DNA of 64,000 bases, taken from assembly GCF_005885635.1 (NCBI RefSeq), contig NZ_VATY01000004.1, positions 1 through 64,000 of the forward strand, given 5' to 3'. The translations under genes and the position numbers were made by a program. A model generated the notes under the pieces. That model made no database searches. It was given only the letters and a program-made list of their open reading frames with translations, and was not told where the DNA came from. Below, in pieces: positions 1 to 64,000 of this stretch (position 1 is its first letter; every line of letters begins with the position of its first letter). This DNA comes from Maribacter algarum (ex Zhang et al. 2020). GTDB lineage: Bacteria > Bacteroidota > Bacteroidia > Flavobacteriales > Flavobacteriaceae.

Positions 1-101
1 CCCCAGACCCCCCTCTTGAATCATTATCAACATATGTCTTTAACTTTTGCGACCAAGGGCCTTTAATCTAAAGGACCTTCGGGAGAAAAAGCAAGATTGT
101 C

Positions 102-282
102 ATGACAATGACACATCTTGAATTGCCAACCGACTTGAAATTAATTGTTAGGCAATACAGGAACTGGAAGTACTTTGATTTTAACTATGGAAGAGATGTT
201 TTTTTGAATAAAATCCAATGATCTGCTTGAATCCTTAGGATTATCTGAAGTAGATTATAACCAATACAAGAAAGGTAAGTAG
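102..282 (+). pseudogene. frameshifted remnant of a small unknown ORF
   Basis: An ATG at 102 opens a frame of 39 codons ending in TGA at 219-221. The next frame continues at once with 21 sense codons (starting Asn-Asp-Leu-Leu-Glu-Ser) to TAG at 280-282. Removing one A from the AAAA run near 210-213 would join both into one protein of about 60 residues rich in charged and aromatic residues. This is seen in the sequence. That it is a decayed gene of the neighbouring integrated element is inference. I do not recognise the family. Confidence 0.3.
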
Positions 283-344
283 ATGCGCCCTATTTCGATT
301 TTAATTTACGCTTACCTACCTGGACGCTATAAAATCGAAATAGG
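273..344. repeat. interlocked inverted repeats (pseudoknot-like)
   Basis: A perfect 14-bp inverted repeat has arms at 289-302 and 331-344 (CCTATTTCGATTTT and its complement). A second, 7-bp inverted repeat has arms at 273-279 (AGGTAAG) and 311-317 (CTTACCT). The two pairs cross, which is the geometry of an RNA pseudoknot or a compound recombination or nicking site. No T-run follows on either strand, so it is not an ordinary terminator. It lies just downstream of the integrase gene, inside the putative element. Confidence 0.5.
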
Positions 345-392
345 ATCCCGCGCGGTCAAGTTATGGTAAGATTTGGGGATGGGCTTTTAAAT

Positions 393-1601
393 TTAAAAGT
401 TGACCACTTTATCTAAAGCTTCGTCCTGTTCATCATTCATAAAATTAGCCTGATAAGAAATCGTAGTGGTTATCGAGGAATGACGATACAACTTATGTAG
501 CATTTGAATCGGGATTTTATCTCCCGAGATATTACCAAAGGTGTGCCTCGCAATATGCATACTTAAATTTTTATCTATTCCAACATTTTTGGCAATGCGT
601 TTAAGATGTCGGTTAAAATTTCTAGTTGTAGTCTTAATTCTAGTACGCACCTGTTTCGCATTATTAAAATCAGTGTTTCGAAGCTCCTTAAAAACAAACT
701 CTTCCGAATCATTTGATGACTCTCTATAGATATTCAAAATCAACTTAGCTTTAATCGGTATTCTTAAAGAAACACGTTTATCATTCTTGCTCATACGGTA
801 ATGCAACCGGTAATCACTGAAATCACTCCATCTTAACTGAATTATATCTGTTATTCGAATTCCAGCAAAATAAAAGCTTAAGAGCCAGACGTTCAATGCG
901 TGCTGCTGGGCTTCGGTCAGGCCAACTGCATTTTCCAAAAGTTGAACCTCCTCAACGTTTAATCCAACCTTTTCTGAGTCTGGAAATTTAATCTGATACT
1001 TTCCACGACCGAATGGATAATTATTCCTATCGGCAATAGATTCAGCAATGGCCAAATTATAAATGGTTCTAATAGGAATTATATAGTTCATTACAGTCCG
1101 AAATGCCAATCCTTTTTTGTGAAGAAGATGTGTTTCAAACCTACGAAGTAAATTAACCGTTATACTATTGAAAGGTAATTCTTGATGTTTGGTGAATTCC
1201 AAAAATCGTTCAATTCTACTTTTCTCATTGTCATACCGGTGGAATTGTTTTCTATTTCGAAGGTTTGCGAGATATAATTCTGCCACGGAATAAAAATCAT
1301 GCCTGTTCTTATTCTGAATATTATCCTTTATAGTTTGAACGGATTTATACTCCTTAGAAATTTCTGATTCTAGAAGTTTACTATTTACTTCAGATACCCG
1401 TGTTAATATCAATTGATTTAAATGGGCAGAATTGGGATGTGAACGTTTTACTTTGCACTTGACTTTATCCCACAATTTTTTCTCGATATACTGACCTGTA
1501 TAAATGAAAGATGACCTACGATTTTTAGTTATCCGAATGGCAATTGGATATTTATCGTGTGAATTTTTCTTATTTCTGAGGACAGCTTGTACCGTTGCCA
1601 T
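393..1601 (-). CDS. tyrosine recombinase / integrase (Bacteroidota mobile-element type)
   Basis: 402-residue site-specific recombinase expected to integrate and excise a genomic island. Residues about 1-90 form the arm-type DNA-binding domain of Bacteroidota integrases, about 100-200 a SAM-like core-binding domain, and 215-395 the catalytic domain. The catalytic set is visible: Arg249 (FAGIRITDI), His349 and Arg352 (HIARH), His374 (YRHSS) and nucleophile Tyr383. The start is the ATG at 1599-1601. Three GGTACAA repeats lie just upstream and a tRNA-derived attachment sequence lies about 160 bp upstream, which fits an integrase sitting at the end of its own element. No internal damage is seen, so it is probably functional. 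Confidence 0.93.
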   Translation of the reverse strand: MATVQAVLRNKKNSHDKYPIAIRITKNRRSSFIYTGQYIEKKLWDKVKCKVKRSHPNSAHLNQLILTRVSEVNSKLLESEISKEYKSVQTIKDNIQNKNRHDFYSVAELYLANLRNRKQFHRYDNEKSRIERFLEFTKHQELPFNSITVNLLRRFETHLLHKKGLAFRTVMNYIIPIRTIYNLAIAESIADRNNYPFGRGKYQIKFPDSEKVGLNVEEVQLLENAVGLTEAQQHALNVWLLSFYFAGIRITDIIQLRWSDFSDYRLHYRMSKNDKRVSLRIPIKAKLILNIYRESSNDSEEFVFKELRNTDFNNAKQVRTRIKTTTRNFNRHLKRIAKNVGIDKNLSMHIARHTFGNISGDKIPIQMLHKLYRHSSITTTISYQANFMNDEQDEALDKVVNF

Positions 1602-1620
1602 AACTTATCTTTATTTTAAA

Positions 1621-1652
1621 GGTACAAAATCCTGGGTACAACATAGGTACAA
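1621..1652. repeat. three direct GGTACAA repeats (possible integrase arm sites)
   Basis: GGTACAA occurs at 1621-1627, 1635-1641 and 1646-1652, between the integrase start and the tRNA-derived attachment sequence. Short direct repeats in this position are typical of arm-type sites bound by the N-terminal domain of tyrosine recombinases, and could also autoregulate the integrase promoter. The repeats are seen directly. The role is inferred from position. Confidence 0.5.
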
Positions 1653-1760
1653 CATTTATTGCTTTTAGGCCCTATTATTTGATATCAAACAAAATTAAAA
1701 TATTCATAACTAATTGTATATCAGTATATTTACATTATTTTGATAACATGTGTCGTCTTT

Positions 1761-1804
1761 TTCATAACCCGGAGGCCGTGAGTTCAAGTCTCACTCTCGC
1801 TACT
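1761..1804 (+). other. attachment site: 3' half of an initiator-type tRNA-Met(CAT)
   Basis: From 1761 the sequence reads as the 3' half of a tRNA. It has anticodon CAT at 1763-1765, an AACCCGG anticodon 3' strand as in initiator tRNAs, and a T-arm with stem GTGAG (1778-1782), loop TTCAAGT and stem CTCAC (1790-1794). A 7-nt acceptor 3' strand (1795-1801) and discriminator A follow. The matching 5' half is absent: the bases before 1761 do not pair with the anticodon or acceptor strands. A displaced tRNA 3' end next to an integrase is the standard signature of an att site for an element lying to the left. No CCA is encoded. Confidence 0.7.
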
Positions 1805-1810
1805 AGTAAT

Positions 1811-1844
1811 AAAGGGACTTCAATTTTTGGAGTCCCTTTTTCTT
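1811..1844 (+). terminator. intrinsic terminator after the tRNA-derived sequence
   Basis: The stem AAAGGGACTTC (1811-1821) pairs, with one wobble, to GGAGTCCCTTT (1829-1839) and a T-rich tail follows. It was probably the native terminator of the tRNA gene from which the attachment fragment derives, which supports placing the chromosomal side to the right of 1761. Confidence 0.7.
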
Positions 1845-2234
1845 TTAGTAATAATGGAAACAACGTTTTTGGGATTTTTGGTTAAAAGAAAATTTTGTCA
1901 TCAATTATACTAACAAGGAATTCTATTTACATCATAAAAATGCCGGATAGAAGAATCAAGAGTTGAAAAAAAGAAGGAGGGAAAAATAATAGTAACAAAT
2001 CCATAAGAGAATTTTGGATTTGCTTCTAAGTCGCTTGCATCTAGGGAAATACCATTGACTCACCTAGAATAAAAAAAGTAATGAATAACAATGAATTAAA
2101 TGCCAAGACAGGAAAGACTATACTTGAACCGTCTTAGTGTTTAATTTAGTATTTTGTATCGAAAGTCGTGAGTTAATTTTATTCGCTTATGCTATTGTGC
2201 AAACCCCTGGCATAAGTTCAAAACAAGTAAAAGA
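1845..2234. other. non-coding stretch before the TetR gene
   Basis: No convincing gene is seen here. A 7-bp hairpin (CAAATCC at 1996-2002, GGATTTG at 2016-2022) lies in the middle. Near the right end TTATG, ATTGTGC and AAAC (2187-2204) recur in the same order upstream of the hydrolase gene at 4342. An imperfect inverted repeat TTATGC...GCATAA (2187-2216) could be an operator for the TetR gene, but this is only a guess from position. Confidence 0.4.
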
Positions 2235-2768
2235 ATGATTACACCGAAAGAAACTTGGATACAAAAAGGTTATGAAATATATGCTTTAAACGGATTGGAA
2301 TCTCTTAAAGTCGAACAACTAGCCAAAGCCGTCGAAGTTAGTAAATCTTCTTTTTACCACTATTTTGCCGACCTTGAATGCTTTTTAGAAAATTTGTTTG
2401 ACCATCATTTCAAAAGGTTTTCGGTTCTTTCTAAAAAAGAGGCAAACTGTAAATCAATACACCCAGAATTATTAGACGTTCTAATCGAGCATAAAATAGA
2501 CTTGCTATTTCATCGTCAATTAAGAATAAACAGAAACGATAAAGGGACCGAGGCCGCATTATTAAGGTCAAGTCAAATATTAGGCAACTATGGAGTAATG
2601 TTATGGGCAAAGGATATAAACTTAAAGTTGACAACGAATCAACTAAAAGGTTTGTTTGAAATAGCTACGGAAGATTTTTATATGCAGATACACAAAGATA
2701 ATTTTCATCGCAAATTTCTTTCAGAATACTTTGAAAATTTAACTCGAATTTCAAACAGATTTGTTTGA
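2235..2768 (+). CDS. TetR/AcrR-family transcriptional regulator
   Basis: 177-residue one-component repressor-type protein. Residues about 8-54 form the TetR DNA-binding domain, with the helix-turn-helix around 25-45 (VEQLAKAVEVSKSSFYHYF). This matches the family pattern in which a Tyr/Phe-rich helix ends the motif. The rest is the variable helical ligand-binding and dimerisation domain. It starts at ATG 2235 with no clear ribosome binding site. The next genes (membrane protein and SnoaL-like protein) run in the same direction 72 bp later and are candidate targets. The ligand cannot be inferred. Confidence 0.88.
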   Translation: MITPKETWIQKGYEIYALNGLESLKVEQLAKAVEVSKSSFYHYFADLECFLENLFDHHFKRFSVLSKKEANCKSIHPELLDVLIEHKIDLLFHRQLRINRNDKGTEAALLRSSQILGNYGVMLWAKDINLKLTTNQLKGLFEIATEDFYMQIHKDNFHRKFLSEYFENLTRISNRFV

Positions 2769-2840
2769 ATTGTACGCTACCGGCTAAAATAACAACACAA
2801 TCATTGACATCTTTGTCTGACCAATTTAAAATGAATTATC

Positions 2841-3275
2841 ATGTCGGGCAAAACTCACAAAATCTGGTTAAAGATTTCTTCCATTTTATCGATGTTGTAT
2901 GCCGCTTTGTTTTTCTTAGGGTCAATACCTAAGACGAAAGGAGCAATAGAGTTTGTTCTTGATATTTCAAGTTGGCCTTTTGATAATGTCCAGAACTACG
3001 ATGCTAACACTACTGAATTTTTATCTGCTATTTCAGGAGGAATTTTATTTGGATGGGCAATTTTAATATGGCTCTTGTCATCAAAAATTTATGATCTAGC
3101 GCCTGAACAAGTGCGAAAAATCGTATTGATTAGCTTACTATCTTGGTTTGTCGTTGATAGTTCTGGTTCAATATTCTCAGGTAATTCCAATAATGCAGTA
3201 ACAAATATATTCTTGCTAATTATACTAGTTGGACCACTATGGGTTCCTGCAAAAAACATAAAATATGCCACTTAA
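2841..3275 (+). CDS. small four-helix membrane protein of unknown function
   Basis: 144 residues with about four hydrophobic segments: 10-30, 60-83, 92-108 and 117-135. A short loop containing Trp and Asp residues separates the first two. I do not recognise the family. Its 3' end overlaps the following SnoaL-like gene by 11 nt, so the two are probably co-translated, and both follow a TetR regulator. It could be a ligand-responsive membrane protein controlled by that regulator, but nothing in the sequence fixes a function. Confidence 0.72.
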   Translation: MSGKTHKIWLKISSILSMLYAALFFLGSIPKTKGAIEFVLDISSWPFDNVQNYDANTTEFLSAISGGILFGWAILIWLLSSKIYDLAPEQVRKIVLISLLSWFVVDSSGSIFSGNSNNAVTNIFLLIILVGPLWVPAKNIKYAT

Positions 3276-3642
3276 AAAAACTATAGAACGTTTTATAGAA
3301 GCAGTTGAAAATGACCCTCATGACCAGGTAATTGAAAGGTTTTATACCATTGATGCCTCAATTCAAGAAAATCAGAATCCTCCAAGAATTGGGTTAGAAA
3401 ATTTGGTTGCCTATGAAAGAAACATACTAAATAAAGCTTCTTTTGTTAGTTCGAAATACCAAAAGCCTTTCTTTCAAATAGAAGATAAAGTTGTCATACT
3501 ATGGAATTTCAAATTTGAATGGAAAGATGGCACAATCTCTGAAATCAATGAAATAGCTTATCAAAAATGGAAGGGAGAAAAAATTTACCAGGAGCAGTTT
3601 TATTATGACCCAAAGCAGTTTATGCCAAGCAAGAAAAACTAG
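3265..3642 (+). CDS. SnoaL-like / NTF2-fold protein
   Basis: 125 residues with the layout of a SnoaL-like NTF2-fold domain. An N-terminal helix (RFIEAVENDPHDQVIERFY) is followed by 'DASIQENQNPPRIGLENLVAYE' style sequence, then strands ending with a Trp-rich segment and QEQFYYDP near the end. The family includes small-molecule isomerases, cyclases and binding proteins in the cytoplasm, and the substrate cannot be predicted. The start codon lies inside the preceding membrane-protein gene (11-nt overlap), which points to translational coupling. Confidence 0.72.
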   Translation: MPLKKTIERFIEAVENDPHDQVIERFYTIDASIQENQNPPRIGLENLVAYERNILNKASFVSSKYQKPFFQIEDKVVILWNFKFEWKDGTISEINEIAYQKWKGEKIYQEQFYYDPKQFMPSKKN

Positions 3643-3762
3643 CTAAAACTTAAAGAAACGTAAAAAGCATCATCCCATTTATGATAATTTGATTGAATGG
3701 TCTTTACCGAATATTATACCAAAAAAAAGCAACGTAAATACTTACCAATAAAAATTAAGGAA

Positions 3763-4167
3763 ATGGACATTCAGTACGCATACACAATTCTCTACGTAAA
3801 AGATGTACCAAGAACAATGGAATTCTACAACAAAGCATTTGGATTTAAACAGAAATTGTTAACACCTGAAAATGATTATGGTGAAATCGAATCAGGGTCG
3901 ACAACAATCGCATTTGCAAACTTTGAACTGGGTAATTCAAACTTTAGAAAAGGTTTTATAAAGAGCAACTTGAATGAAAAGCCGTTTGGAATTGAATTGG
4001 CCTTAACAACTTCAGATGTGGAAAAAGTAATGCGAGATGCAATTAAAAATGGTGCCGAGCTTTTGGAAGAAAGCGTAACAAAACCATGGGGTCAACAAGT
4101 TGGTTATTTAAGAGATTTAAACGGATTCATTATTGAAGTTTGTACGCCAATACAAAATCAGGGATAG
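3763..4167 (+). CDS. VOC-family protein (glyoxalase/bleomycin-resistance fold)
   Basis: 134 residues from ATG 3763, which follows AAGGA and begins MDIQYAYTILYVKDV, the usual first strand of VOC proteins. An upstream in-frame ATG at 3697 would add 22 lysine-rich residues unlike the family and is rejected. Two beta-alpha-beta-beta-beta modules are visible, the second ending DLNGFIIEVCTP. Family members bind a divalent metal and act as glyoxalases, dioxygenases or drug-binding proteins. The usual ligand positions are only partly clear here, so substrate and metal use are unknown. It is a solitary gene with long flanking gaps. Confidence 0.8.
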   Translation: MDIQYAYTILYVKDVPRTMEFYNKAFGFKQKLLTPENDYGEIESGSTTIAFANFELGNSNFRKGFIKSNLNEKPFGIELALTTSDVEKVMRDAIKNGAELLEESVTKPWGQQVGYLRDLNGFIIEVCTPIQNQG

Positions 4168-4285
4168 AAAAATCAACATCTTAGAGATATATGATATTAA
4201 TGTGCTGTTGATTTAGTTAGTAGCTTGACCTGTTTTGTGTTTGAACGAAGTGTATAAGGCTCCAAAAGTAATTGTCATATAGTTG

Positions 4286-4309
4286 TAACGGCTCATTCAT
4301 AAACCGTTA
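4286..4309. repeat. short hairpin with a motif shared with the TetR upstream region
   Basis: TAACGG (4286-4291) and CCGTTA (4304-4309) form a perfect 6-bp stem. Immediately after come TTATG, ATTTGTGC and AAAC (4307-4328), the same series of blocks found at 2187-2204 before the TetR gene. Repeated blocks between unrelated single genes may mark cassette-like boundaries. This is an observation with only two copies in the window. Confidence 0.35.
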
Positions 4310-4341
4310 TGAAGCATTTGTGCTAAACTCTAGATTAATCA

Positions 4342-5205
4342 ATGAAAATAGCTGAGATAGACGGAAATCAAATTGAGTACGAAGATTTTGGAAAAGGGAA
4401 TCATATGTTATTTATTCATGGGGCTTTCGCAAGCGGAAAAACCTGGAGGAAAGTAATACCTGAACTATCTAAACATTTTCATTGTATAGTTCCCGAATGG
4501 CCTTTTGGTGGACATAAAATACCCATATCTAGCAGGCTAGACTTCTCACCTGTTGGAATTGCAGACCTAATTTCCAAATTTTTGAGAACACTTGATTTGC
4601 GCAATGTTATTATTGTTGCCAACGATACGGGAGGAGCATATGCGCAAGTCTTTACCGCAAAATATGGTGAGAGAGTTACTCATTTGATTTTGAGCAATTG
4701 TGAGGGATTTGAAGTTTTTCCCCCTAAAAAATTCAAGTCGTTAAAAAGCTTGGTAAAAATACCGGGTTACTTGTGGGTTCTTTCCAAGGTTTTCAGCTAC
4801 AAGCCATCTTTAAAATGGGACATGACATTCGGTTTGTTAAGTCATACTTTGAAAAAGGAAGAAATTTTCGATTTATATGTAAAATACTTTGTTGCCAGTA
4901 AACGGATAAGAAGAGATTTCAAAAAATTGGCAATAGAATGGCATCCAAAATATACTGCAAAAGCCAGTAAAGAACTGACCGAATTCGATAAACCAACGCT
5001 AATTTTATGGGGTATGGACGACTTAGAACTTTTTCCAATTGAATTAGGCAAAAGATTACATTCCATTTTTTCAAATTCCACTTTTGTGGAAATTAGTAAC
5101 TCCAAAACGTATGTCCAAGAGGATAATCCACAGATATTTATAGCAAGTATCAAAGAATTCGTGAAAGACTTACCTAATGGCAAAATACCCTATGAAAAGC
5201 CTTAG
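4342..5205 (+). CDS. alpha/beta hydrolase, haloalkane dehalogenase/epoxide hydrolase-like, catalytic His missing
   Basis: 287 residues with an alpha/beta-hydrolase fold: oxyanion HG at 26-27, an Asp-type nucleophile elbow ANDTGG (Asp95), a helical cap at about 130-205, and an acid-strand region WGMDDLELFP (Asp226/227). An Asp nucleophile places it with haloalkane dehalogenase and epoxide hydrolase relatives. In that group the catalytic His sits just before a QEDNP motif. Here the motif is TYVQEDNP, with Thr256 where His is expected. No signal peptide is present. It may be inactive or use another base. Long non-coding flanks suggest a single-gene transcript. Confidence 0.82.
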   Translation: MKIAEIDGNQIEYEDFGKGNHMLFIHGAFASGKTWRKVIPELSKHFHCIVPEWPFGGHKIPISSRLDFSPVGIADLISKFLRTLDLRNVIIVANDTGGAYAQVFTAKYGERVTHLILSNCEGFEVFPPKKFKSLKSLVKIPGYLWVLSKVFSYKPSLKWDMTFGLLSHTLKKEEIFDLYVKYFVASKRIRRDFKKLAIEWHPKYTAKASKELTEFDKPTLILWGMDDLELFPIELGKRLHSIFSNSTFVEISNSKTYVQEDNPQIFIASIKEFVKDLPNGKIPYEKP

Positions 5206-5345
5206 TCGAGTAAATTAATGTCATTCTACATTTATTTTTGCCTTAAACTACCTTTTTTGTTTCTTCAATGTCCAATCAAATAAAAAGAGATTCGGATACC
5301 CTTAAGATTTGCTATCTTTCCTTACTCTTTAAACCAACATTGAAA

Positions 5346-6983
5346 ATGAAAAAGATACTACTACTTTCCATATATCTATTTTTTTCCACCCTATCTGCAA
5401 AAGCTCAGAATGAGTCTAATAACAAGTATTTAAATTTGGTAAGACTTTTTAAGGAATGGCGTTCTTTCGAAACACCTCCGTTAAGAGATGGAGCCCCAGA
5501 TTATACCGTTAAAACTTTTGAAAATCGCTGGCCAAAATTTAAAGCATTACAGAAACAGTTAATAGCGATTGATACGACGAATTGGTCAATTGAGAATCAG
5601 GTCGATTGGATGCTAGTTTGGGCTGAGATGAATGGCTACGATTTTAACCATCGTGTTCTAAAGCCCTGGGTACGCGACCCTGCTTATTACAAAAGTGTTT
5701 GGATTAGTAAAAGTGATGTTCCAGCTCATGAAGGACCTACACATCACGCAACAACTGAACTATGGACGTATTCGTTTCCATTGTCAAAAGATGAAAAGAA
5801 AAGACTATTGGCTGACTTGGCCGTCATTCCTTCTTTAAATGCGCAGGCAAAGATAAACTTGACCGGAAATGCCAAGGAATTATGGATAGCAGGAATCCGG
5901 GATATCGAAAGACAAAGCGCTGTGCTCAGGAATTTCAAGGAAAAAGAAGAAATCAAAAATGAAAAAAAAATTGTCACGGCGGTCAATACAGCAATAGAAG
6001 CGACCGATGATTTGGTTTCATGGTTAAAGACAGAAGGGAAAAATAAGACAGGTCCTTCCGGAATCGGCAAAGAAAACTATACCTGGTATTTGCAAAATGT
6101 ACATTTGGTGCCTTTAACTTGGGATGATGAAGTATTGCTTCTAAAAAGAGAGCTATCCCGTGCTTGGACTGCTCTAAAGTTAGAGGAACATCGAAATCGT
6201 AAACTCCCTGAACTGGTAGACGCCAATTCACCTGAAGCCTACGATAAGATGGCTGATAATGCTGCAAAAAGTCTCTTGGATTTCTTAGACCAGCAGGAAA
6301 TCGTGACTGTAAAACCTTATTTTGAACCTGCGCTACGAGAACATCTTGGAGAGTACATTCCCAGAGAAAAGCGTAACTTTTTTTATATAGGAGAACATTA
6401 TGACCCTAGACCTCTATACTCACATTTTTATCATTGGTTTGAATTAGCGCGTATGGATCTTGAACCTCATAAAAGTGAGGTAAGACGAGGTCCTCTACTC
6501 TACAATATTTTTGATTCACGAAATGAAGGTACGGCAACGGCTGTTGAAGAAATGTTTTTGCAAGCCGGTTTATATGATGACAGTCCTAGGAGCAAAGAAA
6601 TCGTTTATATTATGATAGCGCAGCGGGCGGCAAGAGGTTTAGGTTCATTATATGCCCATGCTAATGAAATGACCATGGAGGAAGCAGGAAGTATCCACTC
6701 AGAGTACACCCCCCGCGGCTGGATGAAAACCGAAAAAGAACTCTTAATTTTTGAGCAACATTTATACTTGCGCCAACCTGGTTACGGCACCAGCTATATT
6801 ACTGGTAAGTACCTTTTGGAAAATGCCATGGCGGAATACGCCAAAATGAAAGAGTCTCAAGATAAAGATTTTGTTACGCGCGAGTTCTTTGACACCTTAA
6901 ATAGCATAGGGAATATCCCAATTTCGTTAGGGCACTGGCAAATGACAGGCAGTAATGTTAATCTTGAGTATCTGAAAAACTAA
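5346..6983 (+). CDS. secreted DUF885-like protein, canonical zinc motif not seen
   Basis: 545 residues from ATG 5346, which begins a clear signal peptide ([20 protein letters not shown], cleavage near Ala20-Gln21). An upstream in-frame ATG at 5268 would bury this signal and is rejected. The C-terminal [14 protein letters not shown] (476-489) and [16 protein letters not shown] (393-408) resemble the PG-x-A-x-Y-x-x-G and EGWA-x-Y-x-E motifs of DUF885, a family related to metallocarboxypeptidases. The HExxPGHH motif expected before the latter is absent: the equivalent stretch reads [15 protein letters not shown]. It is probably exported to the periplasm. Catalytic activity is uncertain. Confidence 0.7.
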
Positions 6984-7087
6984 GTGTTTGAAATAATGGA
7001 AGATACAAACTTAAAATAATGCTAACAATTACTCTGGATTTAAAAATAGATGTAGATATTATGTACTTTTAAACTAAGATTAATGTG

Positions 7088-7447
7088 ATGAAAAAAGCCT
7101 TTACCATAGTTTTACTTATTTCTAGTGCAATAGCATTCGCACAGCAATCACCAAAAACATTCAGCGGTGGTGTATTTAACTACAATTCGAATACACCAGG
7201 TATTACGAAACCTAGTTTAAATATGACCCCCTTTAAATTGGAGGATTTTATGGGAAAAACCAATTCCCTGACTGAGCGCCTTAGAAAATCAAATAGGCAG
7301 CGAGAAAAACCGGTTGACAATATGCCTATTTTTGCACCAGAAGGAAAGTTCTTTTTAAAAATATATAAGGTAGATGAGGATATCGATCATAAACTCAAAA
7401 TTTTTGAGTTTGAGCAATCAAAGTATAACTCGAGAAATCTTGGTTAG
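7088..7447 (+). CDS. small secreted protein of unknown function
   Basis: 119 residues from ATG 7088 (an in-frame GTG lies directly before it). Residues 1-19 are a signal peptide ending IAFAQQ. The mature part is about 100 residues, polar and basic, with no cysteine and no recognised domain. It lies between the DUF885-like gene and ligA, and its stop is only 3 nt from the convergent ligA stop. It is probably a periplasmic or surface protein. Function unknown. Confidence 0.65.
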   Translation: MKKAFTIVLLISSAIAFAQQSPKTFSGGVFNYNSNTPGITKPSLNMTPFKLEDFMGKTNSLTERLRKSNRQREKPVDNMPIFAPEGKFFLKIYKVDEDIDHKLKIFEFEQSKYNSRNLG

Positions 7448-7450
7448 ACC

Positions 7451-9445
<1,995 letters not shown>

Positions 9446-9500
9446 TTAATACCGTTATTCTTTATAAAATAAGGGGTTTTTACAATGACCATTGTGCAAA

Positions 9501-9535
9501 ACCCACCCCGCCTTCGGCACCCCTCCCCGGAGAGG
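9501..9535. repeat. GC-rich intergenic repeat-like segment
   Basis: A C/G-rich block (CCACCCCGCCTTCGGCACCC, then CTCCCCGGAGAGG) stands out in AT-rich surroundings between the LOG-family gene and ligA. It contains CCTTCGG and the partial palindrome CTCCCCGGAGAG, so it can fold into two small hairpins. Its composition is that of a dispersed intergenic repeat, but only one copy was noticed in this window. Confidence 0.4.
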
Positions 9536-9538
9536 ATA

Positions 9539-10120
9539 CTATACCTGTTCTTTATTAATCCATTTTGGTACTGGTGGTGGGTCGTAATTTTTCATTTGGT
9601 TCAACAAACCCTCAATAGTTTCGTCTACCAATATCATCTTGTAATTCTCTTTTTTGACGAAGCCCTGTTCAACCATTTTGGCTAACATGTTCAAGAGTTC
9701 AGTGTAAAAACCATTGGTGTTTAGAATACCAATGGGATATTGATGCAAACCCAATTGTGCCCAAGTCAACATTTCAAAAAACTCTTCTAGAGTACCGTAG
9801 CCGCCGGGAAGCATGATGATACCTTCGGAAAGTTCATGCATTTTGAGTTTTCGTTCGTGCATATCTTGGGTTACGATTAGCTCGGTTAATCCCGTATGAA
9901 AGACTTCACGGATTTTTAAAAAATCCGGAATCACTCCAATTACTTTTCCATCCGATTCCAAAGCCCCTTTTGCAACGGCGCCCATCACACCGATTTTTGC
10001 TCCTCCATACACTAGGGTAATTTCTTCTTGGGCCAAGGATTTCCCTAAATCTAACCCATGCTGAACATAGTCTGCGCTTCTACCCTCACTGCTTCCACAG
10101 AATACCACGATGCTTTTCAT
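9539..10120 (-). CDS. LOG-family protein (TIGR00730), possible nucleoside-5'-monophosphate phosphoribohydrolase
   Basis: 193 residues with a Rossmann-like lysine-decarboxylase-related fold. The FCGSSEG start, YGGAKIGVMG and the signature PGGYGTLEE identify the LOG family. These proteins release the base from cytokinin riboside or other nucleoside 5'-monophosphates, and many are misannotated as lysine decarboxylase. It is cytoplasmic. The ATG overlaps the TGA of prmC by 4 nt (ATGA), so it is translationally coupled to prmC. Confidence 0.92.
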   Translation of the reverse strand: MKSIVVFCGSSEGRSADYVQHGLDLGKSLAQEEITLVYGGAKIGVMGAVAKGALESDGKVIGVIPDFLKIREVFHTGLTELIVTQDMHERKLKMHELSEGIIMLPGGYGTLEEFFEMLTWAQLGLHQYPIGILNTNGFYTELLNMLAKMVEQGFVKKENYKMILVDETIEGLLNQMKNYDPPPVPKWINKEQV

Positions 10121-10995
10121 TTTATATTTTTAATCAAGGTTCCTTTCAACATGCGTTCATTGCCAAACATATCTTTTCGAAGTTCAATTTCAGAAAAATT
10201 ATGGTCTCTTAAAAGCTGTTTAGTTTCTTTTCCTAAATATTGGTTGATTTCAAAAAAAAGCTGTCCATTTTCTTTTAAATTCTTTGAAGCAAACTCGGTG
10301 ATTACTTTATAAAAAACCAAAGGGTTGTCATCTGAAACGAATAAGGCCAAGTCAGGTTCATGCTCCAAAACATTTTTCAGTATTTTCTTTTTCTCCAGCT
10401 CCCTTACATAAGGAGGATTTGAAACAATGATATCGAATTTCACCTCCAACTGACCTAAATCCAAAATATCTTCTTTTAGAAATGTGATATCAACTTCATT
10501 TAACTTTGCGTTTTCTTCAGCTACTTTTAGTGCTTCCTCTGAAATATCTATTGCATATACTTCTGTATTCAAATGCTTCGTCAAAGAAATAGCAATACAG
10601 CCACTTCCTGTGCCGATATCAAGTATTCTTAGCGTATTTCCACTCCGTACTTCGAACTTTGTACTTTGCACTACTTCAATAATCCACCGAACCAACTCTT
10701 CCGTTTCTGGCCTAGGGATTAGAACATCTTTGTTGACCTTGAATTCCATATTCATAAAATGGGTTTTCCCAATAATATGTTGAATGGGCTCTTGCAACTT
10801 TAATCCGCTAAGCGCATCAAACAAAGGTGTTTCTTCTTCCTTAGAAATTATCAAATTTGGCTCCATTGCCAATATAAAACGTTCCAGCTTTAGTTGGTCT
10901 TCAATCAACATATAGAAGAAACTATCTACTTCTTCTTTAGGATAAAGTGAATCAAGTTCAGTGTGGAATATGTTTTTTATTTCCCGTAGAAGCAT
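10117..10995 (-). CDS. prmC: peptide chain release factor N5-glutamine methyltransferase PrmC
   Basis: 292 residues. PrmC methylates the GGQ glutamine of release factors RF1 and RF2 with S-adenosylmethionine. An N-terminal helical domain (1-90) is followed by a class I methyltransferase domain with ILDIGTGSGCIAISL and the catalytic NPPY motif (VSNPPYV). The start is ATG 10995 (MLLREIKNIFH). A longer frame reaching 11133 runs into the divergent ribD gene and is rejected. It is divergent from ribD with 55 bp between starts and coupled to the LOG gene by an ATGA overlap. Confidence 0.95.
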   Translation of the reverse strand: MLLREIKNIFHTELDSLYPKEEVDSFFYMLIEDQLKLERFILAMEPNLIISKEEETPLFDALSGLKLQEPIQHIIGKTHFMNMEFKVNKDVLIPRPETEELVRWIIEVVQSTKFEVRSGNTLRILDIGTGSGCIAISLTKHLNTEVYAIDISEEALKVAEENAKLNEVDITFLKEDILDLGQLEVKFDIIVSNPPYVRELEKKKILKNVLEHEPDLALFVSDDNPLVFYKVITEFASKNLKENGQLFFEINQYLGKETKQLLRDHNFSEIELRKDMFGNERMLKGTLIKNIK

Positions 10996-11050
10996 TCTAA
11001 AATAGTTTTCAGTTGGCAGCAGCAATTCGCAGAAAAAAGTCGATTTTTGC

Positions 11051-12109
11051 GTGGTGAAGATACACCAAAAATACATGTTGCGCTGTATTGAAATCGCCCA
11101 AAACGGACTCGGTATTGCAGCCCCAAATCCCATGGTTGGTGCAGTTATTGTTTACAATGATGAAATCATAGGAGAGGGTTTTACAAGTGCATATGGCAAA
11201 TCTCATGCTGAAGTGAATGCTATTCAATCGGTTAGAGACAAAACTCTTTTAAAAAAGGCTACTCTTTATGTCACTTTGGAGCCTTGCTGTCATTATGGAA
11301 AAACACCTCCTTGTGCTGATTTAATTATTGACCATCAAATTCCTCATGTTGTTGTTGGTGTTTTAGACCCAAATGAAAAGGTGGCTGGAAAAGGAATTGA
11401 AAAATTAAAGAAATTCGGTTGCGATGTCACCTGCGGAATACTGGAAAAGGAATGTCGAGAGCATCACAAACGCTTCTTGACCTTTTATGAAAAAAAGCGT
11501 CCGTATATTATTTTAAAATGGGCAGAGACCTTAGATGGGTTTATAGCCCCGGAAAAAGGGAAGCGTGGTTCAAACCCCGAACCCTATTGGATTACAAATG
11601 CCCGCTCACGCCAAATGGTTCATCAATGGCGTACTGAGGAGCTAGGTATTTTAGTCGGAACAAATACTGTTTTGGAAGACAACCCAAAATTGGATGCGCG
11701 ACACTGGAAAGGTAAAAATCCGTTTCGCATAATATTGGATAAAGATTTAAAAATACCCGAAGATTACCATGTGCTTGATGAAAGTATACCCACAATGCTA
11801 TTAACAGAAGTTGAAGAGGTAAAGAAGGATACTAAAGGAGAGATACACTATCAATATTTGGACTTTTCTATGGACCTTGCAAAACAGATTTGTGAAATTC
11901 TCCCTGGATACAATCTAACAAGTATCTTAATCGAAGGCGGTTCAAAAACACTACAAACCTTTATTGATGCAGGTTTATGGGACGAAGCAAGAGTTTTTAC
12001 GGGAAATACATCTTTAACAAAAGGAATTAAAGCCCCAGAGTTCTCTGGAAAACTTATCAACTCCCAGAATATAGAAAGTGACCATTTAAAAATCTATCGC
12101 AATGATTAA
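11051..12109 (+). CDS. ribD: bifunctional riboflavin biosynthesis protein RibD
   Basis: 352 residues. The N-terminal zinc deaminase (about 1-150) deaminates the pyrimidine intermediate and the C-terminal reductase (150-350) reduces its ribosyl group. Deaminase motifs HAEVNA and PCCHYGKTPPC supply the zinc ligands, and NPMVGAV and the reductase EGG motif are intact. The start is unusual: two tandem GTG codons (11051 and 11054) precede KIHQKYM, which matches the family N-terminus, while the first ATG at 11075 would remove it. A -7-like GATTTTTG (11042-11049) abuts the GTGs, which suggests a nearly leaderless mRNA. The HAD gene overlaps by 8 nt. Confidence 0.95.
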   Translation: MVKIHQKYMLRCIEIAQNGLGIAAPNPMVGAVIVYNDEIIGEGFTSAYGKSHAEVNAIQSVRDKTLLKKATLYVTLEPCCHYGKTPPCADLIIDHQIPHVVVGVLDPNEKVAGKGIEKLKKFGCDVTCGILEKECREHHKRFLTFYEKKRPYIILKWAETLDGFIAPEKGKRGSNPEPYWITNARSRQMVHQWRTEELGILVGTNTVLEDNPKLDARHWKGKNPFRIILDKDLKIPEDYHVLDESIPTMLLTEVEEVKKDTKGEIHYQYLDFSMDLAKQICEILPGYNLTSILIEGGSKTLQTFIDAGLWDEARVFTGNTSLTKGIKAPEFSGKLINSQNIESDHLKIYRND

Positions 12110-12707
12110 GAACATCATTTTTGACTTTGGAGATATTTTCATAAATCTTGATAAAGAGATTATATTTCGCGAGATTGAGCGCTATGGAGGTAACCCAGTT
12201 TTGAGTCCGGAAGTCCTGGCTATTAATATGGATTATGAAGTGGGCAAAATTTCTTCTGAAGATTTTGTGTCGCAATTAACGACTGTCTATCCGTCCGCTT
12301 CCTCCGAAGAAATTAAAGGGATATGGAATGGGATGTTGCTAGATTTTCCGGATGAGCGTTTGGAGTTTATTGAAGGAATCGCACAGGAAAACAACTATTG
12401 TTTGTTTCTTTTGAGTAATACGAATGCCCTGCATATCGAAGAAGTAGAAGAGAAAATGGGAAACCAAAAGTTTAATCGGTTTCGAAGTTCCTTTGAAAAA
12501 TTCTATTTATCCCATGAAATACATCTAAGAAAGCCCAATGCCGACATCTACAATTTCGTACTACAAGAAAATGGATTAAAGGCAGAAGAAACTTTCTTCA
12601 TTGATGACACCAAAGAAAATACGGATGCGGCTGAAAAGCTCGGGATCAAATGCTGGAATCTTCAAGTTGGTAAAGAAGATATCACACAGTTAAAATCCAA
12701 ATTGTAG
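12102..12707 (+). CDS. HAD-superfamily hydrolase, YihX-like
   Basis: 201 residues of a HAD subfamily IA type protein. Motif I is IIFDFGDIF (nucleophile Asp8, with Gly where most phosphatases have the second Asp, as in the YihX group). Motif II is FLLSNTN, motif III is a Lys in LRKPNADIY, and motif IV is FFIDDTKENTDAA. It is probably a cytoplasmic sugar- or nucleotide-phosphate phosphatase. The gene starts 8 nt inside ribD and is followed 1 nt later by the EamA gene. It might remove the phosphate in the riboflavin pathway step that lacks a dedicated enzyme in many bacteria. That is inference from context only. Confidence 0.85.
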   Translation: MIKNIIFDFGDIFINLDKEIIFREIERYGGNPVLSPEVLAINMDYEVGKISSEDFVSQLTTVYPSASSEEIKGIWNGMLLDFPDERLEFIEGIAQENNYCLFLLSNTNALHIEEVEEKMGNQKFNRFRSSFEKFYLSHEIHLRKPNADIYNFVLQENGLKAEETFFIDDTKENTDAAEKLGIKCWNLQVGKEDITQLKSKL

Positions 12708-12708
12708 T

Positions 12709-13572
12709 ATGCTCGACCTTGCTTTAAGTGTTCTTTTTTCGAGTTTAATCTTTGTGATTTTTAAGCTTTTCTCGATTTACAAAATAGATACACTTTACGC
12801 AATTATCACAAATTACGTGGTGGCTTGTACCGTTGGCCTGCTCTTTTATGAAGGAGCAACTGCAATAGTCGAAATTCCAGAAAAACCATGGTTCTGGGGA
12901 ACCTTTGCGCTTGGTTTCCTTTTCATTATTGTTTTTAACTTAATGGCAGCGACTTCACAGCGCTTAGGAGTTTCTGTGGCTTCGGTAGCAACAAAAATGT
13001 CTTTAGTGATTCCTGTTTTGGTTGGTGTGTTTCTTTATAAAGAAGAACTAGGCCCTATAAAAATACTAGGGATTCTTCTGGCTTTAGCAGCCGTTTACTA
13101 TGCATCGGTAAAAGAGAAGTCCGTCGCTTTTAAAACTGCTTCCCTCCTATTGCCATTTTTAACTTTTATGGGCTCAGGACTGATTGATGCATCGCTTGGT
13201 TATTTTCAAAAGGAATTTATAGCTCCCGCAGAATTATCACTATTTTCAGCTACTGTTTTTGCCTGTGCTGCTTTTATCGGAATCCTATTCATCATATTCA
13301 AATCCTTTAAAAAACCTTTGAAAATCAATCTTAGAAATGTTCTTGGAGGAATTTGTCTGGGTATTCCTAATTACTTTTCCATTTTCTTCCTGCTGCGTGC
13401 ACTTCAGAATGATGCTTTGAACAGTGCATCCATATTTACCATAAACAATGTCGCCATAGTGATGTTTTCTACTCTGCTCGGTATTTTATTATTCAAAGAA
13501 AAAATTAGTGTAAAGAATTGGGGTGGGATTGCTTTGGCCATTCTAAGTATCATTTTAGTCGCTTTATTTTAA
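12709..13572 (+). CDS. EamA/DMT-family transporter
   Basis: 287 residues with about ten hydrophobic helices in two homologous halves, the pattern of EamA drug/metabolite transporters in the inner membrane. Charged signatures between helices (MAATSQRLGVSVASVATKMSL, then LYKEELGPIKILGILLA; second half TINNVAIVMFST, then LFKEKISVKNWGGIALAI) fit the repeated EamA domain. The substrate is unknown. The stop TAA shares one base with the ATG of the next gene, which places both in the ribD operon. Confidence 0.9.
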   Translation: MLDLALSVLFSSLIFVIFKLFSIYKIDTLYAIITNYVVACTVGLLFYEGATAIVEIPEKPWFWGTFALGFLFIIVFNLMAATSQRLGVSVASVATKMSLVIPVLVGVFLYKEELGPIKILGILLALAAVYYASVKEKSVAFKTASLLLPFLTFMGSGLIDASLGYFQKEFIAPAELSLFSATVFACAAFIGILFIIFKSFKKPLKINLRNVLGGICLGIPNYFSIFFLLRALQNDALNSASIFTINNVAIVMFSTLLGILLFKEKISVKNWGGIALAILSIILVALF

Positions 13573-14186
13573 TGGACAAGCTTTCCGATACATATCGCAC
13601 ACTTTCAAAACCTTCGGGAGAAATCTTGTTTAAGGAGAAGAAAAGTAAATTCTTCGGATATGCCTTTCCGATTCAAAACGAGGATGAGGTAAAACCGATT
13701 ATTGAATCCTTAAGGAAAAAACATCATACCGCAGGGCATGTATGTTATGCTTGGCAGCTAGGAACAGAGCAGATACGCTATCGTGCAAATGACGATGGGG
13801 AACCGAACAATTCAGCCGGACAACCGATATATGGACAACTACAAGCATTTGATGTAACCAATGTTTTAGTCGCTGTTGCCAGAATATTTGGTGGAACAAA
13901 ATTAGGTGTGGGTGGACTAATAGCTGCTTACCGAACCGGAGCGCAACTAGCTTTGGAAAATGCTGACATTGTAGAAAAAAAACTTGAAAGGCAATTTGAA
14001 CTCTCCTTTGGGTATGATGACATGGACAAAGTTATGCGCATCATCAAACAAAAAAGATTTACAATCTCATCTCAACAATTAGAAATGGATTGTACACTAA
14101 TCGTTTTAGCACGAAAAAGTGAAGCCGAAAATTTTTCAAGTTTCTTTGAAGGACTGCACAAAGTGAAAATTAAAAAAATCGATTAA
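13572..14186 (+). CDS. YigZ/IMPACT-family protein (UPF0029)
   Basis: 204 residues from ATG 13572, which overlaps the stop of the EamA gene (TAATG). An N-terminal UPF0029 domain is recognised by SKFFGYAFPI, HHTAGHVCYAW and RANDDGEPNNSAGQPI. A ferredoxin-like C-terminal domain follows. Relatives include eukaryotic IMPACT, a translation regulator. The bacterial role is poorly defined. It is last in the ribD-HAD-EamA-yigZ run and overlaps the convergent thioesterase gene by 4 nt. Confidence 0.92.
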   Translation: MDKLSDTYRTLSKPSGEILFKEKKSKFFGYAFPIQNEDEVKPIIESLRKKHHTAGHVCYAWQLGTEQIRYRANDDGEPNNSAGQPIYGQLQAFDVTNVLVAVARIFGGTKLGVGGLIAAYRTGAQLALENADIVEKKLERQFELSFGYDDMDKVMRIIKQKRFTISSQQLEMDCTLIVLARKSEAENFSSFFEGLHKVKIKKID

Positions 14187-14590
14187 GACTGATTTTTAGC
14201 AATTGTGTCTAGCAAGTATTGCGGACATCTTACCGGCCGATTTCTCTGCATATCCATAAAAGCCAGAACTACCGTTGCTTCTGCCAAAATTTCACGCGCT
14301 TCATTGTAAATTTCAAAGTCAAATTCAATTTTGACAGAGGGTATTTTTTTAAGAATGGTTTTGACGGTAATCAGGTCATCGTAGACCGCAGGTTTCTTAT
14401 AATTTACATGCAATGAAATAACTGGCAACATTATGCCGTTTTCTTCCATATTTTTGTAGGAAATTCCCATTTCGCGTAGCCACTCCACTCTACCCATCTC
14501 CATATATTGCGCATAATTACCGTGATAGACCACACCCATCTGGTCGGTTTCACCATATCTGACGCGAAAAGAAATTTCGTTAAAATTCAT
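14183..14590 (-). CDS. acyl-CoA thioesterase, YbgC/4HBT hot-dog family
   Basis: 135-residue hot-dog fold thioesterase. The N-terminal signature VRYGETDQMGVVYHGNYAQY carries the catalytic Asp (Asp17) of the 4-hydroxybenzoyl-CoA thioesterase/YbgC group, followed by the long central helix (YMEMGRVEWLREMGISY). It probably hydrolyses acyl-CoA thioesters in the cytoplasm. It stands alone on the minus strand, convergent with yigZ and divergent from dnaA across 208 bp. Confidence 0.92.
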   Translation of the reverse strand: MNFNEISFRVRYGETDQMGVVYHGNYAQYMEMGRVEWLREMGISYKNMEENGIMLPVISLHVNYKKPAVYDDLITVKTILKKIPSVKIEFDFEIYNEAREILAEATVVLAFMDMQRNRPVRCPQYLLDTIAKNQS

Positions 14591-14798
14591 GCTTTATCTG
14601 ATAAAAAATGATACATTTAAAGAGGTCGTGAAATGGGCTCGTGAACATGAGAAAAAAAAAGCGAAAATTCAATACCATTTCATTTTTTTTTTAGCTTTTT
14701 TGTTCACATATTTGCTCAACCAGAAAATGAGGTTCGCTCCAACCAACTTTTCAACCTACTAGACGAATCACTAACCATCAAATAAGAGAAGTTTTAGA

Positions 14799-16223
14799 AT
14801 GAGTGTAACTGCTAATTCCGTTTGGAACAATTGTTTGGCGTTTATCAAAGATAACATCCAACCGCAGGCATTCAAAACATGGTTTGAACCTATCAAGCCG
14901 ATTAAACTCTCAGAGAATGCATTGAGCATTCAAGTACCTAGCAAATTTTTTTACGAGTGGCTTGAAGAGCATTATGTCAAATTGCTCAAAGTTGCCCTTA
15001 CGAAAGAACTAGGTGAAACGGCTAAGTTGGTATACATCATTCGTATGGAGAACACCTATGGCAATAAAGAACCTTTTACTGAAAAGATTCCAAGTTCCAA
15101 TAGAGGCAATTTGTTTCCACAAGAGATGGATGTTCCGATAAAATCTAAGAATCCTGAATTGCGAAATCCTTTTGTGATTCCCGGTATTCGAAATATTAAA
15201 ATAGAATCTCAATTAAATCCGAATTATAATTTTGATAATTTCCTTGAAGGAGATTCCAATCGTTTGGCACGTTCAGCTGGAATGGCTGTTGCGAACAAAC
15301 CTGGAGGCACTTCTTTCAACCCCTTACTAGTTTTTGGTGGCGTTGGATTGGGAAAAACACATTTAGCACATGCTATCGGTGTTGAGATAAAAGATAAATA
15401 TCCTGAAAGAACCGTTCTTTACATTTCTGCGGAAAAGTTTACACAACAGTATATTGAATCAGTAAAGAAAAACACACGTAATGATTTCATTCATTTCTAC
15501 CAGCTTATTGATGTTTTGATTATTGATGATGTTCAATTCCTTTCTGGAAAATCAGGAACGCAAGATGTATTCTTCCATATTTTCAATCATTTGCACCAAA
15601 ACGGAAAGCAAGTTATTTTGACTTCCGACAAGGCGCCGGTTGATATGCAAGATATTGAGCAACGCCTTTTATCTCGTTTCAAATGGGGGTTATCAGCAGA
15701 ATTGCAAAACCCGGATTACGAAACAAGAATTTCCATCTTAAAGAATAAATTGTATCGCGATGGTGTCGAGATGCCTGAAGACATTATTGAGTATGTTGCC
15801 AAACATATTAAAACAAATATTCGCGAATTAGAAGGTGCAATTATTTCCTTAATTGCGCAATCCTCTTTTAATAAGAAGGAAGTTACTTTGGAATTAGCGC
15901 AACAGGTAGTTGAGAAATTTGTCAAAAATACCAAACGTGAAGTTTCTATCGATTATATTCAAAAAGTAGTTTCGGACTATTTCGAAATGGATGTAGCTAC
16001 ACTTCAATCAAAGACTAGAAAAAGACATATTGTGCAAGCTCGTCAATTGGCGATGTTCTTCGCGAAGAAATTTACAAAAGCATCTTTGGCGAGTATTGGC
16101 TCTCAAATTGGAAAAAGAGATCACGCTACGGTATTACACGCTTGTAAGACGGTTGATAATCTTGCGGAAACTGATAAGCAGTTCCGGAAGTACATTGAAG
16201 ATCTTACCAAAAAATTCTCCTAA
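14799..16223 (+). CDS. dnaA: chromosomal replication initiator DnaA
   Basis: 474 residues. DnaA binds DnaA boxes at oriC and melts the origin in its ATP form. Domain I (1-85) is followed by a short linker, the AAA+ domain with Walker A GGVGLGKT (180-187), Walker B IIDDVQF (241-247) and an arginine-finger region (QRLLSRFKWG), and domain IV with the DnaA-box-binding signature GKRDHATVLHA. The 208 bp upstream contain no clear TTATCCACA boxes, so oriC is not evident beside the gene. The phosphatase gene follows after 6 nt. Confidence 0.98.
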   Translation: MSVTANSVWNNCLAFIKDNIQPQAFKTWFEPIKPIKLSENALSIQVPSKFFYEWLEEHYVKLLKVALTKELGETAKLVYIIRMENTYGNKEPFTEKIPSSNRGNLFPQEMDVPIKSKNPELRNPFVIPGIRNIKIESQLNPNYNFDNFLEGDSNRLARSAGMAVANKPGGTSFNPLLVFGGVGLGKTHLAHAIGVEIKDKYPERTVLYISAEKFTQQYIESVKKNTRNDFIHFYQLIDVLIIDDVQFLSGKSGTQDVFFHIFNHLHQNGKQVILTSDKAPVDMQDIEQRLLSRFKWGLSAELQNPDYETRISILKNKLYRDGVEMPEDIIEYVAKHIKTNIRELEGAIISLIAQSSFNKKEVTLELAQQVVEKFVKNTKREVSIDYIQKVVSDYFEMDVATLQSKTRKRHIVQARQLAMFFAKKFTKASLASIGSQIGKRDHATVLHACKTVDNLAETDKQFRKYIEDLTKKFS

Positions 16224-16229
16224 TCACCT

Positions 16230-16688
16230 ATGATTACTAAGGTTTTAATGGTTTGCCTCGGAAATATCTGTAGGTCACCATTAGCCGAGGGCATTTTACA
16301 AAGTAAAATCGACCCTGAAAAAGTTTTTGTAGATTCCGCCGGAACAGCAGGATATCATATTGGAAATCAACCTGATAAAAGAAGTATTGCAGTAGCCCAA
16401 AAATACGGTCTTGATATTTCTAAACAAAAATGCAGAAAATTCAGTGTTCAAGATTTTATGGACTTTGATAGGATTTATGTCATGGACCAAAGTAATTATG
16501 AAAATGTAATTGCATTATCTAAAAACGAAGAAGAAAAAAACAAAGTAAAACTCTTGTTAAGTGCAGGTGACTCTACACTAATTGAAGTACCAGACCCGTA
16601 TTACGGCGGAGAAGATGGATTCGAAGCTGTTTTTCAAATGATTGACCATGCTTGCGAGGCAATTGCAACGGAACTAATTTCAAAATAG
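16230..16688 (+). CDS. low-molecular-weight protein tyrosine phosphatase
   Basis: 152 residues. The CX5R phosphate loop VCLGNICRSP begins at residue 7 and the general-acid Asp lies in VPDPYYGG near residue 119, so the catalytic set is intact. It dephosphorylates phosphotyrosine or possibly arginine phosphate in proteins. The cytoplasmic product is encoded 6 nt after dnaA and 4 nt before an RsmI-like methyltransferase, so the three genes probably form an operon. No tyrosine kinase gene is visible nearby. Confidence 0.95.
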   Translation: MITKVLMVCLGNICRSPLAEGILQSKIDPEKVFVDSAGTAGYHIGNQPDKRSIAVAQKYGLDISKQKCRKFSVQDFMDFDRIYVMDQSNYENVIALSKNEEEKNKVKLLLSAGDSTLIEVPDPYYGGEDGFEAVFQMIDHACEAIATELISK

Positions 16689-16692
16689 ATTT

Positions 16693-17415
16693 ATGGCAAA
16701 GGAAGCAAATCAAAAAGGCAAATTGTATTTAATCCCTACTACTTTGGGTGACACGGCTCCTTTAGAAGTACTGCCCATTTCCATAAAAAGGGCTATCGAA
16801 AATATTGATTACTACATCGTAGAAAACGAAAAGACAGCTCGAAAGTCCATTAAAAAAATCAGTTCCGGTAAATCGCAGCCGGGTCTTCATATTGAAATAC
16901 TAAACAAATATACCGAACCACAATCCATTCCTGATTTTCTTCAACCTTGTTTAGAAGGTTATGATATCGGTATTCTTTCCGAAGCCGGGTGCCCCGGTAT
17001 TGCCGACCCTGGGGCTGATGTGGTTAAAATTGCCCACGAAAAAGGTATTCAAGTAGTTCCTTTGGTTGGCCCCTCCTCTATTTTTCTAGCCTTAATGGCA
17101 AGTGGAATGAATGGCCAAAATTTTGCTTTTAAAGGCTACTTGCCTATTGATTCGACAGACCGGAAGAAAGCCATCAAACAAATGGAGAAAATTTCCATAG
17201 ATCAAAAACAGTCTCAAATCTCTATTGAAACTCCCTATAGAAATGATAAGCTATTAGCCGAAATGCTAAAAACACTTTCAAATCAAACTTTGCTTTGTGT
17301 AGCTTGCGATATTACGCTTCCCACGGAGTATATTGCTACCAAGACCGTAGCTGATTGGAAAAAGACTCCAGTAGATTTACATAAAAGACCGGCGATATTT
17401 ATTATTCAAGGATAA
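16693..17415 (+). CDS. RsmI-like SAM-dependent methyltransferase (tetrapyrrole methylase fold)
   Basis: 240-residue tetrapyrrole-methylase fold protein related to RsmI, the 2'-O-methylase of 16S rRNA C1402. Visible motifs are LYLIPTTLGD at the start, ILSEAGCPGIADPG and VVPLVGPSSIFLALMASG for the SAM site, and a C-terminal substrate part with SIETPYRND. It is shorter than true RsmI (about 280) and lacks its C-terminal extension, so the substrate may differ. It is third in the dnaA-phosphatase-methylase run. Confidence 0.85.
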   Translation: MAKEANQKGKLYLIPTTLGDTAPLEVLPISIKRAIENIDYYIVENEKTARKSIKKISSGKSQPGLHIEILNKYTEPQSIPDFLQPCLEGYDIGILSEAGCPGIADPGADVVKIAHEKGIQVVPLVGPSSIFLALMASGMNGQNFAFKGYLPIDSTDRKKAIKQMEKISIDQKQSQISIETPYRNDKLLAEMLKTLSNQTLLCVACDITLPTEYIATKTVADWKKTPVDLHKRPAIFIIQG

Positions 17416-17465
17416 ATCAGTTGACAGTTGACAATTTGTAATACAAGTACTATTCTATACTCAAA

Positions 17466-17493
17466 AAATAAGCCTCCACGTTTCCGCTGAGGC
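17466..17493 (-). terminator. intrinsic terminator of the transglycosylase-like gene
   Basis: On the minus strand the stem GCCTC/GAGGC (plus-strand 472-476 and 489-493 of the 17 kb block) is followed by TTATTTTTT. It sits 29 bp past the stop of the gene ending at 17522 and also faces the end of the RsmI-like gene. Confidence 0.6.
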
Positions 17494-17521
17494 CCACCAT
17501 CTTCATATATACACAGTATTT

Positions 17522-18160
17522 TTAAATCTTTGAAACTTTAGGATTTCGCTTCGGCAAAACTTCAGAAACATCATAACCTGAGAACTTCTTTATATATTTT
17601 GCAATACTTGTTCCATAGGCATCTTTGACGTCATATCTTCCATAAGAGCGTAAATACTTCTTCACATTTCCTGCTCCGGCTAAATGCGCTGCCGCAAGCA
17701 TACCGGACTCCGTAACTTGAGTACCTTTTATTTTTTTGCCTTCAAATCGTTTGATATCTCTTCTAAGAATCCATTTGTTGCGGGCGATATTCGTTTGAAA
17801 AACTTCTTCCTGCAATGCAGGGTCATTTAAAAAATTGGTAGCATCATGAACTCCCATCAATTGAAGGGTACCGATTCCAAATTGATATTTTCCCAAATAA
17901 CCTAAGGTATTTATCGAAAAATAATCTCCACTTGATTCTTTAAAAGCCAAAGCTTCCTTAAAACCAATATATGAGCTTCCTATAAAAGGAGGCGCAACAA
18001 TAGCAGTACTAAAAACAGTTCTGTTTTTGGGAAACAAAACTTCAGTAGGTTTTGTTACTTTAAGAGCTTCAGGCACTTTCACCTCCTTAGGCCTAAATGC
18101 GAAACTCAGTAATATACAGGTAACAATTAGGGGACTCGCAAAACGCATCCACTTCTTCAT
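17522..18160 (-). CDS. secreted lysozyme-fold protein (transglycosylase-like)
   Basis: 212 residues from ATG 18160 (a GTG precedes it in frame). An N-terminal hydrophobic segment (residues 6-22) is probably a signal peptide or anchor. The core FKESSGDYFSINTLGYLGKYQFG resembles the Glu-containing start and GxLGKYQ motif of lysozyme-like transglycosylases, and GMLAAAHLAGAGNVKKYL matches their later Ala/Gly helix. It would cleave peptidoglycan in the periplasm, with Glu of ESSGD as candidate catalytic residue. The nearby mltG and dapF are also wall-related. Activity is inferred from motifs. Confidence 0.72.
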   Translation of the reverse strand: MKKWMRFASPLIVTCILLSFAFRPKEVKVPEALKVTKPTEVLFPKNRTVFSTAIVAPPFIGSSYIGFKEALAFKESSGDYFSINTLGYLGKYQFGIGTLQLMGVHDATNFLNDPALQEEVFQTNIARNKWILRRDIKRFEGKKIKGTQVTESGMLAAAHLAGAGNVKKYLRSYGRYDVKDAYGTSIAKYIKKFSGYDVSEVLPKRNPKVSKI

Positions 18161-18309
18161 CACATAGGTTTTCTTAAGGCTTACAGCAGAATTGGGGCTT
18201 GCTTAAATTTCTCTATACAAAGATATTGAGCCTGCGAGCTATCTCGTGACAAGGCTTTGTTAAAAAGTCCTAAATTTAGTTAAGAGGTTTTAAAATATGG
18301 ATGAGTTGC

Positions 18310-19353
18310 TTATCTATTGATATTTTGCTCATTTATCCACCGGATGTATTGCACCTTATTTTGGTTATGTTGAGCTCCTGTTTTTGCGAATTTGTGATAT
18401 CCGAAGTTTTCTACATTGGCAACCATATAGATATAATCATGCTTTTCGGCGTTCAATACGGCATCTACTGCTGAAATATCCGGCATTGTTATCGGTCCTG
18501 GAGGAACGCCCCTATATTTATAGGTATTGTATGGAGAATCCAACTCCAAATCAGCATATAATACTCTTTTGATGACTAGATTAAAATTGTTCTGGTGCTT
18601 TTTCATGGCGTAAATTACCGTAGGGTCGGCCTGAAGTAGCATTCCTTTTCTTATTCTATTTAAATAAAGCCCCGCTACACGAGGTCGTTCGTCAATTTTA
18701 GCTGTTTCTTTGTGAACAATGGCCGCCAGCGAAACAACTTCAGCAGGATCAAGCTTTAAAGCCTTCGCCTTGGCCATGCGATCATCGTTCCAAAATCGCC
18801 GGTATTCCTTTAGCATACGGTCTCTGAACTTCGTTGCAGAAGTATTCCAAAAAAACTCGTAACTATTGGGGATATACATTGCCATCTGCGTATCCGCATC
18901 GAATCCATTCTCCTTTAAAAATTCTTCATCTTGAAAGGCATTTAGTAAGGTTAAACTATCCGGTTCAATTTGAGAAGCGATTCTTCCAGCAAGGTTTGCT
19001 AGCCTTTCTTGATTGTTAAAAGCAACTTTTACAGGAATGTTTTGACTACGCAGTGAATTCACAATGTCATTATTGTTCATACCTTTTTGAATTACATATT
19101 TTCCTGCTTTAACATTGCCAGAGTATCCTTTTTTACTGGCAATCTGAGTAAAGGTCTCTATATCTTTCAATAAAGGTTCTAGATAACTTTTGACATCTTC
19201 AAAGGTGTCTTCTGAACCGATATATAAGGTAGCTTCATCATTGTTAAATGCGGTATTAGCATTGAAAATAGCACCGTATACATTATATGCGAAAATGCCT
19301 CCTATTACAAGTCCAGCTAAAACGATAATTAGTAAAATTCTTTTGATATACAT
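18310..19353 (-). CDS. mltG: endolytic murein transglycosylase MltG
   Basis: 347 residues. An N-terminal membrane helix (6-27) is followed by a YceG domain. MltG cuts nascent glycan strands at the periplasmic face and is thought to end their polymerisation. The catalytic Glu lies in AAIVHKETAK, followed by ERPRVAGLYLNR, LQADPTVIYA, the family motif SPYNTYKYRGVPPGPI, and a C-terminal FAKTGAQHNQN. The ATG shares one base with the stop of the upstream GNAT gene (TAATG), giving a dapF-GNAT-mltG operon. Confidence 0.96.
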   Translation of the reverse strand: MYIKRILLIIVLAGLVIGGIFAYNVYGAIFNANTAFNNDEATLYIGSEDTFEDVKSYLEPLLKDIETFTQIASKKGYSGNVKAGKYVIQKGMNNNDIVNSLRSQNIPVKVAFNNQERLANLAGRIASQIEPDSLTLLNAFQDEEFLKENGFDADTQMAMYIPNSYEFFWNTSATKFRDRMLKEYRRFWNDDRMAKAKALKLDPAEVVSLAAIVHKETAKIDERPRVAGLYLNRIRKGMLLQADPTVIYAMKKHQNNFNLVIKRVLYADLELDSPYNTYKYRGVPPGPITMPDISAVDAVLNAEKHDYIYMVANVENFGYHKFAKTGAQHNQNKVQYIRWINEQNINR

Positions 19354-19877
19354 TACTCCTTTATTTTTTGAAATAAGATTTCGTTTTTATAACCTCCATT
19401 TACTAAAATCCAGTCTTTCTTAACACCAACTTTATGGAACCCTAATTTTTCAAAAAGATGAATGCTAGCTTCATTATCTTCAGCAACATTAGCGAATATT
19501 TGATGAAGATTCAAAATGGAAAATCCGTAATCAACTAAAATTCTAATTGACTCATTACCAATTCCTTGATTTCTACTATTTGAATCTTTAATTACAATTC
19601 CAAGGCCTGCTCTATTGTTTTTTGGGTCAAAGTCGAAAAGGTCAATAAGGCCAACTACTTTTCGTTCCAAATTACAAATACATAAACGCAATTGTTTTAC
19701 ATCATAAATATCTCGATGCGCGTTATCTAAATACAACTGCAAAACGTGTTTTGAATACGGAGTTGCTGTTCCGCTTACCTCCCAAATAGCTGTATCGTTC
19801 TCAAGTTCGTATAGAAACTTTAAATCATCTGGCTCAATAGCTCTCAAATATATATGTTCGCCTTTTAGCTTTAACAT
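19353..19877 (-). CDS. GNAT-family N-acetyltransferase, RimJ/RimL-like
   Basis: 174 residues, a single GNAT domain starting LKGEHIYLRAIEPDDL, the typical RimJ/RimL opening. The acetyl-CoA-binding loop is KDSNSRNQGIGNESIRILVDYGF and a late ANVAEDNEASIHLFEKLGF motif is present. It transfers an acetyl group to an unknown amine, perhaps a protein N-terminus or an antibiotic-like molecule. It overlaps dapF by 7 nt and mltG by 1 nt, so all three are co-translated. Confidence 0.9.
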   Translation of the reverse strand: MLKLKGEHIYLRAIEPDDLKFLYELENDTAIWEVSGTATPYSKHVLQLYLDNAHRDIYDVKQLRLCICNLERKVVGLIDLFDFDPKNNRAGLGIVIKDSNSRNQGIGNESIRILVDYGFSILNLHQIFANVAEDNEASIHLFEKLGFHKVGVKKDWILVNGGYKNEILFQKIKE

Positions 19878-20644
19878 TCTAATTCTCCTTTAAAAACTTG
19901 CCTAGCAGGACCTACTAAAAAAACATTCTTGTAACCATTTACAGATTCAAAATGAACCGCTAAGTAGCCACCTTCAGTCTCTATATCGATTTTAGTATGG
20001 TTTGTTTTGCCAGCCTCGTACATTGCTATAGCAACAGCTGTCACGCCCGTTCCGCAAGACAAAGTTTCATTTTCAACCCCCCGTTCATAAGTTCTTACAG
20101 CAAATGAATCATCCGCCTTTTGTTCTACAAAATTAATATTACTACCAGATTCTCCATATATCCCATATCGAAGTTTTGCACCTTCTATCGGTACATTGAA
20201 ATCTTTTAAGTTTTCAACCAATTGCACGTGGTGGGGAGATCCTGTATCCAGATAAAAAGAATTCGGTTTTGTTGTCACTTCTGAGACATCCTTCATTTGT
20301 AGGCTTACAATTCCGTTATCAATGGTGGCCGTGTGTTTTCCATCAATGGCGTTGAAAACACATTCTTTATCAATAACTCCCAAGAATTGAGCAAAGGCAA
20401 CTAGACATCGACCTCCGTTTCCACACATGGTACTGGTATTTCCATCAGAATTATAATAGACCATATTAAAGTCTAAATCAGGATCGTTCTCCAGCAAAAT
20501 CAATCCATCAGCGCCAACTCCAAACTTTCGATCACATAGGGTAGCTACGAGTTCGGAATTCTCCTTCGGGAAATACAAATTCCTATTATCAATTATAACA
20601 AAGTCATTACCGGTGCCCTGATATTTAAAAAATGTAATCCTCAT
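19871..20644 (-). CDS. dapF: diaminopimelate epimerase DapF
   Basis: 257 residues. DapF interconverts LL- and meso-diaminopimelate for lysine and peptidoglycan synthesis without a cofactor. The two catalytic cysteines are visible in MCGNGGRC (first half) and LSCGTGVTA (second half). N-terminal FFKYQGTGNDFVIID is diagnostic. It is the first gene of the dapF-GNAT-mltG group and is divergent from degQ (133 bp between starts). Confidence 0.97.
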   Translation of the reverse strand: MRITFFKYQGTGNDFVIIDNRNLYFPKENSELVATLCDRKFGVGADGLILLENDPDLDFNMVYYNSDGNTSTMCGNGGRCLVAFAQFLGVIDKECVFNAIDGKHTATIDNGIVSLQMKDVSEVTTKPNSFYLDTGSPHHVQLVENLKDFNVPIEGAKLRYGIYGESGSNINFVEQKADDSFAVRTYERGVENETLSCGTGVTAVAIAMYEAGKTNHTKIDIETEGGYLAVHFESVNGYKNVFLVGPARQVFKGELEC

Positions 20645-20738
20645 ATGCTTTAAATCGATGGTAAAGATATCATTTTATTAAGGTTTTTTTGGCAGTTAAA
20701 AAGTCGTTAAAGGAACAAAGCGGAAAACCTCTTTTTTA

Positions 20739-20746
20739 TATTTTTG
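20739..20746 (+). promoter_or_regulatory. -7 element (TATTTTTG) upstream of the DegQ-like gene
   Basis: An exact match to the Bacteroidota TAnnTTTG element 31 bp before the ATG. No clear TTG lies at the usual distance upstream, so strength is uncertain. Confidence 0.5.
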
Positions 20747-20777
20747 ATTCATAACCATAAATTAGTACAAGTCAAAT

Positions 20778-22172
20778 ATGAAAAAAATCGGAAATTTGTT
20801 ATTGGTCTCCATTTTTGCTGGCGCCATAACCTTGGGAGCATATAAGTTCTTTTTTGAAAACTCAAAATACGCGATCATCGATTCGCAAAACAACGGAACT
20901 GTTTTCAATACCAGTACTACCCCAACCTCTGCGAAGGGCTCAGGAATTAACGAAATTGATTTTACCACAGCAGCTGAAAACACCGTAAATGCAGTGGTTC
21001 ACGTCAAGAATGTAACTAAGGGTCGTAGTACAAGCAGTCCATGGGATTTTTTTTATGGGTCAGGTGAATCAAGACAAAGAGCACAGGTAGGTTCAGGTTC
21101 AGGAGTGATTATTTCTTCGGATGGATATATAGTTACCAACAATCATGTTGTTACGAAGGCGGACAAGCTTCAGGTTACTCTAAACAACAATAAAACCTAT
21201 GATGCTGAGCTAGTTGGCGCGGATCCAAATACAGATATTGCTTTACTTAAGATTGAAACTGAAGGCAAACTGCCTTACTTGGCTTTCGGAGATTCTGACA
21301 ATACCAAAATTGGGGAGTGGGTTCTCGCAGTTGGAAATCCTTTTAATTTAACTTCTACAGTAACAGCAGGAATTGTTAGTGCCAAAGCACGTGATTTAGG
21401 TAGAAACCAATCATTTATTCAAACAGATGCTGCAGTAAACCCCGGAAACAGTGGCGGTGCACTAGTAAATACCAATGGGGATTTAGTAGGCATAAATACT
21501 GCCATTAGTTCGCAAACAGGATCCTATGTGGGATATTCCTTTGCGGTACCGAGTAATATTGCAAGAAAGATTGTTGAGGACATTATGGAGTATGGCTCTA
21601 TTCAAAAAGGAATTCTGGGTATTAATGCTGTTAACGTAAATACACCTTATGCTGTTGAGAAAGGTCTAAATGAGATACAGGGTGTTTATGTATCGGGTGT
21701 GGAAGAAGGTTCTGGAGCTGAAGATGCTGAACTACAAGAAGGAGATATAATCAAAATGGTTGATGAAATTAAGGTGAAAAAGTTTCCCGATCTTACCGGG
21801 TATCTTTCTACCAAACGGCCAAATGATACCGTTGATGTGACCATTGAAAGAGATGGTGAACAATTTGTGGTTCCGGTAACTTTGAAAGAGCGACAGACCC
21901 TTGTTGTACCTGTAATGGGTCTTGAAGTTCGAAATCTTTCCAAAGAAGACAAGAAAAAATTTGATACAAAAAAAGGCGTCAAAATTGTAGGCGTACCGGA
22001 AACCTACAGAGGATATGGATTAGAAGGCAAGGTTTTGCTTTCGGTTGATGATGAAGAAATAGAAAATATTCAAGATGCGAAAAACCTTTTCGGTCAGATT
22101 TCTCGTTATGGTAAAACTAGCATTACCATGATTGATAAAAACGGAGAACGAGAAAGACTTATTTTTCAATAG
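20778..22172 (+). CDS. periplasmic serine protease, DegQ/HtrA family
   Basis: 464 residues. It degrades or refolds misfolded envelope proteins. An N-terminal signal/anchor helix (3-22) is followed by a trypsin-like domain with catalytic His123 (TNNHVV), Asp153 (NTDIALL) and Ser225 (GNSGGA), then two PDZ domains (about 270-365 and 380-460). The domain layout and length are those of DegP/DegQ proteins. It is monocistronic: divergent from dapF, with a strong terminator just downstream. Confidence 0.96.
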   Translation: MKKIGNLLLVSIFAGAITLGAYKFFFENSKYAIIDSQNNGTVFNTSTTPTSAKGSGINEIDFTTAAENTVNAVVHVKNVTKGRSTSSPWDFFYGSGESRQRAQVGSGSGVIISSDGYIVTNNHVVTKADKLQVTLNNNKTYDAELVGADPNTDIALLKIETEGKLPYLAFGDSDNTKIGEWVLAVGNPFNLTSTVTAGIVSAKARDLGRNQSFIQTDAAVNPGNSGGALVNTNGDLVGINTAISSQTGSYVGYSFAVPSNIARKIVEDIMEYGSIQKGILGINAVNVNTPYAVEKGLNEIQGVYVSGVEEGSGAEDAELQEGDIIKMVDEIKVKKFPDLTGYLSTKRPNDTVDVTIERDGEQFVVPVTLKERQTLVVPVMGLEVRNLSKEDKKKFDTKKGVKIVGVPETYRGYGLEGKVLLSVDDEEIENIQDAKNLFGQISRYGKTSITMIDKNGERERLIFQ

Positions 22173-22190
22173 TCTAATGTAGCATTCTTA

Positions 22191-22219
22191 AAAAACACCC
22201 CGATTGGGGTGTTTTTTTT
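22191..22219 (+). terminator. intrinsic terminator after the DegQ-like gene
   Basis: ACACCCC (22195-22201), loop GATT, GGGGTGT (22206-22212), then a run of T to 22219. A strong intrinsic terminator 22 bp after the stop codon. Confidence 0.92.
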
Positions 22220-22252
22220 GCGAATAATTGAAGTATTCGTATTTGGAATATA

Positions 22253-22260
22253 TATTTTTG
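22253..22260 (+). promoter_or_regulatory. -7 element (TATTTTTG) upstream of the GAPDH gene
   Basis: An exact TAnnTTTG 24 bp before the start codon. A TTG at 22228-22230 leaves a 22-bp spacer, slightly long for the Bacteroidota consensus. It lies directly after the preceding terminator, as expected for an independent promoter. Confidence 0.6.
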
Positions 22261-22284
22261 CAAAATTAAACAACAACACCCTTC

Positions 22285-23733
22285 ATGCCTAATTCAAAAT
22301 CGTACGAAAAAGAGCTGGCTTTTCAAGCCGATAGAAGAAAAGCAACAACCGAATTTATCAAGATTACCAGTGATCTTTGGTATGATAAGTCAATCGAGGT
22401 TGTTCTTTTTAAAAATCAGATTATCGATAAAAATGTAAGTGACATTATTCATTTGCATGAATATGCCGGAGAGTTTGTTCAGAAGCCCATTTCGATATTT
22501 GATTCTGTAGAGATTTTAAGGGCGATAAATGATATTCCTTTGCCTCCGTCTAAATTGGATATCGGAAAGTTGACTTACGAGTATCATACGGACGAGAATA
22601 ATTTCAATGATGCTAAGGCCTTTGTATTGACAAAACTTAAGAACGCCAGCGAGTCTGAGGAGATAGTGCCTAGAGATGTAGTTTTATATGGTTTTGGGAG
22701 AATTGGAAGATTACTTGCAAGGGAGCTTATGGCAAAAACCGGAAAAGGCAATCAGTTGCGATTGAGAGCCATCGTAACTCGTGGGGAAAGCAATGCTAAT
22801 ATCCTTGAAAAAAGAGCAAACTTATTGAGAACAGATTCAGTTCATGGTAAGTTTATGGGTACCGTTGGTATAGATGCTAAAAAGAGTGCCCTAATTATTA
22901 ATGGTACAACGGTACACATTATCAATGCGGCGAAACCAGAAGATATTGACTACACAAAATACGGTATTTCGAATGCCCTGGTTATTGATAATTCAGGTGC
23001 ATTTAGAGATAAAAAGGAGTTAAGCAGACATTTGAAATCCAAAGGCTCTTCGCATGTCTTATTGACCGCGCCAGGAAAAGAAGTACCAAATATCGTACAC
23101 GGAGTAAATCATACAGAACACGACCCCGATACTACGAAAATATTTTCTGCAGCTTCCTGCACAACAAACGCCATCACTCCCATTTTAAAGGTTGTAGAAG
23201 ACTCATTAGGAATTAAAAAAGGGCACTTAGAAACAATACATGCCTACACTAATGACCAAAATTTGGTTGATAATATGCATGGAAAATACCGTCGCGGCAG
23301 AGCAGCAGCTCTTAATATGGTAATTACGGAAACTGGGGCCGGTCAAGCAGTTGCAAAGGCACTACCAGCTTTAAAAGGAAAACTTACCTCGAATGCCATA
23401 CGAGTTCCTGTACCCAATGGATCGCTCGCCATTTTAAATTTAGAGATTGAGAGCAAAACATCTCTTGATGGTATAAATACTATTTTGAAGAAATATGCGC
23501 TTGAGGGAGATTTAGTAGAGCAGATAAAATATTCGTTAAGCAAAGAGATGGTTTCTTCTGACATTGTCGGCACATCTGCCCCATCAATTTATGACAGCAA
23601 GGCAACCATTGTAGAAAAAAACGGGAAAAACATTATTCTTTATATCTGGTATGACAATGAATATGGCTATTCGCATCAAGTAATTCGCTTGGCAAAGTAC
23701 ATCGCCAAAGTAAGGAGGTTTACCTATTATTAG
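22285..23733 (+). CDS. gap: glyceraldehyde-3-phosphate dehydrogenase with N-terminal extension
   Basis: 482 residues. It oxidises glyceraldehyde 3-phosphate to 1,3-bisphosphoglycerate, or the reverse in gluconeogenesis. Residues 1-130 are an extra N-terminal region absent from standard 330-residue GAPDH. The NAD(P) fold starts at 132 (VVLYGFGRIGRL) and catalytic Cys292 is in SAASCTTNAITP. The C-terminal YDNEYGYSHQVIRL motif is intact. Between the Rossmann motif and the cysteine there is an enlarged loop (NILEKRANLLRTDSVHG). This long form occurs in Bacteroidota, probably beside a standard enzyme encoded elsewhere. Whether it is glycolytic or gluconeogenic cannot be read here. Confidence 0.93.
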   Translation: MPNSKSYEKELAFQADRRKATTEFIKITSDLWYDKSIEVVLFKNQIIDKNVSDIIHLHEYAGEFVQKPISIFDSVEILRAINDIPLPPSKLDIGKLTYEYHTDENNFNDAKAFVLTKLKNASESEEIVPRDVVLYGFGRIGRLLARELMAKTGKGNQLRLRAIVTRGESNANILEKRANLLRTDSVHGKFMGTVGIDAKKSALIINGTTVHIINAAKPEDIDYTKYGISNALVIDNSGAFRDKKELSRHLKSKGSSHVLLTAPGKEVPNIVHGVNHTEHDPDTTKIFSAASCTTNAITPILKVVEDSLGIKKGHLETIHAYTNDQNLVDNMHGKYRRGRAAALNMVITETGAGQAVAKALPALKGKLTSNAIRVPVPNGSLAILNLEIESKTSLDGINTILKKYALEGDLVEQIKYSLSKEMVSSDIVGTSAPSIYDSKATIVEKNGKNIILYIWYDNEYGYSHQVIRLAKYIAKVRRFTYY

Positions 23734-23832
23734 AGCCTATTTTATAAAGAAAAATTATTCTTGATAGTCCCTCCGTACGGGTTCTATCGTATATGTTTTA
23801 ACAATTTTTTTTCTTAATTAATAATATTGAAT

Positions 23833-23840
23833 TACTTTTG
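23833..23840 (+). promoter_or_regulatory. -7 element (TACTTTTG)
   Basis: An exact TAnnTTTG 40 bp before ATG 23881. It supports that downstream start rather than the in-frame ATG at 23838, which overlaps this element. Confidence 0.5.
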
Positions 23841-23880
23841 ATTTCCCCTTTAACAATTTTAACCTCAAGACTTACATACA

Positions 23881-24500
23881 TGAAAAGTTTTAGAATACTA
23901 ATCATTATCATATTTACTTTTACGATAGGATCAATGGCGGCCCAGGAAACGGCGACGCAACCTGAGCTATCGCTGGATAAAGGACCTATAACGAACCAGT
24001 TCGAATTTATTTACAAAAAGTCTGGAAACTACCGTTCTGAGGGGAAAAAGTATGAGGTGGTCCGCACCATTTCTTTAGATAAACTGCGCCAAAATGTGTT
24101 GGACAGTATAAAAGGTTTTAATCAAAGAATTGCTGGACTAAATGCAACGATATCTGAACATGAATCTACGATTTCATCTCTTAATGGAAAACTTGAGGAA
24201 ACAACTAATAATCTTGTTGGGGTTACTGAAGAAAAAGACAGTATGTCTTTCTTAGGTATTTTAGTTTCGAAAGCAACATACAATACAATTCTCTGGTCTG
24301 TGATTTTCGGGCTATTAGGATTGATGTTGTTCTTCATGTATAAATTTAGAAGGAGTAACATCCTCACGCAAGAAGCGAAAACTTCACTCTCTGAAGTTGA
24401 AGAAGAATATGAAGATCATAGGCGTAGGGCGCTAGAAAGAGAGCAAAAAATAAGTCGACAGCTGCAAGACGAGATAAACAAATACAAAAAATCAAAATAA
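23881..24500 (+). CDS. membrane protein with coiled coil, unknown function
   Basis: 206 residues from ATG 23881. A signal peptide (1-20, ending SMAAQE) precedes a periplasmic stretch with a coiled coil (about 80-125, QRIAGLNATISEHESTISSL). A single membrane helix at about 138-156 and a second charged coiled coil to the C-terminus follow. No enzymatic motif is present. Homologues beside trmD are sometimes labelled as tRNA (guanine-N1)-methyltransferase in databases. Nothing here supports that name, since the real trmD is two genes downstream. Own promoter and own terminator. Confidence 0.82.
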
Positions 24501-24504
24501 TTTA

Positions 24505-24530
24505 AAAAGCTCCTTTTAGGAGCTTTTTTT
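24505..24530 (+). terminator. intrinsic terminator
   Basis: A perfect 10-bp stem (AAAAGCTCCT at 24505-24514 with AGGAGCTTTT at 24518-24527) followed by more T. It separates the coiled-coil gene from the GNAT gene. Confidence 0.93.
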
Positions 24531-24544
24531 AGCTTTCAAAATTT

Positions 24545-24988
24545 ATGACAAGCATAGTAGAAATCAATGAAAGTCATATTGAGGACATCACTCCCTTATT
24601 TGACCAGTATAGAATCTTTTACAAACAAGAATCTGACGAACGGGCCGCTAGAGACTTTCTTCTAAAACGAATTCAGAATAAAGAATCAATCATTTTACTA
24701 TGTTATTTCAACAATGAGCCGGTAGGTTTTACGCAATTGTATACCACATTTTCATCAGTGTCACTGCAATCGGTTTTTATCTTGAATGACCTTTATGTTT
24801 CTCAAACCCACAGAGGAAAAGGAATTGGAGAAGCTTTATTGGACAACGCAAAACAACTTTGCCGAGAAAAGAAATACAAAGGATTGGCGTTAGAAACAGG
24901 AGTTGACAACCCGGCACAGCAACTCTACGAAAAATTGGACTGGAAAAAAGATACGGACTGTTTTCACTACTTTTGGACATCCGAATAA
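24545..24988 (+). CDS. GNAT-family N-acetyltransferase
   Basis: 147 residues, one GNAT domain. The acetyl-CoA loop is [20 protein letters not shown] (Q/R-x-x-G-x-G/A pattern) and the C-terminal motif is [21 protein letters not shown]. It acetylates an unknown small molecule or protein. The gene begins right after a terminator yet lies only 19 nt before trmD, so it may be the first gene of a short trmD transcript. Confidence 0.9.
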
Positions 24989-25007
24989 TCTTTTAACAAA
25001 TTCCTTC

Positions 25008-25682
25008 ATGCGAATTGACATTATTACCGTTCTACCGGAATTATTGAGGAGTCCATTTGAAGCATCTATCTTGAAAAGAGCTATTGAAAAAGACTTGGTA
25101 GAAGTTCATTTTCATAATATCAGAGATTATACCGATAAAAGTTACAACCAAGTAGATGATTATCAATTTGGCGGTGGCGCCGGTATGGTGTTAATGATTG
25201 AACCCATTGACAAATGCATCTCCAAATTGAAAGAGGAACGAGATTATGATGATATTATATATATGACTCCCGATGGGGAAACTTTGAATCAGAAAATAGC
25301 CAATGGTATTTCCCTTCAAAAGAACCTAATCATACTATGCGGTCATTACAAGGGTGTAGACCAAAGAGTGCGAGATTTATTTATTACCCGGGAAATTTCG
25401 GTAGGAGATTATGTGCTATCAGGTGGTGAGTTAGGCGCGGCAATTTTATGTGATGCTATTATTCGGTTGATTCCAGGGGTTTTGAATAATGAAACATCCG
25501 CATTAACAGATACATTTCAAGATAACCTTTTGGCACCACCAGTATATACAAGACCTGCAGAATATAAAGGTATGAAAGTCCCAGAGGTTCTTTTGAGTGG
25601 AAATTTTCCAAAAATTGAAGAATGGCGCGAAAATGAGGCTCAAAAAAGGACAGAAAAACTTCGTCCGGATTTATTGGAATAA
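25008..25682 (+). CDS. trmD: tRNA (guanine-37-N1)-methyltransferase TrmD
   Basis: 224 residues from ATG 25008, the normal TrmD length. A longer frame from 24903 overlaps the GNAT gene and is rejected. TrmD methylates G37 next to the anticodon and prevents +1 frameshifting. The SPOUT trefoil-knot motifs are visible: [20 protein letters not shown] and [15 protein letters not shown]-terminal [13 protein letters not shown] is typical. rplS follows 142 bp later from its own promoter, keeping the common trmD-rplS neighbourhood. Confidence 0.97.
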
Positions 25683-25724
25683 ATTTCAATACTCCAATCC
25701 TATTAAAAAATCATCAAAAATCCC

Positions 25725-25754
25725 TTGTACATTATAATTTATAACTTATTTTTG
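25725..25754 (+). promoter_or_regulatory. complete Bacteroidota-type promoter of rplS
   Basis: TTG at 25725-25727, a 19-bp spacer, then TATTTTTG at 25747-25754. Both elements and the spacing match the Bacteroidota vegetative consensus (TTG, 19-21 bp, TAnnTTTG). It predicts a 5' leader of about 65 nt before the rplS ATG. Confidence 0.82.
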
Positions 25755-25824
25755 CACTCGATTTGCTCAACCTCTGACGAGAATCGTGAATGTTGATTGA
25801 ACTTTATTTAGATACATCAAAACC

Positions 25825-26175
25825 ATGGAATCATTAATCCAGTTTGTAGAAAGCGAATTTGTTGCTAAAAAGGAATTTCCAAAATTCTCGGCGGGAGACA
25901 CTATAACGGTTTACTACGAAATTAAAGAAGGTGAAAAAACACGTACTCAGTTTTTTAAAGGAGTAGTAATTCAAAGAAGAGGCTCCGGTGCAACCGAGAC
26001 CTTTACTATCCGTAAAATGTCAGGTACTGTTGGTGTTGAGCGTATTTTTCCTATAAATATGCCTGCACTTCAAAAAATTGAAATAAACAAAAAAGGTAAA
26101 GTACGTAGATCACGTATTTACTACTTCAGAGGTCTAACTGGTAAGAAAGCAAGAATCAAAGAAGTCCGTAAGTAA
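25825..26175 (+). CDS. rplS: 50S ribosomal protein L19
   Basis: 116 residues, normal length. L19 sits at the interface of the ribosomal subunits. Diagnostic sequence includes FSAGDTITVYYEIKEGEKTR, FKGVVIQRRG and the C-terminal RRSRIYYFRGLTGKKARIKE. It has its own consensus promoter, a 65-nt leader that can form a hairpin (CGATT at about 25759 with AATCG at about 25783), and a strong terminator. Confidence 0.98.
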   Translation: MESLIQFVESEFVAKKEFPKFSAGDTITVYYEIKEGEKTRTQFFKGVVIQRRGSGATETFTIRKMSGTVGVERIFPINMPALQKIEINKKGKVRRSRIYYFRGLTGKKARIKEVRK

Positions 26176-26195
26176 TAAACGACTTATTAGATTAT

Positions 26196-26232
26196 AAAAA
26201 ACCCATCCGCCAGCCGGCAGATGGGTTTTTTC
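26196..26232 (+). terminator. intrinsic terminator of rplS
   Basis: The stem AAAAACCCATC/GATGGGTTTTTT carries an additional inner GCC/GGC pairing across one mismatch, followed by T-rich sequence. It lies 20 bp after the rplS stop. Confidence 0.93.
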
Positions 26233-26434
26233 TTTGTCCACAATTGTTCATAACCTATGTTTATACTGTGTTGATTATTAGAATGTTAAAATTTTAGAGA
26301 CACCAGAAATATTTCTTATATTTATATATGATTAGAGATTGATGTCAGGATTGACATTAAAGGAAAATCATTATAGAGTTTACGTTCTTTATATTGTGAT
26401 TTAGTAACCGATAAAATACAGTTGTAACTTATGT

Positions 26435-26442
26435 TACTTTTG
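26435..26442 (+). promoter_or_regulatory. -7 element (TACTTTTG) of an orphan transcription unit
   Basis: An exact TAnnTTTG not followed by any recognisable gene before the terminator at 26704. No TTG at the canonical distance; a TTG at 26422-26424 is too close. Confidence 0.4.
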
Positions 26443-26660
26443 AGATTTTAAAAGAAACGAGTATAAAAGCAAAAGGCTGTCGCTTTTTGAATTTTATATG
26501 GATGCACTTATTTTCAATAACAAAACTTCGGTGGGGTTGTTGAGAAAGAAAACATTAAAATTGCAAGAAGAAATGAGATGTTATTACTTGGTTTTATAAT
26601 TGAGAATAGCCCCCATTTCAAAACGTTGAAAAGGCGACGCAGATGCAATCAATGGTTGCC

Positions 26661-26680
26661 GTTTTGTCTTGCGACAAAAC
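26661..26680 (+). ncRNA. perfect hairpin inside the orphan unit (candidate small RNA)
   Basis: GTTTTGTC (26661-26668), loop TTGC, GACAAAAC (26673-26680). It is preceded by a smaller GCAA/TTGC stem (26645-26659). Together with the upstream -7 element and downstream terminator it suggests a structured small RNA. No known RNA family was recognised. Confidence 0.3.
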
Positions 26681-26702
26681 AACACGTTTGTAAGCTTTTT
26701 CT

Positions 26703-29071
<2,369 letters not shown>

Positions 29072-29092
29072 ACAGTACATATAGATTATATC

Positions 29093-29123
29093 AAAGCCCT
29101 TTGTGTAAAATACAAAGGGCTTT
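29093..29123 (+). terminator. intrinsic terminator of icd
   Basis: A perfect 12-bp stem: AAAGCCCTTTGT (29093-29104) with ACAAAGGGCTTT (29112-29123), followed by TCTTGTT. Confidence 0.92.
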
Positions 29124-29193
29124 CTTGTTAAAATAATTGTTAATGCTTTCCTAGCGGGGTGTTTTCTGTTTATTTTTATAAAAAATTGCCTGA

Positions 29194-31596
29194 ATGACCA
29201 AGCACATTGGAATCCTCTTGTTTTTACTGTTTTTTAGTTTTTCCAACTTCTGTTTTGCACAACAAAAATATACACTAAGCGGAACTATTTCCGAAGCGGC
29301 TAGTAATGAGACTTTAATTGGTGTGACCATTGCAGTGCCTGAATTGCAGACTGGAGTTACCACTAATGAATATGGGTTTTATTCAATCACTCTACCTGAA
29401 GGAGAATATCAAATCTTGGTTAACTACCTAGGTTTTAAAGATGTAGTCCAAACCATTTCACTCACTCAAAACCAAAAAATTAATTTCCAACTTGTTGAGG
29501 CCGCAGAACAATTGGATGAGGTAATAGTTACCGAAGATGTGGAGAAAATGGATATTCGCACGCCTCAAATGAGCGTGAATACAATGTCCGTCGAGACTAT
29601 CAAGAAAATACCTGTTATTCTTGGAGAAGCCGACGTTATTAAATCCATTCTACTACTTCCCGGAGTTACCAATGCTGGAGAAGGCGCTTCAGGGTTTAAT
29701 GTTCGTGGAGGTGCGGTAGATCAAAACCTTATTCTATTGGATGAGGCTATTATTTTTAACTCTTCCCATTTATTTGGCTTCTTCTCGGTTTTCAATCCTG
29801 ATGCGATTAAGGACATTAAATTATACAAAGGTGGAATTCCCGCTCGCTATGGTGGAAGAGTCTCATCAGTGCTCGATATTTTCCAAAAGGAAGGGAATAG
29901 CAAGGAATTAAAGGTGAACGGAGGAATTGGCGCAGTAGCCAGTAGATTATTAGTTGAAGGCCCTATTGTAAAAGACAAAGCAGCATTTTTGGTTGGAGGA
30001 AGAGGTTCATATGCGCATCTATTTCTTCCATTATTTAATCAAGATAATACGGCATATTTCTACGATTTAAATACAAAACTGAATTACAACATTAACGACA
30101 AAAACAGCATTTACCTTTCGGGATATTTCGGCAGGGATGTCTTCGGAATTAATGACAGTTTCGTCAATACCTATGGGAATTCCGTAGGTAACTTTCGTTG
30201 GAATCATTTATTCTCCGATAAACTATTTTCAAACCTCTCTTTAATTTATTCCGATTACTACTACGGACTGAAGTTAGATTTTGTTGGTTTTGATTGGAAT
30301 TCAGGCATTCAGAATTTCAATGTAAAATATGACCTGAAACATTATCTAAATGATAAACTGCAAGTGAATTATGGTTTGAACAATATTTATTATGCATTTA
30401 ATCCTGGGAAAATTGCTCCAAGTAATGCCGAATCTGGCATTGTTGAAGACCAACTCACGAAAAAGTATGCAAATGAATTTGCTGCATATATTGATGTTGA
30501 ACATGATATCACCAAAAATCTTAGTCTGGGATATGGCGTCAGGTTCAGCAACTTCATTCGTTTAGGGCAAGATGAACTAAACGTCTATGAAAATGATAAC
30601 CCTGTACTTTTCGACCCTTTTCTTTTGGTGTATCAAGAGGCAGAGCCAATAGAAACTGTCAATACAAGAGGGGGCGGGAATTTGGCAACATTTAACAATT
30701 TTGAACCAAGAGTATCACTTTCCTATACTTTAAATAACAACAGCTCTGTAAAAGCAAGTTATACAAGACTCGCGCAGTATCTGCATCTACTTTCCAATAC
30801 CAGCTCCCCCACTCCTTTGGATGTATGGACGCCTAGCGGCCCTTTCACCAAGCCGCAACTTTTAGACCAGTACGCGCTTGGGTTCTTTAAGAATATAAAA
30901 GATGGTGACTATTCTTTGGAAACCGAGGTGTTTTACAAAGACATCCAAAACAGAATCGATTATATTGACGGTGCCAATTTAATAGCGAATGATGCTATTG
31001 AGACCGTTATTCTAAATGGAGAAGCTAGGGCTTATGGATTGGAGTTTCTTTTAAGAAAGAACGAAGGTAAATTTCAGGGATGGCTTGCCTATACCCTTTC
31101 AAAATCGGAACAGCGCACACCGGGAAGAGTATCAAGTATAGACAATGGAAGATCTAATCTAGAAACGGGAATCAACTTTGGTAATTGGTACAGCACCCCG
31201 TATGACAAGACCCATGATATTTCACTTTTTGCAAGTTATGACCTAAATGAAAAATGGAACTTCAATTCAAATTTTGTTTATCAAACGGGGCAACCGACCA
31301 ACTATCCCGTAGGTCAGTTTGAGTTTCAAGGCTTAACTGTTCCTTATTATGGGTTAAGAAATACAGAACGACTTCCCGATTATCATCGAATTGACATATC
31401 TGCGACACTCACACCACGAAAAAATAAGAATCGTAAGTTGCAGGCAGAATGGGTATTTAGTGTTTACAATTTATACTCGCGTAGAAATGCGGCTTCCATC
31501 AACTTTAGAAGAAATGTAGATACGGGAGTTAACGAAGCAGTTCGAACTTCTATTTTCGGAATTGTACCAGCGGTCACATATAACTTTAAATTTTAG
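29194..31596 (+). CDS. TonB-dependent outer-membrane receptor
   Basis: 800 residues. A signal peptide (1-22, ending CFAQQ) precedes a carboxypeptidase-regulatory-like domain (24-105, LSGTISEAASNETLIGV), a plug domain (about 115-230, with NVRGGAVDQNLILLDEA), and a 22-strand type beta-barrel ending in an aromatic residue (TYNFKF). It imports an unknown substrate with TonB energy. The DUF4249 lipoprotein gene begins 4 nt downstream, a pairing common in Bacteroidota. No SusD gene follows, so this is not a classical polysaccharide-utilisation pair. Confidence 0.95.
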   Translation: MTKHIGILLFLLFFSFSNFCFAQQKYTLSGTISEAASNETLIGVTIAVPELQTGVTTNEYGFYSITLPEGEYQILVNYLGFKDVVQTISLTQNQKINFQLVEAAEQLDEVIVTEDVEKMDIRTPQMSVNTMSVETIKKIPVILGEADVIKSILLLPGVTNAGEGASGFNVRGGAVDQNLILLDEAIIFNSSHLFGFFSVFNPDAIKDIKLYKGGIPARYGGRVSSVLDIFQKEGNSKELKVNGGIGAVASRLLVEGPIVKDKAAFLVGGRGSYAHLFLPLFNQDNTAYFYDLNTKLNYNINDKNSIYLSGYFGRDVFGINDSFVNTYGNSVGNFRWNHLFSDKLFSNLSLIYSDYYYGLKLDFVGFDWNSGIQNFNVKYDLKHYLNDKLQVNYGLNNIYYAFNPGKIAPSNAESGIVEDQLTKKYANEFAAYIDVEHDITKNLSLGYGVRFSNFIRLGQDELNVYENDNPVLFDPFLLVYQEAEPIETVNTRGGGNLATFNNFEPRVSLSYTLNNNSSVKASYTRLAQYLHLLSNTSSPTPLDVWTPSGPFTKPQLLDQYALGFFKNIKDGDYSLETEVFYKDIQNRIDYIDGANLIANDAIETVILNGEARAYGLEFLLRKNEGKFQGWLAYTLSKSEQRTPGRVSSIDNGRSNLETGINFGNWYSTPYDKTHDISLFASYDLNEKWNFNSNFVYQTGQPTNYPVGQFEFQGLTVPYYGLRNTERLPDYHRIDISATLTPRKNKNRKLQAEWVFSVYNLYSRRNAASINFRRNVDTGVNEAVRTSIFGIVPAVTYNFKF

Positions 31597-31600
31597 TAAG

Positions 31601-32458
31601 ATGAAGAAAGTTTTTAGCTTGGTGTTCGTGATACTATTCTTTACTGGGTGTGAAGATGTTATAGAAGTGGATGTACCACAAACTCCCCCGCGCCTTGCTA
31701 TTGATGCCTTGATTCGGCTTGATGCAAGTAAGGCAATAACAACAGTAGAGATAAAAGCAAATCTAACAAGTTCATTTTTTGGGGATATAACTCCTGCTGA
31801 ACTCACCAATATTTCAATCATAAATCCAGATTATGTGCCTACATCTCCTCTTGACAGCCAGGCACTTCCGCTAAATGAATTAATCCCTGGAGTTTACCAA
31901 GCATCAAAAAGCACTATTTTCTTTACCGAAGGAGAATTGCAACTGGCCATTCAACACGATGGCCAACGTTATTTGGCTTTGACAAGATTTGTACCTTCCT
32001 CACCGATAATTAGCTTAGAACAAGGTGATGGAACTTTATTTGCCGGTAATGAAACGGAAGTGGAGGTAGCCTTTACAGATAATCCGGATCGAGAAGATTT
32101 TTATCTGGTTGACTTAGATTTTGGTGACTATTTGGTAACAGAAGATGAATTCTACAACGGTCAAACTTTTAGATTTTCTTATTTTTACGATGAAGGTGTT
32201 GAACCTGGCAGAGAAATAAATATAAGTCTTTTAGGGGTTGATGAACCTTTTTATAACTATATGAATCAACTTATAGTCCAGTCAGGCGGAGATCAAGGTC
32301 CTTTTCAGACTCCTTCCGCGACAGTACGCGGAAATATTATTAATATCACAAACATTGATAATGTAAACTCATTTGACAATGTTGAAGATTCAGATAATTT
32401 TGCTTTGGGATACTTTGCAGTTTGTCAAACGTTTACAGACACTATTATTATAGAGTAA
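31601..32458 (+). CDS. DUF4249-family lipoprotein
   Basis: 285 residues from ATG 31601. Residues 1-17 form a lipoprotein signal with lipobox FFTGC (Cys18), so the protein is probably anchored in a membrane. The mature region opens EDVIEVDVPQTPPRLAIDALI, typical of DUF4249, and is predicted mainly beta. The function of DUF4249 is unknown. It lies 4 nt after a TonB-dependent receptor gene and probably works with it at the outer membrane. The upstream in-frame ATG (31562) lies within the receptor gene and is rejected. Confidence 0.9.
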   Translation: MKKVFSLVFVILFFTGCEDVIEVDVPQTPPRLAIDALIRLDASKAITTVEIKANLTSSFFGDITPAELTNISIINPDYVPTSPLDSQALPLNELIPGVYQASKSTIFFTEGELQLAIQHDGQRYLALTRFVPSSPIISLEQGDGTLFAGNETEVEVAFTDNPDREDFYLVDLDFGDYLVTEDEFYNGQTFRFSYFYDEGVEPGREINISLLGVDEPFYNYMNQLIVQSGGDQGPFQTPSATVRGNIINITNIDNVNSFDNVEDSDNFALGYFAVCQTFTDTIIIE

Positions 32459-32461
32459 GGT

Positions 32462-33586
32462 CTATTTCTTCAAAAATGATTGGATAACTTTTTCAATAAG
32501 AAGCCCTGCATTTTCCATATTATAATTTAAAGGCTTTGAAGTATCCTGGATTTCCAAGACAGTAAGATTTTCAAATTTCAGAACCTCTTTTTTATCTAAA
32601 TCCAATTGACCACATAAAGCGACTACAGGTACATCAAAACGATTTCCTAATTCAACAACGCCTTTTATGAGTTTACCATACAGCGTTTGGCTATCGATTT
32701 TCCCTTCTCCCGTAATGATATAATCGAATTCATTTTGCCTTAATATCTCTTCCACTTTTGATATCCCTAAAACAAAATCAATTCCTGAAATAAATTCAGC
32801 ATCACAAAATATTTTGAGTCCATACGCTGTTCCTCCCGCTGCTCCTGAACCTGAGAGCATCGCATCATCTTTTTTCGTCTGTAGCTGAACTAAATTAGCG
32901 AAGTCTTGCATACCAAAGTCAAGTTGTTCAATTTCTTCAGGACTTCCTCCTTTTTGTTTTCCATAGATATGCGCTGCCCCTTCAGGTCCGTATAAAGGAT
33001 TATCTACATCATTAATGGCAAAAAATGACACCCCTTTTAAGGATATACTATTGCTGCTTTTATGAATAGAATTTATTTTTGAAAGATTAGCTCCGTTTGG
33101 AGCTAACTGATTTCCATTGTTATCTAAAAAGTAGTACCCTAAGGCTTCAGCTATACCTAAACCGACATCGTTTGTTGCGCTACCTCCTATTCCTAAATAA
33201 ATTGAAGTACTTCCTTTTAGAATAGCATCTTTGATTAACAATCCTGTTCCGAATGTGGAAGTTTTCATTACATTTCTTTCTCCTTCATTCAGTAGTGCTA
33301 AGCCTGATGTTTTTGCAAGTTCAATGTATGCTGAATTGTTTTTAGGGTTGTATAAGTATTCCGTTTTAATATCACGTCCAAGGGAATCAACCGTATCAAC
33401 TTCAATCGCATCACAATTGACATTTGCCAAAATCGTATCTAAAAACCCATCACCTCCATCGGAAGCTCGAACAGAATGCACAATAGCATCAGGAAAAACT
33501 GAATTTATTCCCCTACGCATTGATTCTATAACTTCACGGGCTGTTAAAGAGCCTTTGAACTTATCTGGAATCAATAGTATTTTCAT
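32462..33586 (-). CDS. glycerate kinase (GlxK/GarK family)
   Basis: 374 residues, normal for the GlxK/GarK family. It phosphorylates D-glycerate, usually to 2-phosphoglycerate, and feeds it to glycolysis. N-terminal KILLIPDKFKGSLTAREV, central LGIGGSATNDVGLGIAEALG, GSGAAGGTAYGL and ITGEGKIDSQTLYGK are family signatures. It converges with the DUF4249 gene (stops 3 nt apart) and diverges from the small DUF6095-like gene. No glycerate pathway partners are visible nearby. Confidence 0.95.
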   Translation of the reverse strand: MKILLIPDKFKGSLTAREVIESMRRGINSVFPDAIVHSVRASDGGDGFLDTILANVNCDAIEVDTVDSLGRDIKTEYLYNPKNNSAYIELAKTSGLALLNEGERNVMKTSTFGTGLLIKDAILKGSTSIYLGIGGSATNDVGLGIAEALGYYFLDNNGNQLAPNGANLSKINSIHKSSNSISLKGVSFFAINDVDNPLYGPEGAAHIYGKQKGGSPEEIEQLDFGMQDFANLVQLQTKKDDAMLSGSGAAGGTAYGLKIFCDAEFISGIDFVLGISKVEEILRQNEFDYIITGEGKIDSQTLYGKLIKGVVELGNRFDVPVVALCGQLDLDKKEVLKFENLTVLEIQDTSKPLNYNMENAGLLIEKVIQSFLKK

Positions 33587-33662
33587 ATGATTTGTTTGCT
33601 GCTATTTCTTAGTTTTAAATATACGGTTAAATGCCTACTTTTAAGCACAACATAGAATCTAA

Positions 33663-33893
33663 ATGAAAACGGATAAGAATTTACTAATCAAGGGGTTAAA
33701 GTTCATTGCCTATACCATCGCCTTGATGTTCGCTGCCCCAATAGTACTTTACCAAGCTTTTAAAAATGAAGGGCACCCATTCTTTTGGCCCGTTCTTATT
33801 GTTGGATTTATTCTTGCCATTTTAGCTATAGGAATGGGTTTTTATAGTATAAAAGTAATTATGGATTCGCTTTTCAAAAAGAGTAGCAAATAA
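33663..33893 (+). CDS. small membrane protein, DUF6095-like
   Basis: 76 residues with two hydrophobic helices (about 11-32 and 41-66), a KNEGHPFFWPV loop and a lysine-rich C-terminus. This matches my memory of DUF6095, a small family of Flavobacteriia. The family name is moderately certain, the function unknown. It stands alone. A CGACGC/GCGTCG hairpin (33942-33955) in the 100-bp gap that follows may act as a weak terminator. Confidence 0.7.
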   Translation: MKTDKNLLIKGLKFIAYTIALMFAAPIVLYQAFKNEGHPFFWPVLIVGFILAILAIGMGFYSIKVIMDSLFKKSSK

Positions 33894-33994
33894 CCTCGGG
33901 ACGGGCCCGCAAGGCATTAAAAGTAAAATTAAGATTGATTTCGACGCAAGCGTCGGAACATTTTAAATCTCGATTATCAAGTAAACAGAAGTAA

Positions 33995-34684
33995 CTATTT
34001 CTGTTTTTTCTTACCAGCGTTACCCCACTTATCATTTAAGGTAGCATAGTCATAATCTAGAACCGATTTCTGCCGCACTAGTCGTTCGGCTGTAAAAGCA
34101 CGTTGCAGAATATCTTCAATCAAATAATCTTCATGAACTTCTTTGGGGTTGAATTCTTCTTTAAGACTTATTTTAAACAACTTAGCAGTTGTGCTATACC
34201 AAAAAGCTCGCCAACCGCTTCTTAGCTCTTTTACCAAATCAAAAGCAGTCGTACCGGTTTGTCGGTGAATCAGCTTTACCAAGATTTGTCCTTCTGTCCG
34301 CGTCAATTTTTTCAGTTCTTCTGAAAATTCGTCCTCAATATATTTCTGGATTTTCTTGGTATACTTTTTCCGTTTGGACTTTCTTTTGATTTTTACAATA
34401 CTATCATTAAGTTCCACCAAACGCTCAGCAGCCAGCTTGGCATACGGATATACTTTTAAGGTCTTCCTACGCAAAATATAGTACCGTAACTTGGTTTTAT
34501 AATCCGGAAACTTCAATTTTCCAAAAAGATATACTTCATCAAGGTCAATAGAGCTTCTAAAAATAGAATCCCCCTCAACAATAATCATCTTCTCGGCAAT
34601 AGAGTCTAAAGGCTTCTCCTCTACTTGACTCCATCCGAAGAAAACGAATGATACGCATATACCAAAAAGTATCTTTTTTTTCAT
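33995..34684 (-). CDS. DUF4294-family secreted protein
   Basis: 229 residues from ATG 34684, which starts a signal peptide (KKKILFGICVSFVFFGWSQ). The in-frame ATG at 34732 would add 16 residues and is less likely. The conserved core FPDYKTKLRYYILRRKTLKVYPYAKLA identifies DUF4294. A basic segment (KIKRKSKRKKYTKKIQKYI) and a helical C-terminal part follow. Function unknown, probably periplasmic. It diverges from the M42 peptidase gene, an arrangement often conserved in relatives. Confidence 0.85.
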   Translation of the reverse strand: MKKKILFGICVSFVFFGWSQVEEKPLDSIAEKMIIVEGDSIFRSSIDLDEVYLFGKLKFPDYKTKLRYYILRRKTLKVYPYAKLAAERLVELNDSIVKIKRKSKRKKYTKKIQKYIEDEFSEELKKLTRTEGQILVKLIHRQTGTTAFDLVKELRSGWRAFWYSTTAKLFKISLKEEFNPKEVHEDYLIEDILQRAFTAERLVRQKSVLDYDYATLNDKWGNAGKKKQK

Positions 34685-34789
34685 GTACCCTATTATGAGC
34701 AAAAGCCCTGCCAAAATTAACGATAAATACAAAGGCTTATTATTAAATAAGTGTGAATATTGTTAACTTCGTCTACTAAACCTTTATAA

Positions 34790-35878
34790 ATGGCAAGCAA
34801 AAAGATTCTTACCAAAAAGTCACTTGATTTTTTTGAAAAATACCTTAATAATGCAGCCCCAACAGGCTATGAATGGGAAGGACAGAAATTATGGATGGAC
34901 TACCTTAAACCATATGTAGATACTTTTATCACAGATACCTATGGTTCTGCAGTGGGAGTAATAAATCCAGATGCGAAATATAAAGTCGTTATCGAAGGAC
35001 ACTCTGATGAAATTTCGTGGTACGTAAATTACATTACTGACAATGGGCTACTTTATGTAATTCGAAATGGAGGTAGTGACCATCAAATTGCGCCTTCAAA
35101 ATGGGTAAATATTCACACAAAGAAAGGTTTCGTGAAAGGTGTATTTGGTTGGCCAGCCATCCACACTAGAAAAGGTGCCAGTGAAAAACCGCCTAAACTT
35201 GATAATATATTTGTCGACATTGGCGCAAAAGACAAGGAAGAAGTTGAAAAAATGGGAGTCCATGTTGGTTGTGTAATTACATATCCCGATGAGTTTCAAA
35301 TATTAAACAAAAATAAGTTCGTTTGCCGAGCAATTGATAACAGAGCTGGTGGATTCATGATTGCTGAAGTAGCTCGCCTTTTGCATGAAAATAAAAAGAA
35401 ATTGCCTTTCGGACTGTACATCACCAATGCTGTTCAAGAAGAAATCGGACTTCGTGGCGCTGAGATGATTACGCAAACCATTAAACCCGATGTAGCCATC
35501 GTAACTGATGTATGTCACGATACTACGACACCAATGATTGAAAAGAAAACTCAAGGTCATACTGAAATTGGTGCAGGACCAGTTATATCATACGCCCCAG
35601 CTGTTCAAAATAAACTTAGAGAGCGAATTATTGAAACTGCTGAGGCGAAGAAAATTCCGTTCCAACGTATGGCCGCCTCTCGTTCTACAGGGACAGATAC
35701 CGATGCCTTTGCCTATAGCAACGGAGGTGTAGCATCCGCTTTGATTTCATTACCATTGCGTTATATGCACACTACAGTAGAAACTGTACATCGAGATGAT
35801 GTAGAAAATGTGATTCGATTGATTTATGAAACACTTCTCAATATAAAGGATGGTGAGACATTCAGTTATTTCGACTAA
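34790..35878 (+). CDS. M42-family metallopeptidase (glutamyl/deblocking aminopeptidase)
   Basis: 362 residues. M42 peptidases are large cytoplasmic oligomers that trim N-terminal residues from peptides with two metal ions. Expected metal and catalytic motifs are seen: EGHSDEISW (His ligand and Asp), AIDNRAGG (bridging Asp), QEEIGLRGA (catalytic Glu pair), VTDVCHD (Asp) and a late HTTVETVHRDD (His). No signal peptide is present. It ends at a strong terminator shared with no other gene. Confidence 0.95.
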   Translation: MASKKILTKKSLDFFEKYLNNAAPTGYEWEGQKLWMDYLKPYVDTFITDTYGSAVGVINPDAKYKVVIEGHSDEISWYVNYITDNGLLYVIRNGGSDHQIAPSKWVNIHTKKGFVKGVFGWPAIHTRKGASEKPPKLDNIFVDIGAKDKEEVEKMGVHVGCVITYPDEFQILNKNKFVCRAIDNRAGGFMIAEVARLLHENKKKLPFGLYITNAVQEEIGLRGAEMITQTIKPDVAIVTDVCHDTTTPMIEKKTQGHTEIGAGPVISYAPAVQNKLRERIIETAEAKKIPFQRMAASRSTGTDTDAFAYSNGGVASALISLPLRYMHTTVETVHRDDVENVIRLIYETLLNIKDGETFSYFD

Positions 35879-35883
35879 ATATT

Positions 35884-35910
35884 AAGCCTCCTTATTAGGG
35901 AGGCTTTTTT
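35884..35910 (+). terminator. intrinsic terminator of the M42 peptidase gene
   Basis: AAGCCTCC (35884-35891) pairs with GGAGGCTT (35899-35906), followed by TTTT. The NUDIX gene starts only 6 nt beyond. Confidence 0.92.
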
Positions 35911-35915
35911 GTCTT

Positions 35916-36464
35916 ATGGATGAACTTATTGACATACTTGATTCGGAAGGGAATGCTACAGGAAAAACAGCGATGAAATCAGAAGCTCATCAAATGGGGT
36001 GGTTTCACGAAACCGTTCATATTTGGTTCTATACTTCGGATGGAAGGGTACTACTTCAACAAAGAGGAAAAGGAAAAGACACTCATCCTTTACTTTGGGA
36101 TGTCTCAGTTGCGGGTCATATCAGAGCTGGAGAAACAATGGAACTTTCTGCGCTTCGGGAAGTTGAGGAAGAAATTGGATTATCTATTTCTGAAAAGGAA
36201 CTTGAAAAAATCGGAGTTTATAAATCTGTACAAAAGCATCGAGAAGATTTAGTGGATTGTGAGTTCCATCATGCTTTTTTATGTGAATTAAAAATTCCTT
36301 TAGAGCATCTTAGAAAACAGGAAAGTGAAGTTGAGGCTTTGAAACTGATTTCGCTGCTTCAATTTTCTGAGGAAACTTGGGGTATGGCAAATCTCAAAAA
36401 GTATGTTCCGCACGAAGTTTCGTATTACACCGAAATAATCAAAGCGATAAAGGAAAGATTATAA
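35916..36464 (+). CDS. NUDIX hydrolase, IPP-isomerase/YfcD-like
   Basis: 182 residues. The complete Nudix box GHIRAGETMELSALREVEEEIG (written here as its 5' part GHIRAGET and 3' part REVEEEIG) lies at about 68-89. The N-terminal MDELIDILDSEGNATGK and WFHETVHIWFYTSDG resemble the YfcD and isopentenyl-diphosphate isomerase-like subgroup. It hydrolyses a nucleoside diphosphate derivative or acts on a related pyrophosphate. It overlaps the convergent hisS stop by 6 nt and begins right after a terminator. Confidence 0.9.
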   Translation: MDELIDILDSEGNATGKTAMKSEAHQMGWFHETVHIWFYTSDGRVLLQQRGKGKDTHPLLWDVSVAGHIRAGETMELSALREVEEEIGLSISEKELEKIGVYKSVQKHREDLVDCEFHHAFLCELKIPLEHLRKQESEVEALKLISLLQFSEETWGMANLKKYVPHEVSYYTEIIKAIKERL

Positions 36465-37835
36465 TTTGGCTATAAAATCATCAATGGCATCAAAATTGTA
36501 AGTCTCTTGTTCTCCATTCGCCATATTCTTCACGACAAAGGTTTTATCCTTTAATTCCTGAGCACCAAGTAAAATTACATGAGGTACATTGCGACTATTA
36601 GCAAACTTCATTTGCTTCTGCATTTTGGCGTCTGAGGGGTAAATATCAGCTCTTACTCCGGCAGATCGCAATTGAGTTGTCAAACGCAAAGCCGCCAAAG
36701 CTTCTTGCTCTCCAAAATTCACACAAAGAACATCCAATGATTGCTCAATAGCCTTAGGAAACAAACCAAGTTCTTCTAACACCAAATAAATGCGGTCGAG
36801 TCCGAATGAAATACCGACTCCACTTACATTTTTCAAACCAAAAATTCCAGTTAGGTCATCATAACGGCCACCGCCACCAATAGAACCCATCTGCACGCCT
36901 TCTGGTGCTGATACCTCGAAAATGGCACCTGTATAGTAATTTAAACCCCTTGCAAGAGTAACATCAATGGAAAGATTTGCCGATTGCAGTCCAATATCTT
37001 CAATAAATTCAAGGATAAATCGAAGCTCTTCAACCCCTTTGGTTCCTATTTCAGAAGAGGATAACAAATATTGGAGTTTGTCAAGCTGCTCTGTATTACT
37101 TCCATTTAAAGAAAACAAGGGACTTGCCTTTTCGATAGCTGTTTCGGAGATTCCTTTTTCAAGCATTTCCTTTTTGACGCCCTCTTCACCTATTTTATCA
37201 AGTTTATCAAGTGCGACAGTGAAATTGATTAGGTTGTTTCCTGCTCCAATAACTTCGGCTATTCCGGCCAGTATTTTTCTATTATTAAGTTTGATTTTGA
37301 CACCTTTCAATTCTAACTCCGTGAAAACGGAATCATATAATTGCACCAGTTCTACTTCTTGTAACAACGAATCCGAACCTACAACATCAGCATCACATTG
37401 GTAAAACTCTCTGAAACGTCCTTTTTGTGGACGGTCGGCACGCCAAACCGGTTGAATTTGATAGCGCTTAAAAGGGAAATCAATCTCATTCTGATGTTGA
37501 ACCACATAACGCGCAAAAGGTACGGTTAAATCGTAGCGTAGTGCTTTTTCAGAAATTTTAGGAGTGAGTGAGCTTGAATTTTTGGAACTATAGGTAAAAT
37601 CATCAACCTTGCTAATAAAATCACCAGAATTCAATATTTTAAAAATCAAACGGTCTCCTTCATCACCGTATTTGCCCATTAAGGTATCTGAATTCTCAAA
37701 AGAAGGCGTCTCAATGGGTTGAAATCCGAAAGTTCGGAAATGCTTCTTGACGATATCAAAAATATAGTTTCGTTTACTAACTTCTGAAGGAGAAAAGTCC
37801 CTAGTCCCTTTGGGAATGGATGGTTTTTGTGCCAT
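36459..37835 (-). CDS. hisS: histidyl-tRNA synthetase
   Basis: 458 residues from ATG 37835 (MAQKPSIPKGTRDF). The in-frame ATG at 37892 adds 19 atypical residues. It is a class II aminoacyl-tRNA synthetase charging tRNA-His. Motif 1 lies near PKGTRDF and the YDLTVPFARYV helix. Motif 2 is QIQPVWRADRPQKGRFREFYQ (its core is FREFYQCD). The histidine-specific RGLNYYTGAIFE and motif 3 GGGGRYDDL, GISFGLDR are also visible. The C-terminal anticodon-binding domain begins near 375. Confidence 0.97.
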   Translation of the reverse strand: MAQKPSIPKGTRDFSPSEVSKRNYIFDIVKKHFRTFGFQPIETPSFENSDTLMGKYGDEGDRLIFKILNSGDFISKVDDFTYSSKNSSSLTPKISEKALRYDLTVPFARYVVQHQNEIDFPFKRYQIQPVWRADRPQKGRFREFYQCDADVVGSDSLLQEVELVQLYDSVFTELELKGVKIKLNNRKILAGIAEVIGAGNNLINFTVALDKLDKIGEEGVKKEMLEKGISETAIEKASPLFSLNGSNTEQLDKLQYLLSSSEIGTKGVEELRFILEFIEDIGLQSANLSIDVTLARGLNYYTGAIFEVSAPEGVQMGSIGGGGRYDDLTGIFGLKNVSGVGISFGLDRIYLVLEELGLFPKAIEQSLDVLCVNFGEQEALAALRLTTQLRSAGVRADIYPSDAKMQKQMKFANSRNVPHVILLGAQELKDKTFVVKNMANGEQETYNFDAIDDFIAKL

Positions 37836-37960
37836 TTGGTGTTTTAGTTCTTCTACGAATATTCCATCGGCTACGCTTAGGAAACTATTCATGTAATAAT
37901 AACAAATATAATTGTTTGATTGCGCTTTACAATGTAAGCCTAAAGTAAAGTCGGCTAACC

Positions 37961-38434
37961 TTATTTCACCTCAATCATGGTTTCAAACCATTTGTATAAA
38001 TCACCTTTGGTAATTACGGCGCCTTGTTCTATTAATTTGAACTTATCGAAATTCTCTTCGATATAAGCTTTAGAAGCTGTAAGATATTCCACAAAATCAG
38101 ATTGCCAGTTTTTCTTGAACCAATTGAAACCAACTATAGTGGTTAAATCAATTTCAGGATTCATTACTTTGACCGAAATCAATTTCATTTCCTTTTCAGC
38201 GCAATGAAATAGGTGCATGTGTTGTGCGGAAACATTTTCTAAATAATTGACCTTAGTCAATACACCTTCCCAAATTAAATCGCTAAAAACATCTACTTCA
38301 TCTTCGGCAACCTCAGGTTTATCATCTTTAAGCTTTTTCCATTCTTCACCTGTGATGGACTGAGTTGATAAAAAGTTTACAAACTCAGGTTTAAGCTCTT
38401 CTAACTGTTGTTTTGTAAGTCGTCTGTATTTCAA
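37961..38434 (-). CDS. DUF6495-like protein
   Basis: 157 residues beginning at a TTG codon (38434). No in-frame ATG exists before the upstream TAA, and the next internal ATG would remove most of the protein. The N-terminus KYRRLTKQQLEELKPEF is the conserved opening I associate with DUF6495. Later segments SDLIWEGVLTK and YLTASKAYIEENF are well ordered. No signal peptide or membrane helix is present. Function unknown. It lies after the rpsF-rpsR-rplI operon terminator and before hisS. Confidence 0.78.
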   Translation of the reverse strand: MKYRRLTKQQLEELKPEFVNFLSTQSITGEEWKKLKDDKPEVAEDEVDVFSDLIWEGVLTKVNYLENVSAQHMHLFHCAEKEMKLISVKVMNPEIDLTTIVGFNWFKKNWQSDFVEYLTASKAYIEENFDKFKLIEQGAVITKGDLYKWFETMIEVK

Positions 38435-38460
38435 AACTATACTTTATTAATTCTTTTAAA

Positions 38461-38498
38461 TAAAAAAACCGCTCCCTTTGACTAGCTCAGAGAACGGT
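38461..38498 (-). terminator. intrinsic terminator of the rpsF-rpsR-rplI operon
   Basis: On the minus strand ACCGTTCTCT pairs with AGGGAGCGGT (10 bp, two G-U pairs; plus-strand arms 38468-38477 and 38489-38498), then seven T. It lies 22 bp past the rplI stop. Confidence 0.85.
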
Positions 38499-38519
38499 GA
38501 TTTCTATATACTATTAAAT

Positions 38520-38972
38520 TTACTTTTTCTCAGCAACTACTTCGAAAGGAAATTCAACTATAACATCTCTATGCAAACGTATTTGCGCATTTGCAGTTCC
38601 TGTTCTTTTAACGGTTCCACCATTAATGCTGATAAACTTCTTATCAATCTCATGACCATCTTTTGCCAAAGCTGCAGCCAAGTCAATAGTAGTTACGGAT
38701 CCAAATAATTTATCTCCAGCTCCAGTTTTGGCTGGAATTTTAATCTCTAAGCTTTTCAAAGCCTCAGCAGTTTTATTAGCTGCATCAACAACTTTTTTCT
38801 CCTTATGGGCTTTTTGCTTCAAATTTTCGGCCAAAACCTTCTTTGCAGAAGGAGTTGCCATAGAGGCAAGACCTTGAGGAATTAAAAAATTTCTTCCGTA
38901 GCCGTTCTTAACGTTCACCAAATCGTCTTTAAACCCTAGGTTTTCAACGTCCGCTTTTAATATAAGTTCCAT
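38520..38972 (-). CDS. rplI: 50S ribosomal protein L9
   Basis: 150 residues, normal length. The N-terminal domain has MELILKADVENLGFKDDLVNV and GYGRNFLIPQGLA, the L9 signature. A long connecting helix and C-terminal domain follow. L9 binds 23S rRNA near the L1 arm. It is last in the rpsF-rpsR-rplI operon, with 13 bp to rpsR, followed by a clear terminator. Confidence 0.98.
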   Translation of the reverse strand: MELILKADVENLGFKDDLVNVKNGYGRNFLIPQGLASMATPSAKKVLAENLKQKAHKEKKVVDAANKTAEALKSLEIKIPAKTGAGDKLFGSVTTIDLAAALAKDGHEIDKKFISINGGTVKRTGTANAQIRLHRDVIVEFPFEVVAEKK

Positions 38973-38985
38973 GGTTTCGTCTCTT

Positions 38986-39282
38986 TTATTTTAATAAATC
39001 ACCTACGTAAGGCATTAATGCAATATGACGTGCACGCTTAACAGCCTGAGCCACTTTTCTTTGGTATTTCAAAGAAGTACCAGTTAGCCTTCTTGGAAGT
39101 AATTTACCTTGATCGTTTACCAACATCATTAAGAAGTCCGCATCTTTGTAATCAATATATTTGATACCGTTCTTCTTGAAACGACAATATTTCTTTTTTG
39201 TATTGGTTTCGATGTTTAACGGAGTTAAATATCTGATTTCTCCGTCTTTTTTACCTTTTGCTTGTTGTTCTATTGATGCCAT
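38986..39282 (-). CDS. rpsR: 30S ribosomal protein S18
   Basis: 98 residues. The signature is KKKYCRFKKNGIKYIDYKD, DFLMMLVNDQGKLLPRRLTG and QRKVAQAVKRARHIALMPY. The extended N-terminus (about 20 residues before the core) is usual in Bacteroidota. S18 binds S6 on the platform of the small subunit. It sits 5 bp after rpsF. Confidence 0.98.
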   Translation of the reverse strand: MASIEQQAKGKKDGEIRYLTPLNIETNTKKKYCRFKKNGIKYIDYKDADFLMMLVNDQGKLLPRRLTGTSLKYQRKVAQAVKRARHIALMPYVGDLLK

Positions 39283-39287
39283 AGTAC

Positions 39288-39629
39288 TTACGCTTTAGCT
39301 GTTTTTAACCTTGATCTTCTGACTTCTGCCCACGCTACAGCGTGTTTATCTAATTTTACCGTGAGAAAACGCATAACACGTTCATCTCGGCCGAATTCTT
39401 GCTCGTAAGGAGTAAGAATTTCGCCTGGTGCAGTAAATTCGAACAAATGGTAAAAACCACTCTTTTTGTGTTGTATGGCATAGGCTAATTTCTTTAGCCC
39501 CCAATTCTCTTTGGCTACCATTTTGGCGCCATTCTTAATTAAGAAATCTTCAAATTTCTTAACTGTTTCCGCAATCTGAGTATCAGAAAGCACGGGATTC
39601 AAAATGAAAACAGTTTCGTAATGATTCAT
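39288..39629 (-). CDS. rpsF: 30S ribosomal protein S6
   Basis: 113 residues, ferredoxin-like fold. N-terminal MNHYETVFILNPVLSDTQI and LAYAIQHKKSGFYHLFEFTAPG are diagnostic. S6 pairs with S18 in the 30S platform. It is first in the rpsF-rpsR-rplI operon. A full consensus promoter lies 24-54 bp upstream. Confidence 0.98.
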   Translation of the reverse strand: MNHYETVFILNPVLSDTQIAETVKKFEDFLIKNGAKMVAKENWGLKKLAYAIQHKKSGFYHLFEFTAPGEILTPYEQEFGRDERVMRFLTVKLDKHAVAWAEVRRSRLKTAKA

Positions 39630-39652
39630 ATTTATATTTGTTTAAAGGAGTG

Positions 39653-39683
39653 CAAAAATAAGAATATTTACTACATGCCACAA
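39653..39683 (-). promoter_or_regulatory. complete Bacteroidota-type promoter of the rpsF operon
   Basis: On the minus strand TTG (plus 39681-39683), a 20-bp spacer and TATTTTTG (plus 39653-39660), 23 bp before the rpsF ATG. The elements and spacing match the consensus, and it closely resembles the rplS promoter, including the GCA that follows the -7 element. Confidence 0.82.
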
Positions 39684-39862
39684 GAAAACGCAAAAATCTT
39701 CGTTATAACAAGGTAACAGTAAAATCGAACTTAACCCAAATCTTAACCTATGGTCATTTACAATCTACACAGGAAACCTTGTATTGTGAACAACTTTTGT
39801 TGCTCTTCAACTGGTTTTTTTAGTAATTTGTCGATGATTTAACCCCACAAATCAACCCATTT

Positions 39863-40555
39863 ATGAAATTACGAAGTATTATCGTAGACGATTCATCTAT
39901 GCAGCGGATGGCAGTGGCCAAGTTGGTCAACAACCACCCGAATTTAGCTATGGTGGCCGAATACAGCAACGCGATCGAGGCAAAAAATGGTATTAAAAAC
40001 AACGAAATCGATTTAATCTTTTTAGATGTTGAGATGCCTATCATCAACGGATTTGACCTACTCGAATCCCTAGAGAATAGCCCTCAGGTAATTTTGATTA
40101 CCGGAAAACCCGATTATGCACTTAAAGCATTTGATTACGACGTAACAGATTATTTACACAAGCCTATTACAATGGCTCGTTTTGATGCATCTGTTAGACG
40201 TGCTGTAGCCAAATACGAACAGGCAAATCGTGTACATGAAGACGAAGAACATATCTTCGTGAAGAGTAACCTAAAGAAAAGAAAGGTTATCTTAAACGAT
40301 ATTAAGTGGATAGAGGCTCTTGGAGACTATATCAAATTAGTTACTGATGAAGCCAATATCGTAATTTTATCAACAATGAAGTCTTTCGAAAAGCAATTGC
40401 CGGAAGACAAGTTTTTAAGAATTCACAAATCCTACATTGTGAACCTTGAAAAAGTTGAGAAATTCAATAGTAAAAATGTTGAAGTTAGTGGAAGGTCAAT
40501 TCCATTAAGTAGAAACAAAAAGACCGAATTGGCAGAAGCGCTAAGTAACGTCTAA
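39863..40555 (+). CDS. LytTR-family response regulator
   Basis: 230 residues. A receiver domain (1-120) has phospho-acceptor Asp55 in IFLDVEMPI, Thr80 and Lys100 (HKPI). A LytTR DNA-binding domain (about 130-230) has IKWIEALGDYIKLVT and LRIHKSYIVNLEKVE. It is activated by a histidine kinase that is not encoded beside it, so it is an orphan regulator. It probably binds direct repeats in target promoters. A bidirectional terminator separates it from priA. Confidence 0.95.
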   Translation: MKLRSIIVDDSSMQRMAVAKLVNNHPNLAMVAEYSNAIEAKNGIKNNEIDLIFLDVEMPIINGFDLLESLENSPQVILITGKPDYALKAFDYDVTDYLHKPITMARFDASVRRAVAKYEQANRVHEDEEHIFVKSNLKKRKVILNDIKWIEALGDYIKLVTDEANIVILSTMKSFEKQLPEDKFLRIHKSYIVNLEKVEKFNSKNVEVSGRSIPLSRNKKTELAEALSNV

Positions 40556-40581
40556 GTTTCAACGATACAATTTCATAAAGA

Positions 40582-40610
40582 AAACCGATGGTCTTAACGA
40601 TTATCGGTTT
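40582..40610. terminator. bidirectional intrinsic terminator
   Basis: AAACCGAT (40582-40589) pairs with ATCGGTTT (40603-40610). T-rich on the plus side and A-rich before the left arm, so it can serve both the response-regulator gene and the convergent priA. Confidence 0.82.
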
Positions 40611-40618
40611 CTTTGCTT

Positions 40619-43075
40619 TTATATATGGTCTACATTGTAGATTACTCTAACACTTCTGTAAAAGGCGATTGCATTAAACGACTTTTCAATACGCTTGATA
40701 TTCCGTTTTACTTGTGCAACCGATTGCTCTGAATTGATTTTCACCAAAACATGTTTCAGATATTGATTTCTAATACGGGCTACAGGCGGAAACTCCGGAC
40801 CTAGAACATTCCCACCAAAAGCGTTTCGCAATCCTTTTGAAAACCACTCTGATGCTTCATTAAGTTTATTATAATCCTTGTGCTTGAAAGTTATTTTTAT
40901 AATGCGATTTGCTGGTGGATATTTATATTGCTCCCGTTCGTACAATTGCTCTTTGAACATTTCATCATAATCATTCGTAGAAACCTGTTTTAAAATCTGA
41001 TGATACGGATTATAGCTCTGGATGATGACTTTCCCCCGTTTTTTGGTCCTTCCTGCCCTACCGGCTACTTGAGTCAATAATTGAAAACTTCGTTCGTGCG
41101 CGCGATAATCTGGAAAGTTTAGTAGCGAATCAGCGTTCATGATTCCTACTAAGTTGACATTTCTAAAATCCAGTCCTTTGGTGAGCATTTGTGTTCCTAC
41201 TAAAATATCGAGTTCCTGTTGTTCAAATGAAGTAATGATTCGTTCGTAGCCATGCTTCCCTCTCGTTGTGTCTAAATCCATACGCCCTACTTTTGCTTCG
41301 GGAAACAACTCGTGTAGCTCTTGCTCTACTTGTTCCGTTCCAAATCCTTTGGTATCTAAAGTACTACTGCCACAAGCTTGACAACTCTCTTGCAAAGCTA
41401 TATGATGACTACAGTAATGACAGCGCAATTGCTTTTTATACTGATGATAGGTCAAACTGACATCACAATTAGGACATTGCGGTGAATGTCCACAGGTCTT
41501 ACATTCTACTATGGGGGCATAACCCCTGCGGTTCTGAAATATAATTACTTGTTCACCAACTTCAAGAGTTTCTGTTATTTCTTCAAGTAAACGCTCTGAA
41601 AAATGGCCCTTCATTCGTCGCTTTCTTGATTGCTCTTTGATATCGACAATTTCCATTTCGGGCATTAAAACATTCCCATAGCGCCTAGTAATTTTTGTGT
41701 ACCCGTACTTTCCAGTTTTCGAATTGTTAAAGGTTTCTAAGCTCGGAGTAGCCGAGCCTAATAGGGTATTTGATTTATGAAGCTTTGCCAAAACAATCGC
41801 TGCATCTCGTGCATGATATCTTGGCGCAGGGTCAAACTGTTTGAAAGACCCTTCATGCTCTTCATCTACAATGATTAAACCTAAATTCGAAAAAGGTAAA
41901 AATAATGAGGAACGCGCTCCAATTACAATCTGAGCTTTTGGTTTTTGCGCCACTATATTATTCCAGACCTCTACACGTTCTTGAACGTTATATTTGGAAT
42001 GATATACAGAAACTTTTTCTCCAAAGTACTCTTGTAATCTTCCTATGAGTTGTGTAGTAAGTGCAATTTCTGGAAGCAAATACAAGGCCTGCCTACCTGT
42101 CTGAATACAATCTTCAATAAGCTTTACGTATACTTCTGTTTTTCCTGAGGATGTTACTCCTTGTAAAAGTGTTGTTTTATTTTCTTTAAAAGCTTCCTGA
42201 ATATCTGATAACGCTTTTTCTTGATATTCATTTAGGGATTTCAAATCAGCATTATCAACATTTCCATCATATTCAACGCGGTCTCTTCGGATATGATATT
42301 CCTCGAGTATCTCTTTATCAATCAAGGTTTTAATCACGGCTCTTGAGCTACTGCTAGCAGCCTCTAATTCCGAAACTTTAATTGGTTTTTTAGAAGTGGC
42401 TTGCAACTGAAACAACGACAGAATAATTTGACTCTGCTTCGGCGCTCTTGTCAAAGATTCTAAAAGTTTTTCTAAGTTTTTTTCGGATTGATAACCTATG
42501 CCTAGCTTAACATAACGTACTAATTTCGGCTTGTACTGTTCGTAGATTTCTTCCTTTAATAAAATAACATTCTTTTCAATCAATCGATTTAAAATAGGAA
42601 GTACATTTTTCCGGTCAACAATGGCAGCCACTTCATGAACCTTTAGGATGGATTGATGTTGCAGTGCTTCAAAAATCAGGAATTCATCATCCTTTAAATT
42701 GCCCTCATCAACTTCTGCTTTTTGGTTTTTTAAAATAAGTGTCTCGCTTTCTAAAAGAAAAGCACTTGGCAGAGCACTCCGAAAGACCTCTCCAACCGTA
42801 CACATGTAATAATCAGCAATCCATTGCCAATGTAATAACTGGATTTCATTTACAATCGGTCCTTCATCCAAAATTTGATGAATTTCCTTTGCTTCATATA
42901 CCTCGGGAGCCGTTGTGTGCGAGCTATGAACAAGTGCAGTGTAAATTTTTGATTTCCCAAACGGTACCGCAACCCGCATTCCTGGCTTTAAAAAATTCGC
43001 TTGTTCTGAAGTTACTTTATAAGTGAATAGCTTCTCTAAGGGAATAGGTAAAATTACATTGATGAAGTTTTGCAT
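40619..43075 (-). CDS. priA: primosomal protein N' (replication restart helicase PriA)
   Basis: 818 residues. PriA recognises stalled forks and reloads the replicative helicase. The N-terminal DNA-binding domain is followed by a helicase core with Walker A VTSSGKTEVY, DEEH box IIVDEEHEGSFKQ, eight zinc-binding cysteines (CKTCG ... CPNC ... CHYC ... CQAC) and helicase motifs ILVGTQMLTKGLDF and QVAGRAGR. The ATG is preceded by AGGAGGTGA, an almost perfect Shine-Dalgarno that overlaps the TAG stop of the DUF2147 gene. This is rare in this phylum and suggests translational coupling. Confidence 0.97.
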   Translation of the reverse strand: MQNFINVILPIPLEKLFTYKVTSEQANFLKPGMRVAVPFGKSKIYTALVHSSHTTAPEVYEAKEIHQILDEGPIVNEIQLLHWQWIADYYMCTVGEVFRSALPSAFLLESETLILKNQKAEVDEGNLKDDEFLIFEALQHQSILKVHEVAAIVDRKNVLPILNRLIEKNVILLKEEIYEQYKPKLVRYVKLGIGYQSEKNLEKLLESLTRAPKQSQIILSLFQLQATSKKPIKVSELEAASSSSRAVIKTLIDKEILEEYHIRRDRVEYDGNVDNADLKSLNEYQEKALSDIQEAFKENKTTLLQGVTSSGKTEVYVKLIEDCIQTGRQALYLLPEIALTTQLIGRLQEYFGEKVSVYHSKYNVQERVEVWNNIVAQKPKAQIVIGARSSLFLPFSNLGLIIVDEEHEGSFKQFDPAPRYHARDAAIVLAKLHKSNTLLGSATPSLETFNNSKTGKYGYTKITRRYGNVLMPEMEIVDIKEQSRKRRMKGHFSERLLEEITETLEVGEQVIIFQNRRGYAPIVECKTCGHSPQCPNCDVSLTYHQYKKQLRCHYCSHHIALQESCQACGSSTLDTKGFGTEQVEQELHELFPEAKVGRMDLDTTRGKHGYERIITSFEQQELDILVGTQMLTKGLDFRNVNLVGIMNADSLLNFPDYRAHERSFQLLTQVAGRAGRTKKRGKVIIQSYNPYHQILKQVSTNDYDEMFKEQLYEREQYKYPPANRIIKITFKHKDYNKLNEASEWFSKGLRNAFGGNVLGPEFPPVARIRNQYLKHVLVKINSEQSVAQVKRNIKRIEKSFNAIAFYRSVRVIYNVDHI

Positions 43076-43088
43076 AGTTACTCACCTC

Positions 43089-43529
43089 CTATCCTTCTGC
43101 TCTTACCCAAGTTTGGGTTCTATAAATAAAGGCCAAATAACCCCGTACTTTCAATTCATCGGAATTTTCGGGATTCAGCCAAATCTTAAATCGAAAAGTC
43201 ATTGCCTGCTCTGGGTCAAAGAGATACTTTCCTTTCCACTCGCCATCATCATTTTTTTCACCTTTCTTGATGATATGCATACCTACCACTGGTTTATCTT
43301 TCATATCACCATCGCATTTGATACAAAGTACATCTTCTCTGCCTTCCTCAAGAACTTTTAAAATTTTACCGAACATCATACCGTCCTTCTCATAAATTTC
43401 AATTAGGCCTTTTGGCTTGCCAGTTCGGTCATCGATGGTTTTCCATGTTCCGAACACACTTTGCGCGTTCATAAAACTAACCGAAAGAAACAGTACTACC
43501 AAAGCAATGTTTTGGGACAACTTTTTCAT
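43089..43529 (-). CDS. DUF2147-family secreted protein
   Basis: 146 residues. A signal peptide (1-22, ending FMNAQS) precedes the DUF2147 domain: VFGTWKTIDDRTGKPKGLIEIYE, then CIKCDGDMKDKPVVGMHI and WKGKYLFDPEQ. The CIKC pair is the only cysteine pair and could be a disulfide. The family is predicted to be a periplasmic beta-barrel of unknown ligand. Its ATG overlaps the YihY gene stop by 4 nt (ATGA) and its own stop overlaps the priA Shine-Dalgarno. Confidence 0.92.
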   Translation of the reverse strand: MKKLSQNIALVVLFLSVSFMNAQSVFGTWKTIDDRTGKPKGLIEIYEKDGMMFGKILKVLEEGREDVLCIKCDGDMKDKPVVGMHIIKKGEKNDDGEWKGKYLFDPEQAMTFRFKIWLNPENSDELKVRGYLAFIYRTQTWVRAEG

Positions 43530-44494
43530 CTATTCTTTATGTTTTTCCTTAATTGATTTAAAGTGGCATTCAGTTCAAATCCGAGCAGCAATATATTCGA
43601 ATTTAACCAGATGTAAACCATTAATATCAATAATCCCCCCAAAGCTCCATATAATTCGTTGTAGCGGGCAAATTTTTCCACATAAACTCCAAAAAGATAG
43701 GACGTCAATAAAAACAATAAGGCGGTCATCAATGCACCTGCGGAGAAAAATTTAGCCTGTTTGCCTTCCCGCGTTCCAAAATAATAGAGTATTGCAGTAG
43801 TGAAATAGGATAGAATTAGAAAAAAGAGTGCTTTTCCAATTTGAACTCCCAGTATTTCTCCCTCTTCTAAAACGTAACCTCCAGTGCGTGCTGCAAACTC
43901 CGTCAAATAGCCTAAAACATAGAACTGAAAATAGATAAACGCAACAAATCCAACCAATATTAAAATTGACAATATCAGACCCACCATAAGAGCATACGCG
44001 TATTGTTTAAAAAAGTTGCGGGTAAGTTTTACATGATAAGAAGTTTCGAACCCACTAAAGATAGAATTGACTCCATTTGCCATTAAAAAAATGGAAAGAA
44101 TAAAAGATGAAGATAAAAGTCCGCCTCGTTTTTGATTTCGAATCTGTTGGTAAATTTCCTCAAAATAGTCACCTGTCGCCGTAGGTAAAAAGGATTCTAA
44201 AAACATGATAAAATCTTGGTCAAAATTTGCATTACCCAAACTGAAATAAGGGATTATCCAAGGCACGAGAGTGAACATAAAAATTAAAAGCGGAAATAAG
44301 GCTAAAAAAAGGCTAAATGCAATTGAACTGGCTCTTGTTGAAACGGCGCCCTCAACAATTCCCAAAATATACATCTCAATAAGGTCATAGGCTGAAAGAC
44401 CTTCAAATGCAGGCAATTTAATCTTCTTTAGCAGAACAGCCAGCCAATTAATGACAGGTATTTTAGCGATGCGTTCCTCAATCTCTGCAGACAT
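43526..44494 (-). CDS. YihY/BrkB-family inner-membrane protein
   Basis: 322 residues with six predicted helices beginning near residue 50 and family motifs ASSIAFSLFLALFPLLIFMFTL, LLILMVYIWLNSNILLLGFELNA. The YihY family was once called ribonuclease BN, a name not supported for these membrane proteins. Function is uncertain. It abuts the nadC stop without a gap and overlaps the DUF2147 gene, so nadC-yihY-DUF2147-priA is one operon. Confidence 0.93.
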   Translation of the reverse strand: MSAEIEERIAKIPVINWLAVLLKKIKLPAFEGLSAYDLIEMYILGIVEGAVSTRASSIAFSLFLALFPLLIFMFTLVPWIIPYFSLGNANFDQDFIMFLESFLPTATGDYFEEIYQQIRNQKRGGLLSSSFILSIFLMANGVNSIFSGFETSYHVKLTRNFFKQYAYALMVGLILSILILVGFVAFIYFQFYVLGYLTEFAARTGGYVLEEGEILGVQIGKALFFLILSYFTTAILYYFGTREGKQAKFFSAGALMTALLFLLTSYLFGVYVEKFARYNELYGALGGLLILMVYIWLNSNILLLGFELNATLNQLRKNIKNR

Positions 44495-45352
44495 CTAAAC
44501 TGCTTTAAGGCTCAGGTCCATATTATAAACGGAATGGGTCAGTGCTCCTGAAGAAATATAATCAACACCACATTCAGCGTACTTGCGAATGGTTTTCTCG
44601 TTAATGCCTCCTGAGGACTCGGTCAAGCATTTACTATCAATCAAAGCAACAGCTGTTCTTGTATCCTCATAGTTGAAGTTATCAATCAGAATCCGGTAAA
44701 CACCATCGGACTTTAGAATCTCTTTGATTTCTTCTAAACTTCTAGCTTCCACGATAATTTTTAAGTCTCGACCGGTTTCTTTTAAATAAGACTTGGTTTT
44801 GTTAATGGCTTTTGTAATTCCACCCGCGAAATCAATATGATTGTCTTTCAGCATAATCATATCGTAAAGTGCAAAGCGATGGTTTTCTCCTCCCCCAATC
44901 TTCACGGCCCATTTTTCGAGAGCTCTTAACCCCGGAGTCGTCTTTCTAGTATCTAGAATTTTGGTATTTGTACCTTCCAGCAAATCAACAAAAGATTTTG
45001 TCTTAGTTGCTATGGCACTCATACGCTGCATAGCATTTAAAACCAAACGCTCGGATTTTAGAATACTCTGCGAACTTCCGGTCACGTAAAAAGCGATATC
45101 ACCATATTTAACTGTAGCCCCATCTTCAATTAAAACTTCAACTTTCATCTTCGGGTCTACATAAGCAAATACTTGTTTGGCAAAATCAATTCCGGCAATA
45201 ATACCATCATCTTTCACCAGCAACTTTGCTTTACCAGAAGCCGTTTCGGGAATACAGGACAACGAACTATGGTCGCCATCACCTACATCTTCGCGAATGG
45301 CATTTGCAATAATTAAATCAACTTCTTTTTGGAATTGTTCTGCTGTAATCAT
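44495..45352 (-). CDS. nadC: nicotinate-nucleotide pyrophosphorylase (carboxylating) NadC
   Basis: 285 residues. NadC converts quinolinate and phosphoribosyl pyrophosphate to nicotinate mononucleotide in NAD synthesis. The substrate-binding motifs are RLVLNAMQRMSAIAT, ILDTRKTTPGLRALEKWAV, GGGENHRFALYDMIMLKDNH and the C-terminal SSGGINEKTIRKYAECGVDYIS. It is first in the nadC-yihY-DUF2147-priA operon and is divergent from rlmH (70 bp between starts). Confidence 0.97.
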   Translation of the reverse strand: MITAEQFQKEVDLIIANAIREDVGDGDHSSLSCIPETASGKAKLLVKDDGIIAGIDFAKQVFAYVDPKMKVEVLIEDGATVKYGDIAFYVTGSSQSILKSERLVLNAMQRMSAIATKTKSFVDLLEGTNTKILDTRKTTPGLRALEKWAVKIGGGENHRFALYDMIMLKDNHIDFAGGITKAINKTKSYLKETGRDLKIIVEARSLEEIKEILKSDGVYRILIDNFNYEDTRTAVALIDSKCLTESSGGINEKTIRKYAECGVDYISSGALTHSVYNMDLSLKAV

Positions 45353-45410
45353 GTATTCATCTTGCTTTCGGCTAATTTAAGAAAAACAAAAGCCAATTAA
45401 GAAATTCAAT

Positions 45411-45418
45411 TAACTTTG
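45411..45418 (+). promoter_or_regulatory. -7 element (TAACTTTG) directly before rlmH
   Basis: An exact TAnnTTTG whose last base is only 4 nt before the rlmH ATG. Transcription from it would start at or within a base or two of the ATG, so a leaderless mRNA is predicted. Confidence 0.5.
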
Positions 45419-45422
45419 ATAA

Positions 45423-45896
45423 ATGACAATTCGACTTCTAGCTATTGGCAAAACGGATAATAAAGAACTTCAGCAATTAATCGCGGCATATCAGAATAGA
45501 CTGAAGCACTATATCAAGTTTGAATTAGAAATCATTCCCGATATAAAAAATGCGAAGAACATGTCGGAAGCCCAACAAAAAGAGAAGGAGGGTGAACAAA
45601 TTCTTAAAAAGTTAAACGCAACTGATGTTCTAGTTTTATTAGATGAGAAAGGGATGCAGTACTCCTCGGTAGATTTTTCAAATTACCTACAAAAAAAAAT
45701 GAATTCTGGAATCAAGCAATTGGTTTTTGTGATTGGTGGTCCATACGGATTCAGTGATTCCATTTATCAAAAATCACAAGGGAAAATCAGTCTATCCAAA
45801 ATGACTTTTTCACATCAAATGGTACGATTATTCGTTGTAGAGCAGATATACAGGGCTTTCACTATTTTAAAGAATGAACCTTATCATCATAGATGA
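45423..45896 (+). CDS. rlmH: 23S rRNA pseudouridine-1915 N3-methyltransferase RlmH
   Basis: 157 residues, normal length. RlmH methylates pseudouridine 1915 in helix 69 of 23S rRNA. The SPOUT knot motifs are LVFVIGGPYGFS, LSLSKMTFSHQMVRLFVVEQIYRAF and C-terminal PYHH. The promoter element almost touches the start codon. The gene converges with serA across a small dispersed-repeat-like hairpin. Confidence 0.97.
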   Translation: MTIRLLAIGKTDNKELQQLIAAYQNRLKHYIKFELEIIPDIKNAKNMSEAQQKEKEGEQILKKLNATDVLVLLDEKGMQYSSVDFSNYLQKKMNSGIKQLVFVIGGPYGFSDSIYQKSQGKISLSKMTFSHQMVRLFVVEQIYRAFTILKNEPYHHR

Positions 45897-45910
45897 ATTA
45901 AAGTTTGAAA

Positions 45911-45934
45911 GATTCCCGTCTTCACGGGAATGAC
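45911..45934. repeat. small dispersed-repeat-like palindrome
   Basis: ATTCCC, eight bases, GGGAAT (45912-45931), flanked by G and GAC. The format is the same as the short REP/dRS3-type palindromes known from other bacteria. It lies in the 50-bp gap between the convergent rlmH and serA genes and can fold into a hairpin of up to nine pairs, so it may also work as a weak terminator. One copy noticed. Confidence 0.55.
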
Positions 45935-45946
45935 AATAAAACATTT

Positions 45947-47839
45947 TTAATAAAGCACTCTAAATTTAATCGTGTTCTCGATTTTCTTTAAAGCCTTGAT
46001 GACATCTTTATTATATTCCTTATCTAAATCAGTGATTACATATCCCACCTCATTATCCGTAGAAAGATATTGTCCTGAAATATTCATTTCATACTTGGCC
46101 AAAACCTCGTTGATTTTCGCCATGATACCCGGAACATTTTTGTGAATATGTAAAAAACGATGGGCTTTATTTTGTTTTGGAAGTCGAATATTTGGAAAGT
46201 TCACGGCATCAACTGTGCTTCCTGAATTTACATAATCCATAATTTTGTTAGGTACAAAATCTGCGATATTACGTTGCGCTTCTTCCGTACTACCGCCCAC
46301 ATGCGGGGTTAAAATCACATTATTTAGGCCTTGCAGTTCGGTATAAAATTCTCCATTGCTTCTTGGTTCTTCTGGATATACGTCAATAGCAGCACCAGAT
46401 AGTTTACCAGATTTCAAAGCAGCAGCCAAAGCGGGAATATCAACAACAAATCCTCGGGCGAGATTAACAAAAATGGCACCATCCCGCATCTGATTGATTT
46501 CACGTTCGCCAATATAGTTTTTGTTCGCTTTATTATCATCAATGTGAAGGGTAACCACATCAGAAACATTTAATAAATCTTCTAGGGTATTGCACTTAAT
46601 AGCATTCCCGAGGGCCAACTTATCATCAATATCATAATAATAGACACGCATTCCTATGGCTTCTGCTAAAACAGATAGCTGTTTGCCGATATTTCCATAG
46701 CCAACAATACCTAAGTTTTTCCCACGAACTTCTCGCGAACCTGCTGCAGTTTTTTGCCATTGTCCGTTGTGGATCTCTGTACTTCTCGGAAAGACACTAC
46801 GCATGAGCATGATAATTTCTCCAATTGCCAATTCCACCACAGAACGTGTATTACTATAGGGTGCGTTGAAAACAGCAACACCTTTTCTTTTGCAGTAATC
46901 TAAATCTATTTGAGTAGTACCAATGCAAAAGGCTCCGACAACTAACAATTTATTTGCTGCTTCAAGTACCTTTTTAGTGACTTGTGTTTTGGATCGAATT
47001 CCTAAAACATGTACGCCTTTGATTTTTTTTATCAATTCTTCTTCAGAAAGACTATGCTTCACCAGTTCTACAGAAAAACCATCTTCTGAAAGATTATCAA
47101 AAGCAGCCGGATGTACATTCTCCAACAACAAAATCTTAATTCTATTTTTTGGATAGGAAATGTTTCTAGGTAAGTCATTCACAAAAAGAAACTCATCCAA
47201 ATTTGGAGTAACATAATCTGCATTATTTGCAGCCTTATCTCGATGAACATTTTCGGTATAAGCGAAGAACTTATCTGCTATACCTGCTTCGCGCATCACA
47301 TAATCACTGTACCCGTCACCAATAACCTGCACTTCCCCATCCAAATTCATTTGCTTAAGGCACTCTATTTTGCCGTTGTGCTGCGAAAGAGGGTTTCCCT
47401 CATCAAAACCAACAATATTTCCTTCTTCGTCAAACTCAAAAGTATTTGCATATACGCGGTCAGACGGAATATTATACTCTTCTACAATGGGGTCAATAAA
47501 CTCTTTAAATCCGCAGGAAATTACATAAATATCATCTGAGAATTTTTCAAAGAACTCTTTATTTGATTCGATAGACTTTGAAATTTTCTGACGTAGTTCA
47601 GCAACTAAACCATCTAAGTCACTTTTGTTAGCGTTTAACAATTTGATTCGTCTTTCTAAAGATTCTGTGAAAGATATATCCCCATCGATTCCTAAGTTGG
47701 TAATGTTTTGAATTTCCTCAATAATTTCTTCACGTTTCGAATTTCCCTGTAAGGTCATTTCAGCCAATACATCAAGTGCCTCTACCCTAGTTAATGTACT
47801 ATCAAAATCGAAAACATACTTGCGCGCCACGTCTATCAT
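45947..47839 (-). CDS. fused phosphoserine phosphatase / D-3-phosphoglycerate dehydrogenase
   Basis: 630 residues from ATG 47839. The longer frame opens with a TTG at 47881 and is less likely. Residues 1-215 are a HAD-IB phosphatase with Asp11 and Asp13 (FDFDST), Ser108 (VISCG), Lys157 (GKIE) and Asp175/Asp179 (GDGYSD). Residues 230-545 are 3-phosphoglycerate dehydrogenase with GYGNIG (381-386), Arg462, Glu491 and His513 (TPHVGG). Residues 555-630 are an ACT domain, which in SerA gives serine feedback. One polypeptide therefore carries the first and last steps of serine synthesis. The aminotransferase step must be elsewhere. Confidence 0.93.
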   Translation of the reverse strand: MIDVARKYVFDFDSTLTRVEALDVLAEMTLQGNSKREEIIEEIQNITNLGIDGDISFTESLERRIKLLNANKSDLDGLVAELRQKISKSIESNKEFFEKFSDDIYVISCGFKEFIDPIVEEYNIPSDRVYANTFEFDEEGNIVGFDEGNPLSQHNGKIECLKQMNLDGEVQVIGDGYSDYVMREAGIADKFFAYTENVHRDKAANNADYVTPNLDEFLFVNDLPRNISYPKNRIKILLLENVHPAAFDNLSEDGFSVELVKHSLSEEELIKKIKGVHVLGIRSKTQVTKKVLEAANKLLVVGAFCIGTTQIDLDYCKRKGVAVFNAPYSNTRSVVELAIGEIIMLMRSVFPRSTEIHNGQWQKTAAGSREVRGKNLGIVGYGNIGKQLSVLAEAIGMRVYYYDIDDKLALGNAIKCNTLEDLLNVSDVVTLHIDDNKANKNYIGEREINQMRDGAIFVNLARGFVVDIPALAAALKSGKLSGAAIDVYPEEPRSNGEFYTELQGLNNVILTPHVGGSTEEAQRNIADFVPNKIMDYVNSGSTVDAVNFPNIRLPKQNKAHRFLHIHKNVPGIMAKINEVLAKYEMNISGQYLSTDNEVGYVITDLDKEYNKDVIKALKKIENTIKFRVLY

Positions 47840-48079
47840 TTTAAAGTATAATCTTTCATTAAAGTTTCCCTTCTTTATCAAAATAAACCTACTATTCGAA
47901 AGGCAAATTCAATGCAAATGAGGGAATGAAGTTAAATAAAGCCTTAAAAGTAAAAATTAATTTCGATGGATTTTGGGTAATGTTATTAAAAGTTATCCCC
48001 GTAACTAATTGAGCTCGTGGAATTACAGAATCCATTTTTAAAGGACACCTATTTTATCAATTTCGTAATTGAAATGTAC

Positions 48080-48856
48080 CTAGAGAAAGGAAATAACCGC
48101 TTTAGAAAACGCTTCGGTTTTATAAGTACCATTATGGTCGCCTTTTATAATTTGTAGTTTACTCTTCGGAATTACTTTTGATAAAGCAGCAGCATCGCCA
48201 TTGTCCCTGTCCTCATCTCCCACAAGAACCATTACCTTTGCTTTGATGACCTGAAGCTGCCTTTTAGTTGTAACGGATTGATGCTTTTGCTGCAAATACA
48301 AACATTTTAAATCAGCTCCAATAGATTTTGCGTATTCCACTGCGCCCTTTGTCTCTTCGGTTATCTTTCCGTCAAAGGCATCTTTAAAAATAATGCGTCG
48401 ATGCCAATTCGGGTTGGTAAAATCAATCCCCATTCCGCCTAGAACCGCCTTTTTGATTCGACGGGTTTTAGTTAATAGTTTCGCCAAAACAATACTCCCA
48501 CGGGAATAACCAACAGCGTCATATTTACGAATTCGTAGTTCGGCCATTAAGAAAAGTAGGTCCATAACCTCTGCATCTTTGGAATAGGCGTCTTCATCGT
48601 GAGGTTTATCTGAGTCCCCGTTCCCACGTAAATCGGGAACAATTACACGATACCCTTTTGCTAGTAAATCTTTTTTCAAGGCCGTCTTATCCCAAGATTT
48701 TCGCGTGTTGATAAAGCCGTGAATCAGCAGTATTGGCTTTCCTTCACCCTCATCGGTATAGGCAATTTTGGTATCATCAAAAGAGTTAAAGTATTTTGTC
48801 TGGCCCGACATGGCAATGCTAAATAAAAGTAGGGCAAGTAATAAAATTTGACGCAT
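48080..48856 (-). CDS. secreted alpha/beta hydrolase
   Basis: 258 residues. A signal peptide (1-19) precedes an alpha/beta-hydrolase domain with oxyanion motif LIHGF, nucleophile Ser118 in GYSRGS, acid Asp214 or 216 (VGDEDRD) and His241 (KGDHNG). The triad is complete. It is probably a periplasmic esterase or lactonase of unknown substrate. It begins 2 nt after the glycoside hydrolase gene, so it is probably the last gene of the SatD-DUF3307-hydrolase run. Confidence 0.9.
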   Translation of the reverse strand: MRQILLLALLLFSIAMSGQTKYFNSFDDTKIAYTDEGEGKPILLIHGFINTRKSWDKTALKKDLLAKGYRVIVPDLRGNGDSDKPHDEDAYSKDAEVMDLLFLMAELRIRKYDAVGYSRGSIVLAKLLTKTRRIKKAVLGGMGIDFTNPNWHRRIIFKDAFDGKITEETKGAVEYAKSIGADLKCLYLQQKHQSVTTKRQLQVIKAKVMVLVGDEDRDNGDAAALSKVIPKSKLQIIKGDHNGTYKTEAFSKAVISFL

Positions 48857-48858
48857 TC

Positions 48859-50019
48859 TTATTCTATTTTTCTTGTCATTTTCTTAATGTATGCTACCTC
48901 CCCTTCAGAAAAAGGTGTTCCATCAAGTCGTAATATATCATGGTGCCAAAGCTTGGGTTCAGATGTAAAAGTAGAATCCCAGCTCTTCCACGGGTAGATT
49001 GTATTTGTTTTTCCAGCTACAAACCCCCAGTTGATAGCAGCAATTTTGTTTTCTTTCAAAATAGACATAACCGTCTCGAAAGTATTTCCTGTGGCGCGTG
49101 CTAGGTATTCGGTACATAACAAAGGGCGCTCAAATTTTTTGAGTTCTGCTATTTTTTGTCCTACACGGTTCATATCGCCATCATAGGTATGAAACGAAAT
49201 AACATCTGAGTTTTCAATCATATAACGGTCCAAGGCAGGCAAACTATCCAAAGTACCCCAATGGTCTATATTTCCTCTCCAAATACCTGTAGTCAAAGGT
49301 TGTTTCGGATTTACTTCACGAGACCATCGCATTACTTTTTTGAGCAATTTAAGGGAATAATCATGCTTGTTCTCAACCTCTAATTCCTTTCTTCCTGGTT
49401 GACCAGCTACGTTATCGGGTTCGTTGTAGACATCCCACACAAGAACCCTATCATCATTTCCAAAACGAGTTAAGACTCCTTTGATATAGTTCTTTACTTC
49501 ATCATGACGTGTGGAATCTCCTAATATTTCAGCGCCAGGAGCCTGTACCCAACCAGAATTATGTACGTGGGGAATCGGTTCCGGTTGTTTCCCTAGTTTC
49601 GGAATCGGGTGCCATACATCATCCAATAAGACGAACATCGTTTTTATTCCGTGGGAATCTGAAATTTTCAGATATTCTTCCAAGTGATTTAAAAAGCCAA
49701 GGGAATCTTGCTCCCAAAGTAAATTATGCAAGTAAACCCGATGTAGATTCATCCCTAAATCAGCCGACCATTTCAGTTCCCTATCGATGGTTTCAGGGTC
49801 AAAAGTATCGGCTTGCCAAAACTCTAATTGGTTTATAGATGAACTTGGGTTAAAGTTTGTTCCCACGAGCCAGGGTTGTTTGTCATACCATTCCCAGGCC
49901 TTTTCTTTTGACCATCTTTCTGCAAGAACGGTTTTAATTTCTTCAGATTTTATTTCTTTCTTTTTCTCCGCACAAGAAAAAACGATTATTGCTATGGTTA
50001 AGAGTAGAATCTTCTTCAT
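48859..50019 (-). CDS. glycoside hydrolase lipoprotein, clan-A (GH5-like)
   Basis: 386 residues. The lipobox VFSC (Cys16) marks a lipoprotein. The (beta/alpha)8 domain has acid/base Glu200 in VYNEPDN and candidate nucleophile Glu304 in LLCTEYLA, the arrangement of clan GH-A enzymes such as GH5. Neighbouring NLHRVYLH and ISFHTYDGD fit the substrate cleft. It probably trims a beta-linked glycan at the cell surface. It is 17 nt downstream of the DUF3307 gene and 2 nt upstream of an alpha/beta hydrolase gene. The link to the SatD signalling pair is by position only. Confidence 0.85.
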   Translation of the reverse strand: MKKILLLTIAIIVFSCAEKKKEIKSEEIKTVLAERWSKEKAWEWYDKQPWLVGTNFNPSSSINQLEFWQADTFDPETIDRELKWSADLGMNLHRVYLHNLLWEQDSLGFLNHLEEYLKISDSHGIKTMFVLLDDVWHPIPKLGKQPEPIPHVHNSGWVQAPGAEILGDSTRHDEVKNYIKGVLTRFGNDDRVLVWDVYNEPDNVAGQPGRKELEVENKHDYSLKLLKKVMRWSREVNPKQPLTTGIWRGNIDHWGTLDSLPALDRYMIENSDVISFHTYDGDMNRVGQKIAELKKFERPLLCTEYLARATGNTFETVMSILKENKIAAINWGFVAGKTNTIYPWKSWDSTFTSEPKLWHHDILRLDGTPFSEGEVAYIKKMTRKIE

Positions 50020-50036
50020 GACCTATTCATTTTTGA

Positions 50037-50735
50037 TTATAAATTAATATAAACGATTCCTGTTATTATGGCAATTCCGAAGCTTATCAATGTACCAATT
50101 AAAATATATTCGGTCAATTTTCTGCTATTGCTTTCCTTTAAATCATTAAAACGAAAAACCGATTTAGCCGTAATTAGAAGGCCGATTGCACCCCACTGGT
50201 CAAGGATAATAAAGGCCAATACAAACAAACGTTCAATAATGCCAATATACTTCCCAGCATTTGGTAAAGATTTATGGTCCATTTCTAATTGTTTGGACAT
50301 CTGCTCTAAAAGTTTGCTCATTATTATGGCTGCAGGAAAACTCACAAATACTGCTGCTGTAATCAAATTCCAATCCAAAAGTTCAAAGAACTCCAGCGTA
50401 TGCATCCACAAATTGTCAAAATATGCGCAGCAATATAGTATTAGGATATGTAAAACCTGGTCAATAAAAAATGGTATGCTCTTATTTTTAAATAATGGGT
50501 TGACATATAATTTTATCAAGTCAATAAGATAATGTGATACTAGAATGACAATGGCGATTTTCCAATAGCTTAAATCCCATAGCAAAAGCATGGTTGCCGC
50601 AAAATGAATCAGTACATGAAAGTATAGGTACTTCGACGACGCTTTATTTTTTTCTTTGTGGAGCACCCATTTGTTGGGTTGCACTAGGAAATCGCCAATT
50701 AAGTGTGCTAAAAACAGTTTTGTGAACAAAATCAT
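50037..50735 (-). CDS. DUF3307-family polytopic membrane protein
   Basis: 232 residues with about six membrane helices. Conserved polar residues lie inside or beside helices: HLIGDFLVQP (His11, Asp15), FHVLIHF, SHYLIDLIK, FFIDQVLHI, and later ERLFVLAFIILDQWGAIGLL. The His/Asp clusters recall membrane-embedded metal-dependent hydrolases, but this is my reading, not an established function. Its ATG overlaps the SatD stop by 4 nt (ATGA), so the two are made together. SatD and DUF3307 pairs recur in other bacteria. Confidence 0.88.
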   Translation of the reverse strand: MILFTKLFLAHLIGDFLVQPNKWVLHKEKNKASSKYLYFHVLIHFAATMLLLWDLSYWKIAIVILVSHYLIDLIKLYVNPLFKNKSIPFFIDQVLHILILYCCAYFDNLWMHTLEFFELLDWNLITAAVFVSFPAAIIMSKLLEQMSKQLEMDHKSLPNAGKYIGIIERLFVLAFIILDQWGAIGLLITAKSVFRFNDLKESNSRKLTEYILIGTLISFGIAIITGIVYINL

Positions 50736-51343
50736 GGTTTCATTCTTTTTACGGTTTGAGGGTAATATTCTAATAGTTGTAGCACCAAATCCAATCGCGC
50801 TCTTTTTTGCCGCTGACTTACGGCAGACTGTTGAATACTGAGCTGTTCAGCTATGTCTTGCTGTGAGGTTTTAGGATGAGCCAATACTATCGCAATAATC
50901 TCCGCGGAAACTGATGTCCATTCATCCATGAAATCAAGTGCAAGCTTAATCATTAAATTAAGACTTTGGTCTTCTTTTTTATTTCCCGTAGCAATAGCTA
51001 AGTTTAATTTTTCCTCTTTCAAAGTTTCAAAAGTGCGCCCTGAGCGCTGATGCGCCGTTCCATTAGATTCACTAACGCTAGAACCTTTGAAACTCTCAGA
51101 ACCTACACCAATGGCCATACGAACGTCTAAATCTTTAATCGATTTTACAACGGCCTTTATTTGCAAAGCTGCCCATAGCGCTTTCTTAGGAGCTATCTTA
51201 AGCTGAAATTCATCACCCCTATAAATCTCCCAATCACTAGGGGTTTCACCCCATTTCGAGAACTGTTTTTTAAGTACATCAATCCATTCGGAAGCCTTGT
51301 GCCCCTCTGAATTAATAATATCCCCTGTAATTATTGCTATCAT
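50732..51343 (-). CDS. SatD-family protein with C-terminal helix-turn-helix
   Basis: 203 residues. Residues 1-110 are the SatD domain: AIITGDII (Asp8), YRGDEFQL (Asp44/Glu45), RMAIGVGS (75-82) and AHQRSGRTFETL (97-108). Residues about 145-185 are a helix-turn-helix (TSQQDIAEQLSIQQSAVSQR) of the region-4/LuxR-like type. The order Asp strand, GDEF hairpin, IGVG strand resembles GGDEF and class III cyclase folds, so a nucleotide-binding or cyclase-like domain is inferred. Four phased repeats fill the 112 bp upstream and probably bind its helix-turn-helix. It overlaps DUF3307 by 4 nt. Confidence 0.85.
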   Translation of the reverse strand: MIAIITGDIINSEGHKASEWIDVLKKQFSKWGETPSDWEIYRGDEFQLKIAPKKALWAALQIKAVVKSIKDLDVRMAIGVGSESFKGSSVSESNGTAHQRSGRTFETLKEEKLNLAIATGNKKEDQSLNLMIKLALDFMDEWTSVSAEIIAIVLAHPKTSQQDIAEQLSIQQSAVSQRQKRARLDLVLQLLEYYPQTVKRMKP

Positions 51344-51346
51344 AAA

Positions 51347-51454
51347 ATATAAGCTAAAACGCTAATATATGAATATATAAGCTAATTCGCTAATAATTAA
51401 TCAATATAAGCTAATTCGCTAATAATATGTAGTTATAAGTCAATCAGCTAATAT
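51347..51454. promoter_or_regulatory. array of four phased 22-bp repeats upstream of satD (operator array)
   Basis: Four copies of a unit with core ATAAGCTAATTCGCTAATA start at 51347, 51375, 51404 and 51433, with periods of 28, 29 and 29 bp. Copies 2 and 3 are identical over 22 bp; copies 1 and 4 are degenerate. Each unit contains two direct GCTAA half-sites 8 bp apart. The array fills the whole gap between the SatD start codon and the upstream methyltransferase gene and must overlap the promoter. The regular spacing indicates cooperative binding of one protein, most simply SatD itself. Confidence 0.85.
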
Positions 51455-51455
51455 T

Positions 51456-51908
51456 TTAAAACCACCTACGCACCAAAGTGCAATATTGTTTGTATTCTTT
51501 ATTGAATAGTTTCGACAACATCTCCTCTTCAGGAATTATCTGAAAAGCATTCATATACCCCACAAAACCAGCTGCCATCAATACATTAAAAGCATTTCCT
51601 AACCACAAACCCCAAGCGAGAAGCGCTAGTAAAAGTCCTAAATACATCGGATTTCTCGAAAATTGATAGATTCCAGAAGTTACCAATTTTGAAGCCCTTG
51701 AAGGTGCGGTAGGGTCCACTGTTGTTTTTGATTTGAAGAATTGAAGAATTGAGATAAAGCCAATGCATCCGGCAATTGCTAATAAGCCATACATCAAATA
51801 TTTTCTTCCGAAGAAATCAAAATAGCCCACAGGAAGAAAACGAGCTAGTAGGTACATCAAAGCTCCAAAGGCCATAAAAACAAGAACAGGTGGTACTTTC
51901 AGTCGCAT
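51456..51908 (-). CDS. isoprenylcysteine/phospholipid methyltransferase-family membrane protein
   Basis: 150 residues with four membrane helices. The C-terminal signature of the ICMT/PEMT-like family is clear: SRNPMYLGLLLALLAWGLWL, then PEEEMLSKLFNKEYKQY and VRRW, the SAM-binding part. It methylates an unknown lipid or small molecule at the membrane. Its start is 68 bp from divergent rdgB. It lies upstream of satD on the same strand, separated by the repeat array. Confidence 0.9.
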   Translation of the reverse strand: MRLKVPPVLVFMAFGALMYLLARFLPVGYFDFFGRKYLMYGLLAIAGCIGFISILQFFKSKTTVDPTAPSRASKLVTSGIYQFSRNPMYLGLLLALLAWGLWLGNAFNVLMAAGFVGYMNAFQIIPEEEMLSKLFNKEYKQYCTLVRRWF

Positions 51909-51936
51909 AGAAAACTTTTAGAGCTCCTAAAATTAC

Positions 51937-51944
51937 TACTTTTG
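51937..51944 (+). promoter_or_regulatory. -7 element (TACTTTTG) of rdgB
   Basis: An exact TAnnTTTG 32 bp before the rdgB ATG, in the gap to the divergent methyltransferase gene. No obvious TTG element. Confidence 0.5.
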
Positions 51945-51975
51945 AACTCAGTTTTACACCCTGAACTTCAAATAC

Positions 51976-52557
51976 ATGAAATTAGTCTTTGCTACCCATA
52001 ACCAAAATAAATTCGAAGAGGTCAAAGTATTACTTCCGCCCTATATAGAATTAGTATCATTAACCGATATCGGATGCTATGATGAAATACCAGAAACTTC
52101 AGAAACACTCCAAGGAAATGCACAAATAAAAGCTGATTTTGTTACAGATCATTATAATTTACCATGTTTTGCAGACGACACCGGACTCTTAGTTGACGCT
52201 TTAAACGGAGCTCCAGGGGTATACTCAGCACGTTACGCAGGTGAGCAGAAAAATGCTGAAGACAACATGAACAAATTGTTATCGGAATTAGAAAATAAAG
52301 ACTCTCGTTCCGCGCGTTTTGAAACAGTTATTGCCTTGAACTTAAAAGAACAAAATATACATTTCACAGGGGTTGCTAAAGGGCAAATTACCAAAGTTAA
52401 AAATGGCCAAAAAGGTTTTGGTTATGACCCCATATTTCAACCCGAAGGCTACGAAAAAACCTTCGCTGAGCTATCATTAGAAATCAAAAACACAATTAGC
52501 CACAGAGGCAAAGCTATTCAACAACTAGTTACATTTCTACAAAAGCAGTCATATTAA
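51976..52557 (+). CDS. rdgB: non-canonical purine NTP pyrophosphatase RdgB/HAM1
   Basis: 193 residues. It hydrolyses dITP, ITP and XTP to monophosphates and keeps deaminated purines out of DNA. Motifs: [13 protein letters not shown] (substrate lysine), [26 protein letters not shown] (metal Asp), GFGYDPIF and the C-terminal [10 protein letters not shown]. All expected residues are present. It is monocistronic, followed by a promoter element for the helicase gene. Confidence 0.97.
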
Positions 52558-52568
52558 TAAATTAGAAG

Positions 52569-52576
52569 TATCTTTG
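52569..52576 (+). promoter_or_regulatory. -7 element (TATCTTTG) of the DEAD-box helicase gene
   Basis: An exact TAnnTTTG 108 bp before the ATG, giving a leader of about 100 nt. The leader contains a 7-bp stem TAATCGC (52637-52643) with GCGATTA (52664-52670) ending 14 nt before the start codon. Confidence 0.55.
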
Positions 52577-52684
52577 CCGCTTCAATTAACGCCGCTGGTA
52601 TAGCATGTGTTGCGCCGAGTAAATAGGTTATATCGATAATCGCTCTATGCAACATCCGTATTTGCGATTAAAGTATAACTTATC

Positions 52685-54490
52685 ATGACAAAATTTGAAG
52701 CACTAGGGCTTGACAAGTCCCTATTAGATGCTATTGCCGATTTGGGATTTGAAAATCCTTCTGAAGTACAAGAAAAAGCAATCCCGATTTTATTAGAAAC
52801 CGAAACCGATTTGGTCGCGCTCGCCCAAACTGGCACAGGAAAAACTGCAGCTTTTGGTTTTCCATTAATTCAAAAAATAGATAGTAATAGCAGAACTACA
52901 CAAGGATTGATTCTCTCTCCTACTCGTGAGCTTTGTTTGCAAATTACTAACGAACTCAAGCTCTATTCGAAGTATGAAAAAAACATAAACACTGTTGCCA
53001 TCTATGGTGGCGCCAGTATTACTGAACAAGCACGTCAAATCAAGCGCGGAGCACAGATTATTGTCGCTACTCCCGGTCGAATGAAGGATATGATCAACCG
53101 TCGTTTGGTTGATATATCTAAAATTGATTACTGCGTGTTAGATGAGGCCGATGAAATGCTCAACATGGGCTTTTTTGAAGATATCAAAGACATTCTATCG
53201 AACACTCCTGATGAGAAGTCTACGTGGTTGTTTTCGGCTACAATGCCCAAAGAAGTATCGATAATTGCAAAAAAATTCATGTATAGCCCTCAAGAAATCA
53301 CTGTTGGGACTAAAAATGCCGGTACTTCAACGGTACAACATGAATATTATGTGGTAGGTGGGAGAGATCGCTATCCAGCCTTAAAGCGATTGGCAGATAC
53401 AAATCCTGATATATTTTCAGTAATCTTTTGTAGAACTAAACGGGATACGCAAAAAGTAGCAGAAAAACTAATCGAAGACGGATATAGCGCAGGTGCGTTA
53501 CACGGGGACCTGAGTCAAAACCAGCGGGATTTGGTGATGAACTCTTTCCGTAAGAAACAGATTCAAATGCTGGTGGCGACAGATGTCGCTGCACGTGGAA
53601 TCGATGTAGATGACATTACCCATGTTATAAACTATCAACTTCCTGATGAAATCGAAACCTATACTCACCGTAGTGGACGAACAGGAAGAGCAGGAAAATC
53701 TGGAATTTCAATGGTTATAGTTACCCGCAGTGAAATGCGAAAAATTAAATCCATCGAAAATAAGATTCAACAGAAATTCATATCTAAGAAGATTCCGACA
53801 GGAATGGAAATCTGTGAAATTCAGCTATATCACCTAGCAAACAAAATCAAGGATACAGAAATCAATGAAGACGTAGAAGGGTATCTACCCGCTATTAATG
53901 ATGTATTGAAAGATGTCGATCGTGAAGAATTAATTAAGAAAATAGTATCCGTAGAATTTACGCGTTTCTTTAATTATTACAATAAAACTCGTGATTTAAA
54001 CCAAGATTCCGGAGATCGAGGAGGAGACAGAAGTCGAAGAGGAGGTGAGGCCCCAAGTTCAGGCTCGGTACGTTACTTTATTAATGTGGGAGAAAAGGAT
54101 GGATACGACTGGATGTCGTTAAAGGATTTCTTGAGAGAAACCGTAGGCCTTGGTAAAGATGATGTCTTTAAGGTTGATGTAAAAGATAGCTTTTCTTTCT
54201 TTAATACGGATGCAGAAGTTACTGAGAAGATTTTAGCCACCTTTACGGACCTTAAAGTAGAAGGAAGGTTCGTTAATGTCGAAGTATCTAAAAACCCTGG
54301 AGGGGGTGGTGGTAGAAGAGACCGCAACAGAGGTAAACGAAGTGGTGGTGGCGGAGGCTTTCGAAGAGATCGCGGCAAAAGCGGCGGCGGAAGCGGAAGA
54401 GATAGAAGCAAAAAAAGAGACCGAAGCTACGGCAAAAGTGAAAATTCTGGAAACAGAAGAAGCAAACGCAAAAAAAACGATTTCTTTTAG
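52685..54490 (+). CDS. DEAD-box RNA helicase with DbpA-type RNA-binding domain and Gly/Arg-rich tail
   Basis: 601 residues. RecA domain 1 has AQTGTGKTAAF (motif I), PTREL, TPGR, DEAD and SAT. RecA domain 2 has ARGIDV and HRSGRTGRAG. A DbpA-like RNA-binding domain lies at about 455-535 (VRYFINVGEKDGYDW), followed by a disordered basic tail rich in Gly, Arg and Lys. The layout resembles DeaD/CsdA proteins that unwind RNA during ribosome assembly or in the cold. The long structured leader suggests post-transcriptional control. A terminator follows. Confidence 0.96.
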   Translation: MTKFEALGLDKSLLDAIADLGFENPSEVQEKAIPILLETETDLVALAQTGTGKTAAFGFPLIQKIDSNSRTTQGLILSPTRELCLQITNELKLYSKYEKNINTVAIYGGASITEQARQIKRGAQIIVATPGRMKDMINRRLVDISKIDYCVLDEADEMLNMGFFEDIKDILSNTPDEKSTWLFSATMPKEVSIIAKKFMYSPQEITVGTKNAGTSTVQHEYYVVGGRDRYPALKRLADTNPDIFSVIFCRTKRDTQKVAEKLIEDGYSAGALHGDLSQNQRDLVMNSFRKKQIQMLVATDVAARGIDVDDITHVINYQLPDEIETYTHRSGRTGRAGKSGISMVIVTRSEMRKIKSIENKIQQKFISKKIPTGMEICEIQLYHLANKIKDTEINEDVEGYLPAINDVLKDVDREELIKKIVSVEFTRFFNYYNKTRDLNQDSGDRGGDRSRRGGEAPSSGSVRYFINVGEKDGYDWMSLKDFLRETVGLGKDDVFKVDVKDSFSFFNTDAEVTEKILATFTDLKVEGRFVNVEVSKNPGGGGGRRDRNRGKRSGGGGGFRRDRGKSGGGSGRDRSKKRDRSYGKSENSGNRRSKRKKNDFF

Positions 54491-54503
54491 TTAATTCTAT
54501 ATT

Positions 54504-54530
54504 AAAAAATACGCTTCGGCGTATTTTTTT
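54504..54530 (+). terminator. intrinsic terminator with TTCG tetraloop
   Basis: AAAAAATACGC (54504-54514), loop TTCG, GCGTATTTTTTT. The UUCG tetraloop closed by C-G is highly stable. It is 14 bp after the helicase stop codon. Confidence 0.95.
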
Positions 54531-54567
54531 ATTTTGTTTAGTATCTTTAAAATTGGATTTTAATTGA

Positions 54568-55356
54568 ATGCAGAAAAACCTACTCCTTCTTTTTATATTT
54601 TTTAATTTCTTCGGATTCTCCCAAGAGGATGAGAAAAGTAAGGAAAATCGTGAGTTTAAAGCTGTGGTCGTCAATGCGCAAACTGATGACACCATGGAAA
54701 GCGTTCACGTGGTAAACCTTAATCAAGTTATTGGCACGATTACCAATAAAAAAGGTGAGTTTGCTATTACTGCCGCCGTAAACGACACACTATATTTTTC
54801 TTTTTTAGGATATAAATCACAAAAGATTCGAGTAACTAATGACATGTTTAAGTTTGAGGACACCAAAATATCGCTTACAGAGCTCGCTTATGCACTTGAA
54901 GAAGTAATTGTAAGGCCATACCAATTAACGGGTTACTTGGAGATTGATGTCAAAAACCTTCCGATTAATAATGCGTATCAGTATAGTATTTCGGGACTTT
55001 CAGTAGGTTATGAAGCCGGAAACAAAAACCCTAGTGCAGTGACCAAGGTACTTGGTGCAATTCTTAATCCCGCCGATTTATTACGGAACCTCTTTGGAAA
55101 GAAACCGGCGCAAATGCGAAAATTAAGACAGGTAAAAGAAGATGATGAAATTCGAAATTTACTTGCTTCTAAATTCGACCGAGAGACCTTAGTCGAACTT
55201 CTGCAACTGGAAAAAATGGATATAGAAGATATTCTGAACAACTGCAGTTATTCAAAATCGTTCATTAAGACTGCAAATGACCTTCAAATTCTTGATGCCA
55301 TAAGTGGGTGTTATGAGGATTATAAGGTTTTAAATAGAGATAAAAGGGGCAAGTAA
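54568..55356 (+). CDS. secreted carboxypeptidase-regulatory-like domain protein
   Basis: 262 residues. A signal peptide (1-19, ending FGFSQ) precedes a carboxypeptidase-D regulatory-like beta-sandwich (about 29-115, AVVVNAQTDDTMESVHVVN, then GEFAITAAVNDTLYFSFLGY). This is the domain that usually precedes TonB receptors. No plug or barrel follows. Instead comes a charged helical region (FGKKPAQMRKLRQVKEDDEIRN in part). Probably periplasmic or outer-membrane associated. Function unknown. Confidence 0.85.
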   Translation: MQKNLLLLFIFFNFFGFSQEDEKSKENREFKAVVVNAQTDDTMESVHVVNLNQVIGTITNKKGEFAITAAVNDTLYFSFLGYKSQKIRVTNDMFKFEDTKISLTELAYALEEVIVRPYQLTGYLEIDVKNLPINNAYQYSISGLSVGYEAGNKNPSAVTKVLGAILNPADLLRNLFGKKPAQMRKLRQVKEDDEIRNLLASKFDRETLVELLQLEKMDIEDILNNCSYSKSFIKTANDLQILDAISGCYEDYKVLNRDKRGK

Positions 55357-55506
55357 CCTTTTGGCTATTTAATGAAATCATATTCTTTTCTAAATCTATT
55401 GAATTCAACTCTCCTGATTATCAGCACTTCATACCCTATTAACACTGATAGAAATAAATTTTCGAATGACAGCTTCATTTTATAGCTTTAGGAAAAATAA
55501 TTTCAA

Positions 55507-57198
55507 ATGAACAAAAGGCTAGCAGCAATCATAATTTTATCCATTCTCATCTCCTGTAAAGAACAACAAAAAGCCCCCGAAAAACAGGAAATGGTGAAAA
55601 AAGAAATTATTGAAGAACCTCAGAAGCAAGTCCCTTTTGTATGGCAAGGCGCCAATATCTATTTTTTGCTTACCGATAGATTTCACAATGGAAATGTCAA
55701 AAACGACACCACTTTAAACCGAAGAAAAGAAACTGGAGTTTTGCGCGGATTCATGGGTGGGGATATTGCAGGAATTACAGAAAAAATTAACGAAGGCTAT
55801 TTTACCGAACTAGGAGTAAACGCCATTTGGTTTACTCCGGTAGTTGAGCAAATTCATGGAAGTACGGATGAGAGCACTGGAAATACATATGGTTATCATG
55901 GATACTGGGCAAAGGATTGGACGGCCCTAGACCCAAATTTTGGCACAAGAGAGGAGCTTGAAACCATGGTTAAAACCGCACACTCAAAGGGAATTCGCGT
56001 CTTGATGGATGCTGTCGTAAATCATACGGGCCCTGTAACTGATGAGGATCCTGTATGGCCTAAAGAATGGGTTCGAACCGACCCGACTTGTCAATTCACA
56101 ACTTATGAGAATACTACTAGATGTACTCTTGTAGATAACTTACCAGATATTTTGACTGAATCTGATGAAGCTGTGGAGCTTCCAGATGCCTTGTTGGCCA
56201 AATGGAAGTCAGAAGGTCGGCTGAGCAATGAATTAGATGAATTGGCAGTCTTTTTTGAACGCACAGGATACGCCAGAAGTCCTAGAGCATATATAATTAA
56301 ATGGTTGACGGATTATGTAAAGGACTTCGGAATTGACGGTTATCGCGTAGACACCGTAAAACATGCTGATGAAAAGGCTTGGGCGGAATTATACAAAGAA
56401 GCCTCCTACGCTTTCGAGGCCTGGAAAAAGAAAAACTCTAAAGAAGTATTAGATGAAACACCGTTCTATATGGTTGGAGAGGTATACAACTATGGAGTTT
56501 CTGGCGGAAGAGAGTTTGATTTTGGAGATAAAAAAGTAGACTATTTTAACTACAGTTTCGACGGACTTATTAATTTCGATCTGAAGAATGATGCAAAAAA
56601 TGACTATGAAAGTATTTTCAAAAAGTACAGTTCTCTTTTGAATACAAAATTTAAAGGGAAAGGTTTCGTCAATTACCTAACCTCTCATGATGATGGGCAA
56701 CCTTTTGATAAGGAGAGAACCCAATCCTTTAAGACAGCAAATGTGCTTCTTTTGACTCCTGGAACTTCACAAATTTATTATGGAGATGAGAGTGCCCGTG
56801 ACTTGACCATAGAAGGTACAGAAGGTGATGCAACCTTGCGTTCCTACATGAATTGGGATGATGTTGCAAATACCGATAGTACTAAAACTATTCTAGCACA
56901 CTGGAGAAAGTTGGGTAAATTTAGAAATAATCACCCCGCCATAGGTGCAGGAAAGCATAAGCGATTAGGCAAAAAGCCATATGTATTTAGCAGAACTTAT
57001 GTTAAAGATGACTTTAAAGATAAAGTTGTGGTGGGATTGGATTTACCAAAAGGAAAAAAATCGCTTTGGGTTAAAGGCTTTTTCGGAGATGGAACCAAAC
57101 TCTACGACACCTATTCTGAAACGGAATTGATAGTTGAAAACGGGAAAGTCACTCTTGAAAACGATTATGACATTGCCCTTCTAGAGCTGGTTGAATAA
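55507..57198 (+). CDS. GH13 alpha-amylase-family lipoprotein
   Basis: 563 residues. The lipobox ISC (Cys17) marks a membrane-anchored enzyme. GH13 regions: I DAVVNH (168-173), II GYRVDTVKH with nucleophile Asp282, III GEVY with acid/base Glu325, IV TSHDDGQPF with His394-Asp395. A C-terminal beta domain follows. It probably hydrolyses alpha-1,4 glucans in the periplasm or at the surface. No SusC/SusD genes adjoin it, so it is not part of a starch-utilisation locus here. Confidence 0.94.
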   Translation: MNKRLAAIIILSILISCKEQQKAPEKQEMVKKEIIEEPQKQVPFVWQGANIYFLLTDRFHNGNVKNDTTLNRRKETGVLRGFMGGDIAGITEKINEGYFTELGVNAIWFTPVVEQIHGSTDESTGNTYGYHGYWAKDWTALDPNFGTREELETMVKTAHSKGIRVLMDAVVNHTGPVTDEDPVWPKEWVRTDPTCQFTTYENTTRCTLVDNLPDILTESDEAVELPDALLAKWKSEGRLSNELDELAVFFERTGYARSPRAYIIKWLTDYVKDFGIDGYRVDTVKHADEKAWAELYKEASYAFEAWKKKNSKEVLDETPFYMVGEVYNYGVSGGREFDFGDKKVDYFNYSFDGLINFDLKNDAKNDYESIFKKYSSLLNTKFKGKGFVNYLTSHDDGQPFDKERTQSFKTANVLLLTPGTSQIYYGDESARDLTIEGTEGDATLRSYMNWDDVANTDSTKTILAHWRKLGKFRNNHPAIGAGKHKRLGKKPYVFSRTYVKDDFKDKVVVGLDLPKGKKSLWVKGFFGDGTKLYDTYSETELIVENGKVTLENDYDIALLELVE

Positions 57199-57199
57199 A

Positions 57200-57565
57200 T
57201 TATGCTTGTGAGTGTAATGCAATGCGATTCCCTTCGGTATCTTTTATCAAAGCCATAAAGCCATGTCCTTCTCCTATTTGCGTTTTGGGTTGTACTATTT
57301 CCCCATTAGCACCTTCTACCCTACTCAATTCAGTAGAAACATCTTTACATGAAAAATAGATTAAAGGTCCATCCGTCGCGCTTGGCTTGTACATTTCATG
57401 CTGTACCAATGAACCTGTAGCACCTGATTTTTCTGGGTCATGAGGAAACCATCCCATGAGTAAAACACCAAATTCATGAACACTTATGGAAATATCAAAG
57501 ACGGACTCATAAAATCCTTTGGCACGATTCATATCAGTCACCGGAATTTCAAACCATCCTACCAT
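57200..57565 (-). CDS. VOC-family protein
   Basis: 121 residues. It opens MVGWFEIPVTDMNRAKGFYESVF, the first module of VOC proteins of the PhnB-like/glyoxalase type, and ends MALIKDTEGNRIALHSQA, with the usual C-terminal D-x-x-G-N-x-I. No catalytic assignment is possible. It lies 1 nt from the convergent amylase stop and 7 nt downstream of the SRPBCC gene, with which it is probably co-transcribed. Confidence 0.9.
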   Translation of the reverse strand: MVGWFEIPVTDMNRAKGFYESVFDISISVHEFGVLLMGWFPHDPEKSGATGSLVQHEMYKPSATDGPLIYFSCKDVSTELSRVEGANGEIVQPKTQIGEGHGFMALIKDTEGNRIALHSQA

Positions 57566-57572
57566 AGGTATA

Positions 57573-58100
57573 TTAATTTTCTAAAACTTCTTTAAGACTG
57601 GCCATACCCTGTTCAAAATCCGGTCCAACCATGCTATCCATACTTTTGAAAAGAGAGAATATTGTCATCGGAAATTTATTCTGTCCAGAAAAACCCCAAA
57701 TTACTTTTGTGCCGCTGACTCCAGCATCTTCAACTTTCATATAACAATCTGAAGTTGATTTAAACGGCTTAAAAAACCGCAATTCTGAATCTATACGCTC
57801 GCCATCTATAATCTTTTTTATTTCCTGCTCCCCTTCTCCAACATCCTTATTACCGTTCCAATAGCTAACGCAGCCTATTTCACCATCGGTTCCCGTAAAT
57901 TTTTTTTCCATATTTGGGTCTTTTTTGGCCCAAGGCGACCAATCATCCATATTTTTTAAAGACCTTAAATAATTAAAAACCTCACTTTTAGGCTTTGAAA
58001 TCTCAATAGAACGAAAGACATCATAAGTTTTAGGGGCAATAAGGGATAAAATAAGTACAAGAATAACTATCCCAGCTAGGATGTAAAGTAGTGTATACAT
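57573..58100 (-). CDS. SRPBCC-family protein with N-terminal membrane helix
   Basis: 175 residues. A membrane helix (4-22) is followed by a START-like SRPBCC domain: YDVFRSIEISKPKSEVFNYL, DDWSPWAKKDPNM, and a C-terminal helix. Such polyketide-cyclase-like domains bind hydrophobic ligands. Ligand unknown. It is paired with the VOC gene 7 nt downstream, a pairing also seen in other genomes as small-molecule-binding proteins. Confidence 0.87.
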   Translation of the reverse strand: MYTLLYILAGIVILVLILSLIAPKTYDVFRSIEISKPKSEVFNYLRSLKNMDDWSPWAKKDPNMEKKFTGTDGEIGCVSYWNGNKDVGEGEQEIKKIIDGERIDSELRFFKPFKSTSDCYMKVEDAGVSGTKVIWGFSGQNKFPMTIFSLFKSMDSMVGPDFEQGMASLKEVLEN

Positions 58101-58144
58101 TTGTTTATCAATTGATTGGTTGTCCTTAAATGTAATGAAAAAAA

Positions 58145-58801
58145 TTATTCAGATGCTTCGTATCGTGTTAAAATATCATTGATACTTTTGATGCTTTTTT
58201 TAGACCAATCCAAACGTTTTTCCAATTTTTCAGCTGGAGTTAAACCCCAGTCTATATCAGTCTTTCTAAGTTTAGTGACCAATTGTTGTAATATAATAGC
58301 GGCTGAAACAGAAATATTCAAGCTCTCTGTAAAGCCATGCATTCCAATTTTAAGAAAACCATCGGCTTGCTTTAAAACGGATTCGCTGAGTCCATCTTTC
58401 TCCGTACCGAAAAACAATGCAGCTCTACCATCTATCTTGAAATCAGGTAATAAACAATCGTCAGCATGTGGTGTGGTGGCTATTATTTTATAACCCTGTT
58501 TTCGAAGTGTTTCGATACAACTGCCTGAATTGGGATAACTATACACATCAACCCATTTTTCCGCACCCATAGCAATTTCCTTGTCCAGTATTTTTGCATT
58601 TTTATTTTCGATAACATGGGCTTCCTGAATTCCGAAAACTTCACAACTTCGTATGACCGCACTAGTATTGTGTTTTTGATATACATCCTCAATAGCAACG
58701 GTAATGTATTTTGTGCGCTCCTCGAGAACCTCTAAAAATCGCTCTTTGCGCTCTTCAGAAATAAAACCTTCCAAATATGCCAAAAGTTGCTGGTCAATCA
58801 T
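58145..58801 (-). CDS. TrmH-family tRNA/rRNA 2'-O-methyltransferase
   Basis: 218 residues, SpoU/TrmH class. Motif 1 is NTSAVIRSCEVFG (with catalytic Arg), motif 2 is FFGTEKDGLSE, motif 3 is ESLNISVSAAIIL. The length and C-terminal tail (RLDWSKKSIKSI) match TrmH, which methylates the ribose of G18 in tRNA. rRNA targets cannot be excluded. It is divergent from the sirtuin gene, with 36 bp between the two starts. Confidence 0.92.
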   Translation of the reverse strand: MIDQQLLAYLEGFISEERKERFLEVLEERTKYITVAIEDVYQKHNTSAVIRSCEVFGIQEAHVIENKNAKILDKEIAMGAEKWVDVYSYPNSGSCIETLRKQGYKIIATTPHADDCLLPDFKIDGRAALFFGTEKDGLSESVLKQADGFLKIGMHGFTESLNISVSAAIILQQLVTKLRKTDIDWGLTPAEKLEKRLDWSKKSIKSINDILTRYEASE

Positions 58802-58837
58802 CTTTCGAATATAATCAAAATGGCTATTTTTAAACTA

Positions 58838-59533
58838 ATGAAGAAAAAAATTGTAATACTTACTGGCGCTGGAATCAGTGCCGAAAGCGGAATCAACACA
58901 TTTCGTGATGCTGGTGGTTTATGGGAAGGTCATGATGTGATGGAAGTTGCTTCACCGCAAGGGTTTTCTAGTAACCCAGAACTAGTACTTGACTTTTACA
59001 ATCAAAGAAGAAAACAGTTATTCAAAGTAGAACCGAATCCCGGACATCAATCTTTAGTAAAACTAGAAGAACATTTTGATGTTCATATTGTGACTCAGAA
59101 TGTAGATGATTTACATGAAAGGGCCGGCAGTTCAAATGTACTCCATCTGCATGGTGAGCTCCTCAAAGTCCGCAGTACAAAGAATGAAAACGAAATTCTA
59201 AGATGGAAAAAAGACTTAAAACTAGGTGACACTTGTTCGAATGGCCACCAATTGCGACCTCATATTGTTTGGTTTGGAGAACAAGTTCCTTTGTTAGACG
59301 AAGCTATTAAGATTACAGAGATCGCAGATATCCTAATTATTATTGGAACTTCAATGCAAGTATATCCTGCTGCGAGCTTGATAAATTTTGTTTCCTTAGA
59401 GACACCAATTTATTTCGTTGACCCTAAACCAAGCGTGAATGCATCCCAGTACCAGAACCTAAGCGTTATTGAAGAAACCGCTGCAAGGGGATTGCCTACT
59501 TTGGTTGCTGATTTAATTGGTACAAGGCTCTAG
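58838..59533 (+). CDS. sirtuin NAD-dependent deacylase, CobB/SIRT5-like
   Basis: 231 residues from ATG 58838; the ATG at 58787 lies inside the trmH gene. NAD motifs GAGISAESGI and TQNVDDLHERAG and catalytic His105 (LHLHGEL) are present. Tyr54 and Arg57 (FYNQRR) form the YxxR pair that gives SIRT5 and CobB their desuccinylase activity. The four cysteines of the usual zinc site are missing; only Cys133 remains in this region. The last 38 bp overlap the convergent haem-binding gene. Confidence 0.93.
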   Translation: MKKKIVILTGAGISAESGINTFRDAGGLWEGHDVMEVASPQGFSSNPELVLDFYNQRRKQLFKVEPNPGHQSLVKLEEHFDVHIVTQNVDDLHERAGSSNVLHLHGELLKVRSTKNENEILRWKKDLKLGDTCSNGHQLRPHIVWFGEQVPLLDEAIKITEIADILIIIGTSMQVYPAASLINFVSLETPIYFVDPKPSVNASQYQNLSVIEETAARGLPTLVADLIGTRL

Positions 59534-59969
59534 TTTGTTGAACCCAAGCTACTATTGCGTTTCGTTGCTCAGCTGTCAATTTGGCCTCCTCATGAGTCCA
59601 AGTATATTCTTTTAATGGCATTTCTTCTTCTTTCACCTCCTCGGCGATTTCCTCGAGCTTATGGTCCTTTTTCTTTATATCGTAAGTCTCCCAATCCGAA
59701 AAATTCAGATGTTTTTTACCATCTTTGATATGATTTGACAACCAATATGAAACTGGGGCTACATTGTTATACCATGGGTACTCCGTATGGTTACTATGAC
59801 AATTATAACAAGTCTGTTGTAAAATAATTTTAATCTCAGCCGCAGGATTAGTTTCTGTTAAAAATTGAGCCGTATGATCGCCCTGTGCTTGATTTTTTTC
59901 AGGTCTGTAAAATTGCATCGCAATGAATGCAATCAAAAGAGCGACTGCCACTTTTTTTACTATTTTCAT
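59496..59969 (-). CDS. haem-binding-domain protein (c-type cytochrome-like)
   Basis: 157 residues. An N-terminal membrane helix (6-21) precedes a domain with one CxxCH haem-attachment motif (QQTCYNCHSNHTEYPWY). A distal Met in EEEMPLKEY could be the axial ligand, and the protein ends in AEQRNAIVAWV. This is the arrangement of the Bacteroidota haem-binding domain family. It is anchored and faces the periplasm, with a likely electron-transfer role. It overlaps the 3' end of the sirtuin gene. Confidence 0.9.
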   Translation of the reverse strand: MKIVKKVAVALLIAFIAMQFYRPEKNQAQGDHTAQFLTETNPAAEIKIILQQTCYNCHSNHTEYPWYNNVAPVSYWLSNHIKDGKKHLNFSDWETYDIKKKDHKLEEIAEEVKEEEMPLKEYTWTHEEAKLTAEQRNAIVAWVQQTRALYQLNQQPK

Positions 59970-60005
59970 CTTTAAAATTTGAGGTGTTCTAAATTACAGA
60001 TTTTT

Positions 60006-60569
60006 ATGAACAAAGAACAATTGTATGATGCATTAGATTACGTAAACCATTCACGAGAAAAGCGAATGGAAATGGCAATGCTGATTTCAGAAAACCCACA
60101 ATTAATAAAACCCTTATTGGAAATTGCTTTTGAGGACAAAAATCCGATTTCTTCAAAAGCCTGTTGGGTAATGGAGTTTACCGCTAAGGAGAACCTTCCT
60201 TATTTATTTCCGTATCTAAACCAATTTACAAAAGCTATCGGTTTACTTAAGCTAGACTCATCTGTGCGACCCATGGCTAAAATATGTGAGTATTTAATAA
60301 AAGGGTATTTTCAAAAAAAACATGAAGACGTTAGAACGGCCTTAAACGAAGTACATCTTGAAGAAATTACGAGCGCTTGTTTTGATTGGCTCATCGGAAA
60401 TCATAAAGTCGCAGCACAAGCCTACTCCATGACTTGTTTACTTTTACTGGGGAGAAAATTCGACTGGATTCATCCTGAACTTAAAATGACTCTAGAGAAA
60501 AACTATGCAGCAGGAAGTGCCGCATATAAAGCCAGAGCAAGAATGACTTTAGAAAAGATTAAGAATTAG
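60006..60569 (+). CDS. alpha-helical repeat-like protein upstream of purB
   Basis: 187 residues from ATG 60006 (MNKEQLYDAL); an ATG at 59979 adds nine residues and is less likely. It is all helical with HEAT/armadillo-like pattern (KRMEMAMLISENPQLIKPLL, then ACWVMEFTAKENLPYLFPYL). No catalytic motif is present. Because it precedes purB it is often labelled adenylosuccinate lyase in databases; it has none of that enzyme's signatures. It is probably a protein-binding scaffold. Function unknown. Confidence 0.8.
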   Translation: MNKEQLYDALDYVNHSREKRMEMAMLISENPQLIKPLLEIAFEDKNPISSKACWVMEFTAKENLPYLFPYLNQFTKAIGLLKLDSSVRPMAKICEYLIKGYFQKKHEDVRTALNEVHLEEITSACFDWLIGNHKVAAQAYSMTCLLLLGRKFDWIHPELKMTLEKNYAAGSAAYKARARMTLEKIKN

Positions 60570-60633
60570 TAGTTATTTCAAGAGTTTTTAAAAGGTTAAA
60601 CGAGCTTTTTAAACTTGAACTTTTTTTAATCCT

Positions 60634-60641
60634 TATCTTTG
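60634..60641 (+). promoter_or_regulatory. -7 element (TATCTTTG) of purB
   Basis: An exact TAnnTTTG 33 bp before the purB ATG. A TTG at 60615-60617 leaves a 16-bp spacer, shorter than the consensus. Confidence 0.55.
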
Positions 60642-60673
60642 CATCTTTCGAAAAATAACCAATTCCGCATAAA

Positions 60674-62017
60674 ATGTCATTAGACCCATTGAACGCTATT
60701 TCTCCTATTGATGGACGTTACCGCAGCAAAGTAGACAATTTGGCTCCTTTTTTTTCAGAGGAAGCTTTAATCAAATATCGGGTCAGGGTAGAGATTGAAT
60801 ATTTTATTGCGCTTTGCGAAATTCCATTACCTCAGCTTGAGACTTTTGACAATTCAAAATTTGGAGTATTACGAAAGATTTATGAAAATTTTAATTCTGA
60901 GGATGCGCAAGCCATAAAAGACATTGAAAAAGTGACCAATCATGATGTCAAAGCCGTAGAGTATTTTATCAAAGAAAAATTTGACGCTTTAGGATTTGAG
61001 AAATTCAAGGAATTTATTCATTTCGGATTGACTTCTCAAGACATTAATAATACCGCGATTCCTCTTTCTTTAAAGGAAGCAATGAACGAAGTTTACGTTC
61101 CTGCATATTTTCAAATTCTAGAAAAATTAAAAGAATTAGTTTCTGAATGGGCTGACGTTTCCATGCTGGCTCGCACACATGGCCAACCGGCATCCCCTAC
61201 TCGATTAGGAAAGGAGATTGATGTTTACGTCCAGCGATTAATAGAACAATTCAATTTATTAAATGATATCCCAAGTGCTGCGAAATTTGGTGGGGCGACT
61301 GGCAACTATAATGCGCACAAAGTTGCTTATCCCAATATAGATTGGAAAGCTTTTGGTCAACAATTTGTTCAAGAGAAGTTAGGATTGCATCACTCCTTCC
61401 CTACCACACAAATTGAGCACTACGATCATATGGCCGCTTTGTTTGATACTTTAAAGCGTATTAATACCATTATTCTAGATTTAGACCGTGATTTCTGGAC
61501 TTACGTTTCCATGGACTATTTTAAGCAAAAAATTAAAAAAGGAGAAGTTGGTTCTTCAGCCATGCCGCACAAGGTAAATCCGATTGATTTTGAGAATTCC
61601 GAGGGAAACCTTGGTTTGGCAAATGCTATTTTTGAACATTTATCAGCCAAACTACCTGTTTCAAGACTACAACGAGATTTAACGGACAGTACTGTTTTGC
61701 GTAATGTAGGTGTGCCCTTCGCCCATACTATGATTGCTTTCCAGTCAACTTTAAAAGGACTGAACAAACTGCTTCTGAATGAAGAAAAGTTCAAGCAAGA
61801 TTTAGAGAATAACTGGGCCGTTGTAGCAGAGGCAATTCAAACTATCTTAAGAAGAGAAGGCTACCCTAATCCCTACGAAGCTTTGAAAGGGCTAACACGT
61901 ACAAATTCAAAAATCAATCAAGATTCAATTGCAGATTTTATAGATACATTAGTGGTATCCGAGGAGATTAAAGCAGAGCTCAAAGTGATTACTCCGAGTA
62001 ATTATACAGGTATATAG
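60674..62017 (+). CDS. purB: adenylosuccinate lyase PurB
   Basis: 447 residues. PurB splits SAICAR and adenylosuccinate, releasing fumarate in purine synthesis. Family signatures: SPIDGRYRSKV, TNHDVKAVEYFI, LTSQDINNTA, RTHGQPASPTRLGKE, KFGGATGN, and the fumarase/aspartase signature SSAMPHKVNPIDFENSEGN containing the catalytic Ser loop. It is the E. coli-like long type. It has its own promoter and terminator. Confidence 0.97.
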   Translation: MSLDPLNAISPIDGRYRSKVDNLAPFFSEEALIKYRVRVEIEYFIALCEIPLPQLETFDNSKFGVLRKIYENFNSEDAQAIKDIEKVTNHDVKAVEYFIKEKFDALGFEKFKEFIHFGLTSQDINNTAIPLSLKEAMNEVYVPAYFQILEKLKELVSEWADVSMLARTHGQPASPTRLGKEIDVYVQRLIEQFNLLNDIPSAAKFGGATGNYNAHKVAYPNIDWKAFGQQFVQEKLGLHHSFPTTQIEHYDHMAALFDTLKRINTIILDLDRDFWTYVSMDYFKQKIKKGEVGSSAMPHKVNPIDFENSEGNLGLANAIFEHLSAKLPVSRLQRDLTDSTVLRNVGVPFAHTMIAFQSTLKGLNKLLLNEEKFKQDLENNWAVVAEAIQTILRREGYPNPYEALKGLTRTNSKINQDSIADFIDTLVVSEEIKAELKVITPSNYTGI

Positions 62018-62040
62018 ATTACTCAAATTCAAAAATAAAA

Positions 62041-62066
62041 AAGACCGCATCAAAGCGGTCTTTTCA
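62041..62066. terminator. bidirectional intrinsic terminator
   Basis: AAGACCGC (62041-62048) pairs with GCGGTCTT (62055-62062), followed by TTCATTTT. It lies between the convergent purB and MscS genes, and the A-rich left flank lets it work for both. Confidence 0.9.
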
Positions 62067-62090
62067 TTTTATATAAATTCATCAAGGTAA

Positions 62091-62906
62091 TTATCCTTCT
62101 TTCTGAATTTCAACAGCATGTGGATAAGGAATTTCGATACCAGCTTTATCAAGGGCTAACTTGCTACCTTCAACTGTTGCGAAGAAAACATCCCAATAAT
62201 CTTCTGGTTTACAAAAAGGCCGAACCGCTAAATCAACAGAGCTTTCGCCAAGGTTTGCTACATTTACAGAAGGCGCGGGGTCTTTGAGTACTTTAGGGTT
62301 TGAAGTAAGCACTTCTAGTAATACTTCTTTCGCTTTTTTCATATCCTCATCATACCCAATGCCTACCATCGTATCTACTCGAATTTTACCTTCTGCCGTG
62401 TAATTGACGATATTTCCATTACCCATTGCTCCATTCGGAATAATAGCCAATTTATTATCAGGTGTTGTCAACTTTGTAGTAAAGATTTCGATTTCTTTGA
62501 CCACTCCTGTTACTCCTTGTGCCTCAATAAGGTCTCCAATTTTAAAAGGTTTGAAAATAATTAAGAGTACTCCTCCAGCAAAATTTGCCAAGGACCCTTG
62601 AAGTGCCAAACCAATAGCCAAACCTGCCGCGGCAATTATAGCAGCAAAACTAGTGGTTTCTACCCCAAGTTTGGAGATTACCATTATAATTAGGAAAATT
62701 TTAAGTGCCCAGCTTACTAGGTTTAACAGAAACTTTTGGAGCGCTTCATCGTATTCTTTTTTCAGCATGACCTTCCTCAATACTCCGGTTAATTTTTTGA
62801 TTACCCATGAGCCAATAATGTAAATGAGAATTGCTCCAATAATTTTGGGGCCATATTCTGTTGCAAAATTAATTGCTTTGTCAATCCATACCTGTGTGTC
62901 TTTCAT
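62091..62906 (-). CDS. small-conductance mechanosensitive channel, MscS family
   Basis: 271 residues. Three membrane helices at about 15-37, 55-80 and 85-115. The third carries the pore signature AAAGLAIGLALQGSLANFAGGVLL, followed by the cytoplasmic beta domain (KPFKIGDLIEAQGVTGVVKEI) and a C-terminal alpha/beta domain. It opens under membrane tension to release osmolytes. The length matches E. coli MscS (286). It is monocistronic. Confidence 0.96.
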   Translation of the reverse strand: MKDTQVWIDKAINFATEYGPKIIGAILIYIIGSWVIKKLTGVLRKVMLKKEYDEALQKFLLNLVSWALKIFLIIMVISKLGVETTSFAAIIAAAGLAIGLALQGSLANFAGGVLLIIFKPFKIGDLIEAQGVTGVVKEIEIFTTKLTTPDNKLAIIPNGAMGNGNIVNYTAEGKIRVDTMVGIGYDEDMKKAKEVLLEVLTSNPKVLKDPAPSVNVANLGESSVDLAVRPFCKPEDYWDVFFATVEGSKLALDKAGIEIPYPHAVEIQKEG

Positions 62907-63010
62907 AATGAGGGAATATTAGTTAATGTTTATACCCACAATATAAGGATTAGATTGATTAATACTAAGCGTAAATGAATGTAATCTTCCCTAAAAAAAA
63001 TTAAAACAGA

Positions 63011-63040
63011 AAAACCCGCCTACAGTATTCGCGACGGGTT
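63011..63040 (-). terminator. intrinsic terminator of the DUF4252 gene
   Basis: On the minus strand AACCCG and CGGGTT form the stem, followed by TTTTC, 26 bp after the stop of the gene ending at 63066. Confidence 0.7.
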
Positions 63041-63065
63041 CTTATTTTATTCTTATTTGATACTA

Positions 63066-63605
63066 TTATCCTTTCAGCAAGCCTTCTAATTTTTCAAATC
63101 CTTCTCCTTTATAATCTGATTTTTGAATTGCCTGAAGTAATTGCATCATATTTGCCGGGTTCATGTCTTTGCCTAACACACGAATTAGGGCAAAGCCTTT
63201 TTCTTTATTGTCTCCATAGATGATTACTTCATCAATGGCATCTTCGTCACCTAAGTACTTTACTGTGGCCTTACCATAAGGCGTATTCATTTTCATAAGC
63301 TCTGTAAAGTCAGGGTTTTTCAAGATTGTCTTAACACTTGTTTTCTGCGCACTATACTCTGAAGTGTTTTCAGTTGTCTTTTTAAAAGCCAAAACATCTA
63401 ATTTCTTTAAAGAGGATATCGCCTCTTTTTCTTTAGTGGATAATTCAACTTCTTCAAGATTCAGTAGACTGACTGGTACATCAAACGACAAAAAATTCGG
63501 ATTTTCCGAATTGTCAACATAATATTCTTGAAGGCTTTGTGTGCTAGAACAACTGGCCATTGTCACTACTAGGGTCAACACTAATAATCGTACAATATTT
63601 TTCAT
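63066..63605 (-). CDS. DUF4252-family lipoprotein
   Basis: 179 residues from ATG 63605, which starts a lipoprotein signal (lipobox ASC, Cys19). The in-frame start at 63629 adds eight basic residues and is less likely. The DUF4252 domain follows: KKLDVLAFKKTTENTSEYS, then GDNKEKGFALIRVLGKDMNPANMMQL. The function of DUF4252 is unknown. Genes often lie in pairs behind an ECF sigma factor, and a second member lies directly upstream here, across 95 bp. Confidence 0.87.
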   Translation of the reverse strand: MKNIVRLLVLTLVVTMASCSSTQSLQEYYVDNSENPNFLSFDVPVSLLNLEEVELSTKEKEAISSLKKLDVLAFKKTTENTSEYSAQKTSVKTILKNPDFTELMKMNTPYGKATVKYLGDEDAIDEVIIYGDNKEKGFALIRVLGKDMNPANMMQLLQAIQKSDYKGEGFEKLEGLLKG

Positions 63606-63700
63606 CTTAATTCTTCTTTTCATTAGCAAACAGTTTGCAGTTGCAGTGCACAGTTTTTAATCTGTTTACTACAACTGTTAACTGAATATCTTATTAGTTT

Positions 63701-64000
63701 CTAATTACGTTCTGCTTTCTTCAAATCATCAGGCAAATTCATTTTATTGGTGATTGCCCCAATTTTGTTCAAATCGATATCACCCGTCATTGAAACTAAG
63801 ACAGTTTCAAATTTTCTACCGTTGACATCTAAATCTACATCTTTCATGCCTGAAACGAACATCAATAACTCTCTAACGTGATCTTCATCTTTACCACTTT
63901 TGATATAGAACTTTACGTTTACATCTTTGTCTTTAACACGCATTAGTTCCTCCATTGAAGATGATTTCAAGTATTTTTTCACTGTAGATGCCATACTAGA
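63701..64000 (-). CDS. DUF4252-family protein, C-terminal part (cut by window edge)
   Basis: The frame is open from the window edge at 64000 to TAA at 63701 (99 residues seen). MEELMRVKDKDVNVKFYIKS (in part) and MSLTGDIDLNKIGA-like VSMTGDIDLNKIGAITNKM match the DUF4252 C-terminal half. The Met at 63994 is internal: the two codons before it are sense and homologues have a signal peptide and about 80 more residues upstream. It pairs with the DUF4252 lipoprotein gene downstream. Confidence 0.82.
   Translation of the reverse strand, partial: SSMASTVKKYLKSSSMEELMRVKDKDVNVKFYIKSGKDEDHVRELLMFVSGMKDVDLDVNGRKFETVLVSMTGDIDLNKIGAITNKMNLPDDLKKAERN

Follow-up and report, generated by a model that had tools for sequence, protein, structure and literature searches.

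The four repeats that precede satD in the window, by which we mean the whole 64,000-nucleotide stretch analysed here, are very probably binding sites for SatD itself. Judging from comparisons across genomes, it is highly likely that the array they form is the operator of the satD-DUF3307 operon and that SatD binds it, with repression as the most likely outcome. The preliminary description of this locus had proposed autoregulation by SatD through its C-terminal helix-turn-helix (HTH) domain, and that model is supported by arrays at most satD loci, by co-variation of SatD residues with the sites, and by the restriction of the sites to this promoter in the three genomes scanned. The genome containing the window measures 5.1 Mb, and its closest named relatives (uncultured Flavobacteriaceae, Pricia, Zobellia and Maribacter) place it in the Flavobacteriaceae. 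By profile score SatD is a member of PF16264 (39.4 bits versus a gathering cut-off of 29), and the gene that follows it matches PF11750 (92.8 bits versus a cut-off of 23). A 112-bp gap separates the satD ATG from the stop codon of the methyltransferase-like gene upstream (Table 1).

Table 1. Features of the satD locus, numbered from the first nucleotide of the window.
Feature	Position	Strand	Remarks
Operator unit 1 (distal), TATTAGCTGATTGACTTATA	51434..51453	minus	putative, from sequence
Operator unit 2, TATTAGCGAATTAGCTTATA	51405..51424	minus	putative, from sequence
Operator unit 3, same sequence as unit 2	51376..51395	minus	putative, from sequence
Operator unit 4 (proximal), TATTAGCGTTTTAGCTTATA	51348..51367	minus	putative; end 4 bp from satD ATG
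satD, 203 aa	50732..51343	minus	Pfam PF16264, E 6.9e-10; start codon ATG at 51343
DUF3307 membrane protein gene	50037..50735	minus	Pfam PF11750, E 2.1e-26; overlaps satD end
Methyltransferase-like gene upstream of satD	51456-51908	same strand as satD	stop at 51456

As first described, four regularly spaced copies do fill this gap, with unit-to-unit spacings of 28, 29 and 29 bp. By TRF the array outscores every other tandem repeat in the window (116, runner-up 43), and its dyad-array score of 54 bits compares with null maxima of 15.8 for dinucleotide shuffles and 14.1 for control segments across the whole locus set. The copies had been taken as 22-bp units; here they are delimited as 20-bp units, and the two middle copies are indeed identical over that length and slightly beyond. 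Two GCTAA copies 8 bp apart were said to occur in each unit as direct half-sites. Such a pair is present in three of the four units, the one at 51434 having GTCAA...GCTAA instead, and the half-sites turn out to be inverted. On the satD strand the unit reads 5'-TATTAGC-N6-GCTTATA-3', an inverted repeat with one mismatch (dyad consensus TATWAGY-N6-RCTWATA). Within the genus of the window the dyad and the direct repeat fit equally well (0.76 versus 0.77). Across 453 units from 138 non-redundant loci, however, the dyad is kept at 0.71, whereas the 8-bp direct repeat falls to 0.38, near the shuffled background of 0.32, which rules out the direct-repeat reading. Position by position, dyad symmetry is 0.84-0.95 for the outer three bases and 0.68-0.83 for the next three. 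On this sequence comparison the unit is an imperfect dyad and the GCTAA direct repeat is incidental. Successive units are not on one face of the helix, since 28-29 bp corresponds to about 2.7 helical turns, although the half-sites inside a dyad lie about one turn apart.

The comparison of regions upstream of orthologous satD genes, proposed as a check in the preliminary description, was performed on 175 loci drawn mainly from Bacteroidota, with some from their relatives. An array precedes satD in 161 of these at the 99% level of shuffles and controls, and in 75 of 80 loci from a further, named genome collection that shares part of its content with the first. The gene itself is present in 13 of 14 genomes of the genus and in 202 of 394, 55 of 346 and 97 of 296 genomes of the order, class and phylum samples, respectively, these samples overlapping one another. 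Arrays with 28-29 bp spacing also precede plasmid-borne satD genes in Sphingomonas and Agrobacterium, as well as on haloarchaeal plasmids of Natronosalvus, Halorientalis and Haloplanus. The longest array seen, before the satD of locus L138 (G599:C44:51879-52066), has seven units exactly 28 bp apart. In another case (L179) the array lies about 300 bp upstream of satD rather than adjoining it, as though an insertion had separated the two.

About 8% of satD loci lack an array detectable by the dyad-array score, among them L007 and L198-L200. The first of these belongs to the genus of the window and encodes a satD at 81% identity behind a different upstream region, which offers a natural test of what losing the operator does. 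Loci L198-L200, L195 and L196 carry distant SatD-like genes for which no array was detected; in the last two, the stretch before the gene resembles the coding sequence of another gene. A search of a phage collection with the SatD of the window returned no match, and a phage-gene origin was set aside on that result. In IMG/VR, a distant SatD occurs on three contigs.

The spacing of the units is more constant than their letters. With spacing left free between 21 and 40 bp, all 160 strong arrays pick either 28 bp (115) or 29 bp (45), while shuffles are flat. This free-spacing search is the unselected test: the 138-locus set was chosen for having an array, so that frequencies within it are uninformative on array presence. 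Autocorrelation over 130 bp upstream of the first 66 loci peaks at a lag of 28 (z = 25.7) and at 29 (z = 9.2), and control segments show no comparable peak at 28. We considered whether the Bacteroidota promoter, with about 28 bp from TTTG to TTTG, might impose this period. We discounted this cause because the 28-29 bp spacing is also kept in haloarchaea and Alphaproteobacteria, in which a promoter of that type would not be expected.

An AlphaFold2 model of SatD built from 65 relatives has a mean pLDDT of 96, compared with 48 for single-sequence prediction. In this confident prediction the N-terminus folds like the palm of class III cyclases, GGDEF domains and Cas10: residues 1 to about 140 match these and GTP cyclohydrolase III with Z of about 8-10 (up to 9.9), Foldseek probabilities up to 1.0 and E-values of about 1e-3, a likeness of fold only. 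The C-terminus is an HTH domain with a predicted recognition helix around residues 172-180; a sequence search of solved structures returned weak HTH matches only. D8 and D44, each kept in 174 of 175 sequences, sit at the positions expected of metal ligands, on strand 1 and in the hairpin, and are candidates for that role by their place in the fold rather than by residue-level superposition. Given the predicted palm fold and the retention of both aspartates where a metal site would be expected, the signal for SatD is likely to be a nucleotide.

The direction of control was approached through promoter geometry. In flavobacteria the -7 box of promoters has the form TAnnTTTG (PMC9723704). The pattern TTTG-N18-22-TAnnTTTG occurs within 200 bp at 29 of the 138 loci, against a null of 0.75 with a maximum of 3, and at 20 of the 138 the -33 and -7 elements flank a dyad. 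No TAnnTTTG match fits the array of the window itself. It is on account of the dyads between promoter elements in other lineages that we take SatD to act most likely as a repressor. A SatD that binds the array but activates, or whose nucleotide ligand switches it between repression and activation, we think quite unlikely. Distal units do lie upstream of the core promoter, as would suit activation, and ligand-dependent switching is plausible since D8 and D44 are kept; the dyads placed between -33 and -7, and the units that stop just short of the ATG, point to occlusion instead.

Half-sites vary widely between loci, including TATTAGC, TATTACC, TATTCC, TATCTGC, TATCGGC, TATCGTT, TATATGC, TGTTAC, ATCAACC and GTTCGCC. 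With palm-domain distance removed, the best of 195 SatD columns for explaining pairwise half-site difference is residue 177 (partial r 0.51), in the predicted recognition helix, followed by S173 (0.27), 191 (0.24) and 174 (0.23); a partial Mantel test on residues 172-180 was equalled in 0 of 2000 permutations. Gln at 177 goes with (A/T)AG, Glu or Asp with C(G/T), Gly with CGT, and Lys or Arg with C at the third core base. Among SatD proteins below 40% identity, half-sites match at 0.35 for random pairs and likewise 0.35 for the nearest relative, but at 0.53 for pairs with the same residue 177 and 0.66 when 173 is also shared; thus overall relatedness predicts nothing at this distance, yet the relation with residue 177 persists. 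The outer TAT is present in 143 of 150 cases with Q172 and in none of 11 without it (Fisher p about 1e-12, related sequences kept); in a reduced set the counts are 121 of 128 and 0 of 10. The Flavobacterium SatD with R172, for example, is paired with the half-site TGTTAC. On a palm-only tree restricted to supported branches, each test yields 3-5 independent pairs, a mean of 2.8-3.9 of them in the expected direction and about zero against, too few for significance in any one underpowered test. Held-out half-sites matched in 64 of 64 cases, although these are broad classes, mostly from clades already seen, and add little beyond the comparison below 40% identity. Taken as a whole, there is strong comparative evidence that the letters of the operator change in step with the SatD amino acids that would read them, while the geometry is fixed.

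Some arrays are mixed. In L081, where residue 177 is Gln, two distal units of the TATCTGC type precede two TTAG units, all sharing one 28-bp register; the proximal units fit the present residue and the distal ones fit a related clade, as if a specificity switch had been caught midway. Two half-site types are also mixed in one register in L059 and L114.

In three genomes scanned, the repeated site occurs at the promoter of satD and nowhere else. The perfect consensus has four copies in the genome of the window, all four in the satD array. The other two genomes have other half-sites: in one, both sites are in the array, and in the other, six perfect sites and a seventh with one mismatch are all in the array, exactly 28 bp apart. 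A wider SatD regulon in the genome of the window was rejected, one-mismatch matches being scattered and fewer in total than those of a reversed-pattern control (26 versus 50 forward matches). That some unrelated regulator binds the array, with satD merely its target, is very improbable: several HTH families bind dyads of this kind, but these half-sites track SatD residues 177, 173, 174 and 172 over large distances, and their absence from every other promoter of the three genomes would be odd for a separate regulator. Least credible of all is an origin by neutral tandem duplication, or a role as hairpins in the leader RNA. The repeats are short, AT-rich and tandem, and the dyads would form hairpins in RNA, but their spacing is constant over many loci while the sequence diverges, and residue co-variation is unexpected for RNA or neutral repeats. 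An Rfam search returned no match, and a known RNA element was set aside accordingly.

The DUF3307 gene follows satD in 174 of 175 loci and is probably co-transcribed with it. The membrane N-terminus of its product has conserved His and Asp residues that may form a metal site. At two loci (L284:2651-3064 and L285:2614-3060), the gene behind satD has no Pfam DUF3307 domain but resembles the C-terminal part of the DUF3307 protein in the window; no significant Pfam or NCBIfam family covers these proteins. In Sphingomonas and Natronosalvus the following gene shows C-terminal likeness only, judged by eye (GxxIGxxE, KS/KT, R, Y-L-x-G), and for this reason the C-terminal part may be the constant partner. 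In Streptococcus pyogenes, satD is accessory yet essential in the strains that carry it (PMC11323703), a hint that SatD restrains something harmful and a lead towards a possible toxin-antitoxin pair. PADLOC returned no match, and a known defence system was set aside accordingly.

In the autoregulatory model, every dyad would be occupied by a SatD dimer that contacts it with the C-terminal HTH; the outer TAT would be recognised by residue 172 and the inner bases by residues 173, 174 and 177. The constant distance of 28-29 bp between adjacent dimers points to assembly that may be cooperative. Because the array overlaps the promoter region, binding most likely silences the operon: newly made SatD would occupy the array and so turn down its own gene together with DUF3307, which may have a part in the circuit. 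The palm domain probably senses or processes a nucleotide, loosening or tightening the array, and a nucleotide bound or made there could relieve repression. A bolder proposal, though an unlikely one, is that SatD is a nucleotide-making or nucleotide-sensing enzyme whose palms are aligned by the array; DNA binding and second-messenger chemistry would then regulate one another and, via DUF3307, act on the membrane. If true, this would be a DNA-scaffolded cyclase switch in bacteria and archaea.

For this widespread but uncharacterised gene pair, the autoregulatory model supplies a concrete scheme of control and an amino-acid-to-base table, which makes binding and specificity switches directly testable in harmless bacteria from soil or sea. 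It offers a clear example from nature in which regulator and operator change together at constant geometry, and by tying a cyclase-type fold whose metal ligands look intact to the control of a promoter, it makes the nucleotide question for SatD testable. No description of a SatD operator, ligand or regulon was found in open-licence papers on SatD, DUF3307 and their accessions, in agreement with the preliminary description as regards the operator.

Repeated operators are known from antitoxins that autoregulate their operons and from plasmid repressors, which, like the proposed SatD system, involve a local regulator acting on its own two-gene operon at several spaced sites. To our knowledge, the combination of palm and HTH is foreign to known antitoxins. 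Self-regulating operons with repeated operators are thus familiar, but the searchable literature has no account of this family, fold and co-variation, and the locus would represent a self-controlled module of two genes, so far undescribed, centred on a DNA-binding protein that resembles nucleotide cyclases. The family (PF16264) takes its name from satD of Streptococcus mutans and appears here with a linked membrane protein. SatD resembles class III nucleotide cyclases, GGDEF domains and the Cas10/Cmr2 palm in predicted fold and aspartate positions; unlike them, it has a DNA-binding domain and putative sites on its own promoter, and its enzymatic role is only a candidate one. The cyclase-like DUF2652 proteins (PMC4886424) are a different family. 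SatD has no Pfam match at E 0.01 to PF17853 or PF13556, the GGDEF-like domain of CdaR and the HTH of PucR. Among the PucR/CdaR regulators, MabR likewise joins a GGDEF-like domain to a C-terminal HTH and binds its target promoter, without a catalytic motif (PMC11617747); unlike MabR, SatD retains both aspartates of the candidate metal site.
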